This document shows positions 1-64,000 of a stretch of DNA of 64,000 nucleotides, piece by piece. Both the position numbers and the translations under genes were made by a program. The notes under the pieces are model-generated. The model was not told the origin of the DNA, did no database searches, and worked only from the letters and a program-made list of their open reading frames with translations. The stretch comes from Syntrophomonas sp. (GTDB taxonomy: Bacteria > Bacillota > Syntrophomonadia > Syntrophomonadales > Syntrophomonadaceae), in contig JAENZE010000016.1 of the NCBI GenBank assembly GCA_016841425.1, positions 13,354 through 77,353 of the forward strand, given 5' to 3'. Position 1 is the stretch's first letter. Each line of letters opens with the position of its first letter.

Positions 1-270
1 GCAGCCGAATCTGCTGCCAAGAGTGCGGGGAAATCCGGAGATGAAGCAGCCGAATCCACTGCCAAGAGCGCGGGGAAATCCGGAGATGAAGCAGCCGAAT
101 CAGCTGCCAAGAGTGCAGGGAAATCCGGAGACGAAGCCGCCGAATCAGCTGCCAAGAGTGCAGGGAAATCCGGAGACGAGGCCGCTGAAGCTGCTGGGAA
201 GCAAGCCGGAGGGACCGGAGACGAAGCTGCCGATGCAGCCGGCAAAGCCGGCCAGGAAGTTGGCGATCAG
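1..270 (+). repeat. Tandem 45-bp repeat inside coding sequence
   Basis: Units start at 1, 46, 91 and 136 and are nearly identical, each coding for 15 residues ending in GDE. Two diverged units follow at 181 and 226. Differences are mostly third-position changes, which fits in-frame tandem duplication under protein-level constraint. The array continues to the window edge, so the copy number is unknown. Confidence 0.9.
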
Positions 271-1431
271 GCTGAAGCAACGGTTAAGGAAAACCTGAAA
301 GATTTTGACAAGTTACCAGAAGCTCAGAAGGAAAAGTTGATTCAATCACAGCAGGGTTATGATGATTATGTTGAAGCTGCCGGCAACAAGGGCAAGAACC
401 TGGTGGAAAAGGTGCAAAACGGTGAGCCAATCAGCACTGAAGACCTGCTTAATATGAAGTCAGACCCAGGTGCTATGAGAAGGTTTAAAGACGTAAAGGA
501 GCTGGCTGATCTTCCAGAGGCAGAGGCGCGAAGGGTTCAGACCGCTTTTAACGAAGCCATAGATGAGAAGATATACAAACCCACTTATGGTGAGGTTCAA
601 ACCCATATTAAGGGTAACCTCGATGAGGCAGCCCTAAAAGCAAAATATGGCGATGATATCCAGATAGATGTGACCGTAGAGACTATCCGTACTCCCGGAA
701 AAGAATATCATTCCTGGGACATCAATACCGATAACGATATCCACTCAGTTCTTACCATAAAGGATAAGAATGGTAACATTCTGGAAGTTAGAGAAATACC
801 TCGTTCAGAGTGGGAAGACGTGTATTTTAAATCCTATTCTAAGAATACCGGGATGGTCGATGGTGCTGGTAATTTCAATGTCAACCTGGCTAAAGAACGA
901 TACCCGGACGTGGAATGGGATAAGATGGCCAATGATGCCGATAGATGCAAGGCCTGGGCGGAATTGCATGAGGAAGCGCCTACGGATGTTTTCCATCCCG
1001 AGGCAGCACGAGATTTCAGTACCGAGAAGACGGCCATACTGAACGGCAAGGCTCCCGAGGAAGCCGCGGCCGCTGTAGCCAAGCGTGGTGAGGGCACTCT
1101 GCTGGATGCTGAACAGCTGGCAGGGATGGAAACCTACAAAATTGGCCGGTACTGGAATGAAGGCAGCGTTAAGTCTCAAACTGAAGCCCTGGAACAGCTG
1201 GGCAAACTAGGTAGCCAGACTAAAGGCCTGGAACAGGGTTATTCCAACATGGGTTACAAAATCGAACCGATGCCGCCCAAAATGGAAGAAGCGCTTGAGG
1301 TAGTTAAGAATCGCAGTCTTGCCCCGGAAACCCGAGCAGCAAGACTGCAAGAACTTGGCTTTGATGGTCCGGCCGACCTGGCTAACAAGCTAGGTTCACG
1401 GATACATTCGCTTAGAATAGCTCAGAAATAG
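1..1431 (+). CDS. 3' part of an Ala-rich repeat protein of unknown function (5' end outside window)
   Basis: The frame is open from base 1 to the TAG at 1429-1431, so the true start lies before the window. The first 60 residues are four near-identical 15-residue units (AAESAAKSAGKSGDE), followed by decaying copies to about residue 90. This low-complexity, probably helical stretch somewhat resembles LEA-type repeats. The remaining ~385 residues are acidic and mostly soluble-looking, with no signal peptide or membrane segment visible in this part and no domain I recognise. The gene leads a co-directional group with two zinc-ribbon proteins. A long repeat region ahead of a unique C-terminal domain also occurs in polymorphic toxins and surface proteins, but I see no nuclease or protease motif. 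Coding status is certain; function is unknown. Confidence 0.8.
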   Translation, partial: AAESAAKSAGKSGDEAAESTAKSAGKSGDEAAESAAKSAGKSGDEAAESAAKSAGKSGDEAAEAAGKQAGGTGDEAADAAGKAGQEVGDQAEATVKENLKDFDKLPEAQKEKLIQSQQGYDDYVEAAGNKGKNLVEKVQNGEPISTEDLLNMKSDPGAMRRFKDVKELADLPEAEARRVQTAFNEAIDEKIYKPTYGEVQTHIKGNLDEAALKAKYGDDIQIDVTVETIRTPGKEYHSWDINTDNDIHSVLTIKDKNGNILEVREIPRSEWEDVYFKSYSKNTGMVDGAGNFNVNLAKERYPDVEWDKMANDADRCKAWAELHEEAPTDVFHPEAARDFSTEKTAILNGKAPEEAAAAVAKRGEGTLLDAEQLAGMETYKIGRYWNEGSVKSQTEALEQLGKLGSQTKGLEQGYSNMGYKIEPMPPKMEEALEVVKNRSLAPETRAARLQELGFDGPADLANKLGSRIHSLRIAQK

Positions 1432-1457
1432 CAGGCGAGGAAAAGGAGGATAACATC

Positions 1458-2723
1458 ATGAATAATGAGCAATTGATAAAAGGTAATCCGGAAATATTTA
1501 AGCTAATGCCCAGGGACATAGACCATATCTTTAAGCGGGCTAGCCTGACAGGCAATATCCTTTCGCCTTTCAGGTATTCCTCCACCGAGGCTGAATATCC
1601 AGAGCCTTCGGAATGGGCTCAGGCCCTGTTTCAGGACCCCATATTTGCCCGGGCTGCCCGGCTGCTTTTAGAGCCTGACTTGAAAATAATGTATCACAGC
1701 GGGGGCGGTGGCACCACGGAGGATGCCTTTCCGGTTCTGCTGCGCGCGGACGATTCTGCGGTACTTATGGCTGCTAAAAACAAGGACGATGATTTCTTGT
1801 GCCTGATGTTCCATGATATCAGCAGTTTTCTGGACTGGTGGTCTGGAATGTATACCAATCAAATAAAGGATGAATACCCGTCACCATTTAACAATGCTAT
1901 GCCCCTGGAAACCCTGCTGGCTGCTCTGCACAGCATTGATATTTATCGCAGATCATATATGGAGAGTATGATGAAATACGATCTTGAGCAGGGCATGTCA
2001 GTTAGGAGGCCGGATTTCCTGGGCACTCTTACTCGGGCTCTGAATAGTGGTGATATACGCTGGCTGCTGCCCAGCTTATTCAGGTTAACCCCCGGGCTCA
2101 CTGCGGTGCAACTGAAGCTGTTGCCGGATCATCTGGAGGCAGTTGAACAAATGGGGTTCATAAAAGCCTGGGTGGATGAAAGTCAGGAAAATATGTACAC
2201 TATAGCCGAGCAGGGCAAAATATTGGGATTGGAATTCTGCCATACCTGGATGAGTTCCATAGGCTGGAAAGCTTCTATACTTAATGCCGGACAGGAAATG
2301 ATTTTATCCCGGGTATACCTGGCTCCAACTGCATTTACCAATCACCTGTTTTCTTTCCAGGCGGTACCTTCCGGTAGTTTTGCCTGTAACCATCAAAGTT
2401 TAACCGGGGTTAAACTGCGAGAAAATTTGGACCAGTGGTTTAAAACCATATACGACTATGCTGCTAAGAAGATGGTGCAGCCTGTCCAGGCGGCAGTTCC
2501 CACGCCACCACCGGTTCCCAAGGCAGCGGCAGCTCCGCTGCCTATTACCGATTCACAACAGCAGGAAATTACTGGGCAGATTCCCCGTTCCGAAGTGCCT
2601 GCACCACCACCAGTTGGACAAAAACGTAAGATACCCAAATGCCCGGCCTGTCAAATTCAAATTGAGCAAGGTCAACGTTTTTGTGGAAGCTGTGGAACTC
2701 CTTTACCCAAGTCAAACTGGTAA
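1458..2723 (+). CDS. Unknown protein with C-terminal zinc ribbon
   Basis: A 421-residue protein with a strong AAGGAGG site before ATG 1458. Residues 1-335 form a globular, mixed alpha/beta-looking region with no family I recognise. Residues ~340-390 are a Pro/Ala-rich linker. The last 27 residues hold a zinc ribbon with Cys395, Cys398, Cys409 and Cys412 (CPAC...CGSC). There is no signal peptide, so it is probably cytoplasmic. It lies 26 bp after the repeat protein and 18 bp before another zinc-ribbon protein, so the three are probably co-transcribed. The short ribbon more likely mediates protein contacts than DNA binding; that is inference. Confidence 0.75.
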   Translation: MNNEQLIKGNPEIFKLMPRDIDHIFKRASLTGNILSPFRYSSTEAEYPEPSEWAQALFQDPIFARAARLLLEPDLKIMYHSGGGGTTEDAFPVLLRADDSAVLMAAKNKDDDFLCLMFHDISSFLDWWSGMYTNQIKDEYPSPFNNAMPLETLLAALHSIDIYRRSYMESMMKYDLEQGMSVRRPDFLGTLTRALNSGDIRWLLPSLFRLTPGLTAVQLKLLPDHLEAVEQMGFIKAWVDESQENMYTIAEQGKILGLEFCHTWMSSIGWKASILNAGQEMILSRVYLAPTAFTNHLFSFQAVPSGSFACNHQSLTGVKLRENLDQWFKTIYDYAAKKMVQPVQAAVPTPPPVPKAAAAPLPITDSQQQEITGQIPRSEVPAPPPVGQKRKIPKCPACQIQIEQGQRFCGSCGTPLPKSNW

Positions 2724-2741
2724 ATCAACAGGAGGGTTAAT

Positions 2742-3884
2742 ATGAATCAAGCTAAAACTTGCCAGAAATGTAAAGCTCAGATTGATGCAGGAGCTAAGTT
2801 CTGTCCTTACTGTGGTTTTAACAATTCATCGATCGATTCTTCACTGCAGCATTCGGGTGGGGAGCAGAATCTGGCAGGAGCTGTTCCAGCCGGACACCCG
2901 GCAAGGCCTAGCGCTGTGCCAGGCACATCAGAGACTCCTCCCGGTCAGCAGGGACAGAGGCCGGTGGTACCACCACCCCAGGCAGTAAACCCCCAGGTTT
3001 ATCAGGGAGGAATACCTGGAGGGCCGCCGGGGCAAATACCTAACACAGGGATATCCTCGTATCCACCTCAGAATAACTATGGGGGAGCTCCACCCCGGGG
3101 AGCTTATCGCCCTCCTCAACCCAGGTCGAAAAAAAGCCCGGTGGGGAAGATAGTTCTAGCATTTTTATTGCTAGTGATAATAGCAGGAGGGGTATTGGTG
3201 TATAAGTCGTTAAATCCTGAAGGTAATCCCGTTCAGTCTGTTGGAGGAACATCTTCATGGGATAAGTTACTAAACTCGGTAAAAGGTGAAGACTTAAACA
3301 AACCCGAGACTTATCTGCCTGCTCCAGGCCTGCAGATGAGCTATTACGAAATGTACATGGATGGCGGTGAAGGCCCTCTGGACCTGGTAACCGCCAATAT
3401 AATACCCAATGCAGTAGTAAGTGATGCCGCCATGTTTACCGATGGAGATGGAATAGTATACGGAGGAGTATGCCATTATTTTAAAAAGGCTGATGGCGGA
3501 ATATATTATGTCTTCGATGAAGATCCAACCAACAGCTATCCAGTTCTTCCCGGAATTATACAGCCAGGAGTATCCTGGATCTATACCAGTGAATACGGAG
3601 ATATAGTATACAGCATTAAACAGCTGGGAGCCAGCTGCACTTTAGACTGCGGTACTTTGACGGACTGCCTGGTGGTGGAAGAGGATAATCAGATATTTGG
3701 AACCCGGGAAGCAGCTTATTATGCTCCGGGTCTGGGACTGGTTTTGCGCCAGTCTCTTCCAGATGGAGCCAATGTATACCGACTTACATCCTATAAACAG
3801 ATAGATGTCGGGGAAGCCAGATCTAAAATTTTAACCTACTCTGTTAACCACGAGCAGATTAACCAGCAGCTAGCTGGCCAGTAG
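2742..3884 (+). CDS. Membrane protein with N-terminal zinc ribbon and extracytoplasmic domain
   Basis: A 380-residue protein. A zinc ribbon at the N-terminus (Cys7, Cys10, Cys21, Cys24) is followed by a Pro/Gly/Gln-rich linker (residues ~35-128), a basic stretch, one membrane segment (~134-154) and a ~225-residue domain expected outside the membrane. The layout matches the widespread class in which a cytoplasmic zinc ribbon is tethered by a disordered linker and one helix to an outer sensor or binding domain. That domain has many Tyr and Gly and no motif I recognise. An AGGAGGGTTAAT site precedes ATG 2742. It sits directly after the other zinc-ribbon gene and probably acts with it at the membrane. 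Confidence 0.75.
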   Translation: MNQAKTCQKCKAQIDAGAKFCPYCGFNNSSIDSSLQHSGGEQNLAGAVPAGHPARPSAVPGTSETPPGQQGQRPVVPPPQAVNPQVYQGGIPGGPPGQIPNTGISSYPPQNNYGGAPPRGAYRPPQPRSKKSPVGKIVLAFLLLVIIAGGVLVYKSLNPEGNPVQSVGGTSSWDKLLNSVKGEDLNKPETYLPAPGLQMSYYEMYMDGGEGPLDLVTANIIPNAVVSDAAMFTDGDGIVYGGVCHYFKKADGGIYYVFDEDPTNSYPVLPGIIQPGVSWIYTSEYGDIVYSIKQLGASCTLDCGTLTDCLVVEEDNQIFGTREAAYYAPGLGLVLRQSLPDGANVYRLTSYKQIDVGEARSKILTYSVNHEQINQQLAGQ

Positions 3885-3890
3885 CCAGTC

Positions 3891-3966
3891 GGCCACAAGG
3901 GGACGTTTTTGTTGTGGCCTTATCTTGCCTGTCGGAAGGCCACAACAAAAACGTCCCCTTGTGGCC
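3891..3966. repeat. Perfect 29-bp inverted repeat (GGGGACG family)
   Basis: The arms 3891-3919 and 3938-3966 are exact reverse complements around an 18-base loop, with GGGGACG/CGTCCCC in each arm. The element begins 7 bases after the stop of the upstream gene and ends 7 bases before the ribosome site of the next. As RNA it would form a very stable hairpin. There is no U tract, so it is not a classical terminator. Related elements occur at 8949-9053 and 13019-13046. Confidence 0.9.
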
Positions 3967-3987
3967 CGGCGTAAAGGAGTACGTGGA

Positions 3988-5241
3988 ATGAATGATATAA
4001 ACAAAGGAACCCGGATAGAGTTGGTCCGCAGAATTATCATGGCAGCAGCGGTTATGCTGGGTATTGGATTTATCGGTTATGTAGCCCCGGCTATGATTAC
4101 CCTGGAATGGGTAGATTTCGCTCGGGAACAGGCCGGGGAGCTGGAATCTCCCTATGGTTTTATCACTGAAGAAGATAAGCGTCTGGCCGCCCTGCCTTTG
4201 GAAGAATATATCGCTGAAATTACCGGGGGTAAAACACTTAATCTAGATCCTGGACAATGGGGGGACTTTTTTCAACAGGTATACCTGGCCAGTTCAGGTC
4301 AGTATGTGGGGTCGACTTATGGCGACCGAATCAGTGATATGGATAAGCGATGGTATTTTTCACCGGAAGAAAAATCGGTGCAGGTATTCTTTCGGCCGGA
4401 TGAATTACCAGCTTCATCCTGGGGGCTCAGTCGGCATTTGGATACAGTTTATCTAAGCCTGATTAATCAAAACGGGGTTTCCTACATAGAATCAATCTAT
4501 TGGGATTATACTGATCCCTACAATAGACCTTATAATCAGCCTCCAGCCAGGATGCTTTATCCACTGCGGACGGCAGGTGTGGCAGTTCTAATTGCCGGCA
4601 TAATTCTTGCTCTGGCTCTTCCCCGGAGAAGGCCGGAGGCAGGCGATATTGCTTATCGGGCTGGATCTATAACAGCCGGTGATTTTGTGGGTTTGATGCT
4701 GTTTGGGGTATTCCTCGCACTGCCAGTACTGATCAGTGAAGGCAGCACACAGGTATTCGGGGATTTGTGGATTATAACCGTTGTTATGATATTTATGGCC
4801 TCCTTCGGTGTTATGGTTTTGTATGCAAACGGATGGCATGCTTCTTACCGTTTAAAACTACTGCCAGAGGGCTTATTCAGGACCACCTTTAAAGGTGTTG
4901 ACCAGTACTATTACTCAGACATATCTTCCGTAGAGGAAGTCTTGCTGGTATATCCTAAATGGTTCCTCTGGGCCTTCAGAATATTGATGCTGTTTGCTTT
5001 GCTAACCGGGAAAGGGGCCTCAACCTCCACGGCAGGACCGTACCTGCTGGCTGAATCAGCTTCTTATGCAGGCCTGTTGGTAAAAAACCGGGATGGCAGA
5101 CCACTATACATCTGGTATGCTGATCAGATGGGCAATGTGATTCTCCCGGGATATGAACAGGTTATTAATGAGTGCCGGCAGCGGGGGATAGTATATAATG
5201 ACGAGCCCCGGGTAGTGCAGGGATTCATGTACATGAAATAG
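3988..5241 (+). CDS. Multi-pass membrane protein of unknown function
   Basis: ATG 3988 is preferred over the upstream in-frame ATG 3925. It has an AAAGGAG site 8 bases upstream, and 3925 lies inside the inverted repeat. The 417-residue product has a membrane segment near residues 14-36, a hydrophilic extracytoplasmic loop of about 150 residues, then four more hydrophobic segments between ~193 and 345 and a soluble C-terminal tail of about 75 residues. No motif was recognised. It is separated from the zinc-ribbon genes by the palindrome but stays co-directional with them and may be the last gene of that operon. Coding status is good; the role is unknown. Confidence 0.7.
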   Translation: MNDINKGTRIELVRRIIMAAAVMLGIGFIGYVAPAMITLEWVDFAREQAGELESPYGFITEEDKRLAALPLEEYIAEITGGKTLNLDPGQWGDFFQQVYLASSGQYVGSTYGDRISDMDKRWYFSPEEKSVQVFFRPDELPASSWGLSRHLDTVYLSLINQNGVSYIESIYWDYTDPYNRPYNQPPARMLYPLRTAGVAVLIAGIILALALPRRRPEAGDIAYRAGSITAGDFVGLMLFGVFLALPVLISEGSTQVFGDLWIITVVMIFMASFGVMVLYANGWHASYRLKLLPEGLFRTTFKGVDQYYYSDISSVEEVLLVYPKWFLWAFRILMLFALLTGKGASTSTAGPYLLAESASYAGLLVKNRDGRPLYIWYADQMGNVILPGYEQVINECRQRGIVYNDEPRVVQGFMYMK

Positions 5242-5246
5242 GAAGA

Positions 5247-5536
5247 GGACGGTTTGAGACCACTGAAAAAGTCCCAAAACTTGCGCCAGGGTATGTATAA
5301 ATATACTGGCGGCCGTTGGCGAAGCATGGGTAACAACATCCTGCGAAGGCGATTAGCGGAAGGGGGCGAGCGGCACGGACGCCGCGAGAGCGCCGCTGAG
5401 CACGGATGCGAATTGGCGCTGTACCCCTGGAGGTAATCGACAAGCAGTTAATGTTGTCCATGCGCAGACTGGGAGCAAGTGTATTTATGCATACCCGTTT
5501 ACCCAAATAGCCTTTTTCGTGGTCTCGAACTGTTCC
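5247..5536. mobile_element. MITE-like non-coding element with ~25-bp terminal inverted repeats
   Basis: The segment 5247-5271 (core GAGACCACTGAAAAAG) is an imperfect inverted copy of 5511-5536 (core CTTTTTCGTGGTCTC). Between them lie about 240 bp without a credible gene. Bases 5340-5440 are clearly more GC-rich than the surroundings and rich in GCGGC/GCCGC self-complementary words. A single arm of the same type occurs at 51011-51043. This is the pattern of a small non-autonomous element. No target-site duplication was identified and no transposase is in the window, so the assignment is tentative. This accounts for the gap 5242-5567. Confidence 0.5.
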
Positions 5537-5567
5537 CTTGTTTCTGTTCCCGTGGCTCAAACTATCC

Positions 5568-6623
5568 TTATGCCAACAGGCTTTGGTACAGGGCAGCATG
5601 GGCATTAAATTCTGTTTCCGGTTGGAATTTAAGCTGGATCATTTCAGCAGCGGCTCTTCCCATCACTTGTTTCAAGTTATTATCCAGGATGAGTTTTTGG
5701 GCTGCCTCCAGCAGTTCAGACTTGTTTCCCGCATAAAATCCCTGGACTCCATGTTCAATGATACCTAGATTACCAGGAACTGCTGTCAGTATGGCCGGGA
5801 TGGATAGACTCATAACTTCCAGGGCTGCTTGAGGCTGCCCCTCGGCCAGTGATGTATTGAGCACCACATCGGCCAGTTGATAATAAGCCTTTACCTGGTT
5901 GTGAGGTATTTCCCCCAGATAGCTGACCCAGGGCAGGTCCTGCATACGCTGCAGGATCATATCACTATAATCTTCTTCTATTGCTGCACCCATTATCAAT
6001 AACCTGACCTCCCTATATTCAAACCATAATTCTGATAAGGCATCGAGGGCCAGGTCGATGTTTTTAACCTCCCTGAGACCACTGGGCAGAATGAAAATAA
6101 AATCTTTGTCCTGTAATCCCAGCTCCTCTCGGCTAATAACAGGTGAATCTTCCAGGCATACTCCCTGGGGAATTAACTGCAATTTACTCTGAAACTCAGG
6201 ATATGCAGCAGCTATCTCTATTTCAAATTGCTGATTAAATACAATGATTCTCTTAACTATTCGCATGCTCTGCAGCACCAAATCTCTATCTTTACCGGCC
6301 AGATCATAATTGATGTCAGTTCCAGTCATGGTCAGGACCAGCGGCAATCTGTGCAGATCAGGTCCCTTATTAAGAACCCGGGCGAAATGCAGGCCATGAA
6401 AGCCATGTACCAGCGAATACTTGTGGATGGCCAGGCCATGATGGAGGGTTCGCTCCCAGTCTTTATCTTCCAGTGAAAGCAGGTCGATATTTATTCCCAT
6501 CTGCTTTAAGCCGGTCTGGATTCTTTCACTGGTCAGAGAATTGCCGCGCTGACTGCGGTGAAAAGGAGTCAGCAGAAGAACTGCTTTTCCACTTGGATGC
6601 AGAGTATCATAATTAATTAACAC
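5568..6623 (-). CDS. GT4-type glycosyltransferase, GLT1D1/SenB-like
   Basis: A 351-residue GT-B glycosyltransferase. Recognisable parts are an N-terminal TPFHRSQRGNSLTSERI stretch, a GTDINYDL motif, FILPSGLREVKN at the start of the C-terminal nucleotide-sugar domain, and SLAEGQPQAALEVM, the acidic motif region of family 4. From memory, the combination GNS/V-T-ER, GTD-N-D and GLREVK matches the GLT1D1 and SenB-like subgroup better than BshA or MshA. GTG 6623 follows a GGGAGG site and overlaps the stop of the upstream PIG-L deacetylase gene by 7 bp, so the two are translationally coupled. The glycosyl acceptor is unknown; the pair suggests a deacetylated amino-sugar conjugate. Confidence 0.8.
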   Translation of the reverse strand: MLINYDTLHPSGKAVLLLTPFHRSQRGNSLTSERIQTGLKQMGINIDLLSLEDKDWERTLHHGLAIHKYSLVHGFHGLHFARVLNKGPDLHRLPLVLTMTGTDINYDLAGKDRDLVLQSMRIVKRIIVFNQQFEIEIAAAYPEFQSKLQLIPQGVCLEDSPVISREELGLQDKDFIFILPSGLREVKNIDLALDALSELWFEYREVRLLIMGAAIEEDYSDMILQRMQDLPWVSYLGEIPHNQVKAYYQLADVVLNTSLAEGQPQAALEVMSLSIPAILTAVPGNLGIIEHGVQGFYAGNKSELLEAAQKLILDNNLKQVMGRAAAEMIQLKFQPETEFNAHAALYQSLLA

Positions 6624-7288
6624 AGTGAACCTCCCGCTTTTATAACCTGGAAAGCCTCACAGAATTCTCCTTTGCCGGTTAAAACACCCCGGTAACGATT
6701 CAGGCCTTGTACCGCATCGTCATACCTGATCATTTCCAGCTGTGACTGGTGACAGCGGAGAGCCGCCAGCTTGGCGGGCATAAAACTGCTGATGTCTTCT
6801 ATATAGGAGGGCCGCTGAAGGGGGGTCCATACTTCATAAGCCAGGATAGTTGAGATGGACCAGGGTTCAGCCGGGCAATCCTGGAACCATGGCCCAGCTG
6901 CCTTGCTGCTGGCTTCGGCTGCCAACTGCCAGGTAACCTGATGGTCATGAACTGCATCTTCAGCGTGAGGTACATATATGAGAGAGGGTTTATATATACG
7001 TATAATATTCACCATTGCCACCAGGTTTTCCTGGTTATGGGAGATGAAACCATCAGGCATACCCAGGAAGGCCAGTTGGCTAACTCTCAGCAATGCTGCT
7101 GCCTCACGGGCCTCCCGCTCTCTTATGACAGCCAGCTCGGCTTTGGTATATTTGAGGCTTCCAGCTTCTCCTGAAGTTAGATAAACTATGCTTACCTTAT
7201 TGCCATTTTGAACATGCTTGGCAATACTGCCGCCACAGCCAATTATATCATCATCCGGGTGGGGAGCGAATACCAGAATATTTTTCAT
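6617..7288 (-). CDS. PIG-L (LmbE) family zinc deacetylase
   Basis: A 223-residue protein with the N-terminal zinc motif PHPDDD (residues ~9-14) and a downstream HDHQVT stretch typical of PIG-L deacetylases, which remove acetyl groups from N-acetylglucosaminyl compounds. The size matches the BshB/LmbE class. ATG 7288 has a strong GGGAGG site. It is the first gene of a two-gene minus-strand operon with the glycosyltransferase. The order deacetylase-glycosyltransferase recalls bacillithiol and mycothiol synthesis, but no BshC or MshC ligase is nearby and the transferase is not BshA-like, so the substrate is open. Confidence 0.85.
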   Translation of the reverse strand: MKNILVFAPHPDDDIIGCGGSIAKHVQNGNKVSIVYLTSGEAGSLKYTKAELAVIREREAREAAALLRVSQLAFLGMPDGFISHNQENLVAMVNIIRIYKPSLIYVPHAEDAVHDHQVTWQLAAEASSKAAGPWFQDCPAEPWSISTILAYEVWTPLQRPSYIEDISSFMPAKLAALRCHQSQLEMIRYDDAVQGLNRYRGVLTGKGEFCEAFQVIKAGGSLC

Positions 7289-7433
7289 AAGAACCTCCCT
7301 CCATAATAATAGGTTTAGATTCCAAAAAATTAGATCTCATAAACAGTCTAATTAAAAATAGTGAAAATATCTAATAAAATTATTGACTGAAAGTTAACCA
7401 ATCAATAAAATTGATTTTTAATGCAAAATATAG

Positions 7434-7490
7434 TTGACATTATGCAATGTATATATTACATTTAGATTGGATGTAACATATATATTGCAT
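7434..7490 (+). promoter_or_regulatory. Promoter and 20-bp inverted-repeat operator of the XRE gene
   Basis: TTGACA at 7434-7439 is followed 17 bases later by TACATT at 7457-7462. The sequences 7442-7461 and 7471-7490 form an inverted repeat matching at 18 of 20 positions with a 9-base spacer. The left half covers the spacer and -10 region and the right half lies over the early transcript, 20 bp before the GTG of the XRE regulator. This is the usual layout of an autorepressor operator. The repressor assignment is inferred from position. Confidence 0.6.
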
Positions 7491-7509
7491 TAAAGGGGCT
7501 GTTAGTGTT

Positions 7510-7716
7510 GTGAGAAATCGAATGCGTATGTATCGGGCGGGGTCGGGGCTGACCCAGGAAGAACTGGCATCTAAGGTGAACGTAACCAGGCAGACTATAG
7601 GACTTATCGAAGCTGGAAAGTACAATCCTTCCTTAAACCTTTGTATATCTATATGTAAGACCCTGGGAGCAACATTGAATGAAATATTTTGGATGGAGGA
7701 AGATCAAGATGTTTAA
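7510..7716 (+). CDS. Small XRE-family transcriptional regulator
   Basis: A 68-residue protein that is essentially one helix-turn-helix domain (LTQEELASKVNVTRQTIGLIE, cut here to its first part, residues ~14-34), the compact type often annotated as YozG/YgzD-like. It starts at GTG 7510, just after the inverted repeat 7442-7490, which is probably its own operator. Its 3' end overlaps the next gene by 8 bp, so regulator and membrane protein are co-translated. Such pairs are common in Firmicutes; the signal sensed is not known. Confidence 0.9.
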   Translation: MRNRMRMYRAGSGLTQEELASKVNVTRQTIGLIEAGKYNPSLNLCISICKTLGATLNEIFWMEEDQDV

Positions 7717-8131
7717 AAAAACTATTAAAGATGAAAGGATTGTCGGGGAGCAGCGGCAGCTGAATTCAGAAGGGTTCGGTCTGCTATATATGGGCTTGCT
7801 GGTAGATGTCTTCTATAGGAGTGTGATAGCCAGGCAGAATATTGCTGAATTCTGGGATTTAGCCCTGCTTTTCTGGGGGGTAACTTTCTATGTAGCAGTT
7901 CGCACGATGGGAAGAGGTATTGCCTACTATGGAGGCAAGAAGAATATAGTCAGAAAAGTGCTGCCTTCGGCTGTTATTGCGACGATAGCCGGAACCTTAA
8001 CTCTCAAATGGATGGACCCTGCTCTCACCATTGGTCAAATGGCTTACAATGGACTGATTTTCCTAATTGGGTTTTCCGTAGTAACTGGTTTGATGTATTG
8101 GATCTCTGATAAAAAGGCCAACCGGATATAG
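7709..8131 (+). CDS. Small membrane protein paired with XRE regulator (DUF6773-like)
   Basis: ATG 7709 is chosen because GGAGGA lies 8 bases before it; an in-frame ATG at 7679 lies deep inside the regulator gene and lacks such a site. The product is 140 residues with a short N-terminal soluble part (KDERIVGEQRQLNSEGF) and four hydrophobic segments. The DER...E...N start followed by paired helices resembles the DUF6773/DUF3021 type encoded beside YozG-like regulators. It overlaps the regulator by 8 bp. Function is unknown. Confidence 0.75.
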   Translation: MFKKTIKDERIVGEQRQLNSEGFGLLYMGLLVDVFYRSVIARQNIAEFWDLALLFWGVTFYVAVRTMGRGIAYYGGKKNIVRKVLPSAVIATIAGTLTLKWMDPALTIGQMAYNGLIFLIGFSVVTGLMYWISDKKANRI

Positions 8132-8215
8132 AGGATGATTCTAATTTATTAGAGAAATAATATAAATGGAATATACGGGGAGTAAGCCTGGGAATTTTGA
8201 TTACGGGGGCTAAAG

Positions 8216-8947
8216 ATGATAATATTTATTGCTATTGATGATACTGACAATATAAATGAGGGATCTACCGGAAGGACTGCTAATCAGCTGAGAAATTTCA
8301 TTGAAGAGAGAGGTTGGGGGATAACTGCTCCAGTGACTCGCCACCAACTGCTGGTGCATCCAGATGTGCCCTATACTTCTCATAACAGTGCTATGTGTTT
8401 TAAGGCAGATATCATGTCGGAAGTTTATCATGAATTGATTGAAGGTGCTGGTCGATTTCTAAAGACAGCCAGTGCTTCTGGTTCAGACCCAGGGCTGTGC
8501 GTGGCCAGGGAAGACGGGATAGTCTGTCCATCAGAGCTGTATGCATTCGGGTATCGGGCTAAGACTGAGATAATAACCAAAGAGGAGGCTTACACGCTGG
8601 CTGAACGCCTTCAAGTGCACCTGTCCGAGCATGGTGGTACAGGAGATGGAATTATAGGTGCCCTGGCCGGGGTAGGATTAAGAATGTCAGGAAATGACGG
8701 CAGGTTCCAGGGCCGGACCAGTCTAAGACCTGCAGGTGAGGTTATGAAGGTAGAGGCAATCAAGAGTTCCAGTGATATAGAAGTCGTAGAAAGTTTAGAT
8801 GGGGATATCCTGCATGATTCTGAGGATGTAATACTGGGAGATGTTATTAAGACGGTGCTCCTGGGCCACAAACGAAAATTGCTGGTATACCGCAACGAGA
8901 TCGATATATGGCAGACCTGCAACAAGCAGCAACTACGAAAATATTAG
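8216..8947 (+). CDS. TiaS-like protein (tRNA-Ile2 agmatinylcytidine synthase N-domain homologue)
   Basis: A 243-residue protein that opens with AIDDTDNINEGSTGR, like the DDTDS...GGCTT start of archaeal TiaS. A central SGSDPGLCVA stretch and a Gly-rich HGGTGDGIIGALAGVG segment follow, also typical of this COG1571-like group. Full-length TiaS is much longer and carries OB-fold and zinc-ribbon domains that are absent here, and bacteria use TilS for this tRNA modification, so this is a stand-alone relative of unknown function rather than TiaS itself. A GGGGG site precedes ATG 8216. The stop is followed within 2 bp by the inverted-repeat element at 8949. Confidence 0.65.
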   Translation: MIIFIAIDDTDNINEGSTGRTANQLRNFIEERGWGITAPVTRHQLLVHPDVPYTSHNSAMCFKADIMSEVYHELIEGAGRFLKTASASGSDPGLCVAREDGIVCPSELYAFGYRAKTEIITKEEAYTLAERLQVHLSEHGGTGDGIIGALAGVGLRMSGNDGRFQGRTSLRPAGEVMKVEAIKSSSDIEVVESLDGDILHDSEDVILGDVIKTVLLGHKRKLLVYRNEIDIWQTCNKQQLRKY

Positions 8948-8948
8948 G

Positions 8949-9053
8949 GTGCGACAGGGGACGGTTCTCGATTGTCGCATTTTTCACTTATTTTTTAGCT
9001 GGCTTCATATTCCACGTTAAAATGCTACAATCGAGAACCGTCCCCTGTCGCAC
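8949..9053. repeat. 35-bp inverted repeat (GGGGACG family)
   Basis: The arms 8949-8983 and 9019-9053 match at 34 of 35 positions and contain ACAGGGGACGGTTCTCGA and its complement, around an AT-rich 35-base centre. The left arm starts 2 bp after the TiaS-like gene. The right arm forms the 3' end of the decayed tautomerase reading frame on the other strand. Confidence 0.9.
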
Positions 9054-9238
9054 TGTTGCACTGCTTCTGAAGCTTCCAGCGGCAGCCCAGTTTCCCGGTG
9101 ATACTCGTCTATGATCATGGTTAGCCATTCCGGGTACAGATTCAGTACATCAACCATATCACGGGTTATAGCCGAGGTCAGAGCCTGCTTCTGTTCAATT
9201 GAGCAACCCTGTGCCATTTTTATTTAGATAATCGGCAT
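9017..9238 (-). pseudogene. 4-oxalocrotonate tautomerase family gene, nonsense-disrupted
   Basis: Reading the minus strand from ATG 9238 gives M-P-I-I-stop-I-K-M-A-Q-G, then SIEQKQALTSAITRDMVDVL and WLTMIIDEYHRE, a clear match to the tautomerase family, whose catalytic residue is Pro1 after Met removal. Codon 5 is TAA (9224-9226), where relatives often have Gln (CAA), one transition away. A GAGAGG site precedes ATG 9238, while the internal ATG 9217 lacks a ribosome site and would lose Pro1. The last ~11 codons lie in the inverted-repeat element 9019-9053, so the natural C-terminus is also replaced. Confidence 0.75.
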
Positions 9239-9411
9239 ACAAATCCTCTCTTTTGCCCTGATTAAGGTTAAACTTATTGTATGGTTTTTTTCATTCGCGG
9301 GGCTGAATATATACGCAGAAAATACTAACAGGTAATTCGACGTATGCGTGGAATCCTTAAATTAACACAAGCTATTTCCAGGAGGATAATACCAGCAGGG
9401 GGGGGATACTA

Positions 9412-10320
9412 ATGGCTATAAAAACGGGACGGGCAGATAGCACAGCAACTGTGGTTATTGATTATGAGCGATGTACTGCGTGCGGACTCTGTGTACAAGT
9501 ATGTAAGGGTGTTCCCCTGTACCTGGAAGGTGACCAGGTCATTATTGATCCGGACCGTCTCTTCGGCTGTGTTGGATGTGGTCACTGTGCAGCTATATGC
9601 CCGCTGGAGTGCATAACGGTGGAAGGCCGGGAACTGTCAGCGAGTGACCTGCTTCCATTACCACCGCTGGATTCCCGCGCATCTTACCAACAATTGTATA
9701 ACCTTTTGTTTTCTCGCCGCAGTATCAGGGAGTTTAAAGAGCGGGAAGTTGAACAGCCGATAATTGATAAAATTATTGATTCAGTATCGACAGCTCCTAT
9801 GGGACTGCCGCCATCCGATGTTGAAGTACTGGTACTAAGGGGCAGAGAAAAAGTGAGCCAGCTTTCCGGAGACATAATTGATTATTTTAAGAGAATCAAA
9901 TGGATGTTTTCTCCTGCGGTTTTATTAATAATGAGACCTCTGCTGGGAAAAGAATTCTATGAGTCTTCTAAAACCTTTCTTGCTCCAGCGATAAATTTTT
10001 TTATAGCAGAAAAGGAGAAGGGGATCGATTATCTTTTATATGATGCTCCGCTGGCTATGTATTTTCACGTTTCGCCTTACGCGGATCCGGTTGATCCGCT
10101 AATCGCTGCTGCTTATGCCATGATAACTGCTGAAACTCTGGGTCTGGGCAGCTGTATGATAGGCACGGTAGCCTATGGTTTCAGATACAGCAGGGAACTG
10201 AAGAGGAAATACGGTATTCCGGCTAAAAATCAGCAGGGCATAATGGTAATTATGGGCTACCCAAAGGTAAAATACCAGCGGGGCATCAAGCGCAGTCTGG
10301 CCGGAGTTAGCTATTACTAA
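9412..10320 (+). CDS. Ferredoxin-nitroreductase fusion protein
   Basis: A 302-residue protein. The N-terminal ~75 residues hold two [4Fe-4S] motifs (CTACGLCVQVC and CVGCGHCAAIC), and residues ~95-300 form a nitroreductase (FMN) domain beginning SRRSIREFK. Fusions of this type are common in anaerobes and are thought to move electrons from ferredoxin-level donors to FMN and an unknown acceptor. It is probably cytoplasmic. It stands alone: 173 bp of non-coding sequence precede it and the convergent tungstate operon follows. A GGGGGG-rich site precedes ATG 9412. Confidence 0.9.
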   Translation: MAIKTGRADSTATVVIDYERCTACGLCVQVCKGVPLYLEGDQVIIDPDRLFGCVGCGHCAAICPLECITVEGRELSASDLLPLPPLDSRASYQQLYNLLFSRRSIREFKEREVEQPIIDKIIDSVSTAPMGLPPSDVEVLVLRGREKVSQLSGDIIDYFKRIKWMFSPAVLLIMRPLLGKEFYESSKTFLAPAINFFIAEKEKGIDYLLYDAPLAMYFHVSPYADPVDPLIAAAYAMITAETLGLGSCMIGTVAYGFRYSRELKRKYGIPAKNQQGIMVIMGYPKVKYQRGIKRSLAGVSYY

Positions 10321-10368
10321 TTATTAATATGTAGTTATAACTACCGGAATCGTTTTAGAAGCTGTCCT

Positions 10369-11097
10369 CTAATATTCTCCCTTGAGAAATTTGCGGGTTC
10401 TGGGGTCCCGGGGATCATGGAACAGATCTCTGGTGGGTCCCTGCTCCAATATATGTCCATCCCACATAAGAAACATTTGTTTGGCTAGCTTTCGAGCCTG
10501 GAAAAGTTTGTGAGTAATTAGTATAATAGTGGTTGCCTTTTCTTCGTTTATATATTTAATATAGCTCTCAATTTCGATGGAACTGGAGGGATCTATATTG
10601 GAGGTCGGTTCATCCAGGAACAAGACCTTGGGATTCACTGCCAGAGCTCTGGCGATCGCCACTTTTTGTTTTTCTCCACCAGATAATTTTCGAGCCGGGT
10701 AATTAATAAAGTCCAACATTCCGAGGAGCTCAAGGCTTTCCTGAACCTTCACTTTAACTTCTGGTTCCGGTGTTTTTCTTGTTTTTAAGCCGTATGCCAC
10801 ATTGTAAAATACTGACCCTTCGAACATGTACGAGGACTGGGTTACCATAGCCATCTGTCTTCTCAGTCGCAAGAGTTGAGTCGGAGCCCAGTGTATATGT
10901 TCTCCCAGTACCTCAAGTTTGCCCGTATCGTTTAAGGTCAGAAGTGAGATTACCCGTAAGAGAGTCGTTTTTCCCGATCCATTGGGACCCAGAATGCCAT
11001 AAATATGGCCTGCTTCGATTTCCAGATGCTCAACATTTAGTACTTGACGATCTCCATAGTTTTTGGTTACGTTAAATAATCTGAATAGTGCTGTCAT
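10369..11097 (-). CDS. tupC: Tungstate ABC transporter ATPase
   Basis: A 242-residue ABC ATPase with Walker A GPNGSGKTTLL, signature LSGGEKQKVAIARA and Walker B LFLDEPTSNID. It couples ATP hydrolysis to tungstate import through TupB. The start at 11097 overlaps the end of tupB by 26 bp and has a GAGGT site. The specificity comes from its operon with a TupA-type binding protein and the riboswitch-like leader; the sequence alone does not separate tungstate from molybdate. Confidence 0.9.
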   Translation of the reverse strand: MTALFRLFNVTKNYGDRQVLNVEHLEIEAGHIYGILGPNGSGKTTLLRVISLLTLNDTGKLEVLGEHIHWAPTQLLRLRRQMAMVTQSSYMFEGSVFYNVAYGLKTRKTPEPEVKVKVQESLELLGMLDFINYPARKLSGGEKQKVAIARALAVNPKVLFLDEPTSNIDPSSSIEIESYIKYINEEKATTIILITHKLFQARKLAKQMFLMWDGHILEQGPTRDLFHDPRDPRTRKFLKGEY

Positions 11098-11791
11098 CTT
11101 TGAACGACCTCTTTTCCAGTTTCAATATGATGAGCATAATGATAAATGCTAGAAGCAAAAGGATAATTCCAATTCCCAGAGCCCGGCTGTCATGACCCAT
11201 CCTGGTTTCCAAGACGATGGAGGTAGTCAAAACCCTGGTCTTGCCCTGGATATTTCCCCCTACCATCATAACTGCACCCACTTCAGCAATTAAGCGTCCA
11301 AGTGCTGTCGTTAATGCTGCTATTATGCCTATGCGCGATTCTCTGATCAAAGTCAAGATTGCCTGGGTGCGTGTAGCTCCCAGCATGACTGAAGTATCGT
11401 AAACTTCTTGCTGCTGGGTCATCACTGCCCGAGCGGTTAACCCGCATACCAGGGGGAACCCCAAGATTACCTGAGCGATGATCATGGCGGTGGGGGTAAA
11501 GAGCAGTTGGAAGTCACCCAGAGGGCCGCGGTTGCTCAGAAAAAGGAAAACTATTAATCCCGCTAGAACCGGGGGAAGCCCCATAAGAGTATAAGTGATG
11601 TTTAAAATTAGCCTGCGGCCATGAAAGTTCTTTAAGGCCAGGAAAGCACCAGCCGGAATTCCTATAATACCAGCAATAATAAGTGCTGTTAGTGAAACAT
11701 GAAGTGATAAAAGAGTCACTTGGATCAGTTCCTGGTCCAATGACAAAATCAGCATGAAGCCTTCTTTTAGTCCCTGCCATATTACATCCAT
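11072..11791 (-). CDS. tupB: Tungstate ABC transporter permease
   Basis: A 239-residue integral membrane protein with about five hydrophobic segments and the ABC permease coupling stretch TSVMLGATRTQAILTLI. This length and pattern are typical of TupB/ModB-type permeases. It overlaps tupC by 26 bp and follows tupA after a 91-bp gap that holds a hairpin. It forms the membrane channel for the oxyanion. Confidence 0.9.
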   Translation of the reverse strand: MDVIWQGLKEGFMLILSLDQELIQVTLLSLHVSLTALIIAGIIGIPAGAFLALKNFHGRRLILNITYTLMGLPPVLAGLIVFLFLSNRGPLGDFQLLFTPTAMIIAQVILGFPLVCGLTARAVMTQQQEVYDTSVMLGATRTQAILTLIRESRIGIIAALTTALGRLIAEVGAVMMVGGNIQGKTRVLTTSIVLETRMGHDSRALGIGIILLLLAFIIMLIILKLEKRSFKDDSTIQII

Positions 11792-11817
11792 TGATTATCC
11801 CTACTTCAATAAAATTG

Positions 11818-11854
11818 GAAGCAGGTGGTGAAAGGTCTTTTTCACCCCTGCTTC
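11818..11854 (-). other. Intercistronic hairpin between tupA and tupB
   Basis: GAAGCAGG at 11818 pairs with CCTGCTTC ending at 11854, and GGTGAAA with TTTCACC inside. On the minus transcript the hairpin is followed by CCAATTTTAT, only a weak U tract. Such hairpins often protect the upstream mRNA or partly terminate, giving more binding protein than permease and ATPase. The role is inferred. Confidence 0.6.
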
Positions 11855-11882
11855 ATTTATCCTAAATTAATAATGCCTTGAC

Positions 11883-12776
11883 CTAGTTGGCATCTGGAGT
11901 AAATAAAGGTGAACCAAACTGTTCGGTTCCATATTCTCCTATTAATGCCTGGGTGTCTTCACTGATAAGCCATTCGATAAAGGCAGTAGCTCCCTCATAG
12001 TTAACATTTGGATATTTTTCCGGGTTTACAGCTATAACTCCATATGGGTTAAACAGGATTTCATCACCTTCGACCATTGGTTCCAGTGAATAGTTGTCCT
12101 TGTTAAATAAATAGGTGGCACGATCAATAAGAGTATAACCCTGCATTTCATCTGCCATGCGGTAGGTATCCCCCATGCCTTTTCCTACAGAATTATACCA
12201 GGTACCAGAAGGTTCACAGGCCCCTGCTTTCCAGATGCCCAGTTCTTTTTTATGGGTCCCGGACTCATCGCCGCGGGAGAGGAAAGTTGCGCCTGTTTCA
12301 GATATTTTTATAAGAGCAGCAGCAGCATCAGTTCCGCCTTTAATTCCAGCCGGATCCTCAGAAGGACCTATAATAAGAAAATCGTTATACATTACATCAT
12401 GACGGTCAACTCCGAAACCGTCCGCAATGAATTGATCTTCTGCAGCCCGAGAATGAACCAGTAATACATCAACATCACCGGCTTCACCCATACTCATGGC
12501 GGCTCCAGAGCCAACGGCGATTACTTCTACTTCATAACCGGTCTTTTCCTCAAAAACAGGTAATATGGCATCCAGCAGTCCTGAATCCTGGGTGCTGGTA
12601 GTAGTGGCTAATTTCAACTGGGGATTTTCCGGTACGGGTGCGGTCTCGGCAGTTTGCTCCTGCTGGGGTTCTTCCGCCGCCTGTTTTTCACATCCCGTAA
12701 AAGTGAAAATTGAAGCCATAAGCATTAGTGCTAATAGCAATGCAAGTATTTTATGATTTAATAATCTTTTCAACAT
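11883..12776 (-). CDS. tupA: Tungstate-binding lipoprotein
   Basis: A 297-residue exported lipoprotein with a hydrophobic N-terminus and lipobox FTGC, giving an acylated Cys29. The mature part starts with the TupA hallmark TTTSTQDSGLLDAILPVFEE and contains VGSGAAMSMGEAGDVDVLLVH and SRGDESGTHKKE, which line the oxyanion site in this family. It captures tungstate outside the membrane and delivers it to TupBC. GGGAGG precedes ATG 12776. It is the first gene of the operon, downstream of a terminator and riboswitch-like leader. Confidence 0.93.
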   Translation of the reverse strand: MLKRLLNHKILALLLALMLMASIFTFTGCEKQAAEEPQQEQTAETAPVPENPQLKLATTTSTQDSGLLDAILPVFEEKTGYEVEVIAVGSGAAMSMGEAGDVDVLLVHSRAAEDQFIADGFGVDRHDVMYNDFLIIGPSEDPAGIKGGTDAAAALIKISETGATFLSRGDESGTHKKELGIWKAGACEPSGTWYNSVGKGMGDTYRMADEMQGYTLIDRATYLFNKDNYSLEPMVEGDEILFNPYGVIAVNPEKYPNVNYEGATAFIEWLISEDTQALIGEYGTEQFGSPLFTPDAN

Positions 12777-12803
12777 AAATTCCTCCCAATCTTCTAAATA
12801 TCA

Positions 12804-12853
12804 TAAAAAAAGAAATAACAGATTTAGTGGCCGTAAAAGGCCATAAAAACTGC
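12804..12853 (-). terminator. Intrinsic terminator in the tup leader (expression platform)
   Basis: On the minus transcript CAG...TGGCC (12852 down to 12841) pairs with GGCCA...CTG (down to about 12819), followed by a U-rich run (complement of the A run 12803-12815). It lies between the aptamer-like region and tupA, so it could abort transcription when the ligand is bound. The switching mechanism is inferred. Confidence 0.7.
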
Positions 12854-12857
12854 TAAT

Positions 12858-12975
12858 CAATTTATCATAGGCATCGTCTCCTTTCCAAAAGGGAGGCTCG
12901 CAAGTTTCCCGGCAAACCCTATCGGTCTACGCACCATGGTCAAAACTTTAGGTTTCATAGACTCGGAGATATGTA
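12858..12975 (-). promoter_or_regulatory. Probable molybdenum/tungsten cofactor (Moco/Tuco) riboswitch aptamer
   Basis: The ~120-nt leader RNA upstream of tupA begins CTCCGAG, continues through GACCATGG and GGGTTTGCCGGGAAAC, and includes a GCCTCCCTTTTGGAAAGGAG hairpin followed by ACGATGCC. This looks like the Moco RNA family, whose Tuco variant is known upstream of tungstate genes. It starts right after the promoter and is followed by a terminator. I could not align it to the covariance model, so the class is a judgement from layout, context and remembered motifs. Confidence 0.65.
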
Positions 12976-12989
12976 AATTCTACTTATTT

Positions 12990-13018
12990 ATTATTCGAGA
13001 ATTGAAGTATTTTGTCAA
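12990..13018 (-). promoter_or_regulatory. tupA: Sigma-A promoter of the tup operon
   Basis: On the minus strand, TTGACA (complement of 13013-13018) and AATAAT (complement of 12990-12995) are exactly 17 bases apart, five of six matches in the -10. The predicted start near 12983 lies directly before the riboswitch-like region. Confidence 0.75.
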
Positions 13019-13046
13019 GATGACAACGGGGACGGTAATTGTCATC
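13019..13046. repeat. Small palindrome with GGGGACGG core
   Basis: GATGACAA at 13019-13026 and TTGTCATC at 13039-13046 flank CGGGGACGGTAA. This is a short member of the GGGGACG palindrome family and abuts the -35 box of the tup promoter. The rest of the gap up to 13265 holds a minus-strand hairpin at 13127-13154 and no gene. Confidence 0.7.
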
Positions 13047-13126
13047 TGTTCTACATAAAAGAAAAAAATCCGTCTGTCTCAGGGGTAATTTGTCTCTTGA
13101 ATAAAAGGCAAGACCCCGACTTTGTG

Positions 13127-13154
13127 AAAAACCCGTCAATAAGAACTGACGGGT
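13127..13154 (-). terminator. Orphan intrinsic terminator-like hairpin
   Basis: ACCCGTCA (13131-13138) pairs with TGACGGGT (13147-13154); on the minus strand it is followed by TTTTT. No minus-strand gene lies upstream within the window gap, so it may end an unseen small transcript, or it may be a chance hairpin upstream of the tup promoter. Confidence 0.4.
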
Positions 13155-13265
13155 ATAAGGCAGTAACTTAGTGCAACACACCTGACAAAAATATTGCCAG
13201 AATATTTGGACGCGGGAGTGAAAAAATATATTAGAACATTAATAATGTTATAAGGAGGGATTATT

Positions 13266-13466
13266 TTGGAGCGACAGCAGCAGATAAATTGCTCGGTTGC
13301 AGACTGTATGTATAATGCAGACGGAAAGGTGTGCCAGTTGGAGTCAATTAAGATTGGCTATTTTCATGACCCAACTACTCCTGATCAGCAGAGCCTGTGC
13401 GCTGACTTCTGCCGAGAAGGCGAGGTAAGATCTGAAGTTCATTTGGACGGAAAGGGGTATCGCTAA
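13266..13466 (+). CDS. DUF1540 cysteine-rich protein
   Basis: A 66-residue protein starting at TTG 13266, supported by a strong AAGGAGGG site 6 bases upstream. It carries the DUF1540 pattern: INCSVADCMYN near the N-terminus, a Cys in GKVCQL, and CADFC near residue 50. Five cysteines suggest metal binding, but function is unknown for the family. It sits 1 bp before a second, shorter DUF1540 gene and the two look like a tandem pair. Confidence 0.8.
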   Translation: MERQQQINCSVADCMYNADGKVCQLESIKIGYFHDPTTPDQQSLCADFCREGEVRSEVHLDGKGYR

Positions 13467-13467
13467 G

Positions 13468-13629
13468 ATGAAATCACAGCAGATATTTTGTGAAGTGGAC
13501 AGCTGCAAGTATTTCGATCAACAGGGAAAGTGCAAGCTGCAGGATATCCAGGTTGGCCCGGCTGGACCATTCTTTTATGGACAGAATAACCACGATACGG
13601 TTTGTGAAAGCTGGGAAGAGAAAAAATAG
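13468..13629 (+). CDS. Second DUF1540 cysteine-rich protein
   Basis: A 53-residue frame from ATG 13468 to TAG 13627-13629. It reads MKSQQIFCEVDSCKYFD near the start, then GKCKLQDIQVG and a final TVCESWEE, the same Cys pattern and spacing as the gene just upstream. The two genes are 1 bp apart with an AAAGGGG site in the end of the first. Function is unknown; co-expression with its neighbour is likely. Confidence 0.75.
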   Translation: MKSQQIFCEVDSCKYFDQQGKCKLQDIQVGPAGPFFYGQNNHDTVCESWEEKK

Positions 13630-13635
13630 CGTTAT

Positions 13636-13688
13636 TGGGGTCAGCACCAAACGACATTTTCTGGTTTATTGGTTGGTGGCTGACCCCA
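13636..13688. repeat. Inverted repeat of the GGGGTCAG family
   Basis: TGGGGTCAGC at 13636 and GCTGACCCCA ending at 13688 are inverted, with CACCAA/TTGGTGG inside. It begins 6 bases after the second DUF1540 gene. A related element follows the CoA-transferase cluster at 31134-31191. It could act as a terminator for the DUF1540 pair but lacks a clear U tract. Confidence 0.75.
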
Positions 13689-13805
13689 GTAGTTTCAGTT
13701 AGGGATTATATTATTATATTGGCTTAAGTGGCCGAGGACGAGAAGATTATTAACAAAGGCGTTTAACTGCTAACATTAATTGCTAACAACGAGAATCATA
13801 TTCGA

Positions 13806-14945
13806 TTATATTAAATCAGGGAGATCGGGCTGTTTTTTGTTAGGAAACAGATATTTGAAAATACTGCCCAGACCGAGGGAAAGTATAGCTGCTCCCAGGA
13901 TCCAACCTACCAGAGGTATTTTTACTACCAGCATCAATAAAAGCAGCAGGGCCAACACCAGCCAGATATCATAGCCGCCATAATTAATACGTGGTTTTAT
14001 CAGTTCGGCGAGGTATTGGGCCACTATAAGGATGCTTACATACAGGGACATACCATATATTAGCAAGATTAACAATCCTGCTGGAATACCTATCACAGTA
14101 ATACATAGTAAAAATACTAGCAGGGGAGTGGCCAGTAGCAAGAGCAGACCAATACCTGCACTTTCGCCAGGATTATTTTTGGCTGGGTTAATTATCTGTT
14201 GCCAAAAATCCTGATTCCATAATCTAACAACGCCCCATATAACAAGCAAACCGGCCAGGTTTATTAATAGACCGCGCAAAATACCCCAGTAGGAAACAGT
14301 CGGACTCTGCGGGGAGCTTGGGGTTGACTTGGACCAATGCTCTTCTCCAGTTATTATTGTTCCAGGTGTAATTACTGCTTTTTCCAAGCTCCGATAGTAT
14401 AAGTTACCGCCAATTTGTGCGTTATCCAGTTCTAGTCTTCCCACGTCAAAAATTTCAATATCTTTTCCTATAACACCCGAAATATATAGATGTTCCATGC
14501 TGCCCTTTAAATTACGTTGCAGATTGCCTTCCAGTCTGGAAGAGTCAGCGAAAACCAGCATATCCCGCTCAACCGCAGCCAGGCTGCCAAAACCAAGATA
14601 CTGACTGAAAACAGTTGCGGAGCCAGTGGTAACCCCCTGCAGTCGAACGTTTTGGCCGCCCAACCTCAGGTCTCCTCTGACCGGACCGGAGATGCTGATA
14701 TTTTGAGCAGCAGCTATGATGTCGCCGGTAACCTCACCGGTTATGGAAATATCATTGCCTGCAGCATAAATATCTCCATCAACTATGCCGTCTATCCTGA
14801 TACGTTCCCCGGCCATTAACAGGGGACCCTCGACTACCTGCCCGGCAGGCACATAATCTACTGCTGCATCAGCTTGCAGAGTGTCAACAGGGATTAGCAG
14901 CAATAGGGTGATAAAGAATACCAGCTTAAACCAGTATTTGCCCAT
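13806..14945 (-). CDS. Polymer-forming (bactofilin-like) beta-helix protein with membrane domain
   Basis: ATG 14945 is chosen because GGAGGAGGT lies 7 bases before it; the in-frame ATG 14969 lacks a site. The 379-residue product has a signal sequence (residues ~4-25), then short glycine-spaced repeats such as IDGIVDGDIYAAGNDISI and TGEVTGDIIAAAQNISI, typical of right-handed beta-helices in the bactofilin/polymer-forming family, to about residue 200. After a Ser/Pro linker come about four membrane segments. Placing the helix outside the cell is inferred from the signal peptide. Function is unknown; an envelope scaffold or sensor is plausible. No operon partner is evident. Confidence 0.8.
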   Translation of the reverse strand: MGKYWFKLVFFITLLLLIPVDTLQADAAVDYVPAGQVVEGPLLMAGERIRIDGIVDGDIYAAGNDISITGEVTGDIIAAAQNISISGPVRGDLRLGGQNVRLQGVTTGSATVFSQYLGFGSLAAVERDMLVFADSSRLEGNLQRNLKGSMEHLYISGVIGKDIEIFDVGRLELDNAQIGGNLYYRSLEKAVITPGTIITGEEHWSKSTPSSPQSPTVSYWGILRGLLINLAGLLVIWGVVRLWNQDFWQQIINPAKNNPGESAGIGLLLLLATPLLVFLLCITVIGIPAGLLILLIYGMSLYVSILIVAQYLAELIKPRINYGGYDIWLVLALLLLLMLVVKIPLVGWILGAAILSLGLGSIFKYLFPNKKQPDLPDLI

Positions 14946-15185
14946 CAGATTACCTCCTCCAAAATGCATTAACTTATCTCAATTATATGGCCTAAGTAAG
15001 AAAATGAACATTATAAATATGTTATCTGATATATTATAAATTAAATATCCTAAAGAATTAAGCTGCAGCCCAGTAAAGGTAAAAACAGGTTTGGCAGTCG
15101 GCCCCATTTTAGGCAGAAGATGTGCACGGCACTATTGAGGATGCAATTCCGGGCTCGTCGAGTTCGAAAGGAAAGAGGGATTAGA

Positions 15186-15842
15186 GTGTGTGGACGTTTT
15201 TCCATTATTGATGATATAGATAAGATCTGCCAGCGTTTCAGCTGCCGCGCTGTAAAGCTGGATTTTAAACCGAGATTTAACGTAGCTCCTACCCAGGAAG
15301 TGCCGGTAATTATTAGCAAGCAGGGCTGCAATGAATTAATAATCATGCGCTGGGGTTTAATACCATCCTGGGCTAAAGACAGTAAAATAGGCAGTCGCCT
15401 TATTAATGCACGTATGGAAACCATAAGTGAAAAACCTTCTTTTAGAAGTTCCTTCCGTCATAGACGCTGCATTATTCCTTCCAACGGTTATTATGAGTGG
15501 CAGAAGAACGGAAAAGAAAAGCTGCCCTATCGCATAGTTATGGACACGGAAGAAATGTTTGGCTTCGCGGGTTTGTGGGACCGATGGTTGGATGAGGCCG
15601 GCCGGGAATTACTGAGTTTTACCATTATCACTGCAGAGGCCATCCCTGCGGTGAACAATATACATAATCGCATGCCTTTTGTACTTAGGAAAGAAGAGGA
15701 GCAGTCCTGGCTGGATGGCGGGCATGGACAAGATTTTATGAATATTCTCAAACCGGCTGAGAATCTAATGTCTTACCGGGTAGCAGCTATTGTAAATTCC
15801 CCGGCCAACGATGTACCAGCCTGTATTGAAAAAATAAGTTAA
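15186..15842 (+). CDS. yedK: SRAP-domain protein YedK/HMCES (abasic-site DNA-protein crosslinker)
   Basis: GTG 15186 is the start because this family needs Cys directly after Met, and GTG-TGT-GGA-CGT gives M-C-G-R-F. An AAAGAGGG site precedes it. The 218-residue protein contains RFNVAPTQEVPVI, MRWGLIPSWAKD, NARMETISEKPSFR, the GYYEWQ Glu and NNIHNRMP with the active-site His. It covalently traps abasic sites in single-stranded DNA through Cys2 and shields them. The last codons are part of a GGTGCC palindrome. It is monocistronic in appearance. Confidence 0.95.
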   Translation: MCGRFSIIDDIDKICQRFSCRAVKLDFKPRFNVAPTQEVPVIISKQGCNELIIMRWGLIPSWAKDSKIGSRLINARMETISEKPSFRSSFRHRRCIIPSNGYYEWQKNGKEKLPYRIVMDTEEMFGFAGLWDRWLDEAGRELLSFTIITAEAIPAVNNIHNRMPFVLRKEEEQSWLDGGHGQDFMNILKPAENLMSYRVAAIVNSPANDVPACIEKIS

Positions 15843-15864
15843 CGGTGCCAGGCACCAACTTATT
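15833..15864. repeat. Palindrome of the GGTGCC/GGCACC family overlapping yedK stop
   Basis: AATAAGTT at 15833-15840 pairs with AACTTATT at 15857-15864, and GGTGCC with GGCACC in the centre. The yedK stop codon lies inside it, so its last residues (KIS) come from the element. Related elements are at 36580, 47531 and 60914. Confidence 0.85.
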
Positions 15865-15950
15865 TACTTATTATTCCAATCAGGGTGAAAGATAAGTGCT
15901 TCTTCAGGTGTATTATTGTTATAAATAGTTACTTGAAAGGGAGTGGTTCT

Positions 15951-18203
15951 GTGTCACATCGTCGCCTGATAACTTTTATCGTGTTGCTATTTCTGATATT
16001 TATGGCCAGCCTGCCGGCCGGGCAGGCCAGAGTAGCAGTGGAGAAGGATGTAACCATTTTTATGGATGGGGAGCAGTTGATTTTCCCCGATCAACAGCCA
16101 TTCATTGACAGCAATAATCGTACTCTGGTACCGGCTAGATTCTTCGCGGAAGCTCTGGGAGCCGCCGTTAGCTGGAATGAGTTCCAGCAGCAGGCAACTA
16201 TCACCAGAGCCACAGGTACAATAACCCTTACCGCGGGTGAACATGATGTTCTGATTCACCCCGATACTATTGAGAAGATGGATACGGTTGCTACCATCAG
16301 AAACGGCCGTCTATTGATTCCCCTTCGGTATATCAGTACTTATTTGGGTTGTGATGTAAGCTGGGACGCTTCCCGGCGAATTGCTCATGTATTTACTCAA
16401 GAACAGGATGAAGGGGAGCAGCATCGCTTAATTGAAGCAGCCGGGCAGGCTCTATTGGAACTGCCCAGGATTAATTCCCAGGAAAAAATGCAGGAACTGC
16501 TCAATGAGTCCGGTAATCTATACAATAAAGCCAAGGCTGATGACGGATTAAGGATATCTCAGGATCAAATGGAGGCGGACAGCACAAAACTGCAGGCTCC
16601 AGTTCCAGCTATGGAATCAGCTGCTTCTGACTATTCCGGAACTAATGTACAGGTAGAAGGGGTAGATGAAGCCGATATCATTAAAACCGATGGTCAATAC
16701 CTGTATCAGGTGCGAAATAACGAAATTCTTTTGATAAAAGCCTATCCTGCAGCAGAACTGTCAGTTAAGTCGAGAATAAAGCTGACAGAAAATCCTCAGG
16801 ATATTTTTATAGATGATAATAGACTGGTAGTAATAAGTAATGATTACAGCGGATATCCTTATCCCTATGAAAGTGGGATCGAAAGCGACCTGAGAATTAT
16901 GCCTCCTTATCCGTATCAAAACGGACTTATAATATCAACTTATGATACCAGCATCAAAACCTCACCGGTAAAATTAGATACCTTCAAGATGGAAGGCAGA
17001 TATATTTCTTCCCGAAAAATAGGCAGCAGCGTATATATTATCAGCAGTCAGTCGGTTTATACTCCTTATAAACCAGTGTACTACATCAATAACACCCGAA
17101 TAGAAAAACCCTACAGCGAAATCAGGTACTTTCCGGACATTGTTCACGATACTTATCTGCACATCGGAAATGTTAATCTTGACGGCAGCAGTAAGTTCAG
17201 CCAAGAAACTTATCTCAGCTCAGGAAGCAGCATCTACTGCTCGGCAGATAACCTTTATATAACGGCAGTGGAATATAATTCCGGGTATTATCTTTATGAT
17301 TATCGTACCCCTCAAGAATCCACCTTGATATTCAAATTCAACCTGGCGGACGGCATAAAATACAGTGCTAAAGGTGTGGTTCCGGGTACATTGCTCAACC
17401 AGTTTTCTATGGACGAATACAATGGGTATTTTCGTATCGCAACCACCACCAATCAGTGGTCCAGCACCGACTCTCAGAACGCCGTATATATACTCAATAA
17501 TAACCTGGACCAAGCAAATTCAATTACCGGTATTGCTCCAGGTGAAAGAATATATTCTACTCGTTTCCTGGGGGACCGTCTCTATATGGTTACCTTCAGA
17601 CAGATGGACCCATTTTTCGTCATTGACCTTGATCCCCAGAACCCAAGGGTGCTGGGGAAATTGAAAATTCCAGGTTTCAGCAGCTACCTGCATCCTTATA
17701 ATGACAACTATGTAATAGGCCTGGGATATGACACTATGCCTACTAAATCAGGGGGAGTTGTTCAGGGTGGAATAAAAGTTGCTCTATTTGATGTCAGCGA
17801 TGTAAACAATCCCCGGGAAGTCAACAAGGCGGTCATAGGTACGGCTGGAAGTACTTCAGAAGCTTGTGATAACCACCGGGCATTCTTGTTATACGATGAC
17901 CTGCTGGCTTTCCCAGCCAATGTCTATGCAGTTGACAGCAGCAGGAGCTACTACGGTGCCTTTGAATTCCAGGGTGCTTATATATACTCGGTCTCGGAAA
18001 AGGGACTGAGTTATACAGGGCGGGTAACTCATCTGAGCTCAGAAGATTACTTGAAGGCCGGGGATTACTGGTATGACAGCAATAAAAATGTAAGAAGAAT
18101 CGTGGTTATTGGCGATAATCTATACACCATATCGGCTGACCAGATCAAGATAAATGATCGTTCTACCCTTCAGGAGCTTAACCACTTGTCTACGGTGAAT
18201 TGA
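15951..18203 (+). CDS. Secreted protein: copper amine oxidase N-domain plus C-terminal beta-propeller
   Basis: GTG 15951 is preferred over the in-frame ATG 15885: GGGAG precedes it and the signal peptide then follows directly (hydrophobic residues ~6-24). Of 750 residues, ~30-150 form a copper-amine-oxidase N-terminal-like domain (NNRTLVPARFFAEALGAAV, NGRLLIPLRYISTYLG), a wall-associated stalk module in Clostridia. After a helical linker, GVDEADIIKTDGQYLYQV opens the large Tyr-rich beta-propeller of COG4880, distantly WD40-like. It is probably exported and bound to the envelope. A terminator-like hairpin follows at 18216-18259. The ligand is unknown. Confidence 0.85.
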   Translation: MSHRRLITFIVLLFLIFMASLPAGQARVAVEKDVTIFMDGEQLIFPDQQPFIDSNNRTLVPARFFAEALGAAVSWNEFQQQATITRATGTITLTAGEHDVLIHPDTIEKMDTVATIRNGRLLIPLRYISTYLGCDVSWDASRRIAHVFTQEQDEGEQHRLIEAAGQALLELPRINSQEKMQELLNESGNLYNKAKADDGLRISQDQMEADSTKLQAPVPAMESAASDYSGTNVQVEGVDEADIIKTDGQYLYQVRNNEILLIKAYPAAELSVKSRIKLTENPQDIFIDDNRLVVISNDYSGYPYPYESGIESDLRIMPPYPYQNGLIISTYDTSIKTSPVKLDTFKMEGRYISSRKIGSSVYIISSQSVYTPYKPVYYINNTRIEKPYSEIRYFPDIVHDTYLHIGNVNLDGSSKFSQETYLSSGSSIYCSADNLYITAVEYNSGYYLYDYRTPQESTLIFKFNLADGIKYSAKGVVPGTLLNQFSMDEYNGYFRIATTTNQWSSTDSQNAVYILNNNLDQANSITGIAPGERIYSTRFLGDRLYMVTFRQMDPFFVIDLDPQNPRVLGKLKIPGFSSYLHPYNDNYVIGLGYDTMPTKSGGVVQGGIKVALFDVSDVNNPREVNKAVIGTAGSTSEACDNHRAFLLYDDLLAFPANVYAVDSSRSYYGAFEFQGAYIYSVSEKGLSYTGRVTHLSSEDYLKAGDYWYDSNKNVRRIVVIGDNLYTISADQIKINDRSTLQELNHLSTVN

Positions 18204-18215
18204 ATCTGAATCTGA

Positions 18216-18259
18216 ATACCCCGGCGCCAGGAATAACAACCCTGGGTCGGGGTATTTAT
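18216..18259 (+). terminator. Terminator-like hairpin after the beta-propeller gene
   Basis: ATACCCCG near 18216 pairs with CGGGGTAT ending at 18255, with CCAGG/CCTGG pairing inside, followed by TTTAT. It is a strong GC-rich stem with a short U tract. Confidence 0.65.
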
Positions 18260-18265
18260 AATATT

Positions 18266-18292
18266 GGGCCAGGGAACCTGTCCCCCTGGCTC
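18266..18292. repeat. Short GGGCCAGGG/CCCCTGGCTC palindrome
   Basis: An imperfect inverted repeat with the ACCTGTCCCC half-motif typical of the GGGGACG family, directly downstream of the terminator. It is too short to classify with certainty. Confidence 0.5.
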
Positions 18293-18427
18293 ATGATAGG
18301 CTGGAAATATGGCAGGCAAATAATGTATATTGAAAGGTAGGTAGTCAAACTCAACTTGAGTAATAAGACTACAGGTGATTTACATAGTATGTCTATCAAC
18401 AACGATATTGTACAAGGAGGTAATCGG

Positions 18428-19594
18428 GTGAATAATTTTACTTATTACAACCCCACCAAAGTATATTTTGGCAGAGATACTATAAAAAACATTGGTCGGG
18501 AGCTGCGTGAGAATGGCATCAGAAAAGTAATGCTGGTCTGTGGGCGCCAATCTATTTTTTCTACTGGTGTTTATGATCGAGTATCCGCTTCACTGGTAGG
18601 ATGGCATGTCGATTTTATACGCTTCAGCGGTATTCAGGCTAATCCTATTTTAAGCAAGGTTCAAGAAGGTATAAAATTGGCCCGTCAGCAGGAGGTAGAT
18701 GCGGTTTTGGCAGTGGGTGGAGGTAGTGTTTTTGATTCTGCCAAAGTCATAGCCGCGGGGGTTAAATATGATGGCGATGTTTGGGATTTGTTTACCGGCC
18801 AAGCTAGAATAGAAGAAGCACTGCCGATTTTTGGGGTGTTGACCCTGTCTGCTACTGGCTCGGAGATGAATGGCAATGCAGTTATTACAAAAGCAGACGA
18901 AAACAAGAAGTGGGGTATAGGTTCCCGGCATTTATATCCCCGGGTATCGATTATTGACCCGGAATTTCAGTCAACACTTTCAGCCCGGGATACTGTGAAT
19001 GGGGCAGTAGACATTTTAAGCCATGTTTTTGAGTTGTATTTTGATGGCAGTAAAAATGTGGAGCTTATGCAAGAATACTCGGAGGCCATTATCAGAACGG
19101 TGATGAAATACATAAAAATTTTGCTGGCCGATCCGGATGATTATGAAGCCCGAGCCCAGATAGCATGGGCGGCCACCCTGGCATTAAATAATTCCAATGG
19201 CACCGGACGAAGAGGCGGGGATTGGGCATCCCACGATATAGAACACAGTGTGAGCGCTTTTTACAATGTAGCCCATGGAGCTGGTCTGGCGGTAGTGACT
19301 CCGGCCTGGATGCGATATGTATACCAGGAAGATCTGGAAACTTTCGCCCGGTTTGCAGAAAAGATTTTTAACATTACCACAGGGACTCAGGAAGAAAAAG
19401 CTCTGCAGGCCATCGAGCAGCTGATTAAATTCTTCCAGGAAATCGGCGCTCCGGTCACCCTCAAAGAATTGGGAGTCCAATACGAAGATCTGGAGAAGAT
19501 GGCTGAAAACGCCGTACAGCAAAGATCCCTGGGGAGACTGAAAAAATTGCAGAAAGAGGATGTGCTGACTATTTATAAAATGGCCTATAAATAG
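18428..19594 (+). CDS. Iron-containing alcohol dehydrogenase (butanol dehydrogenase-like)
   Basis: GTG 18428 follows AAGGAGG, a far better site than that of the upstream in-frame start 18356. The 388-residue protein is a group III alcohol dehydrogenase: NAD(P) motif GGGSVFDSAK (~residue 95), metal-ligand regions GAVDILSHVFE, HDIEHSVSAFYNVAHGAG. It most resembles BdhA/YugJ-type NADPH butanol dehydrogenases and would interconvert short aldehydes and alcohols in the cytoplasm. In a fatty-acid oxidiser it may act as a reductant overflow valve. It is monocistronic, followed by a hairpin at 19595. Confidence 0.92.
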   Translation: MNNFTYYNPTKVYFGRDTIKNIGRELRENGIRKVMLVCGRQSIFSTGVYDRVSASLVGWHVDFIRFSGIQANPILSKVQEGIKLARQQEVDAVLAVGGGSVFDSAKVIAAGVKYDGDVWDLFTGQARIEEALPIFGVLTLSATGSEMNGNAVITKADENKKWGIGSRHLYPRVSIIDPEFQSTLSARDTVNGAVDILSHVFELYFDGSKNVELMQEYSEAIIRTVMKYIKILLADPDDYEARAQIAWAATLALNNSNGTGRRGGDWASHDIEHSVSAFYNVAHGAGLAVVTPAWMRYVYQEDLETFARFAEKIFNITTGTQEEKALQAIEQLIKFFQEIGAPVTLKELGVQYEDLEKMAENAVQQRSLGRLKKLQKEDVLTIYKMAYK

Positions 19595-19629
19595 AAAACA
19601 CCAGGAGATATTTATTATTAGGGTGTTTT
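19595..19629 (+). terminator. Terminator-like hairpin after the alcohol dehydrogenase gene
   Basis: AAAACACC at 19595-19602 pairs with GGTGTTTT at 19622-19629, directly after the stop codon. The stem's 3' arm supplies the U run. The loop is long, so strength is uncertain. Confidence 0.5.
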
Positions 19630-19813
19630 AGAAAGGTATGAGCCTCCCGGCTATGGTTATTTAGACTTCTTAATAGATTAACAAGAACCTAAGCCACCCA
19701 TTGTGCCATGAATGAAGGGCTTAAATAGAGCAGATTACGATTGACTGCTTGAACCAGCAAGTATACTAATCAGTATGAAACAAGAAGTATTTGGAGAGAG
19801 GAGGATCTAAACT

Positions 19814-20941
19814 ATGAAATCGTTTAAACATGAAAAATCAATAGCCGTGGTGATAATCTGCGCCTGGTTGATGTTGATGCAGATACCCTTGATGGCGAGT
19901 ACCGAAAGTACTTATCGGCCGATTCAACTGAATATGAATGGGCAGTATCTTTACAGTGATGCAGATCCGATAATAGTTAATGGACGTACTCTGGTTCCCC
20001 TGCGGGTTATTTCCGAAGCCAACCAGGCTGAGGTAGAGTGGGATGATAATAGCAGAACTGTTACAGTAACAAGGAGGAATGAGGCAGGGGCAGACCTGAA
20101 AATAATTATTAGCATTGATTCTGTCGAAGCTAGAATTCAAAGAGGTGTTTTGGTCCAGGAGCGGATTCTGGATGTACCAGCCCGGATAATTAACAACCGT
20201 ACCATGGTGCCGGTGAGGTTTATATGCGAAACATTAGGACTCGATGTTTACTGGGATGGGGAAAATCGGATAGTATATTTATCCCAAAACAGGGATGATT
20301 TTATACCGGCTCAGGTTGCTGCTAAAGAGATTAAATATCAAAACGAGTGGATAGACGTAAACCTGCAAATACCGATTGTGAGTGGTTTAAACCATATTGC
20401 AGTCCAGGAACTGCTGAATAATAAGCTGGAAGATGATGCGATACAGTTTAAGAATTCAATAGAGAAGGATGCTGAAGAATATTATCAAGAAGCAGCCAGT
20501 AATGAAGAATTGCATTTCTGGCCTTATTCAGCTTATACTGCTTTTAGCGTCGCATATAATAAGAATAATACGCTGAGTTTAACAGTGGATTATTATGGTT
20601 ATACCGGGGGGGCTCACGGTTATACAAGCAGGGTTGCTTATAATTACGACCTTATAAGCGGAGAAGAAATAGACTTAAGTGATCTTTTTATTGGTAGTTT
20701 TGATTTCAGATCAATATTAAATCAGGAAATAAAGCGGGAGATTCAGCAGAACCAGGATATTTATTTTGGTGAAGATATCGTATCCTTCTCCGGTATTAGA
20801 GAAGACCAGCCCTTCTATATCGATGATGATGGCATAGTGATCTACTTCGGACTATATGAGATTGCGCCTTATGCTGCAGGAATACGTGAATTTAAGATAC
20901 CATTTACTTTGCTGGAGGAAGGAATGAAATATACCCTGTAG
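19814..20941 (+). CDS. Secreted protein with copper amine oxidase N-domain and DUF4163/DUF3298 (RsiV-like) domain
   Basis: A 375-residue protein with a signal peptide (residues ~9-29), a copper-amine-oxidase N-like module (NGRTLVPLRVISEAN, NNRTMVPVRFICETLGLDV; ~35-155), then a DUF4163/DUF3298 region containing YGYTGGAHGYTSRVAYNYDL, typical of RsiV-like and PdaC-like extracellular domains. GAGGAGGAT precedes ATG 19814. It shares the stalk module with the beta-propeller protein at 15951. RsiV binds lysozyme, but this protein lacks the anti-sigma part, so its ligand is unknown. The upstream gap 19630-19813 shows no further feature. Confidence 0.85.
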   Translation: MKSFKHEKSIAVVIICAWLMLMQIPLMASTESTYRPIQLNMNGQYLYSDADPIIVNGRTLVPLRVISEANQAEVEWDDNSRTVTVTRRNEAGADLKIIISIDSVEARIQRGVLVQERILDVPARIINNRTMVPVRFICETLGLDVYWDGENRIVYLSQNRDDFIPAQVAAKEIKYQNEWIDVNLQIPIVSGLNHIAVQELLNNKLEDDAIQFKNSIEKDAEEYYQEAASNEELHFWPYSAYTAFSVAYNKNNTLSLTVDYYGYTGGAHGYTSRVAYNYDLISGEEIDLSDLFIGSFDFRSILNQEIKREIQQNQDIYFGEDIVSFSGIREDQPFYIDDDGIVIYFGLYEIAPYAAGIREFKIPFTLLEEGMKYTL

Positions 20942-21196
20942 ATTTCTAAAACCAGACATGTGAATACGCTATTGATTCCCGTCCCCTGTATCCTATTAAC
21001 AAATGGAAAATATTTAGAAAAATATCCCGAAAAAAGTAGGAAAAAAATGAAAATGTGTCTAATAACAGAGTGAAGAGGTATTTATAATCTCTTGTATACA
21101 TTTGGGTTTGCATTACGCATAGAATGGTAAAAGGCTGGAGTAGCATATGGGATTGATTATTCTGGCTTTATATAAGAGGTAGAGGAGGTATAGTTT

Positions 21197-21682
21197 ATGT
21201 ATGGTGGAGAAGGAGCCTTTCTGGCTGCAATGGGTTTTTTAGGTTTCATATGGTTCGTTGTTTTTGTGGTTTTTTATATCCTTAAGTCTCTGGGGATAAG
21301 TGCTCTGGCTACTAACCGGGGATTTGAAAATCCCTGGATGGGATGGGTACCTATAGCTGATTTGTATCTGCTAGGTATGCTGGTGGGCAGTATGGATTTA
21401 TTTGGATATAGGGTTGATAAGCTGGAGATTATACTGCCGGCAGCTATGGTAGGAGGTTCTTTGCTGGGATCGATACCGTTGCTGGGATGGTTGATAATGC
21501 TTGCTGTTATGGTATTCTTTATTATGTTTACCTATAGACTGTTTGAGATGTACAGTACTAATGCAGTTTTATACACTTTATTATCGGTACTGTTGTGCCT
21601 GTTTCCCATATTTTTATTTGTGATACGTAATAACCCGCCCTTGATGCAGACGCAAAACCCGAACAACAATCAGTACTATTAA
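21197..21682 (+). CDS. Small integral membrane protein, unknown
   Basis: A 161-residue protein with about four hydrophobic segments (roughly 8-32, 50-64, 78-105, 120-143) and a short Asn/Gln-rich tail (PNNNQYY). The motif NPWMGWVPIADLYLLG after the first segment recalls small DUF805-like or signal-peptidase-neighbour membrane proteins, but I cannot assign a family. GAGGAGGT precedes ATG 21197, and a terminator follows at 21717. The upstream 255 bp contain a half GGGGACG motif near 20980 and no gene. Confidence 0.7.
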   Translation: MYGGEGAFLAAMGFLGFIWFVVFVVFYILKSLGISALATNRGFENPWMGWVPIADLYLLGMLVGSMDLFGYRVDKLEIILPAAMVGGSLLGSIPLLGWLIMLAVMVFFIMFTYRLFEMYSTNAVLYTLLSVLLCLFPIFLFVIRNNPPLMQTQNPNNNQYY

Positions 21683-21716
21683 AATATAGCTCTGAACCAT
21701 ATACAAGTAAAGCGAT

Positions 21717-21750
21717 GGCTGCCGGTTGTGATGATCCGCAGCCTTTTCTT
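21717..21750 (+). terminator. Intrinsic terminator
   Basis: GGCTGC at 21717 pairs with GCAGCC ending at 21743, followed by TTTTCTT. It ends the small membrane protein gene. Confidence 0.75.
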
Positions 21751-21884
21751 ATGGATTAATAATGAAAAATCAGATGTTTGAATCCTGCAGCCGGGTTTTA
21801 GATAATGGCAGGGAAAAAATTTTCTTGCGAGAATTTATTAATATAGTTTGAAACTACTTGATCTGGAAAGGCAGGAGGTAGATC

Positions 21885-22139
21885 ATGGTAAGTTATAGTT
21901 TTGAGATATTGAAGGCTATGCAGATAAAGGGACATAAAATTGAAAAAACTAAAGATTATGAGGTCCAGGTACTGGTTAAAAAAGATGAAAAAACATTGTT
22001 CAATGATGTGGTAAAGGTGAGGAAAAATGTACAGGGGGTATACCCGGAAACCGAGTTGATAAATAAGAAAATTAAGTCTGCAGCGACGAAAAAGGAGCTC
22101 CTGGAAAAACTAAAGGCCTATATTAAAAAAGCTCGTTAA
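21885..22139 (+). CDS. Small basic protein, unknown
   Basis: An 84-residue, Lys-rich soluble protein starting at ATG 21885 behind a GGCAGGAGGT site. It appears alpha/beta at the N-terminus (VSYSFEILKAM...KDYEVQVLVKKD) with a helical Lys-rich C-terminus. No domain was recognised. The strong ribosome site and clean codon use support a real gene. It lies 95 bp before the hydrolase gene and may be co-transcribed with it. Confidence 0.65.
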   Translation: MVSYSFEILKAMQIKGHKIEKTKDYEVQVLVKKDEKTLFNDVVKVRKNVQGVYPETELINKKIKSAATKKELLEKLKAYIKKAR

Positions 22140-22234
22140 GGGGATTGGAATCCAGGGGAGGTTGAACTTAACACAGAGTTGATAATGAGGACAGCCGGCT
22201 TCAACAGCCGTATGCAAGCATACAGGAGCAAAGC

Positions 22235-23080
22235 ATGAAAAATGAGCTTGTCTGGGTGGAGACTGAAGACCAAATAGTACTGCATGGTGCATTATATGAA
22301 GCTGATACGAATAAACCAGCCGTTATTATTCAGCATGGAGCGGCTATGAATTTTTATACTGGTATGGGTCGATTTTTGCCAGCTATTTTAACTGAACATG
22401 GGTATACCTGTCTGAGTGCTAACAACCGGGGCCACGATTTTGGAACCGCCCCGGACAATGACAAAAAACCAGTTATAGGTTTAATGAGAGACAAATTCAA
22501 AGATTGCATTAAAGATACTCGGGCACTGGTTGCTTTTATGAGCAGCCGGGGATATAAGCAGCTGGTGCTGTTGGGCCACAGTCAGGCCATCCCCAAGATA
22601 GTATATGCCCAGAACCAGCTTCAGTTTTCTGAAGTGATAGGATTAGCACTTATAAGTCCTCCGCCATCAGTGACGGAAATGATGAGATATCTGGCTACGG
22701 ACGATTTCTATGAGCGAGGACTATTCAAAGCACGAGAATTAAGCGAATTGGGTATGGGAGAACAACTGATCGTATTGAAAGGACGGGGAACCATGCCCTG
22801 GATTTTCACGGCCAAAACCTTTTTGGATTTTTATGGGCCAGGCACTCCAGCAGATACTGAAGAACTGGTCCGGGAGGTCTGCTGTCCTATGTTGATAAGC
22901 AGGGGAAGTGAGGATTTTCCGCCTGTCAGCAAGGCTCTGATGGAGAGGATTAAGGCCAAGTCTGCTCACCCGGATAAAAGTTTTTTGGTGGAAATACCAG
23001 GTGCAGACCATTTCTATGATGGGCATGAAGAGGACCTGGGAAAAACAATCATACAATGGTTGGATCGATTAATGAATTGA
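22235..23080 (+). CDS. Alpha/beta hydrolase
   Basis: A 281-residue alpha/beta hydrolase with oxyanion HGAAMNF near residue 34, nucleophile elbow LLGHSQA (Ser116), acid in SRGSEDFPP and catalytic His in GADHFYDG. The elbow has Ala rather than Gly after Gln (GHSQA). The protein lacks a signal peptide, so it is cytoplasmic. Its length and the NNRGHDFGTAP stretch resemble DUF1749-like esterases; the substrate is unknown. AGGAG lies 6 bases before ATG 22235. Confidence 0.85.
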   Translation: MKNELVWVETEDQIVLHGALYEADTNKPAVIIQHGAAMNFYTGMGRFLPAILTEHGYTCLSANNRGHDFGTAPDNDKKPVIGLMRDKFKDCIKDTRALVAFMSSRGYKQLVLLGHSQAIPKIVYAQNQLQFSEVIGLALISPPPSVTEMMRYLATDDFYERGLFKARELSELGMGEQLIVLKGRGTMPWIFTAKTFLDFYGPGTPADTEELVREVCCPMLISRGSEDFPPVSKALMERIKAKSAHPDKSFLVEIPGADHFYDGHEEDLGKTIIQWLDRLMN

Positions 23081-23225
23081 TAGTATTAGATTAAAATACT
23101 AATGTTAATAGATAAAGTAATCTGTATCCTGGTAAAATAAATCAGGCTGCCCAACGGGATATATACCGTGAACGCTCCGGCAGTTGATAATAAACCGGTA
23201 TAGCATAAAAATGGAGGACAGGCCA

Positions 23226-23789
23226 ATGAGACGATGGAGTATAATCCTTATATGTGTACTGCTGCTAAGTGGCTTATTCGGCTGTAATCAAGATTCTGAC
23301 CGGGTTGGTCCCGACCCTGATGCGGGGACTGCCGGCCAGGATACGAAAGATGCCAGGGCCGAGAATATCCTGGCTGAGTTTAAGGCTGCTGATCTGGAGG
23401 GCAACATAATCAGCAATGAGATCTTCAGCCAATATGAGCTGACTATGATAAATATCTGGGGAACCTTTTGCGGACCATGTATCGAGGAGATGCCAGATAT
23501 TCAGAGAGTGCATGAAGCGTTCAAGGAAAAGCGGGTGCAGGTTATCGGCATTGTAGCAGACAACAAATTAATGGAGGCCAGGCAGATAACTGCTGCTCAG
23601 GGCGCAAACTACCTTAACCTGATTCCAGACCAATCACTTATGAACAATCTTATCAGTAGATTCGACTATGTGCCGGTTACGGTATTTGTTGACTCTGAAG
23701 GACGCTTATTGAATACTATAGTGAGCGGGGCCAGAGACTATGATTCTTATAGTAAGATTATTGAAGAACTGCTGGAAGGCGAAGGTTAA
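23226..23789 (+). CDS. TlpA-type thioredoxin-fold lipoprotein
   Basis: ATG 23226 is supported by GGAGG 8 bases upstream and gives a proper lipoprotein signal with lipobox LFGC (Cys20); an in-frame ATG at 23184 would precede this. The 187-residue protein carries a TlpA/ResA domain with active site WGTFCGPCIEEMP (Cys82, Cys85) and a cis-Pro region YVPVTVFVD. It is expected on the outer face of the membrane as a thiol-disulfide reductant. It is the first gene of a tight operon with the CXXC mini-protein and the polyferredoxin, which probably supplies its electrons. Confidence 0.9.
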   Translation: MRRWSIILICVLLLSGLFGCNQDSDRVGPDPDAGTAGQDTKDARAENILAEFKAADLEGNIISNEIFSQYELTMINIWGTFCGPCIEEMPDIQRVHEAFKEKRVQVIGIVADNKLMEARQITAAQGANYLNLIPDQSLMNNLISRFDYVPVTVFVDSEGRLLNTIVSGARDYDSYSKIIEELLEGEG

Positions 23790-23806
23790 TACTTGGGGAG
23801 AGTCTG

Positions 23807-23944
23807 ATGAATAAAAAACGATTAAGAATAATCCTGCTGGCGGGAGGCACTGTTTTAATAATACTAGGGTCAGCTTTAGATGAGGCAGCCAGCGTATATG
23901 CAAAAGCGGCCAGGATTTGCCTGGAATGTATAGGAATTGGTTGA
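23807..23944 (+). CDS. CD1871A-type CXXC mini-protein
   Basis: A 45-residue frame from ATG 23807 to TGA 23942-23944 with GGGGAG 6 bases upstream. It has a basic start, one membrane segment (residues ~7-22) and a conserved tail ARICLECIGIG with Cys38 and Cys41. This is the CD1871A family of tiny clostridial CXXC proteins. It lies 17 bp after tlpA, and its stop overlaps the next start (TGATG). The fixed position between TlpA and the polyferredoxin suggests an electron-relay or assembly role; the family has no established function that I know of. Confidence 0.85.
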   Translation: MNKKRLRIILLAGGTVLIILGSALDEAASVYAKAARICLECIGIG

Positions 23945-24786
23945 TGAACAGGAAACTTGTACAGTACATAAGCGCCTTGCTGTCCAATGCCAATCTAAAC
24001 GGTTTTCTATCAGGCCGCATATATCAGGGGGCCAGCAAACATGTTTGTGTGCCGGGCTTGAACTGCTATTCCTGCCCGGCTGCTATAGGCGCCTGCCCTT
24101 TAGGGTCTTTACAGACCATTCTGGCCAGCAGTCAATACACGATTTCCTATTATGTTACTGGAACCCTGCTTCTCTTTGGGGTCTTTATGGGCAGGTTTAT
24201 TTGCGGATGGTTATGTCCGTTTGGACTGATACAGGAGCTATTAAATAAACTGCCTTCACTCACCTTGATCATACCTCGCTGGGCCGGATATATTAAATAT
24301 TTAATATTAATTATTTTTGTTTTGTTATTACCTGTGTTTTTCGTAAACAGTCTGGGGATGGGAGATCCTTCTTTTTGTAAGTATATATGTCCAGCTGGAA
24401 CCCTGGAAGGAGGTATTCCTCTGCTGGCCAGCCACCAAGATTTAAGAGATGCAGCCGGCAGCCTGTTTCTAATTAAATTGCTGATATTGATAATGGTGGT
24501 AATTTTCTCTGTTATATCATTTCGTCCCTTCTGTAAAATTATCTGCCCGTTGGGCGCAATATATGGTCTCTTCAATCCTATAAGCATGTATAGATTTCAG
24601 GTAGACCCTGTTAAATGCATCGGCTGTGGTACCTGTGCCCAGAATTGCAAAATGGGTGTAGCTATGTATAAAGAACCTGACAGCTGGGAATGTATTCGCT
24701 GTGGAGATTGCCGTACAGGATGTCCCGCAGGTGCTATTACTACTACATTTCAGATTGGTAATGAACCAATAAAGAATACTAATTAA
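23944..24786 (+). CDS. NapH/NosR-like membrane polyferredoxin
   Basis: ATG 23944 overlaps the stop of the mini-protein; an in-frame start at 23917 is less likely. The 280-residue protein has an N-terminal Cys cluster (Cys35, 41, 44, 51), about four membrane segments, CGWLCP (88, 91), CKYICP (145, 149), CKIICP (197, 201), and two [4Fe-4S] motifs CIGCGTCAQNC and CIRCGDCRTGC near the C-terminus. This is the NapH/NosR/CcoG-type quinol-linked or membrane electron-transfer layout. It probably passes electrons from the cytoplasm to the TlpA lipoprotein. A terminator follows at 24810. Confidence 0.9.
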   Translation: MNRKLVQYISALLSNANLNGFLSGRIYQGASKHVCVPGLNCYSCPAAIGACPLGSLQTILASSQYTISYYVTGTLLLFGVFMGRFICGWLCPFGLIQELLNKLPSLTLIIPRWAGYIKYLILIIFVLLLPVFFVNSLGMGDPSFCKYICPAGTLEGGIPLLASHQDLRDAAGSLFLIKLLILIMVVIFSVISFRPFCKIICPLGAIYGLFNPISMYRFQVDPVKCIGCGTCAQNCKMGVAMYKEPDSWECIRCGDCRTGCPAGAITTTFQIGNEPIKNTN

Positions 24787-24809
24787 AAATATTATTTTAG
24801 ATAATCCAT

Positions 24810-24847
24810 AAAGACTTTTGCATTTTTGCCAATAGTCTTTTTTTTTA
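24810..24847 (+). terminator. Intrinsic terminator of the TlpA/polyferredoxin operon
   Basis: AAAGACT (24810-24816) pairs with AGTCTTT (24834-24840), followed by a run of T to 24846. Confidence 0.8.
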
Positions 24848-24889
24848 TGCCTGGGTGCAATATTGGATATTGGGTTGGTATTGAGCCAG

Positions 24890-24913
24890 GTTTTTGGCGT
24901 TAACGCCAAAAAC
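24890..24913. promoter_or_regulatory. 24-bp perfect palindrome, candidate activator site
   Basis: GTTTTTGGCGTT followed by AACGCCAAAAAC is perfectly self-complementary. No U tract follows on either strand, so it is not a terminator. Its centre is about 108 bp upstream of the start expected from the sigma-54 promoter at 24983-24998, the usual position for an enhancer-binding-protein dimer. Binding by the activator encoded at 31343 is inference. Bases 24914-24982 and 24999-25122 show nothing else. Confidence 0.6.
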
Positions 24914-24982
24914 AAAAAAAGGCAGATGAATTCCCATACACAGGTATGCCGAAAATCTTGAATCGCCGGCCATAAGATGAAG

Positions 24983-24998
24983 TGGCACGAATATTGCT
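24983..24998 (+). promoter_or_regulatory. hbd: Sigma-54 (-24/-12) promoter of the beta-oxidation cluster
   Basis: TGGCACGAATATTGCT matches the RpoN consensus TGGCACGNNNNTTGCW at every defined position. It lies 125 bp upstream of hbd, the first gene of the cluster, downstream of the palindrome at 24890. A sigma-54-dependent activator gene closes the cluster. Confidence 0.88.
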
Positions 24999-25122
24999 AG
25001 TATATGGCAATAGGGCTTTAAAAGAAAGGAGGTCAGCGATATCAGAGCCCGGGAGTAAAAACTTGTATTGCTGATTACGGTGTTAATGGGGTTTATTAAT
25101 ATTTGAGGGGGAGGTAGAATCG

Positions 25123-25977
25123 ATGGATATTAACAAGGTTGGGGTTCTCGGTGCAGGTACCATGGGAGCCGGAATTGCTCAGGTGGGCATTGAAGCCGGG
25201 TTTCCAGTGGTGCTGATTGATATTGAATCCACAGTTCTGGCTAAAGCAGTTAAAGGATTGGACAAAGCCTGGCAGAAAGCTGTAGATAAAGGAAAATTGA
25301 CTGAAGAAGGTAAACATAAATGGCAGTCTCTATTAACCACCAGTGGGGACTTGAAGGATTTTGCAGATTGTGATGTGGTCATCGAAGCAATTGTAGAGAA
25401 TATGGACATCAAGAAAAAAGTATTTCAGCAGTTAGACGATATCTGCCCGGCACATACCATTCTGGCATCTAATACCTCTGCACTCAGCATTACCGAGATA
25501 GCATCTTCAACTAAGCGAGCTGATAAGATTGTGGGTATGCATTTCTTTAATCCAGTTCCAGTCATGAAATTAGTCGAGGTTATTCCGGGAGCGGAAACTA
25601 CTGATGAGGCAGCTGCAGCGGTGATGGAATTGTGCTTCAAAATAAAAAAGGAACCAGTAAAAGCCAAGGAAGTTCCAGGTTTCATAGTAAACCGGCTGCT
25701 GGTCCCTTATTTAAATGAGGCTGCCTTCGCCTATCAGGAAGGGGTGGCAAGTGCCGAAGAAATTGATAAGGCTATGAAGCTGGGGGCTAATATGCCTATC
25801 GGACCGTTAGCCCTATGCGATATGGTAGGTATCGATGTGCTCCTCTCGGTCTGTGAATACTACTGGCGTGAATTCGGAGATTCCAAATACCGTCCCTCCC
25901 TGGCCTTAAAATCGAAATGCCGGGCCGGACACCTGGGTATAAAAACTGGAAAGGGATTCTACGATTATACCAAGTAA
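25123..25977 (+). CDS. hbd: 3-hydroxybutyryl-CoA dehydrogenase
   Basis: A 284-residue NAD(P)-dependent dehydrogenase with Rossmann motif VGVLGAGTMGAGIAQ (residues ~6-20), the catalytic His in GMHFFNPVPVMKLVEVI, and a C-terminal dimerisation domain ending GIKTGKGFYDY. It oxidises (S)-3-hydroxybutyryl-CoA to acetoacetyl-CoA, the step after hydration in butyrate oxidation, in the cytoplasm. GGGGGAGGT precedes ATG 25123. It is the first gene behind the sigma-54 promoter and is 14 bp from the crotonase gene, so the two are co-transcribed. Confidence 0.96.
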   Translation: MDINKVGVLGAGTMGAGIAQVGIEAGFPVVLIDIESTVLAKAVKGLDKAWQKAVDKGKLTEEGKHKWQSLLTTSGDLKDFADCDVVIEAIVENMDIKKKVFQQLDDICPAHTILASNTSALSITEIASSTKRADKIVGMHFFNPVPVMKLVEVIPGAETTDEAAAAVMELCFKIKKEPVKAKEVPGFIVNRLLVPYLNEAAFAYQEGVASAEEIDKAMKLGANMPIGPLALCDMVGIDVLLSVCEYYWREFGDSKYRPSLALKSKCRAGHLGIKTGKGFYDYTK

Positions 25978-25991
25978 AAGGGGAGGTTTAT

Positions 25992-26771
25992 ATGGATTTT
26001 AAGACGCTGCTTTTTGACAAAGAAGATGGTCTAGGGACCATAACTTTGAACCGACCACAATCGTTTAACGGCTTGAATGATGAATTGTTAGAAGAATTAT
26101 CACTGCTGATGGATGAAATAACCCGTGATGATGAAATTAGAGCCGTTATCCTGACCGGAGGCAGTGAGGTATTTGCTGCCGGGGGAGATATAGCTTACAT
26201 AGCGTCTCTGGATACCCTGGGTGCTGCTAAATTTGTTGCTTTAGCCCAGGAAGCGATGGATAAGATAGAAAATCTCGACAAACCGGTGATAGCTGCTATT
26301 AATGGTTTGGCCCTGGGGGGAGGCTGTGAGCTTGCACTGGCAGCAGATGTCAGGTTAGCTTCAGAAGGTTCTGTTTTTGGTCTGCCGGAAATAAACCTGG
26401 GGATTATCCCCGGGGCGGGTGGTACCCAGAGACTGGCCAGGACGGTAGGTCCGGGTTGGGCTAAATACCTGATTTATACTGGGGAAAACGTAGACACAGA
26501 TCAGGCGTTAAAAATTGGTCTCATAAACAAAGTGTTTTCCAAAGATATGCTGATGGAAGAAGCCCGTAAGCTGGGTAAAAAACTTGGTTCCAAGGCTCCT
26601 ATTGCCCTTAAAACGGCTAAAAAGTGTATCAACTATGGGGGCAGTGTAGATCTGGCATCAGGACTGCTATTTGAACAAAAATCATGGGCTCTGTTGTTTG
26701 CAACCGAAGACCAAAAGGAAGGATTTAATGCCTTTTTAGAAAAGAGAAAACCAGGTTTTACTGGAAGGTAA
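25992..26771 (+). CDS. crt: Crotonase (enoyl-CoA hydratase)
   Basis: ATG 25992 follows GGGGAGGT; upstream in-frame codons belong to the end of hbd. The 259-residue protein has the crotonase oxyanion hole (AAGGDIAYI and NGLALGGGCELALAAD) and both catalytic glutamates, in GGGCE and in LPEINLGIIPGAGG. It hydrates crotonyl-CoA to 3-hydroxybutyryl-CoA. The order hbd-crt-acd matches a compact beta-oxidation unit. Substrate range beyond C4 cannot be read from sequence. Confidence 0.95.
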   Translation: MDFKTLLFDKEDGLGTITLNRPQSFNGLNDELLEELSLLMDEITRDDEIRAVILTGGSEVFAAGGDIAYIASLDTLGAAKFVALAQEAMDKIENLDKPVIAAINGLALGGGCELALAADVRLASEGSVFGLPEINLGIIPGAGGTQRLARTVGPGWAKYLIYTGENVDTDQALKIGLINKVFSKDMLMEEARKLGKKLGSKAPIALKTAKKCINYGGSVDLASGLLFEQKSWALLFATEDQKEGFNAFLEKRKPGFTGR

Positions 26772-26901
26772 TTGGATAAATAGAATCCCTGCCAGTTGCC
26801 TGATATAGAAGGAGTAGAGGAAGTTGGAAGAGGAATAACCATGGCTTCGTTATGGAGCCGAGGTATATATATTATAAATTTATTTTGAAGGAGGAGTATA
26901 C

Positions 26902-28041
26902 ATGGATTTTCGCTTAACTGAGGAACAAGAGATGATCCGGAAAATGGCCAGGGACTTTGCAGATAATGAGGTGCTGCCCTACTGTCAGCAGTGGGATGAA
27001 GAACACATATTCCCCTGGGACACGGTTAAAAAGCTGCAGGAACTGGGATTGATGACCTGCGGGGTACCGGCTGAATATGGTGGACCAGGAATTGATCATC
27101 TGGGACAATGCATCATAGCAGAAGAAATCAGTCGTGGTGATGCAGGTCTGGCAACTACCCTGGCCGCCAGTACTCTCCTGGGGCCTGATCCGGTATATAT
27201 TGCTGCTACCGATGAGCAAAAGAAATGGTGGTATGGCCGGATGCTGGAAGGTGCGATAACCGCATTTTGTCTGACTGAGCCAGGTGCTGGGTCTGATGCA
27301 GGAGGACTGTCTACCCGCTGCGTTAAAGATGGTGATGATTATATTCTGAATGGCACCAAACAGTTCATAAGCAACGGAGGAGTTGCTCAGCTGTATACAG
27401 TTTTTACGACATTGGATAAAAAATTAGGATACAAAGGTATGTGCAGCTTTATGGTAGACCGTGATACTCCCGGCATAAGTATCAGTAAGCCGGAGAATAA
27501 AATGGGAATAAGGAGTTCCAATACCACCCAGGTAATATTTGAAGATGTACGGGTACCCGCCCGCAATCTGCTGGGTAAAGAAGGAGATGGCATGAAAATA
27601 GCGATGAAGACCCTGGATATATCCCGGGCAGTAGTCGCAGCCATGGCCGTAGGAATAGCCCAGGGAGCGTTTGAATGTGCTGTACAATATGCTAAGGAAA
27701 GACAGCAGTTCGGAAAGCCTATTGCCAGTTTTCAAGCTGTACAGTTTATGCTGGCAGAAATGTCAGTTATGGTTGAAACAGCTCGCCTCTTGTACCAGAA
27801 AGCCGCTAATAATCAGGATATGGGTCTACCTTATACCCGCGAGGCCTCCCTGGCTAAATACTGGGGTGGTGAGGCAGCCATGAAGGTAAGCTTGAATGCG
27901 GTTCAGGTCCATGGAGGATATGGATATACCAAGGAGTATATGGTAGAGAAATATATGCGTGATGCCAAAATATTCCAGATATTTGAGGGTACAGCTGAAG
28001 TTCAGAAGCTGGTAATAGCCGGTGATGTTCTTCGTGCTTAA
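26902..28041 (+). CDS. Short-chain acyl-CoA dehydrogenase (butyryl-CoA dehydrogenase-like)
   Basis: A 379-residue FAD enzyme of typical length. The FAD-binding stretch CLTEPGAGSDAGG is at ~residue 126 and the catalytic Glu is in IFEGTAEVQKLVIAGDVLR near the C-terminus. It oxidises butyryl-CoA or a similar acyl-CoA to the enoyl-CoA; in syntrophs electrons go to EtfAB and onward to hydrogen or formate. No etf genes lie in the window. AAGGAGGAG precedes ATG 26902. It is 130 bp after crt in the same direction, within the sigma-54-led cluster. Confidence 0.95.
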   Translation: MDFRLTEEQEMIRKMARDFADNEVLPYCQQWDEEHIFPWDTVKKLQELGLMTCGVPAEYGGPGIDHLGQCIIAEEISRGDAGLATTLAASTLLGPDPVYIAATDEQKKWWYGRMLEGAITAFCLTEPGAGSDAGGLSTRCVKDGDDYILNGTKQFISNGGVAQLYTVFTTLDKKLGYKGMCSFMVDRDTPGISISKPENKMGIRSSNTTQVIFEDVRVPARNLLGKEGDGMKIAMKTLDISRAVVAAMAVGIAQGAFECAVQYAKERQQFGKPIASFQAVQFMLAEMSVMVETARLLYQKAANNQDMGLPYTREASLAKYWGGEAAMKVSLNAVQVHGGYGYTKEYMVEKYMRDAKIFQIFEGTAEVQKLVIAGDVLRA

Positions 28042-28232
28042 GCCTGAGGAACAGCTGTAAGTTGTGCGGTAACGGCGGAACCAGAATATAGACCCCCTGA
28101 TTTTAACAGTATAACGGGAGGTTAAAGTATGGTTGATTTAATCATGAGATAATGAACCTTCCGTTATACAGGTTCTCTTACCAACAGCAGCCCACTAATG
28201 GAATTTTTTATAATTTCGAAGGAGGAGTACAT

Positions 28233-29579
28233 ATGTTTAACAGCGAGTACAAAGAAAAATTCCGCACTCCCGAAGAGGCAGTCAAGGTAGTCAAATCTGG
28301 AGACTGGGTGGATTATATGTATTTTAACGGATATCCAAAGGCTCTGGATAAAGCTCTGGCTAAAAGAAAAGATGAACTCTTTGGAGTCCATGTCAGAAGC
28401 GGTATCTCCCTGCCCCCATTTCCTGAAGTGCCTATAAGTGATCCAAGCATGGAACACTTCCAGTGGGATAGCTGGCATTATAGTGCATGGGATGCCAAGC
28501 TGGCGGACCAGGGTATCTGCAGTTTTTCACCTTTGCTGTATCATGAGGTTCCCGGATACTACCGGAATCGTGAAGTTGAGGTGGATGTAGCTATGCTGCG
28601 GGTATGTCCCATGGATAGATTTGGTTATTTTAACCTGGGGATAAATGCCTCCCATTGTGAGGCAGTTATAGAGAATGCCAAAATAACCATTGTTGAAGAA
28701 AATGAAACTATGCCCTATGTATACGGTGGTAATGGGCACCAGATTCATATATCAGAGATAGACTTTATAGTGCGGGGAGAAAATGAAGCCATGGCCAATG
28801 CCCCGATACTGGAAGCTACCGAGGCTGAAAGAAGGATTGCCGAACATATAATGGAGGATATTCATGACGGATGCTGCATTCAGCTGGGTATTGGCGGTCT
28901 GCCTAATTACCTGGGCAAACAGATAGCAGCCGCCAGGCTAAGGGACTTAAGTGTCCACACTGAGATGATGGCTGACGCCTATGTGGAAATGTGGAAAAAT
29001 GGATGTATTACAGGTCGGAAAAAAGAGATCGATCGTAAACGGATAGTCTGTACCTTCGCCCTCGGCTCTCCCGAGCTGTATGAATTTATGGATCGGAATC
29101 CCATGATAGCATGTTACTCGGTAGACTATACAAATGATCCAGCTGTAATTGCCAGGATCTCTAATATGATATCGATAAACGGCTGTCTGGAAGTAGATTT
29201 CTACGGACAGGTCACATCTGAAATGCAGGGACCTCGTCAGATAACTGGCACCGGTGGACAATGGGATTTTGTTCTGGGTTCCTATCATTCCCCGGGAGGC
29301 AAGAGCTTTTTATGTACTTCTTCTACCTTTAAGGACAAAGAAGGCAGGCTGCAGTCCAAGATTAAACCTTTCCTGACTCCGGGTGCCGCCTGCACAGTTT
29401 CCAGGCAGCTAACTCATTATGTAGTAACAGAATACGGCAAAGCTTTGATGAAATGCCAGTCTATATGGAAGAGGACGGAGAACCTGATCGATATTGCCCA
29501 TCCGGATTTTCGTGATGAGCTGATAAAAGAGGCTGCCAATTTAGGATTTTGGAAAAGGACTAATAAAATTGAGCCTTAA
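28233..29579 (+). CDS. Acyl-CoA:acetate CoA-transferase (copy 1)
   Basis: ATG 28233 follows GAAGGAGGAG; upstream in-frame ATGs lack sites. The 448-residue protein belongs to the acetyl-CoA hydrolase/transferase family (butyryl-CoA:acetate and 4-hydroxybutyrate CoA-transferases). It shows PMDRFGYFNLG, HISEIDFIV, CCIQLGIGGLPN and INGCLEVDFYGQVTSEMQG, where the Glu near EVDFYGQV is the likely CoA-thioester-forming residue. The final GTGGQWDFVLGS and VVTEYGKA are also characteristic. It would activate butyrate using acetyl-CoA. A terminator follows at 29613. Confidence 0.92.
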   Translation: MFNSEYKEKFRTPEEAVKVVKSGDWVDYMYFNGYPKALDKALAKRKDELFGVHVRSGISLPPFPEVPISDPSMEHFQWDSWHYSAWDAKLADQGICSFSPLLYHEVPGYYRNREVEVDVAMLRVCPMDRFGYFNLGINASHCEAVIENAKITIVEENETMPYVYGGNGHQIHISEIDFIVRGENEAMANAPILEATEAERRIAEHIMEDIHDGCCIQLGIGGLPNYLGKQIAAARLRDLSVHTEMMADAYVEMWKNGCITGRKKEIDRKRIVCTFALGSPELYEFMDRNPMIACYSVDYTNDPAVIARISNMISINGCLEVDFYGQVTSEMQGPRQITGTGGQWDFVLGSYHSPGGKSFLCTSSTFKDKEGRLQSKIKPFLTPGAACTVSRQLTHYVVTEYGKALMKCQSIWKRTENLIDIAHPDFRDELIKEAANLGFWKRTNKIEP

Positions 29580-29612
29580 AGCACTGACTAATATGATAAA
29601 AAAATATCTCTT

Positions 29613-29644
29613 GGTCAGCAGGGGTTACCTTGCTGACCCCCTTT
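29613..29644 (+). terminator. Terminator after CoA-transferase copy 1
   Basis: GGTCAGCA (29613-29620) pairs with TGCTGACC (29631-29638), followed by CCCCTTT. The second CoA-transferase is therefore probably expressed from its own promoter. The stem contains the GGTCAG word seen in the dispersed palindromes. Confidence 0.6.
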
Positions 29645-29769
29645 CCGATATTAGGATTCATTCCACTTAAAGATTGCTGCTATAATGCGAGTCAGAAGTC
29701 CCGATTGGCAAAGAGTAAGAATTATTTACTATTTACTAAACATCATACAAATTCAAGGGGGAGAAAGTA

Positions 29770-31116
29770 TTGAGTTATTGGGGGGAATACCAAAGCAAAT
29801 TGGTATCTGCTGCTGAAGCAGTAAGGGTGATCAAATCCGGGGACTGGATTGACTATGGTTCCATGAATGGACAGATAGTCAGCCTGGATCAAGCATTGGC
29901 GGAGAGAAAAGATGAACTGGAAGATATTAAGGTATGGAATCTCCTAAACAGTTTTCCGGCCAAGATACTGGAAGCTGATCCCAGAGGCGAAACCTTTACC
30001 TGGAATTCATGGCACCTTTCAGGGCGCGATCGTAATCTAATCAAAAACGGGCGTCCGGTTTATTATTCATCCATACGCTATTCCGAACTACCCAGGTATG
30101 TAAGGGAACATATTGAACCTCTGGCTGTGGCTATGCTGCAGGTAGGGCCGATGGATGAACACGGGTATTTTAATTTTGGTCCCCAGGGCTCGCATACCCG
30201 CGCGGTCTGTGAGCGGGCTGGGGTAGTTATACTGGAAATTAATATGAACATGCCCCGCTGTCTAGGAGGATATGAAGAGGCCATTCATATTTCAGAAGTC
30301 GATTATATTGTGGAAGGAGAGAATCCCTCCCTGGTGCAGATTCCGGGGAGTCCACCAAGTGAGGTGGATGAGAAAGCGGCTAGATTTATTATAGAGGAAA
30401 TGAGAGATGCATGCTGTATACAGCTGGGAATCGGGGGGATGCCCAATGCTGTAGGCAGAATGATAGCTGACTCGGACTTGGAAAACCTGGGCTGCCATAC
30501 CGAAATGCTGGTGGATGCGTATGTAGATATGTATGAGGCTGGCAGGTTGACTAATCTGAAGAAAAAGATTGATCCAGGAAAAATCGTATATACATTTGCC
30601 CTGGGGTCACAGAAGCTATACAATTTTATCAATAATAATCCGCGCTGTGCAATGTATCCAGTCAACTATACCAATAGTCCAGGAATCGCTGCTTTGAACG
30701 ATAATCTGGTCAGTATCAACAATGCCATAGAAGTGGACCTGTACGGGCAGGTATGCTCGGAATCAGCTGGTACCAGGATAATCAGCGGGACCGGGGGACA
30801 GCTGGATTTTGTGCTGGCAGGGTATGAATCCCGAGGGGGCAAGTCTTTTGTATGTCTGCCATCATGCAATATTGGCCAGGCAGGCAATATGATAAGCAGA
30901 ATTGTACCAGTATTGACATCTGGAGCTATAGTAACGGACCCCCGTTCAGTAGCCCAGTTTATTGTAACTGAGTATGGTATGCTTGAAATGAAGGGCAAAT
31001 CGGTGTGGCAGAGGGCAGAGGGGCTTATAAGCCTGGCTCATCCAAAAGCAAGAGATGATCTGGTCAAAAGTGCCGAGGAACAGGGTATTTGGAGAAAAAG
31101 CAATAAAACTTTATAA
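29770..31116 (+). CDS. Acyl-CoA:acetate CoA-transferase (copy 2)
   Basis: A second 448-residue CoA-transferase, clearly paralogous to the gene upstream (VKSGDWVDY versus IKSGDWIDY, PMDEHGYFNFG, CCIQLGIGGMPN, INNAIEVDLYGQVCSES, GTGGQLDFVLAG). It starts at TTG 29770 behind GGGGGAGAAAG. Divergence is high enough to suggest a different acid specificity rather than recent duplication. It is separated from copy 1 by a terminator and 190 bp, so it is independently regulated. It ends 17 bp before a GGGGTCAG palindrome. Confidence 0.92.
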   Translation: MSYWGEYQSKLVSAAEAVRVIKSGDWIDYGSMNGQIVSLDQALAERKDELEDIKVWNLLNSFPAKILEADPRGETFTWNSWHLSGRDRNLIKNGRPVYYSSIRYSELPRYVREHIEPLAVAMLQVGPMDEHGYFNFGPQGSHTRAVCERAGVVILEINMNMPRCLGGYEEAIHISEVDYIVEGENPSLVQIPGSPPSEVDEKAARFIIEEMRDACCIQLGIGGMPNAVGRMIADSDLENLGCHTEMLVDAYVDMYEAGRLTNLKKKIDPGKIVYTFALGSQKLYNFINNNPRCAMYPVNYTNSPGIAALNDNLVSINNAIEVDLYGQVCSESAGTRIISGTGGQLDFVLAGYESRGGKSFVCLPSCNIGQAGNMISRIVPVLTSGAIVTDPRSVAQFIVTEYGMLEMKGKSVWQRAEGLISLAHPKARDDLVKSAEEQGIWRKSNKTL

Positions 31117-31133
31117 CTCTGATTAAATAAATC

Positions 31134-31191
31134 AAGGGGTCAGGCTTGACTTACTTTAAGCTAGCTTAAGGTAAGTTAAGCCTGACCCCTT
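31134..31191. repeat. GGGGTCAG-family palindrome at the end of the CoA-transferase cluster
   Basis: AAGGGGTCAGGCTT (31134-31147) is exactly inverted at 31178-31191, with a second inner palindrome around TTAAGCTAGCTTAA. TTTTATG follows, so it could also terminate transcription. It belongs to the same family as 13636-13688. Confidence 0.85.
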
Positions 31192-31342
31192 TTATGATAT
31201 AATCTTTATAATATATACTCCATCTAGTCAGACCCGGATAGATTAAATATAAGCTAGGACCACGTTTTTTGAAAGCTATCATCTGCGGTTAGGTTCGGGG
31301 AATTAAAAGAAAATTCAGGCTGTGTTCGGGGGGGAGCTGCGA

Positions 31343-32707
31343 TTGGAAATAGGACGGATATTGGAAGCTTTATTTACTGAAAACCAGTTTATGGCAGCAA
31401 TGATAGTTGACGATAGAGGAAGGATTGTATCAATAAGCGAGACTTATCTGAATGTATTGAATTTATGCCGGGAAGAAGTGATTGGACGGCCGGCTAAAGA
31501 AATTACACCTCATACCCGGGTCATGACAGTACTTGAATCCGGGAAAGCAATAGTTGGGTATAATTGGAGGATCAACGATTATAACATGATAGCTTCAACT
31601 ATACCGATTATACAGGAAGGCAAAGTGGTAGGTGCTTTTGCTTACAGTGTTTTCATGGATATCTGGAATGCCCAGGATACTATCGAAAATCTTTTAACTG
31701 AATTGAACATGTATAAAGACGAGGTTGATAACCTGTACAAGGCCAAATATAATTTCGAGGATATACTTGGTAAAAATGAGGTCTTTAAGAAGGTGAAAAA
31801 TTTTGCTCATCAGGTGGCGCAGCATACCATTACTACTGTTCTTTTATGTGGAGAGAGTGGTACTGGCAAAGAACTCTTTGCCCAGGCTATTCATAATCAA
31901 TCTAGCCGCAGTCGCTTTCCATTTTTAAGAATAAACTGTGCCACTATTCCGGAAAACCTCCTGGAGGCTGAACTTTTTGGTTATGAAGAGGGGGCTTTTA
32001 CCGGTGCCAAAAAGGGTGGGAAACCTGGTAAATTTGAACTGGCCAGCGGGGGAACCATTTTCTTGGATGAAATAGGGGAGATGTCTACCACTATGCAAAG
32101 TAAACTGCTGGTAGCCCTGCAGGAACAGGAAATAGAGCGTCTGGGAGGCAGCCATCCCATACGAGTTAATGTAAGAGTTATAGCGGCCACTAATAGAAAC
32201 CTGGAGGATATGATCGAAAGTGGGGCTTTCAGGGAGGATTTGTATTATAGGTTGAATGTGGTTAGATTGGACATACCTCCCTTAAGAAAAAGATCAGGAG
32301 ATATCCCGCTGCTCTGCCATCATATCATGACCAGACTAAACTGCCGTTTGGCTACCGGGATCAAAGAAATTACCAGCAGTGCCCTGGAGATGCTGGGCAG
32401 TTATTCGTGGCCTGGCAACATCCGAGAATTAGAAAACGTATTGGAAAGGGCTATGATCCTGGCCGATATGGAGAAGACCGAAATACTGGATGCCCGGCAT
32501 TTTATGTTCATTAAAAAACGTCTGGATTTAAATCGGGCATCCCATGAAAAACAGAGTTTAAAAACTGCGGTCAGAGAGTTCGAAAGAGACCTGATTGATA
32601 AGGCCATGCAGGATGCAGATTACGATAGGGTTAAAGCGGCTGAATTGCTGGAGATTGATTTATCTACCCTGTACAGGAAATTGAAGAAATGGGATTTCCC
32701 TGCTTAG
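31343..32707 (+). CDS. PAS-domain sigma-54-dependent transcriptional activator
   Basis: TTG 31343 lies 7 bases after GGGGGGAG; an in-frame GTG 31322 is possible. The 454-residue protein has an N-terminal PAS domain (~15-110), an AAA+ domain with Walker A GESGTGKE (170-177), the sigma-54 contact loop GAFTGA (217-222) and [12 protein letters not shown], and a C-terminal Fis-type helix-turn-helix (~415-450). It remodels RNA polymerase-sigma-54 at -24/-12 promoters. Position at the end of the beta-oxidation cluster, whose promoter at 24983 is sigma-54 type, makes it the likely local activator; the PAS domain may sense a fatty acid or redox signal. Confidence 0.95.
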
Positions 32708-32835
32708 AACACGGTATCAGCCACTAGCTCGCTTTACCCTTCCTTAATCATTCTGAGCTATAGGCGAAACAAATTGCACCCTTAATTGTACCGCAATGAA
32801 ATGCAGGTACATCAGATGTCCCGCTTCAGCGGGGA

Positions 32836-32943
32836 GGTCCTGTGGGCTTCATTATTATTTCGAGCGCAGCGAGCCCAAATTGTGGTCCTGTGGGCTTCAT
32901 TATTATTTTGAGCGCAGCGAGCCCAAATTGTGGTCCTGTGGGC
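32836..32943. repeat. 48-bp tandem repeat, non-coding
   Basis: GGTCCTGTGGGCTTCATTAT begins copies at 32836 and 32884, with a partial third at 32932 (period 48). Copies 1 and 2 differ by about one base. Each unit can fold through GGGCT...AGCCC. No convincing gene lies here; minus-strand reading frames in this stretch merely translate the repeat. Confidence 0.85.
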
Positions 32944-33182
32944 TCCTTGCTCTGCTGAACCCTCGCCAGGCCTGAGGGATAAGATGCTATAGGTGGCGAG
33001 CATTAAGCCTGCTCCCGCCGTCGGCCGGACTCAAGCTGGTGAGTGGAGATAATACTGTCTATATAAGTTATGCTGTATATTCAAGATAGTACAAGGGCTA
33101 TAACTCGCCTTACCCTCCTTGCTCTGAGCAGGCTGAACCCTCGCCAGGCCTGAGGGATAAGATGCTATAGGTGGCGAGCATT
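32943..33182. repeat. Pair of ~62-bp direct repeats in a 530-bp gap
   Basis: The segments 32943-33004 and 33115-33182 are nearly identical (shared core CCTCGCCAGGCCTGAGGGAT), except that the second has 6 extra bases near its start. They contain the palindromic CCTCGCCAGGCCTGAGG core. They lie between the activator gene and the QueG-like gene. The gap 32708-33239 holds these repeats and nothing else I can name. Confidence 0.8.
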
Positions 33183-33239
33183 GAGTTTGTGCATGAGTAG
33201 AGTTCTTGCAGTACACCAATTTTGGGGAGGTAGTGGGAA

Positions 33240-34094
33240 ATGCATGCTGATAAGTCCGGGGACATGTTGATTTCCGATAGAGGTGAACTTAAACAGAGGA
33301 TCAAGGATTTCTGCTTCGCTCAGGGAGCGGACCTGGTTGGTTTCGCATCAGTTGACCGGTGGGAAAAGATGAATGAAGTACCGCCTGATTTTCGGCCGAC
33401 ATCAATATGGGCACCGGCTAGAACAGTGGTAGTAATAGGTATAGCTATGCCTCTGCCGATAGTTGAAACTACTCCTTCCATTCTGCATAAGGAATTATAT
33501 GATACATGTAATCGAGAGTTGGACAGCCTGGCTTTCAACCTGGTGAGATATCTTAACCGGCAGCAGCAGGCGGGGTATTTTTTTACCCGTGATGGGTATG
33601 CGAGTTTAAAGGTTCTGAAGGAAAAACCTTACGCGGCCTTTAGCCATGTAATGGCAGGCAAGTATGCTGGTCTGGGCACGATGGGATTAAGCCACAATCT
33701 GCTCACCCCCCAGTTTGGGCCCCGGGTGCGTCTGGTGTCGGTATTTACTTCTGCTGATATAGAACCGGATCCCATGATTGAAAAGGAACTATGCATTAAA
33801 TGCGAAGCTTGTGCCAGGTGCTGTCCCAAAGATGCACTAAAGCCTAAAGAGGAAGAGCTTATTGCTGATTACGACAAGATGGCCTGCATAGAAATGGCCG
33901 AGGAATTAACCCGAAGACGATGCTATCCCTGTGGCATTTGTATAAAAGTCTGTCCGATAGGCCAAGACCGTTTGTTGTATAAGCAGAAGGGGATATTAAA
34001 AAAATACCTGCAGGAGAGCGAAGCTCTTTCAGCCGACCCGGAAGACCCTGAATACAAGACCTGGACTCATATTAGGAAATATGGGAGCTGGTAG
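33240..34094 (+). CDS. QueG-like (epoxyqueuosine reductase family) iron-sulfur protein
   Basis: A 284-residue protein related to QueG/COG1600. It has an N-terminal corrinoid-binding-type region (GADLVGFASVDR, VVVIGIAMPLP), SHVMAGKYAGLGTMGLSHNLLT, then two [4Fe-4S] motifs: CIKCEACARCCP (from Cys185) and CYPCGICIKVCP (Cys228, 231, 234, 238). The C-terminal HEAT-like domain of true QueG (~380 residues) is absent, so it belongs to the shorter cobalamin/Fe-S branch related to reductive dehalogenases, with unknown substrate. GGGGAGG precedes ATG 33240. It is 17 bp before the cupin gene, likely one operon. Confidence 0.85.
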   Translation: MHADKSGDMLISDRGELKQRIKDFCFAQGADLVGFASVDRWEKMNEVPPDFRPTSIWAPARTVVVIGIAMPLPIVETTPSILHKELYDTCNRELDSLAFNLVRYLNRQQQAGYFFTRDGYASLKVLKEKPYAAFSHVMAGKYAGLGTMGLSHNLLTPQFGPRVRLVSVFTSADIEPDPMIEKELCIKCEACARCCPKDALKPKEEELIADYDKMACIEMAEELTRRRCYPCGICIKVCPIGQDRLLYKQKGILKKYLQESEALSADPEDPEYKTWTHIRKYGSW

Positions 34095-34111
34095 TAAAAG
34101 GAGGGATAATA

Positions 34112-34861
34112 ATGGATAAGCAGTTTAATCTGGAAGACTTTGCTGCTATGTTAGACGAGATAGCAAATATTAATCCAGAGCCATCCGAGCTGATTCAACA
34201 GGGCAGGCAGCTGCTAAGCAATTTAGTAAGCAGTCGGGGATGGTTAAATGAAACCTTGTCCAGGCTGGTTTTGGATGAGGAATTTGTTCAATCACAGTGG
34301 TTGTCAATTGACCCTAACGAAATCATCCTTTATCGCAGCCCTTGGAAAAACTTTTCGATCCGTGCCTACATTTGGGAACCGGGACTGAAATATCCGGTCC
34401 ATGACCACGGGGCATGGGGCATTGTGGGAGCTCATATCAATCCCATTCGAGAGCGCAAATTTGATCTGGTTGCTCAGGAGCCGGATAAGCACTATGCAGA
34501 AGTCAAGGTGACTGCCGATAAAGTGCTCAACCCGGGAGAGATCACAGTTGTAATGCCTTTAGATGAGGGTATACACCAGATGGAGGCTCTTGATAGAACG
34601 GCAGTTACTATTCATGTATATGGCCCGCCATTAAGAAAAGGATATATAAAGGCTTATGACCTTCATTTCAAACAGGTTACCCGCCTGTATTCACCTTATC
34701 TGCAGAAAAAGGTCATGGCTATAAGGAGCCTGGGCTCTATAACCGAATCATGGGCTGAAGGGATACTTACAGAAGTACTGCAAACTGATGCCGCTGATTA
34801 TATCCGACTGGAGTGCACAGATGCTTTAAGGAGCAGGCGAGGGCTGTTGGGAAAAAATTAA
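34112..34861 (+). CDS. Thiol dioxygenase-like cupin (cysteine dioxygenase family)
   Basis: A 249-residue protein with a central cupin: HDHGAWGIVGAHINP supplies two metal ligands (His97, His99), and EGIHQMEA (His155) the third. It then reads AVTIHVYG, as in bacterial cysteine and 3-mercaptopropionate dioxygenases. It is somewhat longer than usual, with about 40 extra C-terminal residues. Known relatives need O2 and Fe(II), which is odd in an apparent strict anaerobe. AAGGAGGG precedes ATG 34112. It is coupled to the QueG-like gene. A non-oxygenase role or thiol sensing is possible. Confidence 0.75.
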   Translation: MDKQFNLEDFAAMLDEIANINPEPSELIQQGRQLLSNLVSSRGWLNETLSRLVLDEEFVQSQWLSIDPNEIILYRSPWKNFSIRAYIWEPGLKYPVHDHGAWGIVGAHINPIRERKFDLVAQEPDKHYAEVKVTADKVLNPGEITVVMPLDEGIHQMEALDRTAVTIHVYGPPLRKGYIKAYDLHFKQVTRLYSPYLQKKVMAIRSLGSITESWAEGILTEVLQTDAADYIRLECTDALRSRRGLLGKN

Positions 34862-34995
34862 ACTCTCCTGGGGGACACATGTAAATTCCTTTTCATGTAA
34901 ATCATCAAGGAAAATTAATATTTTATTGAGATTTCCTTAATTATTCTGTGATAATATTGCTTTCAATAGGTGATCATAAATTGTACCTTCATTTG

Positions 34996-35022
34996 GGCGG
35001 GTAAACTACCTGCCTATTTTTC
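34996..35022 (+). terminator. Intrinsic terminator, upstream twin
   Basis: GGCGGGTA (34996-35003) pairs with TACCTGCC (35007-35014) around AAC, followed by TATTTTTC. It lies 135 bp after the cupin gene and closely resembles the terminator at 36345-36370. The rest of the gap 34862-35291 shows no gene. Confidence 0.8.
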
Positions 35023-35291
35023 TTGGTGTAATTTCAAAATACTATATTATAAGATTTTAACCTCTTCGGATTTACTGGCAGATTATGTAATTACATCATA
35101 TTCTATCCACATCAAATAGTACTTCAAGCGGCTGAGCAGATTCCCATGATGTTCCATCATTTCCAGAGCTCCTTGATCAACAGGATTATTAGATTGAATA
35201 ATAATATCAAGAAATCTATATATTATCTTGACACTGATTTGAAATGACTGACGCATACTAATTCACGTAATAAAAAAAAGGAGGTATACGG

Positions 35292-36278
35292 ATGTCAAAA
35301 ACCAAGTATTTCAAGTTGGGGGCAATTGCATTAATTGGAGCCCTTCTGGTGGGAATAGCTGGTATAGCCCTGCCAGCCCTGGCAGATGCAGACAGCATCA
35401 CTAGTAAAGCTTTTCCTGGACCACATCCAATTAGAGCAGGCGCCGGTTTGGATCAGGCTTTAGAAAACGGAAAAATTACTCAAGCCGAATATGATGCCAT
35501 GAAAGCCATCCAGGAAAAGATGGCGGAGTTAAAGGATGATATGGCAGATCTAAGTGCCGAGGAAAGACAAGCAGCGATGAAAGAAGCCCGTGAAGAAGCA
35601 CTGGATGAACTACTGGCTGATGGGACTATAACTCAGGAAACCTATGATAAAATGATTGCTGCTCCAGTAGGAATGGGTAAGGGTGGTAATCGTGGTGGTA
35701 TGTCAGGCGCTGGTTTGGATCAGGCTTTAGAAAACGGAAAAATTACTCAAGCCGAATATGATGCCATGAAAGCCATCCAGGAAAAGATGGCGGAGTTAAA
35801 GGATGATATGGCAGATCTAAGTGCCGAGGAAAGACAAGCAGCGATGAAAGAAGCCCGTGAAGAAGCACTGGATGAACTACTGGCTGATGGGACTATAACT
35901 CAGGAAACCTATGATAAAATGATTGCTGCTCCAGTAGGAATGGGTAAGGGTGGTAATCGTGGTGGTATGTCAGGCGCTGGTTTGGATCAGGCTTTAGAAA
36001 ACGGAAAAATTACTCAAGCCGAATATGATGCCATGAAAGCCATCCAGGAAAAGATGGCGGAGTTAAAGGATGATATGGCAGATCTAAGTGCCGAGGAAAG
36101 ACAAGCAGCGATGAAAGAAGCCCGTGAAGAAGCACTGGATGAACTACTGGCTGATGGGACTATAACTCAGGAAATCTATGATAGAATGATTGCTGCTCCA
36201 GATAACAGACCAAACCCTGATGGCAAAGGCAGATTTTGTGGTGAAAATGGTACTTTTAGAGAATGCCCAGCTGAATAA
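35292..36278 (+). CDS. Exported protein of three near-identical 89-residue repeats
   Basis: A 328-residue protein with a signal peptide (hydrophobic residues ~10-32). The mature part is three copies of an 89-residue unit starting LDQALENGKITQAEYDAMKA and containing LLADGTITQETYDKMI. Each copy carries two short helix-turn 'G-x-IT-Q-x-x-YD' motifs reminiscent of SHOCT/DUF2680-type helical hairpins, separated by a charged helix and a Met/Gly linker. Copies 1 and 2 are identical at DNA level. AAAAGGAGGT precedes ATG 35292. Function is unknown; an envelope or metal-related role is possible. Its terminator is at 36345. Confidence 0.85.
   Translation: MSKTKYFKLGAIALIGALLVGIAGIALPALADADSITSKAFPGPHPIRAGAGLDQALENGKITQAEYDAMKAIQEKMAELKDDMADLSAEERQAAMKEAREEALDELLADGTITQETYDKMIAAPVGMGKGGNRGGMSGAGLDQALENGKITQAEYDAMKAIQEKMAELKDDMADLSAEERQAAMKEAREEALDELLADGTITQETYDKMIAAPVGMGKGGNRGGMSGAGLDQALENGKITQAEYDAMKAIQEKMAELKDDMADLSAEERQAAMKEAREEALDELLADGTITQEIYDRMIAAPDNRPNPDGKGRFCGENGTFRECPAE
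35445..36215 (+). repeat. 267-bp tandem repeat within coding sequence
   Basis: Copies begin at 35445, 35712 and 35979 with exact 267-bp period. Copies 1 and 2 read as identical, and copy 3 diverges only near its end (from about 36170). Lack of silent differences implies very recent duplication or ongoing gene conversion. Confidence 0.95.
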
Positions 36279-36344
36279 GCGCCTTATAAAACTGAAAAGA
36301 ATAATGCAGGTTAAAACATTTCCTTCTACTCTCGATTCATTTCA

Positions 36345-36370
36345 GGCAGGTAAACTACCTGCCTTCTTTT
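36345..36370 (+). terminator. Intrinsic terminator, downstream twin
   Basis: GGCAGGTA (36345-36352) pairs with TACCTGCC (36356-36363) around AAC, then TTCTTTTG. It ends the repeat-protein gene. The rest of the gap 36371-36681 holds the GGTGCC palindrome at 36580 and nothing else recognised. Confidence 0.85.
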
Positions 36371-36579
36371 GTTAGTTAATGTACCTGGCAGCGTTAACTT
36401 ACCATGCACCAGCAATTATCAAGAAAACTTCATATTTAGTTCAGATTATATTGATGATTAACTGCTAATATTTGTTAGTGAAACAAATGCGGATTTCTTT
36501 TACTTTATTATGAAAAAATTCCAACAGAGCGGTTGAGAAGGGGTGAAAAATAAGCTGAGGAGGTTGATAAACAGGTAAG

Positions 36580-36614
36580 TAAGTTAATGGGTGCCTGGCA
36601 CCGTTAATTAACTT
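36580..36614. repeat. GGTGCC/GGCACC palindrome
   Basis: AAGTTAATGGGTGCC (36581-36595) faces GGCACCGTTAATTAACTT (36597-36614). It lies about 70 bp upstream of the export operon. Same family as 15833, 47531 and 60914. Confidence 0.8.
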
Positions 36615-36681
36615 GCCGTTAACTTGGTCCAGGAGATTGGATAGCTAGAGGCAGTTTATATAGGTTAAGGAGAGTGAAAAA

Positions 36682-37881
36682 TTGCTCAAGAAGTTATATG
36701 CCAATAAAAGGCTGAGAATAGCAGGTGTAGTTATACTGATCGCTGCTGCGGCTCTACTCTATTATTATCAAAAAACAGCAGCGGTAGCAGATGAGGCTCC
36801 TACTTATCAAGAAATTCAGGTAGTCCGGGGAGATATAACAGTTGAATTGGTAGCTGACGGAAGTGCTGAATTGGAGGTTACCAATCTGGCCTTCCAGGTA
36901 TCGGGTAAACTACAGGAGATACTGGTGGAGCCAGGACAGTTAGTTAAAGCAGGGGATGTGCTGGCAAGATTGGATGGTACGGATTACGAAAATAAGCTAA
37001 CCAGGGCCCAACAGGACTATCAACTGAGTGAAATAAGCGGTCAACGTCAGATAGAAGAATTGAAATATCAACTGGAAAACCTGGAAAGTGAGTATAGTGC
37101 TATGAGTCAGATAGCTGATTGTTATACGGAAAAAGAGCTGAAGGAAAAGCAGCAGGACTATGAAAATGCTAAATCAGCCTATGAGGCCCAGGTAACAAGT
37201 TATGAAATCAGTATGGCCAGTGCAGTAACTGATATAAAAACTGCCCAGGATGAGTTGAATAACACGGTTTTAATTTCTACCAAAGATGCACAAGTTCTGG
37301 CCGTAAATTACAGTGAGGGGGAGACTATACCTGAGAATGAAACCTGTATTGTTTTACTGGACGACTGCAATATAAAGGCCGTGGCTTCTGTATCTGAGAT
37401 AGATACCGGCAGTGTGTATATAGGACAGAAGGTAGAAGGCGTATTTGATGCATGCGAAGATCAAGTTTTTACAGGAAAAGTTACCTTTATTGATTCAGTA
37501 CCGGTCAAAGATTCCAGCGGTCTGGTGAGCTACGATGCCTGGATAGAGCTAGAGGGGGGGCGTGATCAGATAAAAACTGGTATGACCTGTACTATCACCT
37601 TTATTACCAAGCGGGTTGAAGATGTTCTCTATATTCCTAATAAAGGAGTAAGTATGAGCGATGGTCAGCAGGTAGTAAAGGTGAAGAATGAGGACGGCAC
37701 CATCAGTAGCCGAATAGTTACTACTGGTTTCACTGATGGCACAAATGTTGAAGTCAACGAAGGATTGGTTGAAGGAGAAACAATTTTGACACCTGTCACA
37801 GTAAGCAAAACCACTACTACCACCAGTACCCAACAACAAAACGGTTTCATGCGGGGGCCTGGGCCAGGGATGGGGATGTGA
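36682..37881 (+). CDS. MacA-like periplasmic adaptor (HlyD family)
   Basis: A 399-residue protein starting at TTG 36682 with AAGGAGA upstream. One N-terminal membrane anchor (residues ~10-27) is followed by a lipoyl/biotinyl-like half domain (SGKLQEILVEPGQLVKAGDV), an alpha-helical hairpin (~110-180) and the second half plus beta-barrel (YIPNKGVSM). The C-terminus is Thr- and Gly/Met-rich. It would link the permease encoded next to an outer component. It is the first gene of a run to 43622. Substrate unknown. Confidence 0.9.
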   Translation: MLKKLYANKRLRIAGVVILIAAAALLYYYQKTAAVADEAPTYQEIQVVRGDITVELVADGSAELEVTNLAFQVSGKLQEILVEPGQLVKAGDVLARLDGTDYENKLTRAQQDYQLSEISGQRQIEELKYQLENLESEYSAMSQIADCYTEKELKEKQQDYENAKSAYEAQVTSYEISMASAVTDIKTAQDELNNTVLISTKDAQVLAVNYSEGETIPENETCIVLLDDCNIKAVASVSEIDTGSVYIGQKVEGVFDACEDQVFTGKVTFIDSVPVKDSSGLVSYDAWIELEGGRDQIKTGMTCTITFITKRVEDVLYIPNKGVSMSDGQQVVKVKNEDGTISSRIVTTGFTDGTNVEVNEGLVEGETILTPVTVSKTTTTTSTQQQNGFMRGPGPGMGM

Positions 37882-37885
37882 TGCT

Positions 37886-39088
37886 GTGAGTCTGCTAGAA
37901 ATTATCCGCTCAGTTATAATAAGTATCTCTACCAATAAGCTGCGGGTTTTCCTGACCTCGTTGGGTATCATAGTGGGAGCTTTTACTATCATTCTGGTAA
38001 TAGGCATCGGCAAGGGCAGTGAAGCCGAGGTAGCTGAACAGTTTGGCCGCCTCAATGCAGGTACTATTATGGTTGCGCCAGGCAGAGAACAGGGAGGCCC
38101 GGGGGCCAGTGTGCAAAGTGATAAACTGGACCAGGATGATCTGGAACTGATTCAGGAATGCCCATCTGTGGACAGCGCGACCATGATAATCAATGGGGGA
38201 GCAGCAATCACTTACTACAATACTTCCTATTCAACCATGGTGGCAGGAGCGATGGCTGACTACCTGGTCCTAAATAACCTGGAGCTGGATTACGGAACTA
38301 ATATAACAGATGAGGACAGTGTTAAACGTCATAAAGTAGCTATTATCGGTGCCGATCTGGCTGAGATGTTTTTTGGGGAAGACAAATCTTCAGCATTAGG
38401 TCAGTCTATCAGTGTTAACGGCAAGAAGTATGAAGTGATCGGGGTGCTCAGATACCTGGGTGATTCAGCCGGTGGTTTCAGTCCCGATGAATCAGTAATT
38501 GTACCCTATACCGTCGCAGAGAAATATGTCATTGGGAGCAGGACCAGGCCGACTATAACAGCGCTGGCAGTCGATATGGAAAATGTGGATGCCGCTATAG
38601 AAGAGATAACAGCGGCATTGACCGTGAATCATGCCGATACCATAGATAATTTCCAGATACGCGATGCCGGCAGTATGCTAGAAGCGGCCCAGGAGACATC
38701 GAAAACCATGACTACCTTATTAGTGTCTGTAGCGGCAATCGTTCTGCTGGTAGCAGGGATAGGAATCATGAATGTAATGTTTGTCTCAGTTAAGGAGCGT
38801 ACCAGGGAAATCGGTATATTAAAGGCTATCGGGGCCAGAAAAAGAGATATTTTACTACAATTTCTTTTTGAAGCAGTTTTGCTAAGTACGGTAGGAGGGT
38901 TCATCGGAGGGGTTTTGAGCTATATTGTGGTTCCATTCCTGGGATTTTTTGAAATAACCATTTTACCAACATTAAATGGAGCTTTGCTGGCGGTATTGTT
39001 CTCGGCTATTACCGGCACCTTTTTTGGTTATTACCCGGCAGCAAAGGCTGCTGCACTTAAACCGATAGAAGCTCTCAGACAGGAATAG
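37886..39088 (+). CDS. MacB-type ABC permease (FtsX family)
   Basis: A 400-residue permease without ATPase domain: an N-terminal membrane segment (LRVFLTSLGIIVGAFTIILV), a MacB_PCD periplasmic domain (~50-240) and three C-terminal segments with GIMNVMFVSVKERTREIGIL and IGARKRDIL, the FtsX signature. GTG 37886 lies 5 bp after the adaptor gene, suggesting coupling. Its ATPase is encoded separately at 39760. Confidence 0.92.
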   Translation: MSLLEIIRSVIISISTNKLRVFLTSLGIIVGAFTIILVIGIGKGSEAEVAEQFGRLNAGTIMVAPGREQGGPGASVQSDKLDQDDLELIQECPSVDSATMIINGGAAITYYNTSYSTMVAGAMADYLVLNNLELDYGTNITDEDSVKRHKVAIIGADLAEMFFGEDKSSALGQSISVNGKKYEVIGVLRYLGDSAGGFSPDESVIVPYTVAEKYVIGSRTRPTITALAVDMENVDAAIEEITAALTVNHADTIDNFQIRDAGSMLEAAQETSKTMTTLLVSVAAIVLLVAGIGIMNVMFVSVKERTREIGILKAIGARKRDILLQFLFEAVLLSTVGGFIGGVLSYIVVPFLGFFEITILPTLNGALLAVLFSAITGTFFGYYPAAKAAALKPIEALRQE

Positions 39089-39142
39089 TAAGCAGTTGGG
39101 GAAAGAGAACCGAAAAAATATATTAATAGGAGGTTAAGTAAC

Positions 39143-39760
39143 TTGAGAAATTATCTACTGGTATGGGTTATTTGCATACTCTTAGGTATAACAGGATGCG
39201 CAGGAGGTGAAGGGGACAGTAAATCCAGTGATCAAGAGCAGACTCAGTCAGAGCAGGGAAGTGCTTCAACCGCCGATAGTCCTACTGATCAAGAGCCGGA
39301 TCGTATCGGGGTAGTAAAAAGCATCATTGGAAATGAAGTAGTTCTTGCCTTGATAGACATGCCGGAAATGACAGCCAGGCCGTATGGAGACAGACCTGCC
39401 CCTGATGGAAGTGCCCCGACTGCACCGGATGGAAATACCCCGCCTGATGCAGGTGAAAGGCCGCAGATGGAAAATCTGACTGATGAAGAACGCCTGGCTA
39501 TGAGGGAGCAAAGGGAAGCAAGAGCAGAAAAGCAGCCCGCCATGGAGTTGACCTATACCGGGGAAGAAATTTCTTTGACTATCCCGGTGGGATTGACGAT
39601 TGTTTCCAGAGGAGGAGCCCCGGCCGGAGAAGAACTCGACGTGACCGATATCCAAAAAGGGAACATTCTCAGCATATGGTATAAAGATGGTGAAAGCGGT
39701 GAAAATGCAGTAATAGAGTATGTGCGATTAATGGCTCAATCGAGTGGGAGCAACAGTTAA
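39143..39760 (+). CDS. Lipoprotein of the export operon, unknown
   Basis: A 205-residue lipoprotein from TTG 39143 behind AGGAGG, with lipobox ITGC (Cys19). It has an acidic, Gln/Ser-rich tether, a short IGVVKSIIGNEVVLALID strand pair, a Pro/Met/Gly-rich middle and MELTYTGEEISLTIPVGLTI near the C-terminus. Similar small proteins accompany MacAB-like operons in other Clostridia, from memory. Its stop overlaps the start of the ATPase gene (TAATG). It may be an accessory subunit. Confidence 0.75.
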   Translation: MRNYLLVWVICILLGITGCAGGEGDSKSSDQEQTQSEQGSASTADSPTDQEPDRIGVVKSIIGNEVVLALIDMPEMTARPYGDRPAPDGSAPTAPDGNTPPDAGERPQMENLTDEERLAMREQREARAEKQPAMELTYTGEEISLTIPVGLTIVSRGGAPAGEELDVTDIQKGNILSIWYKDGESGENAVIEYVRLMAQSSGSNS

Positions 39761-40479
39761 TGAAGCAGGATAATAATATTATAATAATGAAAAATATCAA
39801 CAAAAGATATCAAATGGGTGATAATGAAGTAATAGCCCTGGAAAATGTCAGTCTGGAAGTTGGCGCCGGAGAGTTTGTCGCCATTTTGGGACCATCAGGT
39901 TCAGGCAAAAGCACCCTGATGAACATCATGGGCTGTATCGATACGGCAGATTCGGGAGAGTACTTTTTGGCGGGAGAGAATGTGGCTGATCTGGACGACG
40001 ACCAGCTTGCTCTAATCAGAAATAGAGAAGTAGGTTTTATTTTTCAGCAGTTTAACCTCTTACCCCGTTACAGGGCGATTCAGAACGTCGAACTACCTCT
40101 GCTGTTAAGAGGGATGCCAAGAGATCAGGCGCGGGAAATAGCTGAACAAGTAATGGGTCAGGTAGGTTTAAAGGACCGGGCAGATCATAAACCGTCTGAG
40201 CTGTCTGGAGGGCAGCAGCAGAGGGTGGCAATTGCCCGAGCCATGGTAGGTAATCCTTCAATACTGCTGGCTGATGAACCAACCGGCAACCTGGATACCA
40301 GGTCAGGACAAGAAATAATGGGCATGATGAAGGAATTGAACAGTCAGGGCCATACGGTAATATTGATCACTCATGATTTGGAAGTTGCACGTATGGCCAA
40401 AAGAGTTATCCGGATGCTTGATGGTAAAATAAATATGGAGGAATCTTATGAGTTACCTGCTGCTGGTAGTGGAAGATGA
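39760..40479 (+). CDS. MacB/LolD-type ABC ATPase
   Basis: A 239-residue ATPase with Walker [12 protein letters not shown], signature [14 protein letters not shown] and Walker [13 protein letters not shown], as in LolD/MacB-type ATPases. It overlaps the lipoprotein gene by one base and the response regulator gene by 32 bp. It energises the permease encoded at 37886. Confidence 0.93.
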
Positions 40480-41137
40480 AGAGCAATTGAGAAAGATGAT
40501 CTGTGAACATTTTACGTCCGAGGGTTATACCACAATAGAGGCTGGTAATGGTGAACAAGCACTGGTATTGTGGAAGGAGCAGCGTCCCGATCTGGTGATT
40601 TTAGACGTCATGCTTCCTACCCGGTCGGGAATGGAGGTCTTAAAGGAGATACGAATGGTAGATAATACCCCGGTAATAATGCTTACTGCCAGGGTAGAAG
40701 AGATTGACAAACTGCTGGGACTGGAGATGGGGGCTGATGATTATATCACTAAACCCTTTTCACCCCGTGAGTTGAGTGCCCGGGTCAAAGCTGTAATGAG
40801 GCGCACCAACAGCAGCCCGAACGACAGACACGTACTCTCACTGGGCAGCCTGAAAGTAGATATACACCGAATGGAAGCATATTCCAACGGTCATTTAATC
40901 AGCTTAACCGGCACCGAGTTCAGGATTCTGCTTATATTTATCGAAAATCCGGGCCAGGTATTCTCCCGGCTGCAGATTTTGGAAAGAATATACGGCGATA
41001 TTTATGAAGGATACGAACGAACCATAGATACTCACATTAACAATCTGCGTCGTAAAATGGAGGCCGCATTTATTAATGATACAGTTATTAAGACTGTATA
41101 CGGGGTAGGGTACAAACTGGTTGAGGAAGGAAAATAG
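40448..41137 (+). CDS. OmpR-family response regulator
   Basis: A 229-residue protein with a receiver domain (VVEDEEQL, phospho-acceptor Asp53 in LVILDVMLP, and TARVEE) and a C-terminal winged helix (~130-228; TIDTHINNLRRK). ATG 40448 has GGAGG and lies inside the ATPase gene, giving a 32-bp overlap. It is cognate to the histidine kinase that follows 1 bp later and probably controls this export operon, though no operator was identified. Confidence 0.93.
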   Translation: MSYLLLVVEDEEQLRKMICEHFTSEGYTTIEAGNGEQALVLWKEQRPDLVILDVMLPTRSGMEVLKEIRMVDNTPVIMLTARVEEIDKLLGLEMGADDYITKPFSPRELSARVKAVMRRTNSSPNDRHVLSLGSLKVDIHRMEAYSNGHLISLTGTEFRILLIFIENPGQVFSRLQILERIYGDIYEGYERTIDTHINNLRRKMEAAFINDTVIKTVYGVGYKLVEEGK

Positions 41138-41138
41138 G

Positions 41139-42551
41139 ATGAACAAAACTGGTATTACCAGCCGCATCACTATTGTTATAATTTTGGTGGCGGTGCTTTC
41201 AGCCGGATTAACAGGTTTATTGGCATATATAATCACCAAGCAGCAGTTTAGTCTATATATTGACCGGGGAACAGCTTCTATGGGGGAGCGTCTTAGTGCA
41301 GAAGTCAGCAGCTATTATGAGCACCATGGCAGCTTGGCCGGGCTGCAGCAATATATGCAAAGTCTATCTTATTTTCGCGAGGACAGAAAGGCATCTGGAG
41401 GCTTTGGGGATCGCAGACCTTACTGGGCAGACGAGGTGTTTATAATGGATGAAGCCCGAAGGGTGGCCGCATCGAGCCGAGGCGAGCTGGTAGGTTCTAT
41501 GCTTGCTTTGAATGAGGAAGATTTCACCATCTTTCCCGTCAAAACAGGTGTCAATACTGTGGCTGAGGTTTACATATTCAATCCTCTGAAACGTGGAGTA
41601 ATAAGTATGGAAAACCAGTTTCTCAACAGTATTGCCAGGCAAACCACTAATGCTATTATCATAACTATAGCACTGGCTTTAATTATTGGAGTTCTGTTAG
41701 CCAGGCGCATCACCCGGCCTATATCAGAACTATCAATTGCTATTCACAACCTGGCCCGAGGAGACCTGGAAAGTCGGGTAGAGCTAACTGGAGATCGGGA
41801 ATTTGTACAGCTGTCAGAAGATTTCAACTATATGGCCCAACAGCTTTATGAACACGAGCAGAGTCGAAATTCTCTGGTGGCAAATATCGCTCACGAGCTC
41901 CGCACCCCCTTGAGTATTCTGCGGGGACAGCTGGAAGCGCTTCAAACCGGTAGTATGGAATTAACCGATCAAGTTAAGGCCAGTCTGGTAGATGAAATTA
42001 TCAGACTTACCCGGTTGGTAAAGGAACTGGAAACAGTCGGCCTGGCAGAAAGTGGGGCTTTGAGACTTAATATTGAGAATATTAGAACCGCCGAAGTGCT
42101 GGAAAGATTACTGCCATTGAGACTGGTGATGGAAGAAGAGGGAATAGAATTTCAAATGGATATGGAAGAGGACGGCTGGATACAGGCAGATATCAATCGC
42201 TTAACCCAGATACTTATTAACCTTTTAAGCAACGCCATGCAGCATACTTCCAGGGAAAATGGTATTATCAGTTTTAGCATCAGTAGAAGAGGAGATTATA
42301 TGCATTTAACTGTTGGAGATAATGGACCGGGTATACCTGAAAAAGATTTACCCTATATTTTTGATCGCTTTTATCGTACCGATCAAGCCCGCAGTCGCAA
42401 AGAAGGAGGCAGCGGTCTGGGCCTGGCCATAGCCAAAAGTTATGTCCGAGCTCATGGCGGAGTTATCTGGGCTGAGAGTGAGGAAGGGGTAGGGAGCGTA
42501 TTCCATTTCACTCTGCCCTGCAACCCTGATATTGACTTTAAGGTAAAGTGA
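41139..42551 (+). CDS. Sensor histidine kinase
   Basis: ATG 41139 is used: a GAGGAAGG site precedes it. The 470-residue kinase has a membrane segment (~10-32), an extracytoplasmic domain (~33-170), a second segment (~172-192), HAMP, HisKA with phospho-acceptor His252 (ANIAHELRTPLS), and a HATPase domain with NLLSNAMQH, DNGPGIPEKDL and GGSGLGLAIAK. It pairs with the regulator immediately upstream. The ligand is unknown; export-substrate sensing is likely from context. Confidence 0.93.
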   Translation: MNKTGITSRITIVIILVAVLSAGLTGLLAYIITKQQFSLYIDRGTASMGERLSAEVSSYYEHHGSLAGLQQYMQSLSYFREDRKASGGFGDRRPYWADEVFIMDEARRVAASSRGELVGSMLALNEEDFTIFPVKTGVNTVAEVYIFNPLKRGVISMENQFLNSIARQTTNAIIITIALALIIGVLLARRITRPISELSIAIHNLARGDLESRVELTGDREFVQLSEDFNYMAQQLYEHEQSRNSLVANIAHELRTPLSILRGQLEALQTGSMELTDQVKASLVDEIIRLTRLVKELETVGLAESGALRLNIENIRTAEVLERLLPLRLVMEEEGIEFQMDMEEDGWIQADINRLTQILINLLSNAMQHTSRENGIISFSISRRGDYMHLTVGDNGPGIPEKDLPYIFDRFYRTDQARSRKEGGSGLGLAIAKSYVRAHGGVIWAESEEGVGSVFHFTLPCNPDIDFKVK

Positions 42552-42560
42552 GGTATTTAT

Positions 42561-43622
42561 ATGTACAGAAGAAGACTGTTATCTGCTACTGCGATCAGCA
42601 TCTTGCTGTTTATATTTTTCATTGGATTAGCACCTGTATCAGCAAATATCGATACTGCTGGAGAATTGAGCATAGAGGAGGCTGTAGCAATGGCTCTGGA
42701 GACTAGCAAGACACTGGCAAAGACCGCTTTAAATCTGGAGTCAGTTTATGAAGCTCTGCAGGATGCTCAGGATAACTGGAACGATGCCTGGACGGTATAT
42801 CCAGATATGGAACAATACTATGTTGCTTTTTTGAATGCCAGGTACAGTTATACTTCTGCTCTGACCAATGAACTAGTACAGAAGGAAAGCATAGCCTTGG
42901 AAACTCGAACCAAATACTATAATGTTATGCAGTGTATCAAGATCGTGGAACAAAAGAATAAAGAACTTGAGTTAGCGCAAAGAGAGCATTATATAGTTAA
43001 AGCCAAATATCAGGTTGGATTAGCCGACTGGAGCAATCTGCGACAAGCTGCAGCTGATTTGGCAGATGTCGAAGCGTCGGCATTAGACGCCCAGAACAGC
43101 TTGGATTCAGCTTACAGGGTCTTTAACCAACTGGTAGGTCTGGATGAGGGCAGCACCCCGATTTTAACCGAGGCTCCGGTTTTTGAAGCACTAGAGGTGG
43201 AAGACCTGGAACATGCAGTAACTGATATTATCAGCAGAAGTCCAGATATCTATTTATCAGGTGAGAATATAGCTTTAATAGAGCGTGTGGTGAAATATAC
43301 TGATTCCAGCGACCAGGACGAACTGAATCTAAAGCTGGCTGAAATCAGCAGAGACATTACAATGACAGAGAGCATGAACGCTTTGATAAATATGTATAAC
43401 AGCATTGTGAGCCTGGAGAAAAGTTATAGTATCGAACAGGATAAATTAGAAACTGCAGAGTTGGAATTGACGTATACAAAACTAAAGAATTCCGTTGGCT
43501 TAGTATCGAATACCGAGGTGCTGAATGCAGAATTAGCGTTGATGAAACAGCAAAACAACCTTTTTTCAATATTATGTCAACATCAGCTATTAAGAATAGA
43601 ATTCGAAAAGCCCTGGATTTAA
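42561..43622 (+). CDS. TolC-like protein
   Basis: A 353-residue exported protein with a signal peptide (residues ~8-29) and two long helical repeats, recognisable by LSIEEAVAMALETSK at the start, KAKYQVGLADWSNLRQA in the first repeat and TKLKNSVGLVSNTEVLNAEL in the second. This is the TolC/OEP helical pattern. It is shorter than Gram-negative TolC (~430-490 residues) and I see no clear beta-barrel strands. It is last in the adaptor-permease-ATPase-two-component run. A terminator follows at 43648. Confidence 0.8.
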   Translation: MYRRRLLSATAISILLFIFFIGLAPVSANIDTAGELSIEEAVAMALETSKTLAKTALNLESVYEALQDAQDNWNDAWTVYPDMEQYYVAFLNARYSYTSALTNELVQKESIALETRTKYYNVMQCIKIVEQKNKELELAQREHYIVKAKYQVGLADWSNLRQAAADLADVEASALDAQNSLDSAYRVFNQLVGLDEGSTPILTEAPVFEALEVEDLEHAVTDIISRSPDIYLSGENIALIERVVKYTDSSDQDELNLKLAEISRDITMTESMNALINMYNSIVSLEKSYSIEQDKLETAELELTYTKLKNSVGLVSNTEVLNAELALMKQQNNLFSILCQHQLLRIEFEKPWI

Positions 43623-43647
43623 CCGGGTGACAATCATACAGCGATAA

Positions 43648-43688
43648 AATAAGTTAGGTATCTGATATCTAACTTATTTATTTTTTGT
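43648..43688 (+). terminator. Intrinsic terminator of the export operon
   Basis: AATAAGTTAG (43648-43657) is perfectly inverted at 43669-43678, then TATTTTTTG follows. Confidence 0.85.
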
Positions 43689-43762
43689 TTATTTCAAGGA
43701 AATATATTCTTTTAATAGAATAACTTAATAAATACGCATATTTAAGGAGAGGAAGTGTAAAA

Positions 43763-44494
43763 ATGAAGAAACTTATTAGTCTGGTTATGATATTATGTCT
43801 TTTGCTGCTAAGCGGTGCATTGGCAGGCTGTGGTGGAGACAATAATGACAGGGAGCAGAACCAGCAGTCCGAAGTAAGCGATAATGCTGGAGCAGAGAAT
43901 CCTGAGAGTGAAGATACCGTAACTCTGGAGGACATTTTTACCAGAAGCAGTGCTATTGATTCACTAACTTTTGAATGGGAGATGACAGGAACAGATGGAT
44001 TCTCTTCCAGTGGTACCCAGTATATACAGGGATCCAATTTCCGTATGGATGCCAATGTACAGGGAGCGGGTCAGGCAACGATGCTCTATAAGGCCGATAC
44101 CAACGAAGCCTGGATGGTTAACCTGGATCAAAATACAGCTATGAAGCTTGGTACTTATGATGCCGAAACAGAAAGCGTAAACCCGCTCGAGCCCATGAGC
44201 GCATATGCAGAGGATATGTACAACGTGGTCGGTCAGGAAAATATCGATGGAAAAAGGTGCACAGTTATGGAGGTAACTGATGGTACTACTTACACCAAAA
44301 TGTGGGTTTGGGAGGAATATGGTTTTCCTCTAAAAATGGAAATTGTAGCCGATGGAAATCAGATCAACTATGAATATAAGAATGTAAGCTTTGATAAAAT
44401 ACCCGATTCTGTGTTTGAGGTTCCTGCCGGAGTTCAGATTATGGATATGCAGATGCCTGACATTCAAGATCTGCAAAATATGGGTCAGCAGTAA
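43763..44494 (+). CDS. LolA-like/DUF4412-type lipoprotein
   Basis: A 243-residue lipoprotein with lipobox LAGC (Cys23), an acidic Asn/Gln/Glu linker and a beta-rich domain (GTQYIQGSNFRMDA, EAWMVNLDQNTAMKLG, MWVWEEYGFPLKMEI) like outer-membrane carrier LolA/DUF4412 half-barrels. AAGGAGAGGAAG precedes ATG 43763. It lies after the export operon's terminator, so it has its own promoter, with its own terminator at 44514. It may bind a hydrophobic ligand; this is inference. Confidence 0.75.
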   Translation: MKKLISLVMILCLLLLSGALAGCGGDNNDREQNQQSEVSDNAGAENPESEDTVTLEDIFTRSSAIDSLTFEWEMTGTDGFSSSGTQYIQGSNFRMDANVQGAGQATMLYKADTNEAWMVNLDQNTAMKLGTYDAETESVNPLEPMSAYAEDMYNVVGQENIDGKRCTVMEVTDGTTYTKMWVWEEYGFPLKMEIVADGNQINYEYKNVSFDKIPDSVFEVPAGVQIMDMQMPDIQDLQNMGQQ

Positions 44495-44513
44495 AATTTG
44501 GTCGCTTTTCATG

Positions 44514-44543
44514 GGCCTCCGTTTAAAATGCGGAGGCCTTTTT
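44514..44543 (+). terminator. Intrinsic terminator
   Basis: GGCCTCCG (44514-44521) pairs with CGGAGGCC (44531-44538), followed by TTTTT. Confidence 0.92.
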
Positions 44544-44666
44544 CATATTTTTCCTGCCTTATTATTCTTAATAATTATGTATATGAACCATACCCTTACT
44601 CATAATTCATATAATAGAACAGCTTTAATCACCACACCTGGCTAGGAATAATGAGGAGGAGATAGT

Positions 44667-45677
44667 TTGTATAAGAGGCTGGAAGTTCTACTGGCATTTG
44701 CTCTGTTGACCACAGTAGGTCTGGGGGGATGTGTTGAAGTCGATTCGTACCAGCAAAAACAAACAACACAGGTCAATCTTTATGAAGTAAGTCCCTCAAT
44801 ACTTAGCGCACCTCAATATGTTGCTTTAGATCAAGCCCTTTTCTCTGATGAAGGAATAGCAGTTAAACTAACCACCGTACAGACGGCTGAAGAACTGGTT
44901 ACTGCTCTACAGAGGGGGGAGGCTGATATAGGTCTGGCCGGGGCTGAGATAAGTCTTGAGGCTTATCAAGCGGAGTATCAAGACCACCTGGTGATTTTCT
45001 CCCAGTTGACTCAAAGAGAGGGATCATTTTTACTGGGACGCCAGCGAGAGACTGATTTCCAATGGGAGAACCTTCTGGGGAAGACTATAATAATTGGATA
45101 TCCAGGGGGGAAACAGGAAATGATTTTGGAATACATTTTAAAGCAGCACGGGCTTAGTCCTGAACAAGATGTAGATATAATTGCAGATATAAATGCAGCC
45201 GAGACTTTTGTGGAGGGAACGGGTGATTATGTGGTGCTTGGGGAACCTGAGGTCACCTGCCTTGAAAAGGCTCACGCAGGATATCCAACCGCTTCCCTGG
45301 GGACTGCCTGCGGAGATATCCCGAATACCGTTTATATGACCAGAAAGAGCATGCTGGAAAAAAGTCCGGAATTAATACAAAAATTCAGTAACGCAGTATA
45401 CCAGGCTCAGCTATGGGTAGATAGTCATTCTCCCATGGAAACAGCCCAGGTAATTGCGCCTTTTTTCCCAGAGATTGACCCCAGTGGACTGACTCAAGCA
45501 GTAAAACGTTACCAGCAGCAGAATTCCTGGTGTGTAACTACCGTAATGGATGAGCCGTCATTCTATTTCCTGCAGGAAATTATTCGTGCTGCTGGACAAT
45601 TGGATGAGGCGGTAGAAGCGGATATGCTCATCAACACCTATTTTGCAAAAAAATCAGTGTTGCATAATAAGATATAG
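44667..45677 (+). CDS. Orphan NMT1/SsuA-type substrate-binding lipoprotein
   Basis: A 336-residue lipoprotein from TTG 44667 behind GAGGAGGAG, with lipobox LGGC (Cys22). The mature domain follows the NMT1/THI5/SsuA fold: SAPQYVALDQALFSDEGI, ALQRGEADIGLAG and the second lobe GKTIIIGYPGGKQEM. No permease or ATPase adjoins it; the nearest compatible transporter is the minus-strand set at 48489-50920. It may serve that transporter. The ligand is unknown (sulfonate, pyrimidine or other small anion types occur in this family). Confidence 0.85.
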   Translation: MYKRLEVLLAFALLTTVGLGGCVEVDSYQQKQTTQVNLYEVSPSILSAPQYVALDQALFSDEGIAVKLTTVQTAEELVTALQRGEADIGLAGAEISLEAYQAEYQDHLVIFSQLTQREGSFLLGRQRETDFQWENLLGKTIIIGYPGGKQEMILEYILKQHGLSPEQDVDIIADINAAETFVEGTGDYVVLGEPEVTCLEKAHAGYPTASLGTACGDIPNTVYMTRKSMLEKSPELIQKFSNAVYQAQLWVDSHSPMETAQVIAPFFPEIDPSGLTQAVKRYQQQNSWCVTTVMDEPSFYFLQEIIRAAGQLDEAVEADMLINTYFAKKSVLHNKI

Positions 45678-45683
45678 TTAAAA

Positions 45684-46634
45684 CTAACGTTTATATTTAT
45701 CGTAAAGTTTACGCATATAAAATTTAGCTCCATCAAAATTCAGTTGTATAAGTTTTCCATCAGCTATAAGTTGTTCAACTGCATTCCATTCCTGTCCCGC
45801 CTTTTCTAATAGCTCTTGAACCGCACTCTCTCGCATGGGATGAACGGAAGTAATGCTCAGCAGATCTTTTTCCAGGTTGCCGGTGTAGGCGAAAGTATCT
45901 TCCTCCTGTCCGATCAAGTATTCTACCTTATCGATGTAGCGGCTGTATATCTGGTAAGCGTTATTAAGCGTCTTTTCATCCGGAGGTTTTATCTTCTTAT
46001 CTGCTGGGGGGCGGGTAGGTATCGATATATAAGCTGTTACAGGTTTAATCCGGGCAATAAAGCCAGCGTTCTGGTTTAGATTTTCTTCATCATCATTAAT
46101 TCTATGCACCAGCATAGTTTCAGTATATAATTTACCCTGATAATCAGAGGCAAAAGTGAGAATACCTTCCATTATTAGGGGCAGGGATAGCCCCCGGTGG
46201 GGGTGGTCGATCTTACGCCAGATTTGCTCATCTACAGTATCAACCTTAACCGATACCCAATCAGCCCTGGCCAATTCTGCCCTTATATCAGCTTTCCAGA
46301 GCAGAGAAGCATTAGTAATCACAGCAATGGGTATATTTAGTGGTTTCAGCAGTTCTATCTCCTGGCTCAGGTTAATATCCAGAGTAGGTTCTCCATCAGG
46401 TACAAAGGATATATAATCAATATTATCGCCTGCCGCAGTTGCCCTATCAATCTGTTCCTTTACTGCTGCCAGGATTTCTTCTGGCTCAAAAAAGGCTTGC
46501 CTTTCGATCTGTACTCTGCTGGAATGACCCTGCTGGCAATAAGTACAGGAATAGGTGCATATTTTAGGCGGTATATTGTTGACTCCCAGGCTGCGTCCCA
46601 GTCTGCGTGAGGGGACAGGACCAAAGGTGAGCAT
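45684..46634 (-). CDS. Radical SAM protein (COG0731-like)
   Basis: ATG 46634 has AGGAGG 6 bases upstream; an earlier GTG overlaps that site. The 316-residue enzyme starts FGPVPSRRLGRSLGVNN, then the radical SAM triad CTYSCTYC (Cys26, Cys30, Cys33), and ends with a winged-helix-like domain (~235-316). The GPVPSRRLG start defines a widespread uncharacterised branch near the wyosine synthase Fe-S oxidoreductases. It is convergent with the orphan binding protein and stands alone. Substrate unknown. Confidence 0.9.
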   Translation of the reverse strand: MLTFGPVPSRRLGRSLGVNNIPPKICTYSCTYCQQGHSSRVQIERQAFFEPEEILAAVKEQIDRATAAGDNIDYISFVPDGEPTLDINLSQEIELLKPLNIPIAVITNASLLWKADIRAELARADWVSVKVDTVDEQIWRKIDHPHRGLSLPLIMEGILTFASDYQGKLYTETMLVHRINDDEENLNQNAGFIARIKPVTAYISIPTRPPADKKIKPPDEKTLNNAYQIYSRYIDKVEYLIGQEEDTFAYTGNLEKDLLSITSVHPMRESAVQELLEKAGQEWNAVEQLIADGKLIQLNFDGAKFYMRKLYDKYKR

Positions 46635-46859
46635 AAATAACACCTCCTGTTATATCTTCCTTACTCGAAGATAAGGGTAAAATAGTGAGTAATTTTTATT
46701 ATAACGTGGTTAACCTGGTTTAGTCCAATATGTTGCTTATAGCAGAGACTGAAGAAAGACATGGCATAGATGACAGAAAAATTCTTAGTGTGATAAAAGT
46801 ATTTACAACAGGTACGTCTGCAGGTAGTATATATCTAGAGTAATTCGAGGTGAATTTAT

Positions 46860-47513
46860 GTGACTGTCAGCACATTATTTGTAACAGCTTTTTTGATTGG
46901 GTTATCGGGTGCAATGATGCCAGGACCTTTGCTTACGGTAACTATTGTTGAAAGTGCAAGAAGGGGTCTTATAGCCGGTCCCCTGATTATACTCGGACAC
47001 ACTTTACTGGAATTAGCCCTGATATTAGCCATAATAGAAGGTTTGTCAGTTTTTTTAAGCAATACCGGGGTGAGCAGTGCTATTGCCCTGGTGGGTGGAA
47101 CATTTTTGCTGTACCTGGGTTTTACCATGAGCAGGGATGCCATAAGAGGAACTATGGTTATGGGCGCTGTTAACCCAGATGAAACCGGATTGAGTGATAA
47201 AGGTATGCACCCGGTTATAGCGGGAGTGGTAATCAGCCTGGCTAACCCTTACTGGAGCATATGGTGGGCAACAATAGGATTAACTTACCTGACTGTATCT
47301 CTTGAACTGGGTAATATAGGTCTGGCCTCATTTTTCTCAGGTCATATACTGGCTGATTTGGTCTGGTATACTTTGGTTGCCGCAGTGGTAGCCGGGGGCA
47401 GAAGATTTATCAGTCCCCTGGTATATAAATATATAATTATAGTCTGTGGTATTTTCCTGCTGGTTTTGGGATCATACTTCATTTTGGTGCCAGGCACTAA
47501 CTTATTAACATAA
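46860..47513 (+). CDS. LysE-family amino-acid exporter
   Basis: A 217-residue membrane protein with about six hydrophobic segments and the family start FLIGLSGAMMPGPLLTVTI. GTG 46860 follows GAGGTG. The final residues (LVPGTNLLT) are encoded by a half-element of the GGTGCC family (TTGGTGCCAGGCAC at ~47485), and a full palindrome follows at 47531. It exports amino acids or similar metabolites. Confidence 0.88.
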   Translation: MTVSTLFVTAFLIGLSGAMMPGPLLTVTIVESARRGLIAGPLIILGHTLLELALILAIIEGLSVFLSNTGVSSAIALVGGTFLLYLGFTMSRDAIRGTMVMGAVNPDETGLSDKGMHPVIAGVVISLANPYWSIWWATIGLTYLTVSLELGNIGLASFFSGHILADLVWYTLVAAVVAGGRRFISPLVYKYIIIVCGIFLLVLGSYFILVPGTNLLT

Positions 47514-47530
47514 GTTTCGCACTGCCCCGC

Positions 47531-47569
47531 TATAAGTTAATGGGGTGCCAGGCACCCCATTAACTTATA
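47531..47569. repeat. Perfect 39-bp GGTGCC/GGCACC palindrome
   Basis: The arms 47531-47549 and 47551-47569 are exact reverse complements around one central base. A half copy lies just upstream at 47484-47500 over the end of the LysE gene. The best-preserved member of the family in the window. Confidence 0.95.
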
Positions 47570-47610
47570 ACTTATGCTAAGACAGGTATAGGCTGCGGCC
47601 CTTTTTCCTA

Positions 47611-48486
47611 TTATCTCAGATAATAATAATCGTCTACTTGTTTTACTTCTCCTGAAGCCAGAAGACGCTTTAGATGAATAAATACAGCCATTTTTTCCCA
47701 CAGTCTAAATAATCGGTTAAAATTTTTGATCGGACCATGAAATATCATTAGCTCAGTCAGCTGATCCAGAGTCATAGGCTGTTTTAAGCTGCTCAATAGC
47801 CGCTCCTCTTTTTGATAGATAATGTTTAGGTAATTATGCATTCTTTTTTGAATATCATCTTTAATATATCCCCGATGGGATGATATTATCAGAGAAGGGT
47901 TAATCTCCATGCAATATTTAATAGACTTAATATACTCATCCAAATCGCTGCACAAATGTCCATACCAGGGACCAAAGCTGCTCATCTCAATATCGGAGCT
48001 GAATAATATATTGTCCTCTATTAAGAAACAGCAATGTCCGGGAGTATGACCTGGTGTATGCAAAACTTGTATTTTCGTTTTACCAAAATCAAGTATTTGC
48101 CCATGGATTATTTCCCGATGTACCGGGGAGCATTTAGCACCCGTCCAATCGAAAAACATCTTTCCCATCTTTTCTTCATTGAAATACCGGAAACCATAAT
48201 AATCTGCAAATATTTCTTCGGATCTGATGGCTGGGGCATCCAGGGAATGAGCCCATATTTCAGCTTGAGGAAACTGATAATTGTTCATTATATGATCTTC
48301 ATGAAAATGGGAATTTATTATGATATCAATATTATGATTAAGAAAATAATCGATGTAGTTCTTGCCACAAGAAGTGTCTATTAAAACTTTTACATCGTCA
48401 TCGATGAACAGGCTGTGAGCATATGGAAAACGTCCTCGATCAGGAGCTTCAACAAAAGAAATCTTATTTTTAACTATGGGAAACAT
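47611..48486 (-). CDS. Metallo-beta-lactamase-fold hydrolase
   Basis: ATG 48486 follows GGAGGTG; an earlier in-frame start would overlap the ATPase gene. The 291-residue protein has SHFHEDH (the HxHxDH zinc motif), GHTPGHCCFL and FSSDIEMSS. The C-terminal ~80 residues look like a winged helix common in MBL proteins of this size. It starts 2 bp after the ABC ATPase gene, so it is the fourth gene of the transporter operon. It may hydrolyse the imported compound, perhaps a thioester or lactone; unproven. Confidence 0.87.
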   Translation of the reverse strand: MFPIVKNKISFVEAPDRGRFPYAHSLFIDDDVKVLIDTSCGKNYIDYFLNHNIDIIINSHFHEDHIMNNYQFPQAEIWAHSLDAPAIRSEEIFADYYGFRYFNEEKMGKMFFDWTGAKCSPVHREIIHGQILDFGKTKIQVLHTPGHTPGHCCFLIEDNILFSSDIEMSSFGPWYGHLCSDLDEYIKSIKYCMEINPSLIISSHRGYIKDDIQKRMHNYLNIIYQKEERLLSSLKQPMTLDQLTELMIFHGPIKNFNRLFRLWEKMAVFIHLKRLLASGEVKQVDDYYYLR

Positions 48487-48488
48487 TT

Positions 48489-49190
48489 TTACACCTCCGC
48501 CTGGATGCTGCACATGATATCTATGAGCTGGGACTCAATTTTTAATAAATCTGGTGAAGAAAAACTCCGATCAGGGCCTAGATCTACTCTAATTTCCTCA
48601 ATAATTTGCGAAGGCCGGCTGGAGAGGATAATTATTCTATCCGCCAGATAAAGAGCCTCTTTTAAATCATGAGTTACCCCAATAATAGTGAATTTATTTT
48701 CCAGCCATAGCTGGTTGATATCCTCCATTATGCTGGCTTTGACCCGCAAATCCAGGGAGGAAAAAGCTTCGTCCAGTATTAAAAGATCTGGTCTGGTTAT
48801 TAAGGCTCGAGCCAGGTTGACCCTCTGCTTCATACCGCCGCTTAATTGAGAAGGCAAATAATCTTCAAATCCGGTCAATCTAAGTCGGTCAAGTATCTGC
48901 TTATGATCTCCGTTTTGATTGACGAACAAAAGATTGTTTTTTATACTGCGCCAGGGAATTAATCTGGGTTCTTGAAATACAAAGCCTATTTTCTGATCAA
49001 AACTATTTACTACTCCACTGCTAGGTTCCTCTAAACCGGAAATAATTCTAAGAAAGGTGGTTTTGCCGGCTCCAGAAGGGCCAAGCAAAACTAGACGCTG
49101 CCCCTTGCTTATAGTCAGGTTCCAATTATCGAGAACGGTCAGGGGGCCATAGTATTTATACAGTTTATCAACCATCAAGCAATTTTCCAT
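48489..49190 (-). CDS. SsuB/TauB-type ABC ATPase
   Basis: A 233-residue ATPase with Walker A GPSGAGKTTFL, signature LSGGMKQRVNLARA, and Walker B LLILDEAFSSLD. The DEAF variant is typical of the nitrate/sulfonate/taurine importer group. It overlaps the permease gene by 16 bp. Confidence 0.92.
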   Translation of the reverse strand: MENCLMVDKLYKYYGPLTVLDNWNLTISKGQRLVLLGPSGAGKTTFLRIISGLEEPSSGVVNSFDQKIGFVFQEPRLIPWRSIKNNLLFVNQNGDHKQILDRLRLTGFEDYLPSQLSGGMKQRVNLARALITRPDLLILDEAFSSLDLRVKASIMEDINQLWLENKFTIIGVTHDLKEALYLADRIIILSSRPSQIIEEIRVDLGPDRSFSSPDLLKIESQLIDIMCSIQAEV

Positions 49191-49918
49191 TGATGAGATA
49201 ACCTCCCCAATACCAGCTTGATAATGCGCTCAGTCGTAATACCCAATAATATAGCAATCAAAGTCAAGGCCCATACCCCGGGGAAATCAATGTTCATTCT
49301 CATCCGTAATATTTCTACGCCCAGGCCACTGCCGCCGCTCAAATATTCAGCTACCAGGATTACTTTCCAGGCCTGCCCGATACTGACATCCAATATGGCG
49401 GCAATGAAAGGCAGGAGTGAACCCAGATAGATATCTTTCCATATCTTGCTGCGGGGCACCTTGTACAGGCGGGCCATTTCCAGAAGGTTTTTATCCAGAT
49501 TGCGTACCCCTGATACAGTAGTGAGAATAGATATAGGCAACAGAGAAAGAAAAGCAATGAAAACAGGACCCTTCCAGCCTATACCCCAGGCAAATATGAC
49601 CAGGGAAAGCCATGAAATAACCGGGACTGCCTGTATTACCATAATAATAGGTCGAAACATATCGTAAAGGGTATCGGATAAACCAAGGAATACTCCGGCC
49701 GGCATACCGATAAACATGACCAACAAAAGGGACAGGAATACTTTCCAGGCCGTCTCCCAGGCCGCGAGTACGATCTGGGCGGAAAAAAGAAACTCCGCCA
49801 ATAGACGAAGAGTCTCGACAGGTGCTGGAACGATACTCTTATTGACCATCATAGCAAGCAACTGCCAAATCAGTATAAATAGTATAATACCTACAAAACC
49901 TCTAAAAAATGATTTCAT
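49175..49918 (-). CDS. SsuC/TauC-type ABC permease
   Basis: A 247-residue permease with about six membrane segments and the coupling stretch EMARLYKVPRSKIWKDIYLG. Its ATG immediately follows the stop of the binding-protein gene without a gap. It forms the channel of an NMT1-type importer. Confidence 0.92.
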   Translation of the reverse strand: MKSFFRGFVGIILFILIWQLLAMMVNKSIVPAPVETLRLLAEFLFSAQIVLAAWETAWKVFLSLLLVMFIGMPAGVFLGLSDTLYDMFRPIIMVIQAVPVISWLSLVIFAWGIGWKGPVFIAFLSLLPISILTTVSGVRNLDKNLLEMARLYKVPRSKIWKDIYLGSLLPFIAAILDVSIGQAWKVILVAEYLSGGSGLGVEILRMRMNIDFPGVWALTLIAILLGITTERIIKLVLGRLSHQWKIA

Positions 49919-50920
49919 TTATTTTACAAAGAATCCTGAATCAGGTATCTTTTTTACTCCTTCCGGATAAGTCTCCTGCATTATCTGCAGAAACGAGATT
50001 ACTTCCGATTCAGCTTCCGCCGCTGGAATATATTCAAATTTTATCCGCTTTAGAGCAGCCTGCATAACTGCCGGGGGAAGGGGCAGTACCTCGGAGCTGG
50101 CCTGAATGGCTAGATCTGAATTTTCATTAGCCCAGCGAGTAGAATCGTCTAATAACGATGCAATTTCTTGTGCCTCTTCGGGATAATTATTCAGGAACTC
50201 TTTCTGGACAAATAGTCCGGCAATAGGAATTCCCAGGTCAGTACCGCTTACTCCAGACCAGTATTCCTGGAAATCCAAAACCACTTTGCCGCTGCCCGAG
50301 GCCAGGGCCAGACTCACAAAGGGCTCTGGCAGAGCTGCATAATCAATTTTGCCTTCTTTAAATAAAGCTACGATTTCCTGGGGTGGAGCATAGGCAAAAG
50401 TAACCTCTTGATCCGGCTGAATATTCTCTCTGGTTAGGGCATATCTAGTTAATACATCTACAGTTTGTCCCCGGGCAGTGGGGGTATAAATGGTTTGATC
50501 TGCTAAAGAATCCCAACCTTGAAAATCAGCCTGATCTGAAGCCAGCAGGTAAAAGACTTTCCACTCGTGAACTCCCAGCAAAACTATGTCGATCCCGCTA
50601 GCATACATATTTACCCCGTTGGTTACTGGAAGCACCGCAAATTCTACATCACCAGCCGACAGCAAACCAACTGCTTCGTCAACGGTATTCCAATACTGTA
50701 GATTGATCTTGAGGTCTCCTTTAATAGTTTCACTGTCGATACCGGCAACTGGAATAACTGCTGGACCCAGAGGATTTATGAGTTCTACCTCCTCTATCGT
50801 GGGCTTTATAGGCTGGGAAGGCTGGTTATTCTGAGCTGTTGAAGAGCATCCTATTCCTGAAAACAATAAGCAAAAACTTATGGTCAAAACGATTAATTTG
50901 TTTATCCTGACATTCTTCAT
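49919..50920 (-). CDS. NMT1/SsuA-type substrate-binding lipoprotein
   Basis: A 333-residue lipoprotein with lipobox GIGC (Cys25). The mature domain has LLSAGDVEFAVLPVTNGVNM and YAALPEPFVSLAL, the NMT1-type bilobal fold. It leads the minus-strand operon binding protein, permease, ATPase, MBL hydrolase. The likely ligand class is small sulfonates, pyrimidines or similar; not decidable here. It is only distantly similar to the orphan binding protein at 44667. Confidence 0.88.
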   Translation of the reverse strand: MKNVRINKLIVLTISFCLLFSGIGCSSTAQNNQPSQPIKPTIEEVELINPLGPAVIPVAGIDSETIKGDLKINLQYWNTVDEAVGLLSAGDVEFAVLPVTNGVNMYASGIDIVLLGVHEWKVFYLLASDQADFQGWDSLADQTIYTPTARGQTVDVLTRYALTRENIQPDQEVTFAYAPPQEIVALFKEGKIDYAALPEPFVSLALASGSGKVVLDFQEYWSGVSGTDLGIPIAGLFVQKEFLNNYPEEAQEIASLLDDSTRWANENSDLAIQASSEVLPLPPAVMQAALKRIKFEYIPAAEAESEVISFLQIMQETYPEGVKKIPDSGFFVK

Positions 50921-51010
50921 CCTTTTAACTTCCCTTCAGTAAGATTAATATTTAAAATATAACATAATTTAACAGATGAGAAAACACACGAAGAGACAGG
51001 TTCCTTAACC

Positions 51011-51043
51011 CTCTTTCAGTGGTCTCGGACTGTCCCCGTGTCC
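51011..51043. repeat. Solo arm of the MITE-like element
   Basis: CTCTTTCAGTGGTCTCGGAC followed by TGTCCCC resembles the arms at 5247-5271 and 5511-5536. No second arm was seen nearby. It lies between two convergent terminator regions. Confidence 0.5.
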
Positions 51044-51045
51044 CT

Positions 51046-51079
51046 ACAAAAAAGAGGTACTGATAAATAGTACCTCTTT
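51046..51079 (-). terminator. Terminator of the coat-protein-like pair
   Basis: AAAGAGGTACT (51051-51061) is inverted at 51069-51079. On the minus strand it is followed by TTTTTTG, so it ends the operon 51156-51609. Confidence 0.8.
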
Positions 51080-51155
51080 GTAAACAATCTTGGTATTATT
51101 GTACTTTCCCAGGTCCTGCTTTGACTATGGCTGGGCTAAGTTTCCTTTATTTTTT

Positions 51156-51413
51156 TTAGCTGCTGCTCAATTGTTGTTTTACCTGCATGATTTCCTGCTG
51201 AGTTGCATCACTTGCAGGCTTATACCAGCCTTTTTGGTTGGCCAGCTGATAAAGCTGATACTGGAATTGCTCGTCCCCATTACGGATTTGCTGCAATGTT
51301 TGTCTTAACTGCTGGTTAGAAGTTTCGGTGATACATTTTGCATAAGTTGATATGCTGCTGTTGGTTTGAGATAAAATATCATTAGCCATTTCTTTATCTT
51401 GAAGCTGTCTCAA
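51156..51413 (-). CDS. CotF-like spore coat protein
   Basis: An 85-residue helical, Gln-rich protein from TTG 51413 behind AGGAGG. The text MANDILSQTNSSISTYAKC and QIRNGDEQFQYQLYQLANQKGWYKP matches the CotF/COG5577 pattern, whose QLANQKGWYKPA end is characteristic. It is 13 bp downstream of a related 60-residue gene. Suggests a sporulation trait or a coat-like protein with other use. Confidence 0.82.
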   Translation of the reverse strand: MRQLQDKEMANDILSQTNSSISTYAKCITETSNQQLRQTLQQIRNGDEQFQYQLYQLANQKGWYKPASDATQQEIMQVKQQLSSS

Positions 51414-51426
51414 AATTCTATTCCTC

Positions 51427-51609
51427 CTATCCTAAAAAAGTCATTAATTTTTCGCTGGTCTGCTGAGCTGCCTTTGCAGACTGCTGGAACATCTGTTTGC
51501 ACTGCTGATCCTGAACTTCGGAAGCATAAAAATCAAATTTCTTCTGCATAGTCTGGTGGGCTCCGATTAAATGCCTCAAATTTTGTAGTTCCAGATGATT
51601 CAAGGTCAT
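51427..51609 (-). CDS. Small CotF-like companion protein
   Basis: A 60-residue helical protein (NLRHLIGAHQTMQKKFDFYA, QMFQQSAKAAQQTSEKLMTF), resembling the N-terminal half of CotF-type proteins. It precedes the 85-residue gene on the same strand, so together they cover both halves of the family. AAGGAG precedes ATG 51609. The 271 bp upstream show no other gene. Confidence 0.75.
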   Translation of the reverse strand: MTLNHLELQNLRHLIGAHQTMQKKFDFYASEVQDQQCKQMFQQSAKAAQQTSEKLMTFLG

Positions 51610-51880
51610 TTCATGTGCTCCTTTCTTAATTTACTTTTTATCTACATAACAGTTATAGCTTATGTATATTTAACCTGTTTATTCATAAAACCATGGATAA
51701 ATTGATATTATATTTTAGAAATACTGGAAATGGAAAATTCGTCAGAGCCATAGCATAGTGAAACTAAAAAAACTTCTGTGGAACTGGTCACAAAAAATTA
51801 TAAAAATATGTTAAAATTAAGGATACAAGGGAAATTAATACTATAATATTTGCTTTTATCTCGCATTGTGGAGGGATAAT

Positions 51881-52930
51881 ATGGAAATAATGAAAGTGAC
51901 AGAACAGCTGGTGGATCATCAATTGGGCAGGAATATATATGATGATAGCGGCCGACTGCTTCTTCCCCGCGGTACTATACTGCAGATGTCTCATATCAAC
52001 CAGCTGTTAAATATGGGGTACGATAAGCTTGCAATCAGATCTGAAACCGACCTGGATAATGAATCCGAAAACGAGACTTCAGGTGAAACTAACCCATTAA
52101 CACAGGCATTCACAGTCGCTGTAGATAATCTTAGAGATTTGATGAGCAAGGTATCAACTGGCCATCTGGTAGGACCAGGTGAAGTAGAGGAAACCATAGA
52201 ACTGGTGTTTCCCAGCGTGCTGGAGACTAATAATATTCTCCTGAATTTGCAGGATCTAAGGCGTAAGGATGAATATACTCTGCAGCATTCGGTTTCGGTA
52301 AGTGTAGTTTCCATAAAAATTGGACAGTTGATGAGGATGCCGCAGCATGACCTCAAGATACTGGGAATGGCTGGAATCCTACACGATATAGGCAAATGCA
52401 AGATTCCGCTCGATATACTCAACAAAAACGGAAGTTTAAGTGAGGAAGAATTCAGGGAAATGCAAAAACACCCGATATACGGGTATGAAATAGTAAAAGA
52501 AATGAAACTCGGAGATCCCCGAATTATGCTGGCGGTTTTACAGCACCACGAACATCAAGATGGTAAGGGATATCCATTAAAATTAGCTGCAAGTAAGATA
52601 CACCTGTTCTCGAAAATTATTGCAGTAGCAGATGTATTCGATGCTATGACTTCTGAGCGGCCCTATCGAGGCAAAATGGCTCTCTTCAAGGCTATGAATG
52701 AAATTTTGACCAGCAGTGTAAATCATCTCAACCCGGAGGTAGTAAGCAAGCTTAGAACTTATGTTTTGAGCATTTGCCCGGGAGCCTCAGCTCTTTTAAA
52801 CAACGGGGATGTGGGACGGATAGTTATGATGAATACCGACGAACCTAGTCGCCCATTGATCCAAATAGGGGAGCAATTTATAAATTTGAGGGAACACAGA
52901 GACCTGTGGGTCAAGGATATCATAATGTAA
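51881..52930 (+). CDS. HD-GYP domain protein (c-di-GMP phosphodiesterase)
   Basis: ATG 51881 follows GGAGGG; an in-frame ATG 51866 has no site. The 349-residue protein has an N-terminal region of ~110 residues, then an HD-GYP domain: GILHDIGKCKIP, HHEHQDGKGYP and DVFDAMTSERPY. Metal ligands look intact, so hydrolysis of cyclic-di-GMP is expected. About 60 C-terminal residues form a small extra domain. No membrane segment. It lies upstream of a second HD-GYP gene. Confidence 0.92.
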   Translation: MEIMKVTEQLVDHQLGRNIYDDSGRLLLPRGTILQMSHINQLLNMGYDKLAIRSETDLDNESENETSGETNPLTQAFTVAVDNLRDLMSKVSTGHLVGPGEVEETIELVFPSVLETNNILLNLQDLRRKDEYTLQHSVSVSVVSIKIGQLMRMPQHDLKILGMAGILHDIGKCKIPLDILNKNGSLSEEEFREMQKHPIYGYEIVKEMKLGDPRIMLAVLQHHEHQDGKGYPLKLAASKIHLFSKIIAVADVFDAMTSERPYRGKMALFKAMNEILTSSVNHLNPEVVSKLRTYVLSICPGASALLNNGDVGRIVMMNTDEPSRPLIQIGEQFINLREHRDLWVKDIIM

Positions 52931-53322
52931 GGATACCAGGGGACGCTTATCTGTGTCCTCTCTTAATGCAGGAAGCGAAGCAGGGTTCCAGATGGAGCTC
53001 TGCTTTTTGGTTATAGGTATGGGTAAAGGTAATTAGTTTTTTAGAGGGAGTCTATATGGAGGTAAAGAGACAAGGGAAGTGTGATTGGATAATTAGCTCA
53101 TTGACATGGCAGACAGTAATTATTTGTATGTAATGGTAAAAACATATAAAGAAGCTGGATTGCAGCAACGATAATATTAAAAGATGGATATTATTTCTCC
53201 TTCCTTCATCGGCAATCAAGGTCATTAATATTCATGTGTGAACCATATCTCTGGATTTAGACTTGGATAGCAAATCATATGAAAACAGATTCGGGAAAAT
53301 TATATTCATACAAGGAGGATTA
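52931..53322. other. 392-bp gap between the two HD-GYP genes
   Basis: A GGGGACG half-motif with CAGGGGACGC...GTGTCCTC lies at about 52940-52965. A 25-codon frame at 53056-53133 has an AGGGAG-like site but no recognisable content. Otherwise nothing was seen; a promoter for the next gene is expected but not identified. Confidence 0.5.
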
Positions 53323-54726
53323 ATGAACAGACCAGTCACGCAAAATGAAGTGCTGCTCAAGCTTATATTAGATTCAGTTCATTGCGGCATCATTATTATC
53401 GATCCGGAAACCCATAAAATCCTTGAAACCAACCAGGCGGCTGATAAGATGATCGGCCTTCCAGCAGAGGAGATAGCAGGGAAAGAATGCCATCGGTTTG
53501 TCTGTCAGGCAGAGAAGGGGGCCTGTCCTATTACTGATTTAGGACAATTAGTAGACCACAAGGAGCGGATACTGGTAAACAATGAAGGAGAAAGTATTCC
53601 TGTCATAAAAACCGTAGTACCTCTGGTTATCCAAGGGAAGTCTTACCTTATTGAGAGTTTAACCAATATTAGTAAACAGAAAAGAGCGGAAGACGAATTA
53701 AAATACCACACCCTGTATGATAATCTTACCGGAGTATATAACCGGACCTATTTTGAGGAGGAGATGAATCGCCAGGATAAGAGAAAAGGTGAGCCAGTGG
53801 GTATCTTAATATGTGATGTGGATGGGTTAAAGAATTTTAACGATACGATGGGAAATAAGGCAGGAGATTTTCTGCTCAAGGCTATCGCTGATCTATTTAG
53901 GAAGGTGCTGCCCCAGGATTGCATCGTTGCCCGTACTGGGGGAGATGAGTTTTGCGTCCTAATCAATCAATGTACGCCGGAAAGCCTGCCTCAATATGTT
54001 TGCGATATCGTTGTGGAGTTGGAAGAATATAATAAAAATAATAGCATTACTGCTAGTGTTTCGCTGGGATATCAATTTGGGATTATTTCTGCCCAGGAGA
54101 AGATGAAGCATATTCTGAAGAAAGCAGAAGACAATATGAAAAAGGAAAAATTGCTTCATCGTCAGAGTTCATGTAATGCGCTGGTCAGCACTCTGATGCA
54201 TACCCTTGGTGAAAGAGATTTTATTACCGGAGGTCATGCTAAACGTATGGAAAATATAGTAGTCATTCTGGCTCGGAGTGTGGGGATTGCCCAGAATATT
54301 CCGGCTTTGCAGCTTTTTTCCCAATTTCATGATATAGGGAAGATCGGAATACCAGATCATATTTTAAACAAGCCGGCTGCTTTAGACAAGCAGGAAAAAG
54401 AAATTATGCAGAGGCATAGTGAGATAGGGTATAGGATTGCCCAATCAGCGCCAGTTCTGCATGAAGTTGGAGATTGGATACTTAAACATCACGAGTGGTG
54501 GAATGGGCAGGGCTATCCCCTGGGCCTGAAGCAAGAGGAGATACCGATCGAATGCCGCATTCTAGCCATAGCAGATGCTTATGATGCTATGACCTCTGAT
54601 CGACCTTACCGAAAAGCCTTGACGGATGAAGTGGCTATTCGAGAGTTAATGGAGGGTGCTGGCAGCCAGTTTGATCCCCAGTTGGTGAAATTATTCATCA
54701 AATTGAAAAAATCAGGAATCATCTAA
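53323..54726 (+). CDS. PAS-GGDEF-HD-GYP signalling protein
   Basis: ATG 53323 follows AAGGAGG. The 467-residue protein has a PAS domain (~5-120), a GGDEF domain with intact RTGGDEFCVL (~140-285) and an HD-GYP domain (~290-467) with FHDIGKIGIP, HHEWWNGQGYP and YDAMTSDRPY. Both cyclase and phosphodiesterase signatures are present; the PAS domain contains several Cys (ECHRFVCQAEKGACP) that might hold a cofactor. Cytoplasmic. It probably tunes c-di-GMP together with the HD-GYP protein upstream. Confidence 0.93.
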   Translation: MNRPVTQNEVLLKLILDSVHCGIIIIDPETHKILETNQAADKMIGLPAEEIAGKECHRFVCQAEKGACPITDLGQLVDHKERILVNNEGESIPVIKTVVPLVIQGKSYLIESLTNISKQKRAEDELKYHTLYDNLTGVYNRTYFEEEMNRQDKRKGEPVGILICDVDGLKNFNDTMGNKAGDFLLKAIADLFRKVLPQDCIVARTGGDEFCVLINQCTPESLPQYVCDIVVELEEYNKNNSITASVSLGYQFGIISAQEKMKHILKKAEDNMKKEKLLHRQSSCNALVSTLMHTLGERDFITGGHAKRMENIVVILARSVGIAQNIPALQLFSQFHDIGKIGIPDHILNKPAALDKQEKEIMQRHSEIGYRIAQSAPVLHEVGDWILKHHEWWNGQGYPLGLKQEEIPIECRILAIADAYDAMTSDRPYRKALTDEVAIRELMEGAGSQFDPQLVKLFIKLKKSGII

Positions 54727-54737
54727 TCAGCAGTAGA

Positions 54738-55901
54738 TTACTCTCCGGTGGTTACCTTCAGGTTTTCTTTCAGCTCCTGGGAGGCATCCTTTACCAGAAG
54801 ATCACCTTCTTTCAGGCCGCTCTTAATCTCCATCTGGTTACCGTCACTAATACCGGTTTCTACTTGTACATGCTTTATCCGATTATCTTCAATTAGCATC
54901 ACCTGCATGTTTCCCTCCTGGTTTTGGCGTATGCTCTCTATAGGAAGGGTTATAACATCATTCTGGTGCTGGGTTTCTATGGCTACTCTCACTTCGTAGC
55001 CGGGTTTCAGGTTAGCATTGTCATCAAGGTTTATAATAACTGGTACCCGTCTTTGAGTAACTCCCAGGGCTGATATTTTTTCTTCGGCCTGGGGATATAT
55101 TTTGAGGACGCTTCCTTTCAGGATCTTATCCCCGATAACCGAAGCGGTAATCGAGACGGTCTGGCCTATTTTTACATCTGCGAGGTCATCGCTCAGGATA
55201 TCTGCCCTGATTTCCAGGTCTTGCTCGGCAGCTATAGTTGCCAGTAGAATACCTGCGGCTGCTGGCTGGCCTTCTTCAACTGGCAGGTTTAGGATTATCC
55301 CCTGAATGGGACTGTAAACCTGCAGGTCTTTTTCCAGTTTCAGCAGCTTCCCAAGTGAATCCTGCAGTCCGTTGATCTGGGAATTAAGAGTGTCCAGGTA
55401 AGATTGCTGTTCATTTAAAGCCTCCTGTGCGGTGTTCAGCAGTAATACTGACTGTTCGTATTCACTCGGGCTGATAGCTCCCTGCTTGAATAGTTCCTCG
55501 CTTCGGGCTGCGCTGGACCGGGCATCTTCCAGCTGCAATTCCAACCGCTTGACCCCCGCTGTGGCTGCGGAGGCAGAAGCCTGAGCCTGGGCTAGAAGAG
55601 AACGATTTTCACTCAACTGCAGCTCCAAATCAGTATTCTCCAGCTCTATAATGAGCTGGTTTTTTTCAACAACCTGTCCGACCTCAACATTGATATTCTT
55701 CAGCCGGGCATTCTGGGTGGCATATAAATCATAGTCCTCAGACGCCTGCACCAGTGCGGTATCTTCAACTGCAATAGTTATGGACCCGGTTTTAGCCTGG
55801 ACAGTCTCTACCTCGGTACCGCCCCGGCCCTGCCATAACAATCCTGCTGCAATTACCAGTGCACCTGCAATGACTACGTACAAAAGCTTTTTACCTTTCA
55901 T
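54738..55901 (-). CDS. HlyD-family periplasmic adaptor (second export module)
   Basis: A 387-residue adaptor with an N-terminal membrane anchor, a half lipoyl domain, a long alpha-helical hairpin (~75-190; LSENRSLLAQAQASASAATA) and a C-terminal beta-barrel (EIRADILSDDLADVKIGQTV). ATG 55901 has GGGAGGGAG. It is last in a three-gene minus-strand operon ATPase, permease, adaptor, separate in sequence from the 36682 module. Substrate unknown. Confidence 0.9.
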   Translation of the reverse strand: MKGKKLLYVVIAGALVIAAGLLWQGRGGTEVETVQAKTGSITIAVEDTALVQASEDYDLYATQNARLKNINVEVGQVVEKNQLIIELENTDLELQLSENRSLLAQAQASASAATAGVKRLELQLEDARSSAARSEELFKQGAISPSEYEQSVLLLNTAQEALNEQQSYLDTLNSQINGLQDSLGKLLKLEKDLQVYSPIQGIILNLPVEEGQPAAAGILLATIAAEQDLEIRADILSDDLADVKIGQTVSITASVIGDKILKGSVLKIYPQAEEKISALGVTQRRVPVIINLDDNANLKPGYEVRVAIETQHQNDVITLPIESIRQNQEGNMQVMLIEDNRIKHVQVETGISDGNQMEIKSGLKEGDLLVKDASQELKENLKVTTGE

Positions 55902-55919
55902 GATTATACTCCCTCCCCA

Positions 55920-58298
55920 TTAATCTATATTCTTTGAAAGTTCAATAATATTCAATTTCTTAATTCCCCGACTGGCTGCCCATTGTCCCAACACTACAAA
56001 AACCACTCCCCCCAGGGCGGCCAGGGCATAACTGGAAGGATATATCACTACTGGCATATACCACATATCGAAGTCAATCGATTTGAAGTATAAATCAGCC
56101 AGCATCTTGCCTGCGGGTAAACCCAGGAGTATGGCCGGAACCGCCTGGGGGATAGTCTCCCTCCACATAATGCCAGCTACCTCTCTCCTGGTAAAACCAA
56201 TTGTGAGCAGGGAAGCCAACTCTCTTTTACGTTCATTAAAGCTCATAATAACTGAATTGTAAATAATAACAAAACCAAGTATTACTGAAAACATGATCAT
56301 AGTGCTTACCATATAGATCATGCTATCCATCATACTCATGATATTATCTCGTTCCTTTTGACGGCTTACTATGGAGGTGATGCCAGTCATGTCAGATAAT
56401 TGGCTTTCAATGATCTTGGCCTGCCTGCTATTGACCTTCATAAGTGCTCCAGTAATCAGCTGTGATTCTTGCAGGATCTGATTGGCCTGCGGCAGGGATA
56501 TAAAAGACTCATTGCCAAAGAGTTGATGATTGACCGCAGTAATCTTAACATCCGCATACCGAGCTGGACCAAGCCCCATCAGAGTTTCCAGATGAACCGT
56601 ATCACCTACCTGCAGCCCCAGCCTGTTAGCGGTCCTGCGGCTTATAATCATGCCTTCGGAGGGAATAGGAATGAGGCTCCCATTTTCCCGGGTAGGTTTT
56701 TTTAAGGTATTGGAAGGGTTGATGCCGACCAGGACATCTTCGCTGGTCTGACCCTGGTGATGTACCCGGATTGGCAGGTAAAATAGACCTTCAATAATAT
56801 TGACTCCTTCCAAACGGGAAATACTGAGCAACTCGGACTCTTTGACCGGCTGATTAAAGGTCAGCATATAATCATAGGAAGATTCCTTGTTGAAATGCTG
56901 ATCCATCAGGTAATCTACTGCATCATTGGTAAACATTGACAATATCAGTAATGCAACTGCCGAGACCATTCCAAATATGCTGATCACCAGTCGGAAACGA
57001 TTGCGACTTATGGTTCGAAATGCCATCTTCCAGGATGAAGAAAGTTTGCTCCACAACCAGGTCCAGTATTCCAGCAATGACCTGCTGCTCCTGCCGGGCG
57101 GCGACGGACGCATCGATTCGGCCGGACTGATGCTTAACACCGGCCTTGATGCGGAAAATCCAGCCAGAGCCCCGACTCCCAGACTGAGCAGCAGACTGTT
57201 TATGATGACCTGGTAATTAACTCCTCCTATAGCCTGAGGCAGATTAAAGAACATAGCATACATGTCCGAAAAATATGAAGCCATTGAAACACCCGCAAGA
57301 ATACCAGCCAGGGCTCCAAATGCACACACCAGAATAGCATAACTGCTGAAATGATAAACTATCTGCCAGTTATCAAAGCCAAGAGCTTTCATGATGCCGA
57401 TTTGGGTTCTCTGGGTTTTTATCATACGACGCAAAATTACGAATTGTATAGCCGCTGCTATGGATAAGAATACCAGAGGCAGGAAACTGGACATGGCATC
57501 CAGCCCCGCCAGTTCACCCTCTAAAGCAGCATGGCTTAGCTGATCTTTGCGAGGGAAACTGGACAAGTTGCCATATGGGGATAGAAGATCCTCGATGGAC
57601 TTTACGGTGGCATCAACATCCGCACCCGGTGTGAATTGGACCAATACCTGATTGAACTGCCCGGACAGATTAAATAATTGTTGAGCCTGTTTCAAGGGTA
57701 CCATCATAATGCCAAAGGTCTCATTGTCCGGCATCATATTAGATGCATCTTTCATTATATAAGTAAATTCAGGTCCAGTAGCAGTGCCTGCTACTTTAAC
57801 TGAATATTTTTTATTCTCGGCTACGATATCAATTTTGTCCCCCAAGGAGAGAAAATTAGCATCCAGATAGCCTTGATTAACCATTACTTCTATCCCACCA
57901 CCAACGGGATTTTCTGAAAATAGGCGGCCATCGAGAAGTTGGATGCTGTTTACCTGATTTTCTATGGGCAGGGCATAGGAGGTAATACGCACAGAGGCTC
58001 GTTCATCTTCCTCTTTTAACACCGGTACATCCTTCTGGATTCTAGCACTGGCCAGAGCAACTCCCGGAACAGATTCTACCTGTTTCATTATAGATTCTGG
58101 TGCTCTGACTACATAGAAATAATAGTCAGCAAAGTTATTATCCTGGTAAAAAACTTCCTGGGATTGGCTGAGGTTAAAGAATGCAGTAGTTATGCCTATA
58201 TATAAAGATATACCCACAGTAATTATTATGGCCATGCCTAGAAACTGCCCCAGGCTCCCTCTGATGGTATGCCACAATCTGCGGTTTAATACCTTCAT
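55920..58298 (-). CDS. ABC permease with two FtsX domains
   Basis: A 792-residue permease with an N-terminal segment, a large extracytoplasmic domain, three segments with RTQIGIMKALGFDNWQIVYH, a second extracytoplasmic domain, and three final segments with ERKRELASLLTIGFTRREV. Two FtsX cores in one chain are typical of this type. ATG 58298 overlaps the ATPase stop (TAATG), while an in-frame GTG 58304 is an alternative. It works with the ATPase and adaptor on either side. Confidence 0.9.
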   Translation of the reverse strand: MKVLNRRLWHTIRGSLGQFLGMAIIITVGISLYIGITTAFFNLSQSQEVFYQDNNFADYYFYVVRAPESIMKQVESVPGVALASARIQKDVPVLKEEDERASVRITSYALPIENQVNSIQLLDGRLFSENPVGGGIEVMVNQGYLDANFLSLGDKIDIVAENKKYSVKVAGTATGPEFTYIMKDASNMMPDNETFGIMMVPLKQAQQLFNLSGQFNQVLVQFTPGADVDATVKSIEDLLSPYGNLSSFPRKDQLSHAALEGELAGLDAMSSFLPLVFLSIAAAIQFVILRRMIKTQRTQIGIMKALGFDNWQIVYHFSSYAILVCAFGALAGILAGVSMASYFSDMYAMFFNLPQAIGGVNYQVIINSLLLSLGVGALAGFSASRPVLSISPAESMRPSPPGRSSRSLLEYWTWLWSKLSSSWKMAFRTISRNRFRLVISIFGMVSAVALLILSMFTNDAVDYLMDQHFNKESSYDYMLTFNQPVKESELLSISRLEGVNIIEGLFYLPIRVHHQGQTSEDVLVGINPSNTLKKPTRENGSLIPIPSEGMIISRRTANRLGLQVGDTVHLETLMGLGPARYADVKITAVNHQLFGNESFISLPQANQILQESQLITGALMKVNSRQAKIIESQLSDMTGITSIVSRQKERDNIMSMMDSMIYMVSTMIMFSVILGFVIIYNSVIMSFNERKRELASLLTIGFTRREVAGIMWRETIPQAVPAILLGLPAGKMLADLYFKSIDFDMWYMPVVIYPSSYALAALGGVVFVVLGQWAASRGIKKLNIIELSKNID

Positions 58299-59008
58299 TA
58301 CCACTCAATCCTTTCCGGGGGCACGGGTGCTTCATTCACAATAACTTCTGCGATACTGCCGCTTCTCATACGGACCAGACGGTCTGCTATCGCCCCAATG
58401 GCAGTGTTGTGTGTAACAATAATAATCGTGCTCCCCATAGATTGCTGGGCTTTCTTGAGAAGTTCCAGTATAGTTATACCGGTTTGGTAATCCAGGGCTC
58501 CAGTTGGTTCATCACATAATAAAAGAGTAGGATTTTTGACCATAGCCCGAGCTATGGAAATGCGCTGTTGTTCACCGCCGCTGAGCTGGGACGGAAAGTG
58601 ATCAACCCTGTCAGCCAGACCTACCTGGGCCAAAACATCCTGAGATGTAAGGGGGTTCTCTACCAGGCCGGCAGCCAGTTCAACGTTTTCTCCGGCAGTC
58701 AGGTCGGATATCAGGTTGTAAAACTGAAAAACGAATCCTATTTCATTACGGCGGAATAAAGTTAAATCACGGTCACTGGCCTTAGTCAGGCTCCTATCCC
58801 TATAGATTATATCTCCACTACTGGGCTTATCCATTCCCCCAATAATGTTTAACAGAGTGCTTTTGCCTGAGCCGCTGGGTCCCAATATCACCAGCAATTC
58901 CCCAGAGTAAATATCCAGACTGGTTTCCTTTAAGGCTTCGACAGTAACTTCGCCCATAATATATGTTTTACTCACTTTATTAAGCTTCATTAATACTTCA
59001 GTATCCAT
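58298..59008 (-). CDS. LolD/MacB-type ABC ATPase
   Basis: A 236-residue ATPase with [26 protein letters not shown] and [12 protein letters not shown]. It is the first gene of the second export module and overlaps the permease gene by one base at TAATG. Regulation is not evident; no two-component genes adjoin this copy. Confidence 0.92.
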
Positions 59009-59415
59009 AAAAATACTTCCTTGAACATATTTGGTTCCACAGGTAAACTCACAGTTCGGCTCAGCCTCCCGGAGATAATGTATTCTAACTAACTAAAGTT
59101 TATCACAATAATCAGGCGTTATTACAGGCTTTTTTGTTCATAAATAAGCCTGTCCTGGTTAAAAGTTACATGTTTTGGTATGAGAGCTTATACGAAAACA
59201 GCTTCTTGGAACGCTTAAGGTTGGCTCAGGGGGATAAAGGCGATTCGTTTAGCGGAAACATAACTTGTTTTATCCCATCAATCTAAAGCATTACTAGTTA
59301 ACTTATATGGAGAAAGTAAGACCGGACCCAGGCGGTATTAAGCATTCAACCGTACAATTTTCATCTGCACTTGTGTCATACAGACATGTTTGGTTGAGTA
59401 AGAAGTGCCAGATAT
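59009..59415. other. 407-bp gap upstream of the second export module
   Basis: Expected to hold the promoter of the ATPase operon and the 3' region of the MFS gene. I see no gene, palindromic element or clear terminator. Confidence 0.5.
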
Positions 59416-60621
59416 CTAGCTGGATTTATTGGCAGGAGTCTGGACTGGAAAGGTGTTGGGAGCAGGAATAAATCGGGCCACAATCAGGCTCAGGACTCCC
59501 AGTGCTCCAGCTGCTATGAACACTGCCTGGTACCCCAGGGCGGCCCATAATAATCCACCGGCAAAGGGAACTGTCATGGATACTGCGTGATCTAGCGTTA
59601 TACCCATAGAAATACTGGGTGCTACGTCCCCGATTGAGTCAGCAATGCGATTTAAATAAGTAACCCTGGCCATGGTAATTGCGAATAGTACCTGATCGGC
59701 TACAAAACAAATCATGATTATTATCACTGCTGTCGAATCAGGAAACAGCTGCTGGGCAAAAGCGTAGAGCATGCATAAAGAAGTAACCAGTACTGCATCA
59801 ATGGATAATACGGTGCGTTCTCCCCAGGCATCTATGGCGCGGCCTAACAATGGGCGAAAGAACAGACCAATTAGGGTAGCAATAATACCTAGTAAAGCAA
59901 AAGTCTCTATACCGCAGTGAAAGAGCTTGATCAACACCCAGGGGGCAAAAGTTAGAAATATCTGCTTGCGAGCACCAAAAATCATGTTGATGATATAAAA
60001 AAGAGTATACTTCCTTTTCAGGAGCAGCTGTCGGGCAGGTTTTTTTACCGGTTCAGGTTTTATCCGGTATAAAAATAACGCGGCAGCAAAGCAACAGGCG
60101 CCAGCTATGCCAAATATTACTGGGAATGAGAAGCTGTAAAAAGAGACCCCGAAGTATACCAGGATCATCCCTGCTAAGAGGCCTAGGGCTTCCAGCGCTC
60201 CAAGGTCTCCCATGAGTTTGCCTTCACGTCCTTTATCCGCCAGGCGCAGAGCGATGGACGATTTTACCACCATAAACACATGGGCCCCGGTACTCCATAG
60301 CAGCATCCAGATTACTACCATAGTCATGTCAGGAGCAAGCCATCCCTGGCCCCATAAGGATAAAGCCAAAAGAAGAGTGGTCAGAGCAGCGATTCTAGTA
60401 TCAGCGAGAAACATAAATAAAGAAAAAATGAAAGCGCATAGAAAACCCGGCAGCTCCCGCGGAAATTCCAGAGCTCCTCGGGCTACTTCATCTATCTGGT
60501 GTACCTGGGCCAGGTAGTTGTTGAAGGAAGGGTCGTATAAACCTGCATAAAGCCCGAACAGGCAACTGGCGGCAGCAAAGAGAAACAGTGGGGATAAAAA
60601 AGATCTATCAAAACGAGACAT
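59416..60621 (-). CDS. MFS transporter
   Basis: A 401-residue protein with about 12 hydrophobic segments and the MFS loop pattern (FFRPLLGRAIDAWGERTVLSI after segment 7). AAAGGAG precedes ATG 60621. Substrate cannot be deduced. It stands alone between non-coding gaps. Confidence 0.88.
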   Translation of the reverse strand: MSRFDRSFLSPLFLFAAASCLFGLYAGLYDPSFNNYLAQVHQIDEVARGALEFPRELPGFLCAFIFSLFMFLADTRIAALTTLLLALSLWGQGWLAPDMTMVVIWMLLWSTGAHVFMVVKSSIALRLADKGREGKLMGDLGALEALGLLAGMILVYFGVSFYSFSFPVIFGIAGACCFAAALFLYRIKPEPVKKPARQLLLKRKYTLFYIINMIFGARKQIFLTFAPWVLIKLFHCGIETFALLGIIATLIGLFFRPLLGRAIDAWGERTVLSIDAVLVTSLCMLYAFAQQLFPDSTAVIIIMICFVADQVLFAITMARVTYLNRIADSIGDVAPSISMGITLDHAVSMTVPFAGGLLWAALGYQAVFIAAGALGVLSLIVARFIPAPNTFPVQTPANKSS

Positions 60622-60950
60622 GGATTGGTACTCCTTTGTGGAATTGGTATTAGCTTAACCTATTGTATACCCTGAATAGGAGCTTGGGAAGTGCAAAAGT
60701 ATTGGAAGGGGGCGTTTTCCCCAAATAAAACCATATTTATAGAGGCCAAGGATATCCGGGGCATTAGTGTGGATACACATTGCAAGCATCAAGCATTATT
60801 AGCCTGACAACCATGAGAGCTGACCCTAACTTATTGACTCAACTTGGCAGTTGACAAGATCTGGTCAGTTTTGAATCCGCTTCCGCCGTTAGCTGGTCTC
60901 TAACTGGAGTTAATGGTAAGTTAATTTATAATTTATGGTGCCTGGCACCG
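60622..60950. other. 329-bp gap between the flavoprotein and MFS genes
   Basis: Holds the GGTGCC palindrome at 60914-60956 and a half GGGTCAG motif near 60825. No gene was recognised. Confidence 0.6.
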
Positions 60951-60956
60951 TTAATT
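60914..60956. repeat. GGTGCC/GGCACC palindrome overlapping flavoprotein stop
   Basis: GGTGCC (60937-60942) and GGCACC (60944-60949) flank one base, with ATAAATTATAAATTAACTTAC-type arms partly conserved. The TAA stop of the minus-strand flavoprotein gene (60951-60953) lies within it. Confidence 0.75.
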
Positions 60957-62288
60957 GAATCTGTTTATAGCTGTTAATACTGGATCCCACAAAGGGCTGA
61001 ATGGAGGGGAATAAGCAAGATCCATATTTATTAAGTCATCAACTCTGCTGTGCATAGTAAGGGCAGCAGCTATAGTATCTATTCTTTTTCCAGAACCTGG
61101 ATAGCCCGCAATTTGCCCACCCAACAGACGGCGATTGTTCTTATCGGCAATTAATTTTACATAAATACGCCCGGCATCAGGGTAATAAGGAACCCGGGTT
61201 CTAGACTTAATAGTATGACTGATATAATCGATGCCTATATTCCTGCATTCTTGTTCGCATAAGCCGGTTCTGGAAACCTCCATATCCATAATTTTGGTTA
61301 TGCCAGTTCCCAGCACACCATGAAAAGAGGCATTGCCACCGGCGGCATTTTCGCCGGCAATCCTGCCCTGTTTATTAGCTGTTGTGCCCATGGGGATATA
61401 CATTTCAAGATCTGATACTATATGTCTTACTACTGCACAGTCGCCAGCAGCAAAGATATAAGGTTGGCTGGTTTCCATCTTTTCATTCACCCGGATAGCA
61501 TTACCAGCGCCAAGTTGTATATTGGCCCGGGCAGCTATTTCGCTGTTCGGAGTCACTCCGACAGATAATATTACTATATCAGCCGGCATTGAATTACTGC
61601 CTACGATAACCTCTTGTACGGCATCGGTTCCCGCAAAGGAAGTCACAGCCTCTCCGGTCAGGACCTCAACTCCCAGAGAGTCTAAATAACTACTAACCAC
61701 CTGGGATATGTCGTTATCCATCATGGGGAGGATATGAGGTGCTTTTTCTATCACCCTTACCTGGCACCCATATACCAGTAAATTTTCTATCATCTCCAAT
61801 CCGATATATCCTGCTCCAATTATGACTGCATTGGAAGGCTGGCATTCTTTTATATATGTTTTAATAGCATCACTATCCTGGATGCTGCGGAGGGAAAATA
61901 TCCCCTGCAAATGAATACCTTCCAGGGGAGGGACTACTGGCCTGGCCCCGGTGGCTATTATCAAGTGGTCATATTCATCCTCAAAAAACTGGTGGTTGTT
62001 CAAGTCTTCCAGGATGATTCGTTTATCCGCTGGCTTAATATCTATAGCCCGGGTCCTGGTCAGGACCTGGGTGCCTTGTTGCGTAAAGTCATCTACGGTT
62101 CTAGCAATTAAATGTTTACTGGATTTAACAACATCCCCTATATAATACGGCAAACCGCAAGCAGAATAGGAAATATATCGGTCATCGGTAAATACCTTGA
62201 TATCCAATTCTGGATTAACCCTGCGAGCCTTGGCGGCCGCACTCATGCCAGCGGCCACCCCGCCGATTATTCTAAGTCTGCTGCTCAT
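60951..62288 (-). CDS. CoA-disulfide reductase-like FAD/NAD(P) oxidoreductase
   Basis: A 445-residue flavoprotein with IIGGVAAGMSAAAKARR (FAD site), single redox Cys44 in SYSACGLPYYIGD as in CoA-disulfide reductase and NADH oxidase, a second Rossmann motif AVIIGAGYIGLEMIEN, and a C-terminal dimerisation domain. It may reduce CoA disulfide, polysulfide or oxygen. GAGGAGG precedes ATG 62288. Its last codons run into the GGTGCC palindrome. Monocistronic. Confidence 0.9.
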   Translation of the reverse strand: MSSRLRIIGGVAAGMSAAAKARRVNPELDIKVFTDDRYISYSACGLPYYIGDVVKSSKHLIARTVDDFTQQGTQVLTRTRAIDIKPADKRIILEDLNNHQFFEDEYDHLIIATGARPVVPPLEGIHLQGIFSLRSIQDSDAIKTYIKECQPSNAVIIGAGYIGLEMIENLLVYGCQVRVIEKAPHILPMMDNDISQVVSSYLDSLGVEVLTGEAVTSFAGTDAVQEVIVGSNSMPADIVILSVGVTPNSEIAARANIQLGAGNAIRVNEKMETSQPYIFAAGDCAVVRHIVSDLEMYIPMGTTANKQGRIAGENAAGGNASFHGVLGTGITKIMDMEVSRTGLCEQECRNIGIDYISHTIKSRTRVPYYPDAGRIYVKLIADKNNRRLLGGQIAGYPGSGKRIDTIAAALTMHSRVDDLINMDLAYSPPFSPLWDPVLTAINRFN

Positions 62289-62439
62289 TATTAGTCCTCC
62301 TCGTGAATATAAAGGTTTTACTAAATAATGTTAATATATCTAACATTTCTGCATATTGTTTTAATAATCCTACTCAGGTATAAAAAATAATCAGAGGCTG
62401 TTTTCTTATACCTAGTATTAAATTTTGGGGGAGGTAATT

Positions 62440-62484
62440 ATGTATTCGATTTTTCAAGTCCTTGTTAATATTTCTGAAAAATAG
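62440..62484 (+). other. 14-codon frame with strong ribosome site upstream of degV-like gene
   Basis: GGGGGAGGT lies 5 bases before ATG 62440; the frame MYSIFQVLVNISEK ends at TAG 62482-62484, 60 bp before the DegV start. Such a strong site before a tiny frame could mark a leader peptide or a relic. No family assignment. Confidence 0.35.
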
Positions 62485-62544
62485 TACAATGCACTATATT
62501 ACATGATCTACTGGGAAAGGGGATCTGGGCGAGGAGGAGTTTAT

Positions 62545-63396
62545 ATGGCTAATATTAGATTGTATGCAGACAACTGCTGTGATCTGGATCAGGATGTCCT
62601 GAACCAGCTGGAAATAACCTCAATTGCTCTAAAAGTAAACATCAAGGATAAAAGTTATCGAGATAGAGTAGATCTGCTTCCGGGAGAATTCTATGAATTA
62701 ATAAAGGAACCAGGAATTATGCCTACTACCTCACAGGTTAATCCAACAGAGTTTGAAGAAGAATTCAAAACGTTACTGGATGAAGGCGATAATGAAATAA
62801 TATATGTTGCATTTTCTTCCGGGCTAAGCGGCACCTATCAATCGGCATGCATTGCTCGTGATATGCTGAATCCGGAACGTATCACCGTAATAGACTCAAA
62901 AAGTGCCTCACTGGGATATGGGTTGACATTAATGAGAGCAGCCCGAGCCATAGCAGCAGGTTTGAGCAAAGACCAGGTTATCGAAGAGATAATGGATAAT
63001 ATTGATAGAATGGAGCACGTTTTTATTGTCGGTGATTTTGAAATGCTTAAAAGAGGGGGCCGGGTCAGCTCTGCATCGGCATTTATAGGTTCGCTTTTAA
63101 ATATCAAGGTAATAGCTGAAATTAAGGATGGGAAAATTCATCCGGCTGAAAAGGTGAAGGGCTTGAAAAAGGCCAAAAAGAGGCTCCTGGAAATAATGGC
63201 CGAGCGGGGTGACAACTTGCCCGAGCAGGTCATTGGAGTTGCCCATTCCAATGATTACGAAGGAGCTCTTGTGATTAAAGATATGATAGCTGAAAAATTT
63301 GGCTGTCAGAATTTTGTCATAACAGAAATTGGTGCAGTTATCGGCGCCCATGTTGGAGCTGGCACCTATCCGGTATTTTTCCTAAGAAAAAAATGA
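62545..63396 (+). CDS. DegV family fatty-acid-binding protein
   Basis: ATG 62545 follows GAGGAGGAG; an in-frame ATG 62503 lacks a site. The 283-residue protein has MANIRLYADNCCDLD, PTTSQVNPTEFEEEF, IYVAFSSGLSGTYQSA and IVGDFEMLKRGGRVS, the DegV/FakB hallmarks. FakB proteins present fatty acids to the kinase FakA for phosphorylation. FakA is not in the window. A terminator follows at 63422. Confidence 0.93.
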   Translation: MANIRLYADNCCDLDQDVLNQLEITSIALKVNIKDKSYRDRVDLLPGEFYELIKEPGIMPTTSQVNPTEFEEEFKTLLDEGDNEIIYVAFSSGLSGTYQSACIARDMLNPERITVIDSKSASLGYGLTLMRAARAIAAGLSKDQVIEEIMDNIDRMEHVFIVGDFEMLKRGGRVSSASAFIGSLLNIKVIAEIKDGKIHPAEKVKGLKKAKKRLLEIMAERGDNLPEQVIGVAHSNDYEGALVIKDMIAEKFGCQNFVITEIGAVIGAHVGAGTYPVFFLRKK

Positions 63397-63421
63397 GCAA
63401 GAGCATAGGATGTTTCTTGAA

Positions 63422-63457
63422 GGCTCAACCATCGTTTTGCGATAGTTGAGCCTTTTT
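63422..63457 (+). terminator. Intrinsic terminator of the degV-like gene
   Basis: GGCTCAAC (63422-63429) pairs with GTTGAGCC (63445-63452), extended by ATCG/CGAT, followed by TTTTT. Confidence 0.92.
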
Positions 63458-63461
63458 AAAC

Positions 63462-63525
63462 GGTCTGGGCCGTGTCCCCTGGCCATGTGTCAAGTGTGTC
63501 ACAAGAACCTTCCCTATGACACACT
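63462..63525. repeat. Degenerate GGGGACG-family element
   Basis: GGTCTGGGCCGTGTCCCCTGGCC is followed by GTGTGTCACAAG and CTATGACACAC, giving partial self-complementarity and the GTCCCC half-motif. It lies between the terminator of the degV-like gene and the convergent glycosyltransferase. Confidence 0.45.
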
Positions 63526-63529
63526 AAAC

Positions 63530-64000
63530 TTAGTGAAGCAGTAATATTTCTTCATATAGCTGGACATATTCCTCGATCATCCTATCCCAGCTAAACCTGC
63601 TCTCTGCCCAGTAACGGCAGTAGCTGCGATCTAGAGATAACACCTGAGGCAAAACACTGCATGCCTCTTCTAGATCACTGACCAGAAAGCCACTTTTCCC
63701 CTCATCAACCACTTCTGGCATAGAACCCTTATTAAAAGCTATAACTGGAGTTCCGCAGGCCATGGCTTCTACCACACTGAGACCAAAGGGTTCATGAAAA
63801 TGGATAGGGTGGATCAAAGCCAGGGCATTACCCATTAACTGGTTACGTTGAGCGGGGTCGGCCACCCCAAAGTAAATGATATTCTCCCCGTCAATAAATG
63901 GTGCAACCCGGGTATTATAGTAGTCCCGGTCTTGGATTATCCCTGCTATTATCAGCTTAATACCTGAGCGTTTGGATATTTCCACCGCTTCTGCGGTACC
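63530..64000 (-). CDS. GT4-type glycosyltransferase, 5' end beyond window
   Basis: The frame is open to the window edge (GTAEAVEISKRSG at its visible start), so the gene continues past 64000. The visible 156 residues are the C-terminal nucleotide-sugar domain of a family 4 glycosyltransferase: KLIIAGIIQDRDY, PIHFHEPFGLSVVEAMACGT (acidic E-x7-E motif) and GSMPEVVDEGKSGFLV. It differs from the transferase at 5568. Sugar and acceptor are unknown. Confidence 0.9.
   Translation of the reverse strand, partial: GTAEAVEISKRSGIKLIIAGIIQDRDYYNTRVAPFIDGENIIYFGVADPAQRNQLMGNALALIHPIHFHEPFGLSVVEAMACGTPVIAFNKGSMPEVVDEGKSGFLVSDLEEACSVLPQVLSLDRSYCRYWAESRFSWDRMIEEYVQLYEEILLLH

Follow-up and report, generated by a model that had tools for sequence, protein, structure and literature searches.

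Reducing power is carried across the membrane to thioredoxin-like lipoproteins of the ResA/TlpA type by CcdA/DsbD, in which Cys pairs are exchanged with cytoplasmic thioredoxin. In ferredoxin:thioredoxin reductase, a [4Fe-4S] centre feeds the dithiol of thioredoxin, which allows one-electron transfer to be converted to two-electron transfer. Membrane Fe-S proteins of the NapH/MauN type (TIGR02163) carry CX3CP motifs flanking the membrane spans and a 2[4Fe-4S] C-terminal domain. The NapH-like flavinylation systems, which include a multi-span Fer4_5 (PF12801) Fe-S protein, were proposed to move electrons across the membrane on Fe-S clusters to flavin as the extracytosolic acceptor (Meheust et al. 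2021; PMC8238504). A further family, CD1871A_fam (NCBIfam NF040920), consists of small proteins named so far only for their motif. No experimental paper on this family was found in the literature search, and NF040920 is absent from a recent selenoproteome review which includes UxxC thiol-disulfide-isomerase-like, Redoxin and TlpA-type families (PMC13188914).

The locus described here, a trio of genes in the window (the whole 64,000-nucleotide stretch of Syntrophomonas sp. DNA that was analysed), can be compared with each of these. It resembles the flavinylation systems in its membrane Fe-S protein and in the proposed delivery of electrons to an extracytosolic acceptor; however, electrons in the trio would be accepted by a small protein with a thiol pair, together with TlpA. 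The proposed task is that of CcdA/DsbD, but the trio is without DsbD_TM and would use predicted Fe-S clusters instead of Cys-pair exchange. The NapH/MauN motifs and C-terminal domain are present, whereas six additional conserved outer Cys distinguish the membrane protein of the trio. Unlike ferredoxin:thioredoxin reductase, to which no sequence match was seen, the chemistry would sit on the outside of the membrane. The small protein of the trio is a member of CD1871A_fam, and through it the family is now linked with TlpA and a membrane Fe-S protein. The literature search did not find a paper on the trio.

The three genes and their products

The trio lies head to tail on one strand at positions 23226-24786 and consists of genes for a TlpA-type lipoprotein, a mini-protein and a membrane Fe-S protein (Table 1). 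The earlier note had described three coupled genes with a stop-start overlap of the last two, and this layout was borne out in coordinates, sizes and motifs; the ATG of the membrane protein gene at 23944 takes its A from the stop codon of the mini-protein gene. The terminator scan called none, and the candidate in Table 1 falls under the G-C threshold of that scan. Translation of the surrounding ORFs revealed an alpha/beta-hydrolase-like product 5' of the trio and products like 3-hydroxyacyl-CoA dehydrogenase, crotonase and acyl-CoA dehydrogenase 3' of it. These hydrolase-like and acyl-CoA-type genes are given no role in the relay that may be proposed for the trio.

Table 1. Features of the trio and its borders, in window positions
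Feature	Position	Strand	Basis
TlpA/ResA-type thiol-disulfide lipoprotein, 187 aa, CGPC active site	23226..23789	+	Pfam, NCBIfam, phmmer, sequence
Mini-protein, 45 aa, single span, end CLECIGIG	23807..23944	+	NF040920, homologue conservation, flank charge
NapH-like membrane polyferredoxin, 280 aa, 18 Cys	23944..24786	+	Fer4_5/Fer4, Cys conservation, AlphaFold2, ferredoxin alignment
Stop-start overlap TGATG, mini-protein/membrane protein	23942..23946	+	direct reading
Shine-Dalgarno-like GGAGG ahead of the TlpA start	23213..23217	+	direct reading
Possible weak intrinsic terminator, AAAGACT...AGTCTTT then T-run	24810..24846	+	direct reading

The TlpA-type gene runs from an ATG to the end of its stop codon over the interval listed, the active site reads WGTFCGPC, and a signal peptide with the lipobox-like end LFGC could be read from the sequence. 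Both AhpC-TSA (46 bits) and Redoxin (44 bits) were found over the cut-off in Pfam, and the best NCBIfam model was the ResA-type PRK03147 (NF002854) with 53 bits, its cut-off of 170 not being reached. ResA structures were matched using phmmer (7.7e-10), and the solved relatives were ResA and thiol-disulfide oxidoreductases. As judged from the thioredoxin-like fold, the CXXC motif and the export signal, the product is a thiol-disulfide lipoprotein of the ResA/TlpA kind.

The mini-protein has one hydrophobic span and ends in ICLECIGIG, in which the Cys are Cys38 and Cys41. It matched NF040920 over model positions 1-38 of 38 with 46.8 bits (cut-off 32), and no match was found in Pfam. The claim that it has no nameable function stood in part, since the family does have a name, but it is described there only as 'CXXC motif-containing' and uncharacterised. 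Residues G21, E26, C38, L39, C41 and G43 were invariant across 14 homologues. In 102 of 115 homologues, the N flank of the span carried more positive charge than the C flank, and the reverse was never observed; because positive charge favours the N flank, the CLEC motif is placed outside (N-in/C-out), and Cys38 and Cys41 are predicted to lie there. The family is expanded in one clostridial genome (G496), which gave five CD1871A_fam matches. A divergent branch (L021, L120, L125, L121, L123, L124) carries the mini-protein motif CLSCIGIQ or similar, and in the membrane proteins of the same six loci C35 has moved by 1-2 residues and C145 is lost in three.

Pfam analysis of the membrane protein revealed Fer4_5 (PF12801) with 63.1 bits over three stretches, together with Fer4 matches, and the NapH/MauN model TIGR02163 scored 53.4 bits, its cut-off of 213 not being reached. 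So far as its sequence tells, it is a NapH-like membrane Fe-S protein in the wide sense of PMC8238504. Three long hydrophobic segments are present, with model helices at 69-82, 112-132 and 173-191. Sixteen of the 18 Cys were invariant over 105 homologues, and the other two were nearly so (C35 in 99, C145 in 102). The AlphaFold2 model built on the alignment reached a pLDDT of 93.6 and a pTM of 0.89. Residues 211-274 align to bacterial-type ferredoxins as a C-terminal 2[4Fe-4S] domain, and sequence and fold searches of the PDB returned matches to this domain only. A separate model of the membrane part (pLDDT 75) gave no significant fold match, which is not proof of a new fold. Based on the span count and on the ferredoxin domain being expected inside, 12 Cys are predicted to lie inside and six outside. 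The outer set comprises C35, C41, C44, C51, C145 and C149, and the inner set comprises the CX3CP pairs C87/C91 and C197/C201 and the eight ferredoxin Cys.

Recurrence of the gene set and apparent selenocysteine in its members

A scan of named genomes provided 80 polyferredoxin loci (L022-L101). They match the query most closely, so the counts below apply to this subfamily. The loci belong mostly to Clostridia, with Treponema, another member of the Spirochaetia and a Synergistaceae MAG. To locate neighbours, all six frames were searched with home-made HMMs, UGA being read through. Of the 80 membrane protein genes, 75 have the mini-protein at most 300 bp upstream and 66 have a TlpA-type gene no further than 2.5 kb away. 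The order TlpA, mini-protein, membrane protein occurred in 46 loci and the order mini-protein, membrane protein, TlpA in 15, with other orders besides; 13 loci had the mini-protein and the membrane protein with no TlpA-type gene detected within 2.5 kb. In an independent phylum sample of 249 genomes, all 33 genomes with the mini-protein also had the membrane protein, and in 32 of them the two genes are same-strand neighbours no more than 1 kb apart. The exception, G025 (L015:4873-6204), has a reverse-transcriptase ORF of the group II intron type between them.

The trio is not a product of chance, given the scores for NF040920 (46.8 bits) and Fer4_5 (63 bits) and the recurrence of the gene set in dozens of genomes, and these genome comparisons support its reading as one conserved unit. 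The conserved order for which a survey had been advised was recovered in the recurrence of the trio, but not in the placement of TlpA, which lies upstream or downstream and is missing nearby at the 13 loci. The commonest neighbour, as seen from sequence, was a sensor-kinase-like cluster (24 of 80 loci). MsrA/MsrB, as neighbours that could name a substrate, were not recognised by eye among the recurrent clusters of the 80 loci. A natural fusion of the mini-protein and the membrane protein was considered and rejected, as the stop codon bridged by the one in-frame case (L065) is most likely genuine.

Twenty loci (L002, L007, L015-L020, L025, L045, L106, L108-L112, L114-L116, L118) have a TlpA partner in whose active site an in-frame UGA (selenocysteine) takes the place of the first Cys (UxxC). 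A short hairpin, with GCTGCAGTTGCAGC as its commonest form, follows 3' of the UGA at a similar distance in most of them, and all 17 trio genomes examined for SelB scored above its cut-off. The UGA-bearing partners are thus apparently exported selenoproteins. The mini-protein of Clostridium tepidiprofundi (L026:3822-3953) likewise reads ULEC, with UGA at its first Cys and a 6-bp hairpin with a GGGT loop 3' of it, in a genome where SelB is present. None of the other mini-proteins in the sample of its order has UGA, so this case may be a mutation or a sequencing error. Since UGA is found at the first Cys of TlpA in 20 loci and of one mini-protein, both partners look like redox proteins.

Distribution of the trio and of CcdA

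CcdA was called by DsbD_TM (PF02683) over the family cut-off; no match was found in the trio proteins or anywhere in the window genome. Among relatives, CcdA was present in 3 of the 14 genomes with the trio and 36 of the 47 without it (Fisher p=3e-4, indicative only, since the genomes are related and the independence is overstated). The same tendency could be observed within the family of the window (2/10 vs 21/27; p=0.002) and in the phylum sample (12/33 vs 161/216; p=2e-5), again among related genomes, and an absence of CcdA can also stem from an incomplete assembly. The matches in the three trio-positive relatives were two full-length CcdA-like proteins and one weak match in a longer frame. 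In the genus of the window, G000 and G003 have the trio with CcdA not over the cut-off, G002 and G004 have CcdA and no trio, and G001 has both. In genus g11, the trio is found only in G014 and CcdA only in G032.

The anti-correlation with ccdA that the earlier note had suggested looking for was therefore found at three taxonomic scales. Its suggestion that the trio may replace CcdA/DsbD gains from this; however, replacement is not strict, because about a third of trio genomes (11-12 of 33 in the phylum sample) keep a CcdA-type protein. The idea of the trio as an alternative to CcdA has real statistical support, within the limits of shared hosts and genome kinship.

A proposed electron relay and its alternatives

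In three genomes (G009, G025, G044), a membrane protein gene, either the second in the genome or the sole one, occurs without the mini-protein or TlpA (L126, L127, L128). These paralogues adjoin FMN-binding-type, ApbE-type and other proteins, identified by reading with no profile scan, and they retain the six outer Cys, which are thus not specific to the thiol branch. Beside the trio itself, no ApbE or FMN-binding domain was seen by eye among the ORFs of 20000-28000 or among the recurrent neighbour clusters of the 80 loci; the combination of ApbE and FMN-binding domain that marks a flavinylation system was not found there. Since the setting of the paralogues matches NapH-like flavinylation, the trio appears to use the same conduit, with flavin replaced by a thiol acceptor; it would best be read as a NapH-like Fe-S path that delivers electrons to a thiol or selenol.

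It is fairly probable that the trio works as a transmembrane electron relay reducing the extracytoplasmic thioredoxin-like lipoprotein, with Fe-S clusters doing CcdA-like work. Electrons would enter the NapH-like protein at its C-terminal 2[4Fe-4S] domain, from a low-potential donor in the cytoplasm which is most likely ferredoxin. In the presumed order of carriers, electrons would then pass to an inner-side membrane cluster of C87, C91, C197 and C201, and next to an outer cluster of C35-C51 and C145/C149. The CLEC dithiol of the mini-protein, lying beside the outer cluster, would accept them outside, and the dithiol would be handed on to the CGPC (or UxxC) site of TlpA. Reduced TlpA may finally resolve disulfides on exported proteins, its presumed substrates. 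Flow would run from inside to outside, since typical thiol potentials are too high for reducing ferredoxin. Of the complete path from ferredoxin through membrane Fe-S to an outer thioredoxin domain that had been claimed earlier, the anatomy gives the route, but we only infer the ferredoxin donor, the direction of flow and a TlpA kept reduced.

Tentatively, the outer face may hold an Fe-S/dithiol centre like that of ferredoxin:thioredoxin reductase, in which the six outer Cys (four ligands and two redox) together with CLEC would make dithiols from single electrons; the trio would then be a ferredoxin-driven alternative to CcdA/DsbD in many anaerobes. A rather unlikely alternative is that the mini-protein is a structural subunit, its CXXC completing with two outer Cys a second outer [4Fe-4S] cluster which reduces TlpA directly. 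Six and two outer Cys make eight, sufficient for two clusters, and the mini-protein is nearly always adjacent to the membrane protein, including at the 13 loci without nearby TlpA. However, the paralogues without a nearby mini-protein keep all six outer Cys, which disfavours the mini-protein as a needed ligand, and one mini-protein, although the sole example, has UGA at its first Cys, which would be unexpected in a cluster ligand.

The best Pfam families of the lipoprotein (AhpC-TSA and Redoxin), the largely anaerobic hosts and the active-site UGA of relatives would suit a thiol/selenol peroxidase or repair enzyme, with the relay as an oxidative-stress defence. This is improbable, as the CXXC/UXXC active site is like that of ResA/TlpA, and the solved relatives also point that way.

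A service to cytochrome c maturation specifically, in which the trio replaces CcdA-ResA for the haem-binding thiols of apocytochromes, appears more doubtful still. ResB was present in 12 of 14 trio-positive against 23 of 47 trio-negative close relatives, ResB-positive genomes without CcdA often carry the trio, and ResA-type models score best for the TlpA partner. In the phylum sample, however, the enrichment is gone (8/33 trio genomes vs 66/216 others) and most hosts show no sign of the system. A general link to cytochrome c maturation was thus rejected, and the data are better matched by a reductant of extracytoplasmic thiols in general than by one reserved for cytochromes. The idea that the trio is the counterpart to oxidative folding by VKOR was likewise rejected, with VKOR in 1 of 61 relatives. 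Co-transcription of neighbours without a common pathway, with TlpA reduced by other donors, would suit the variable position and occasional absence of nearby TlpA but is very improbable, as the three families recur in either order across Clostridia, Treponema and Synergistaceae, with linked selenocysteine use and anti-correlation with CcdA.

The known systems leave unexplained how anaerobes lacking CcdA/DsbD hold exported thiol proteins reduced, and the trio is a concrete candidate for this task. It offers named genes and hosts in which the trio and CcdA occur reciprocally, even inside one genus. The proposed relay would give the small-protein family CD1871A_fam a role, and it would tie exported selenoproteins to a specific electron source.
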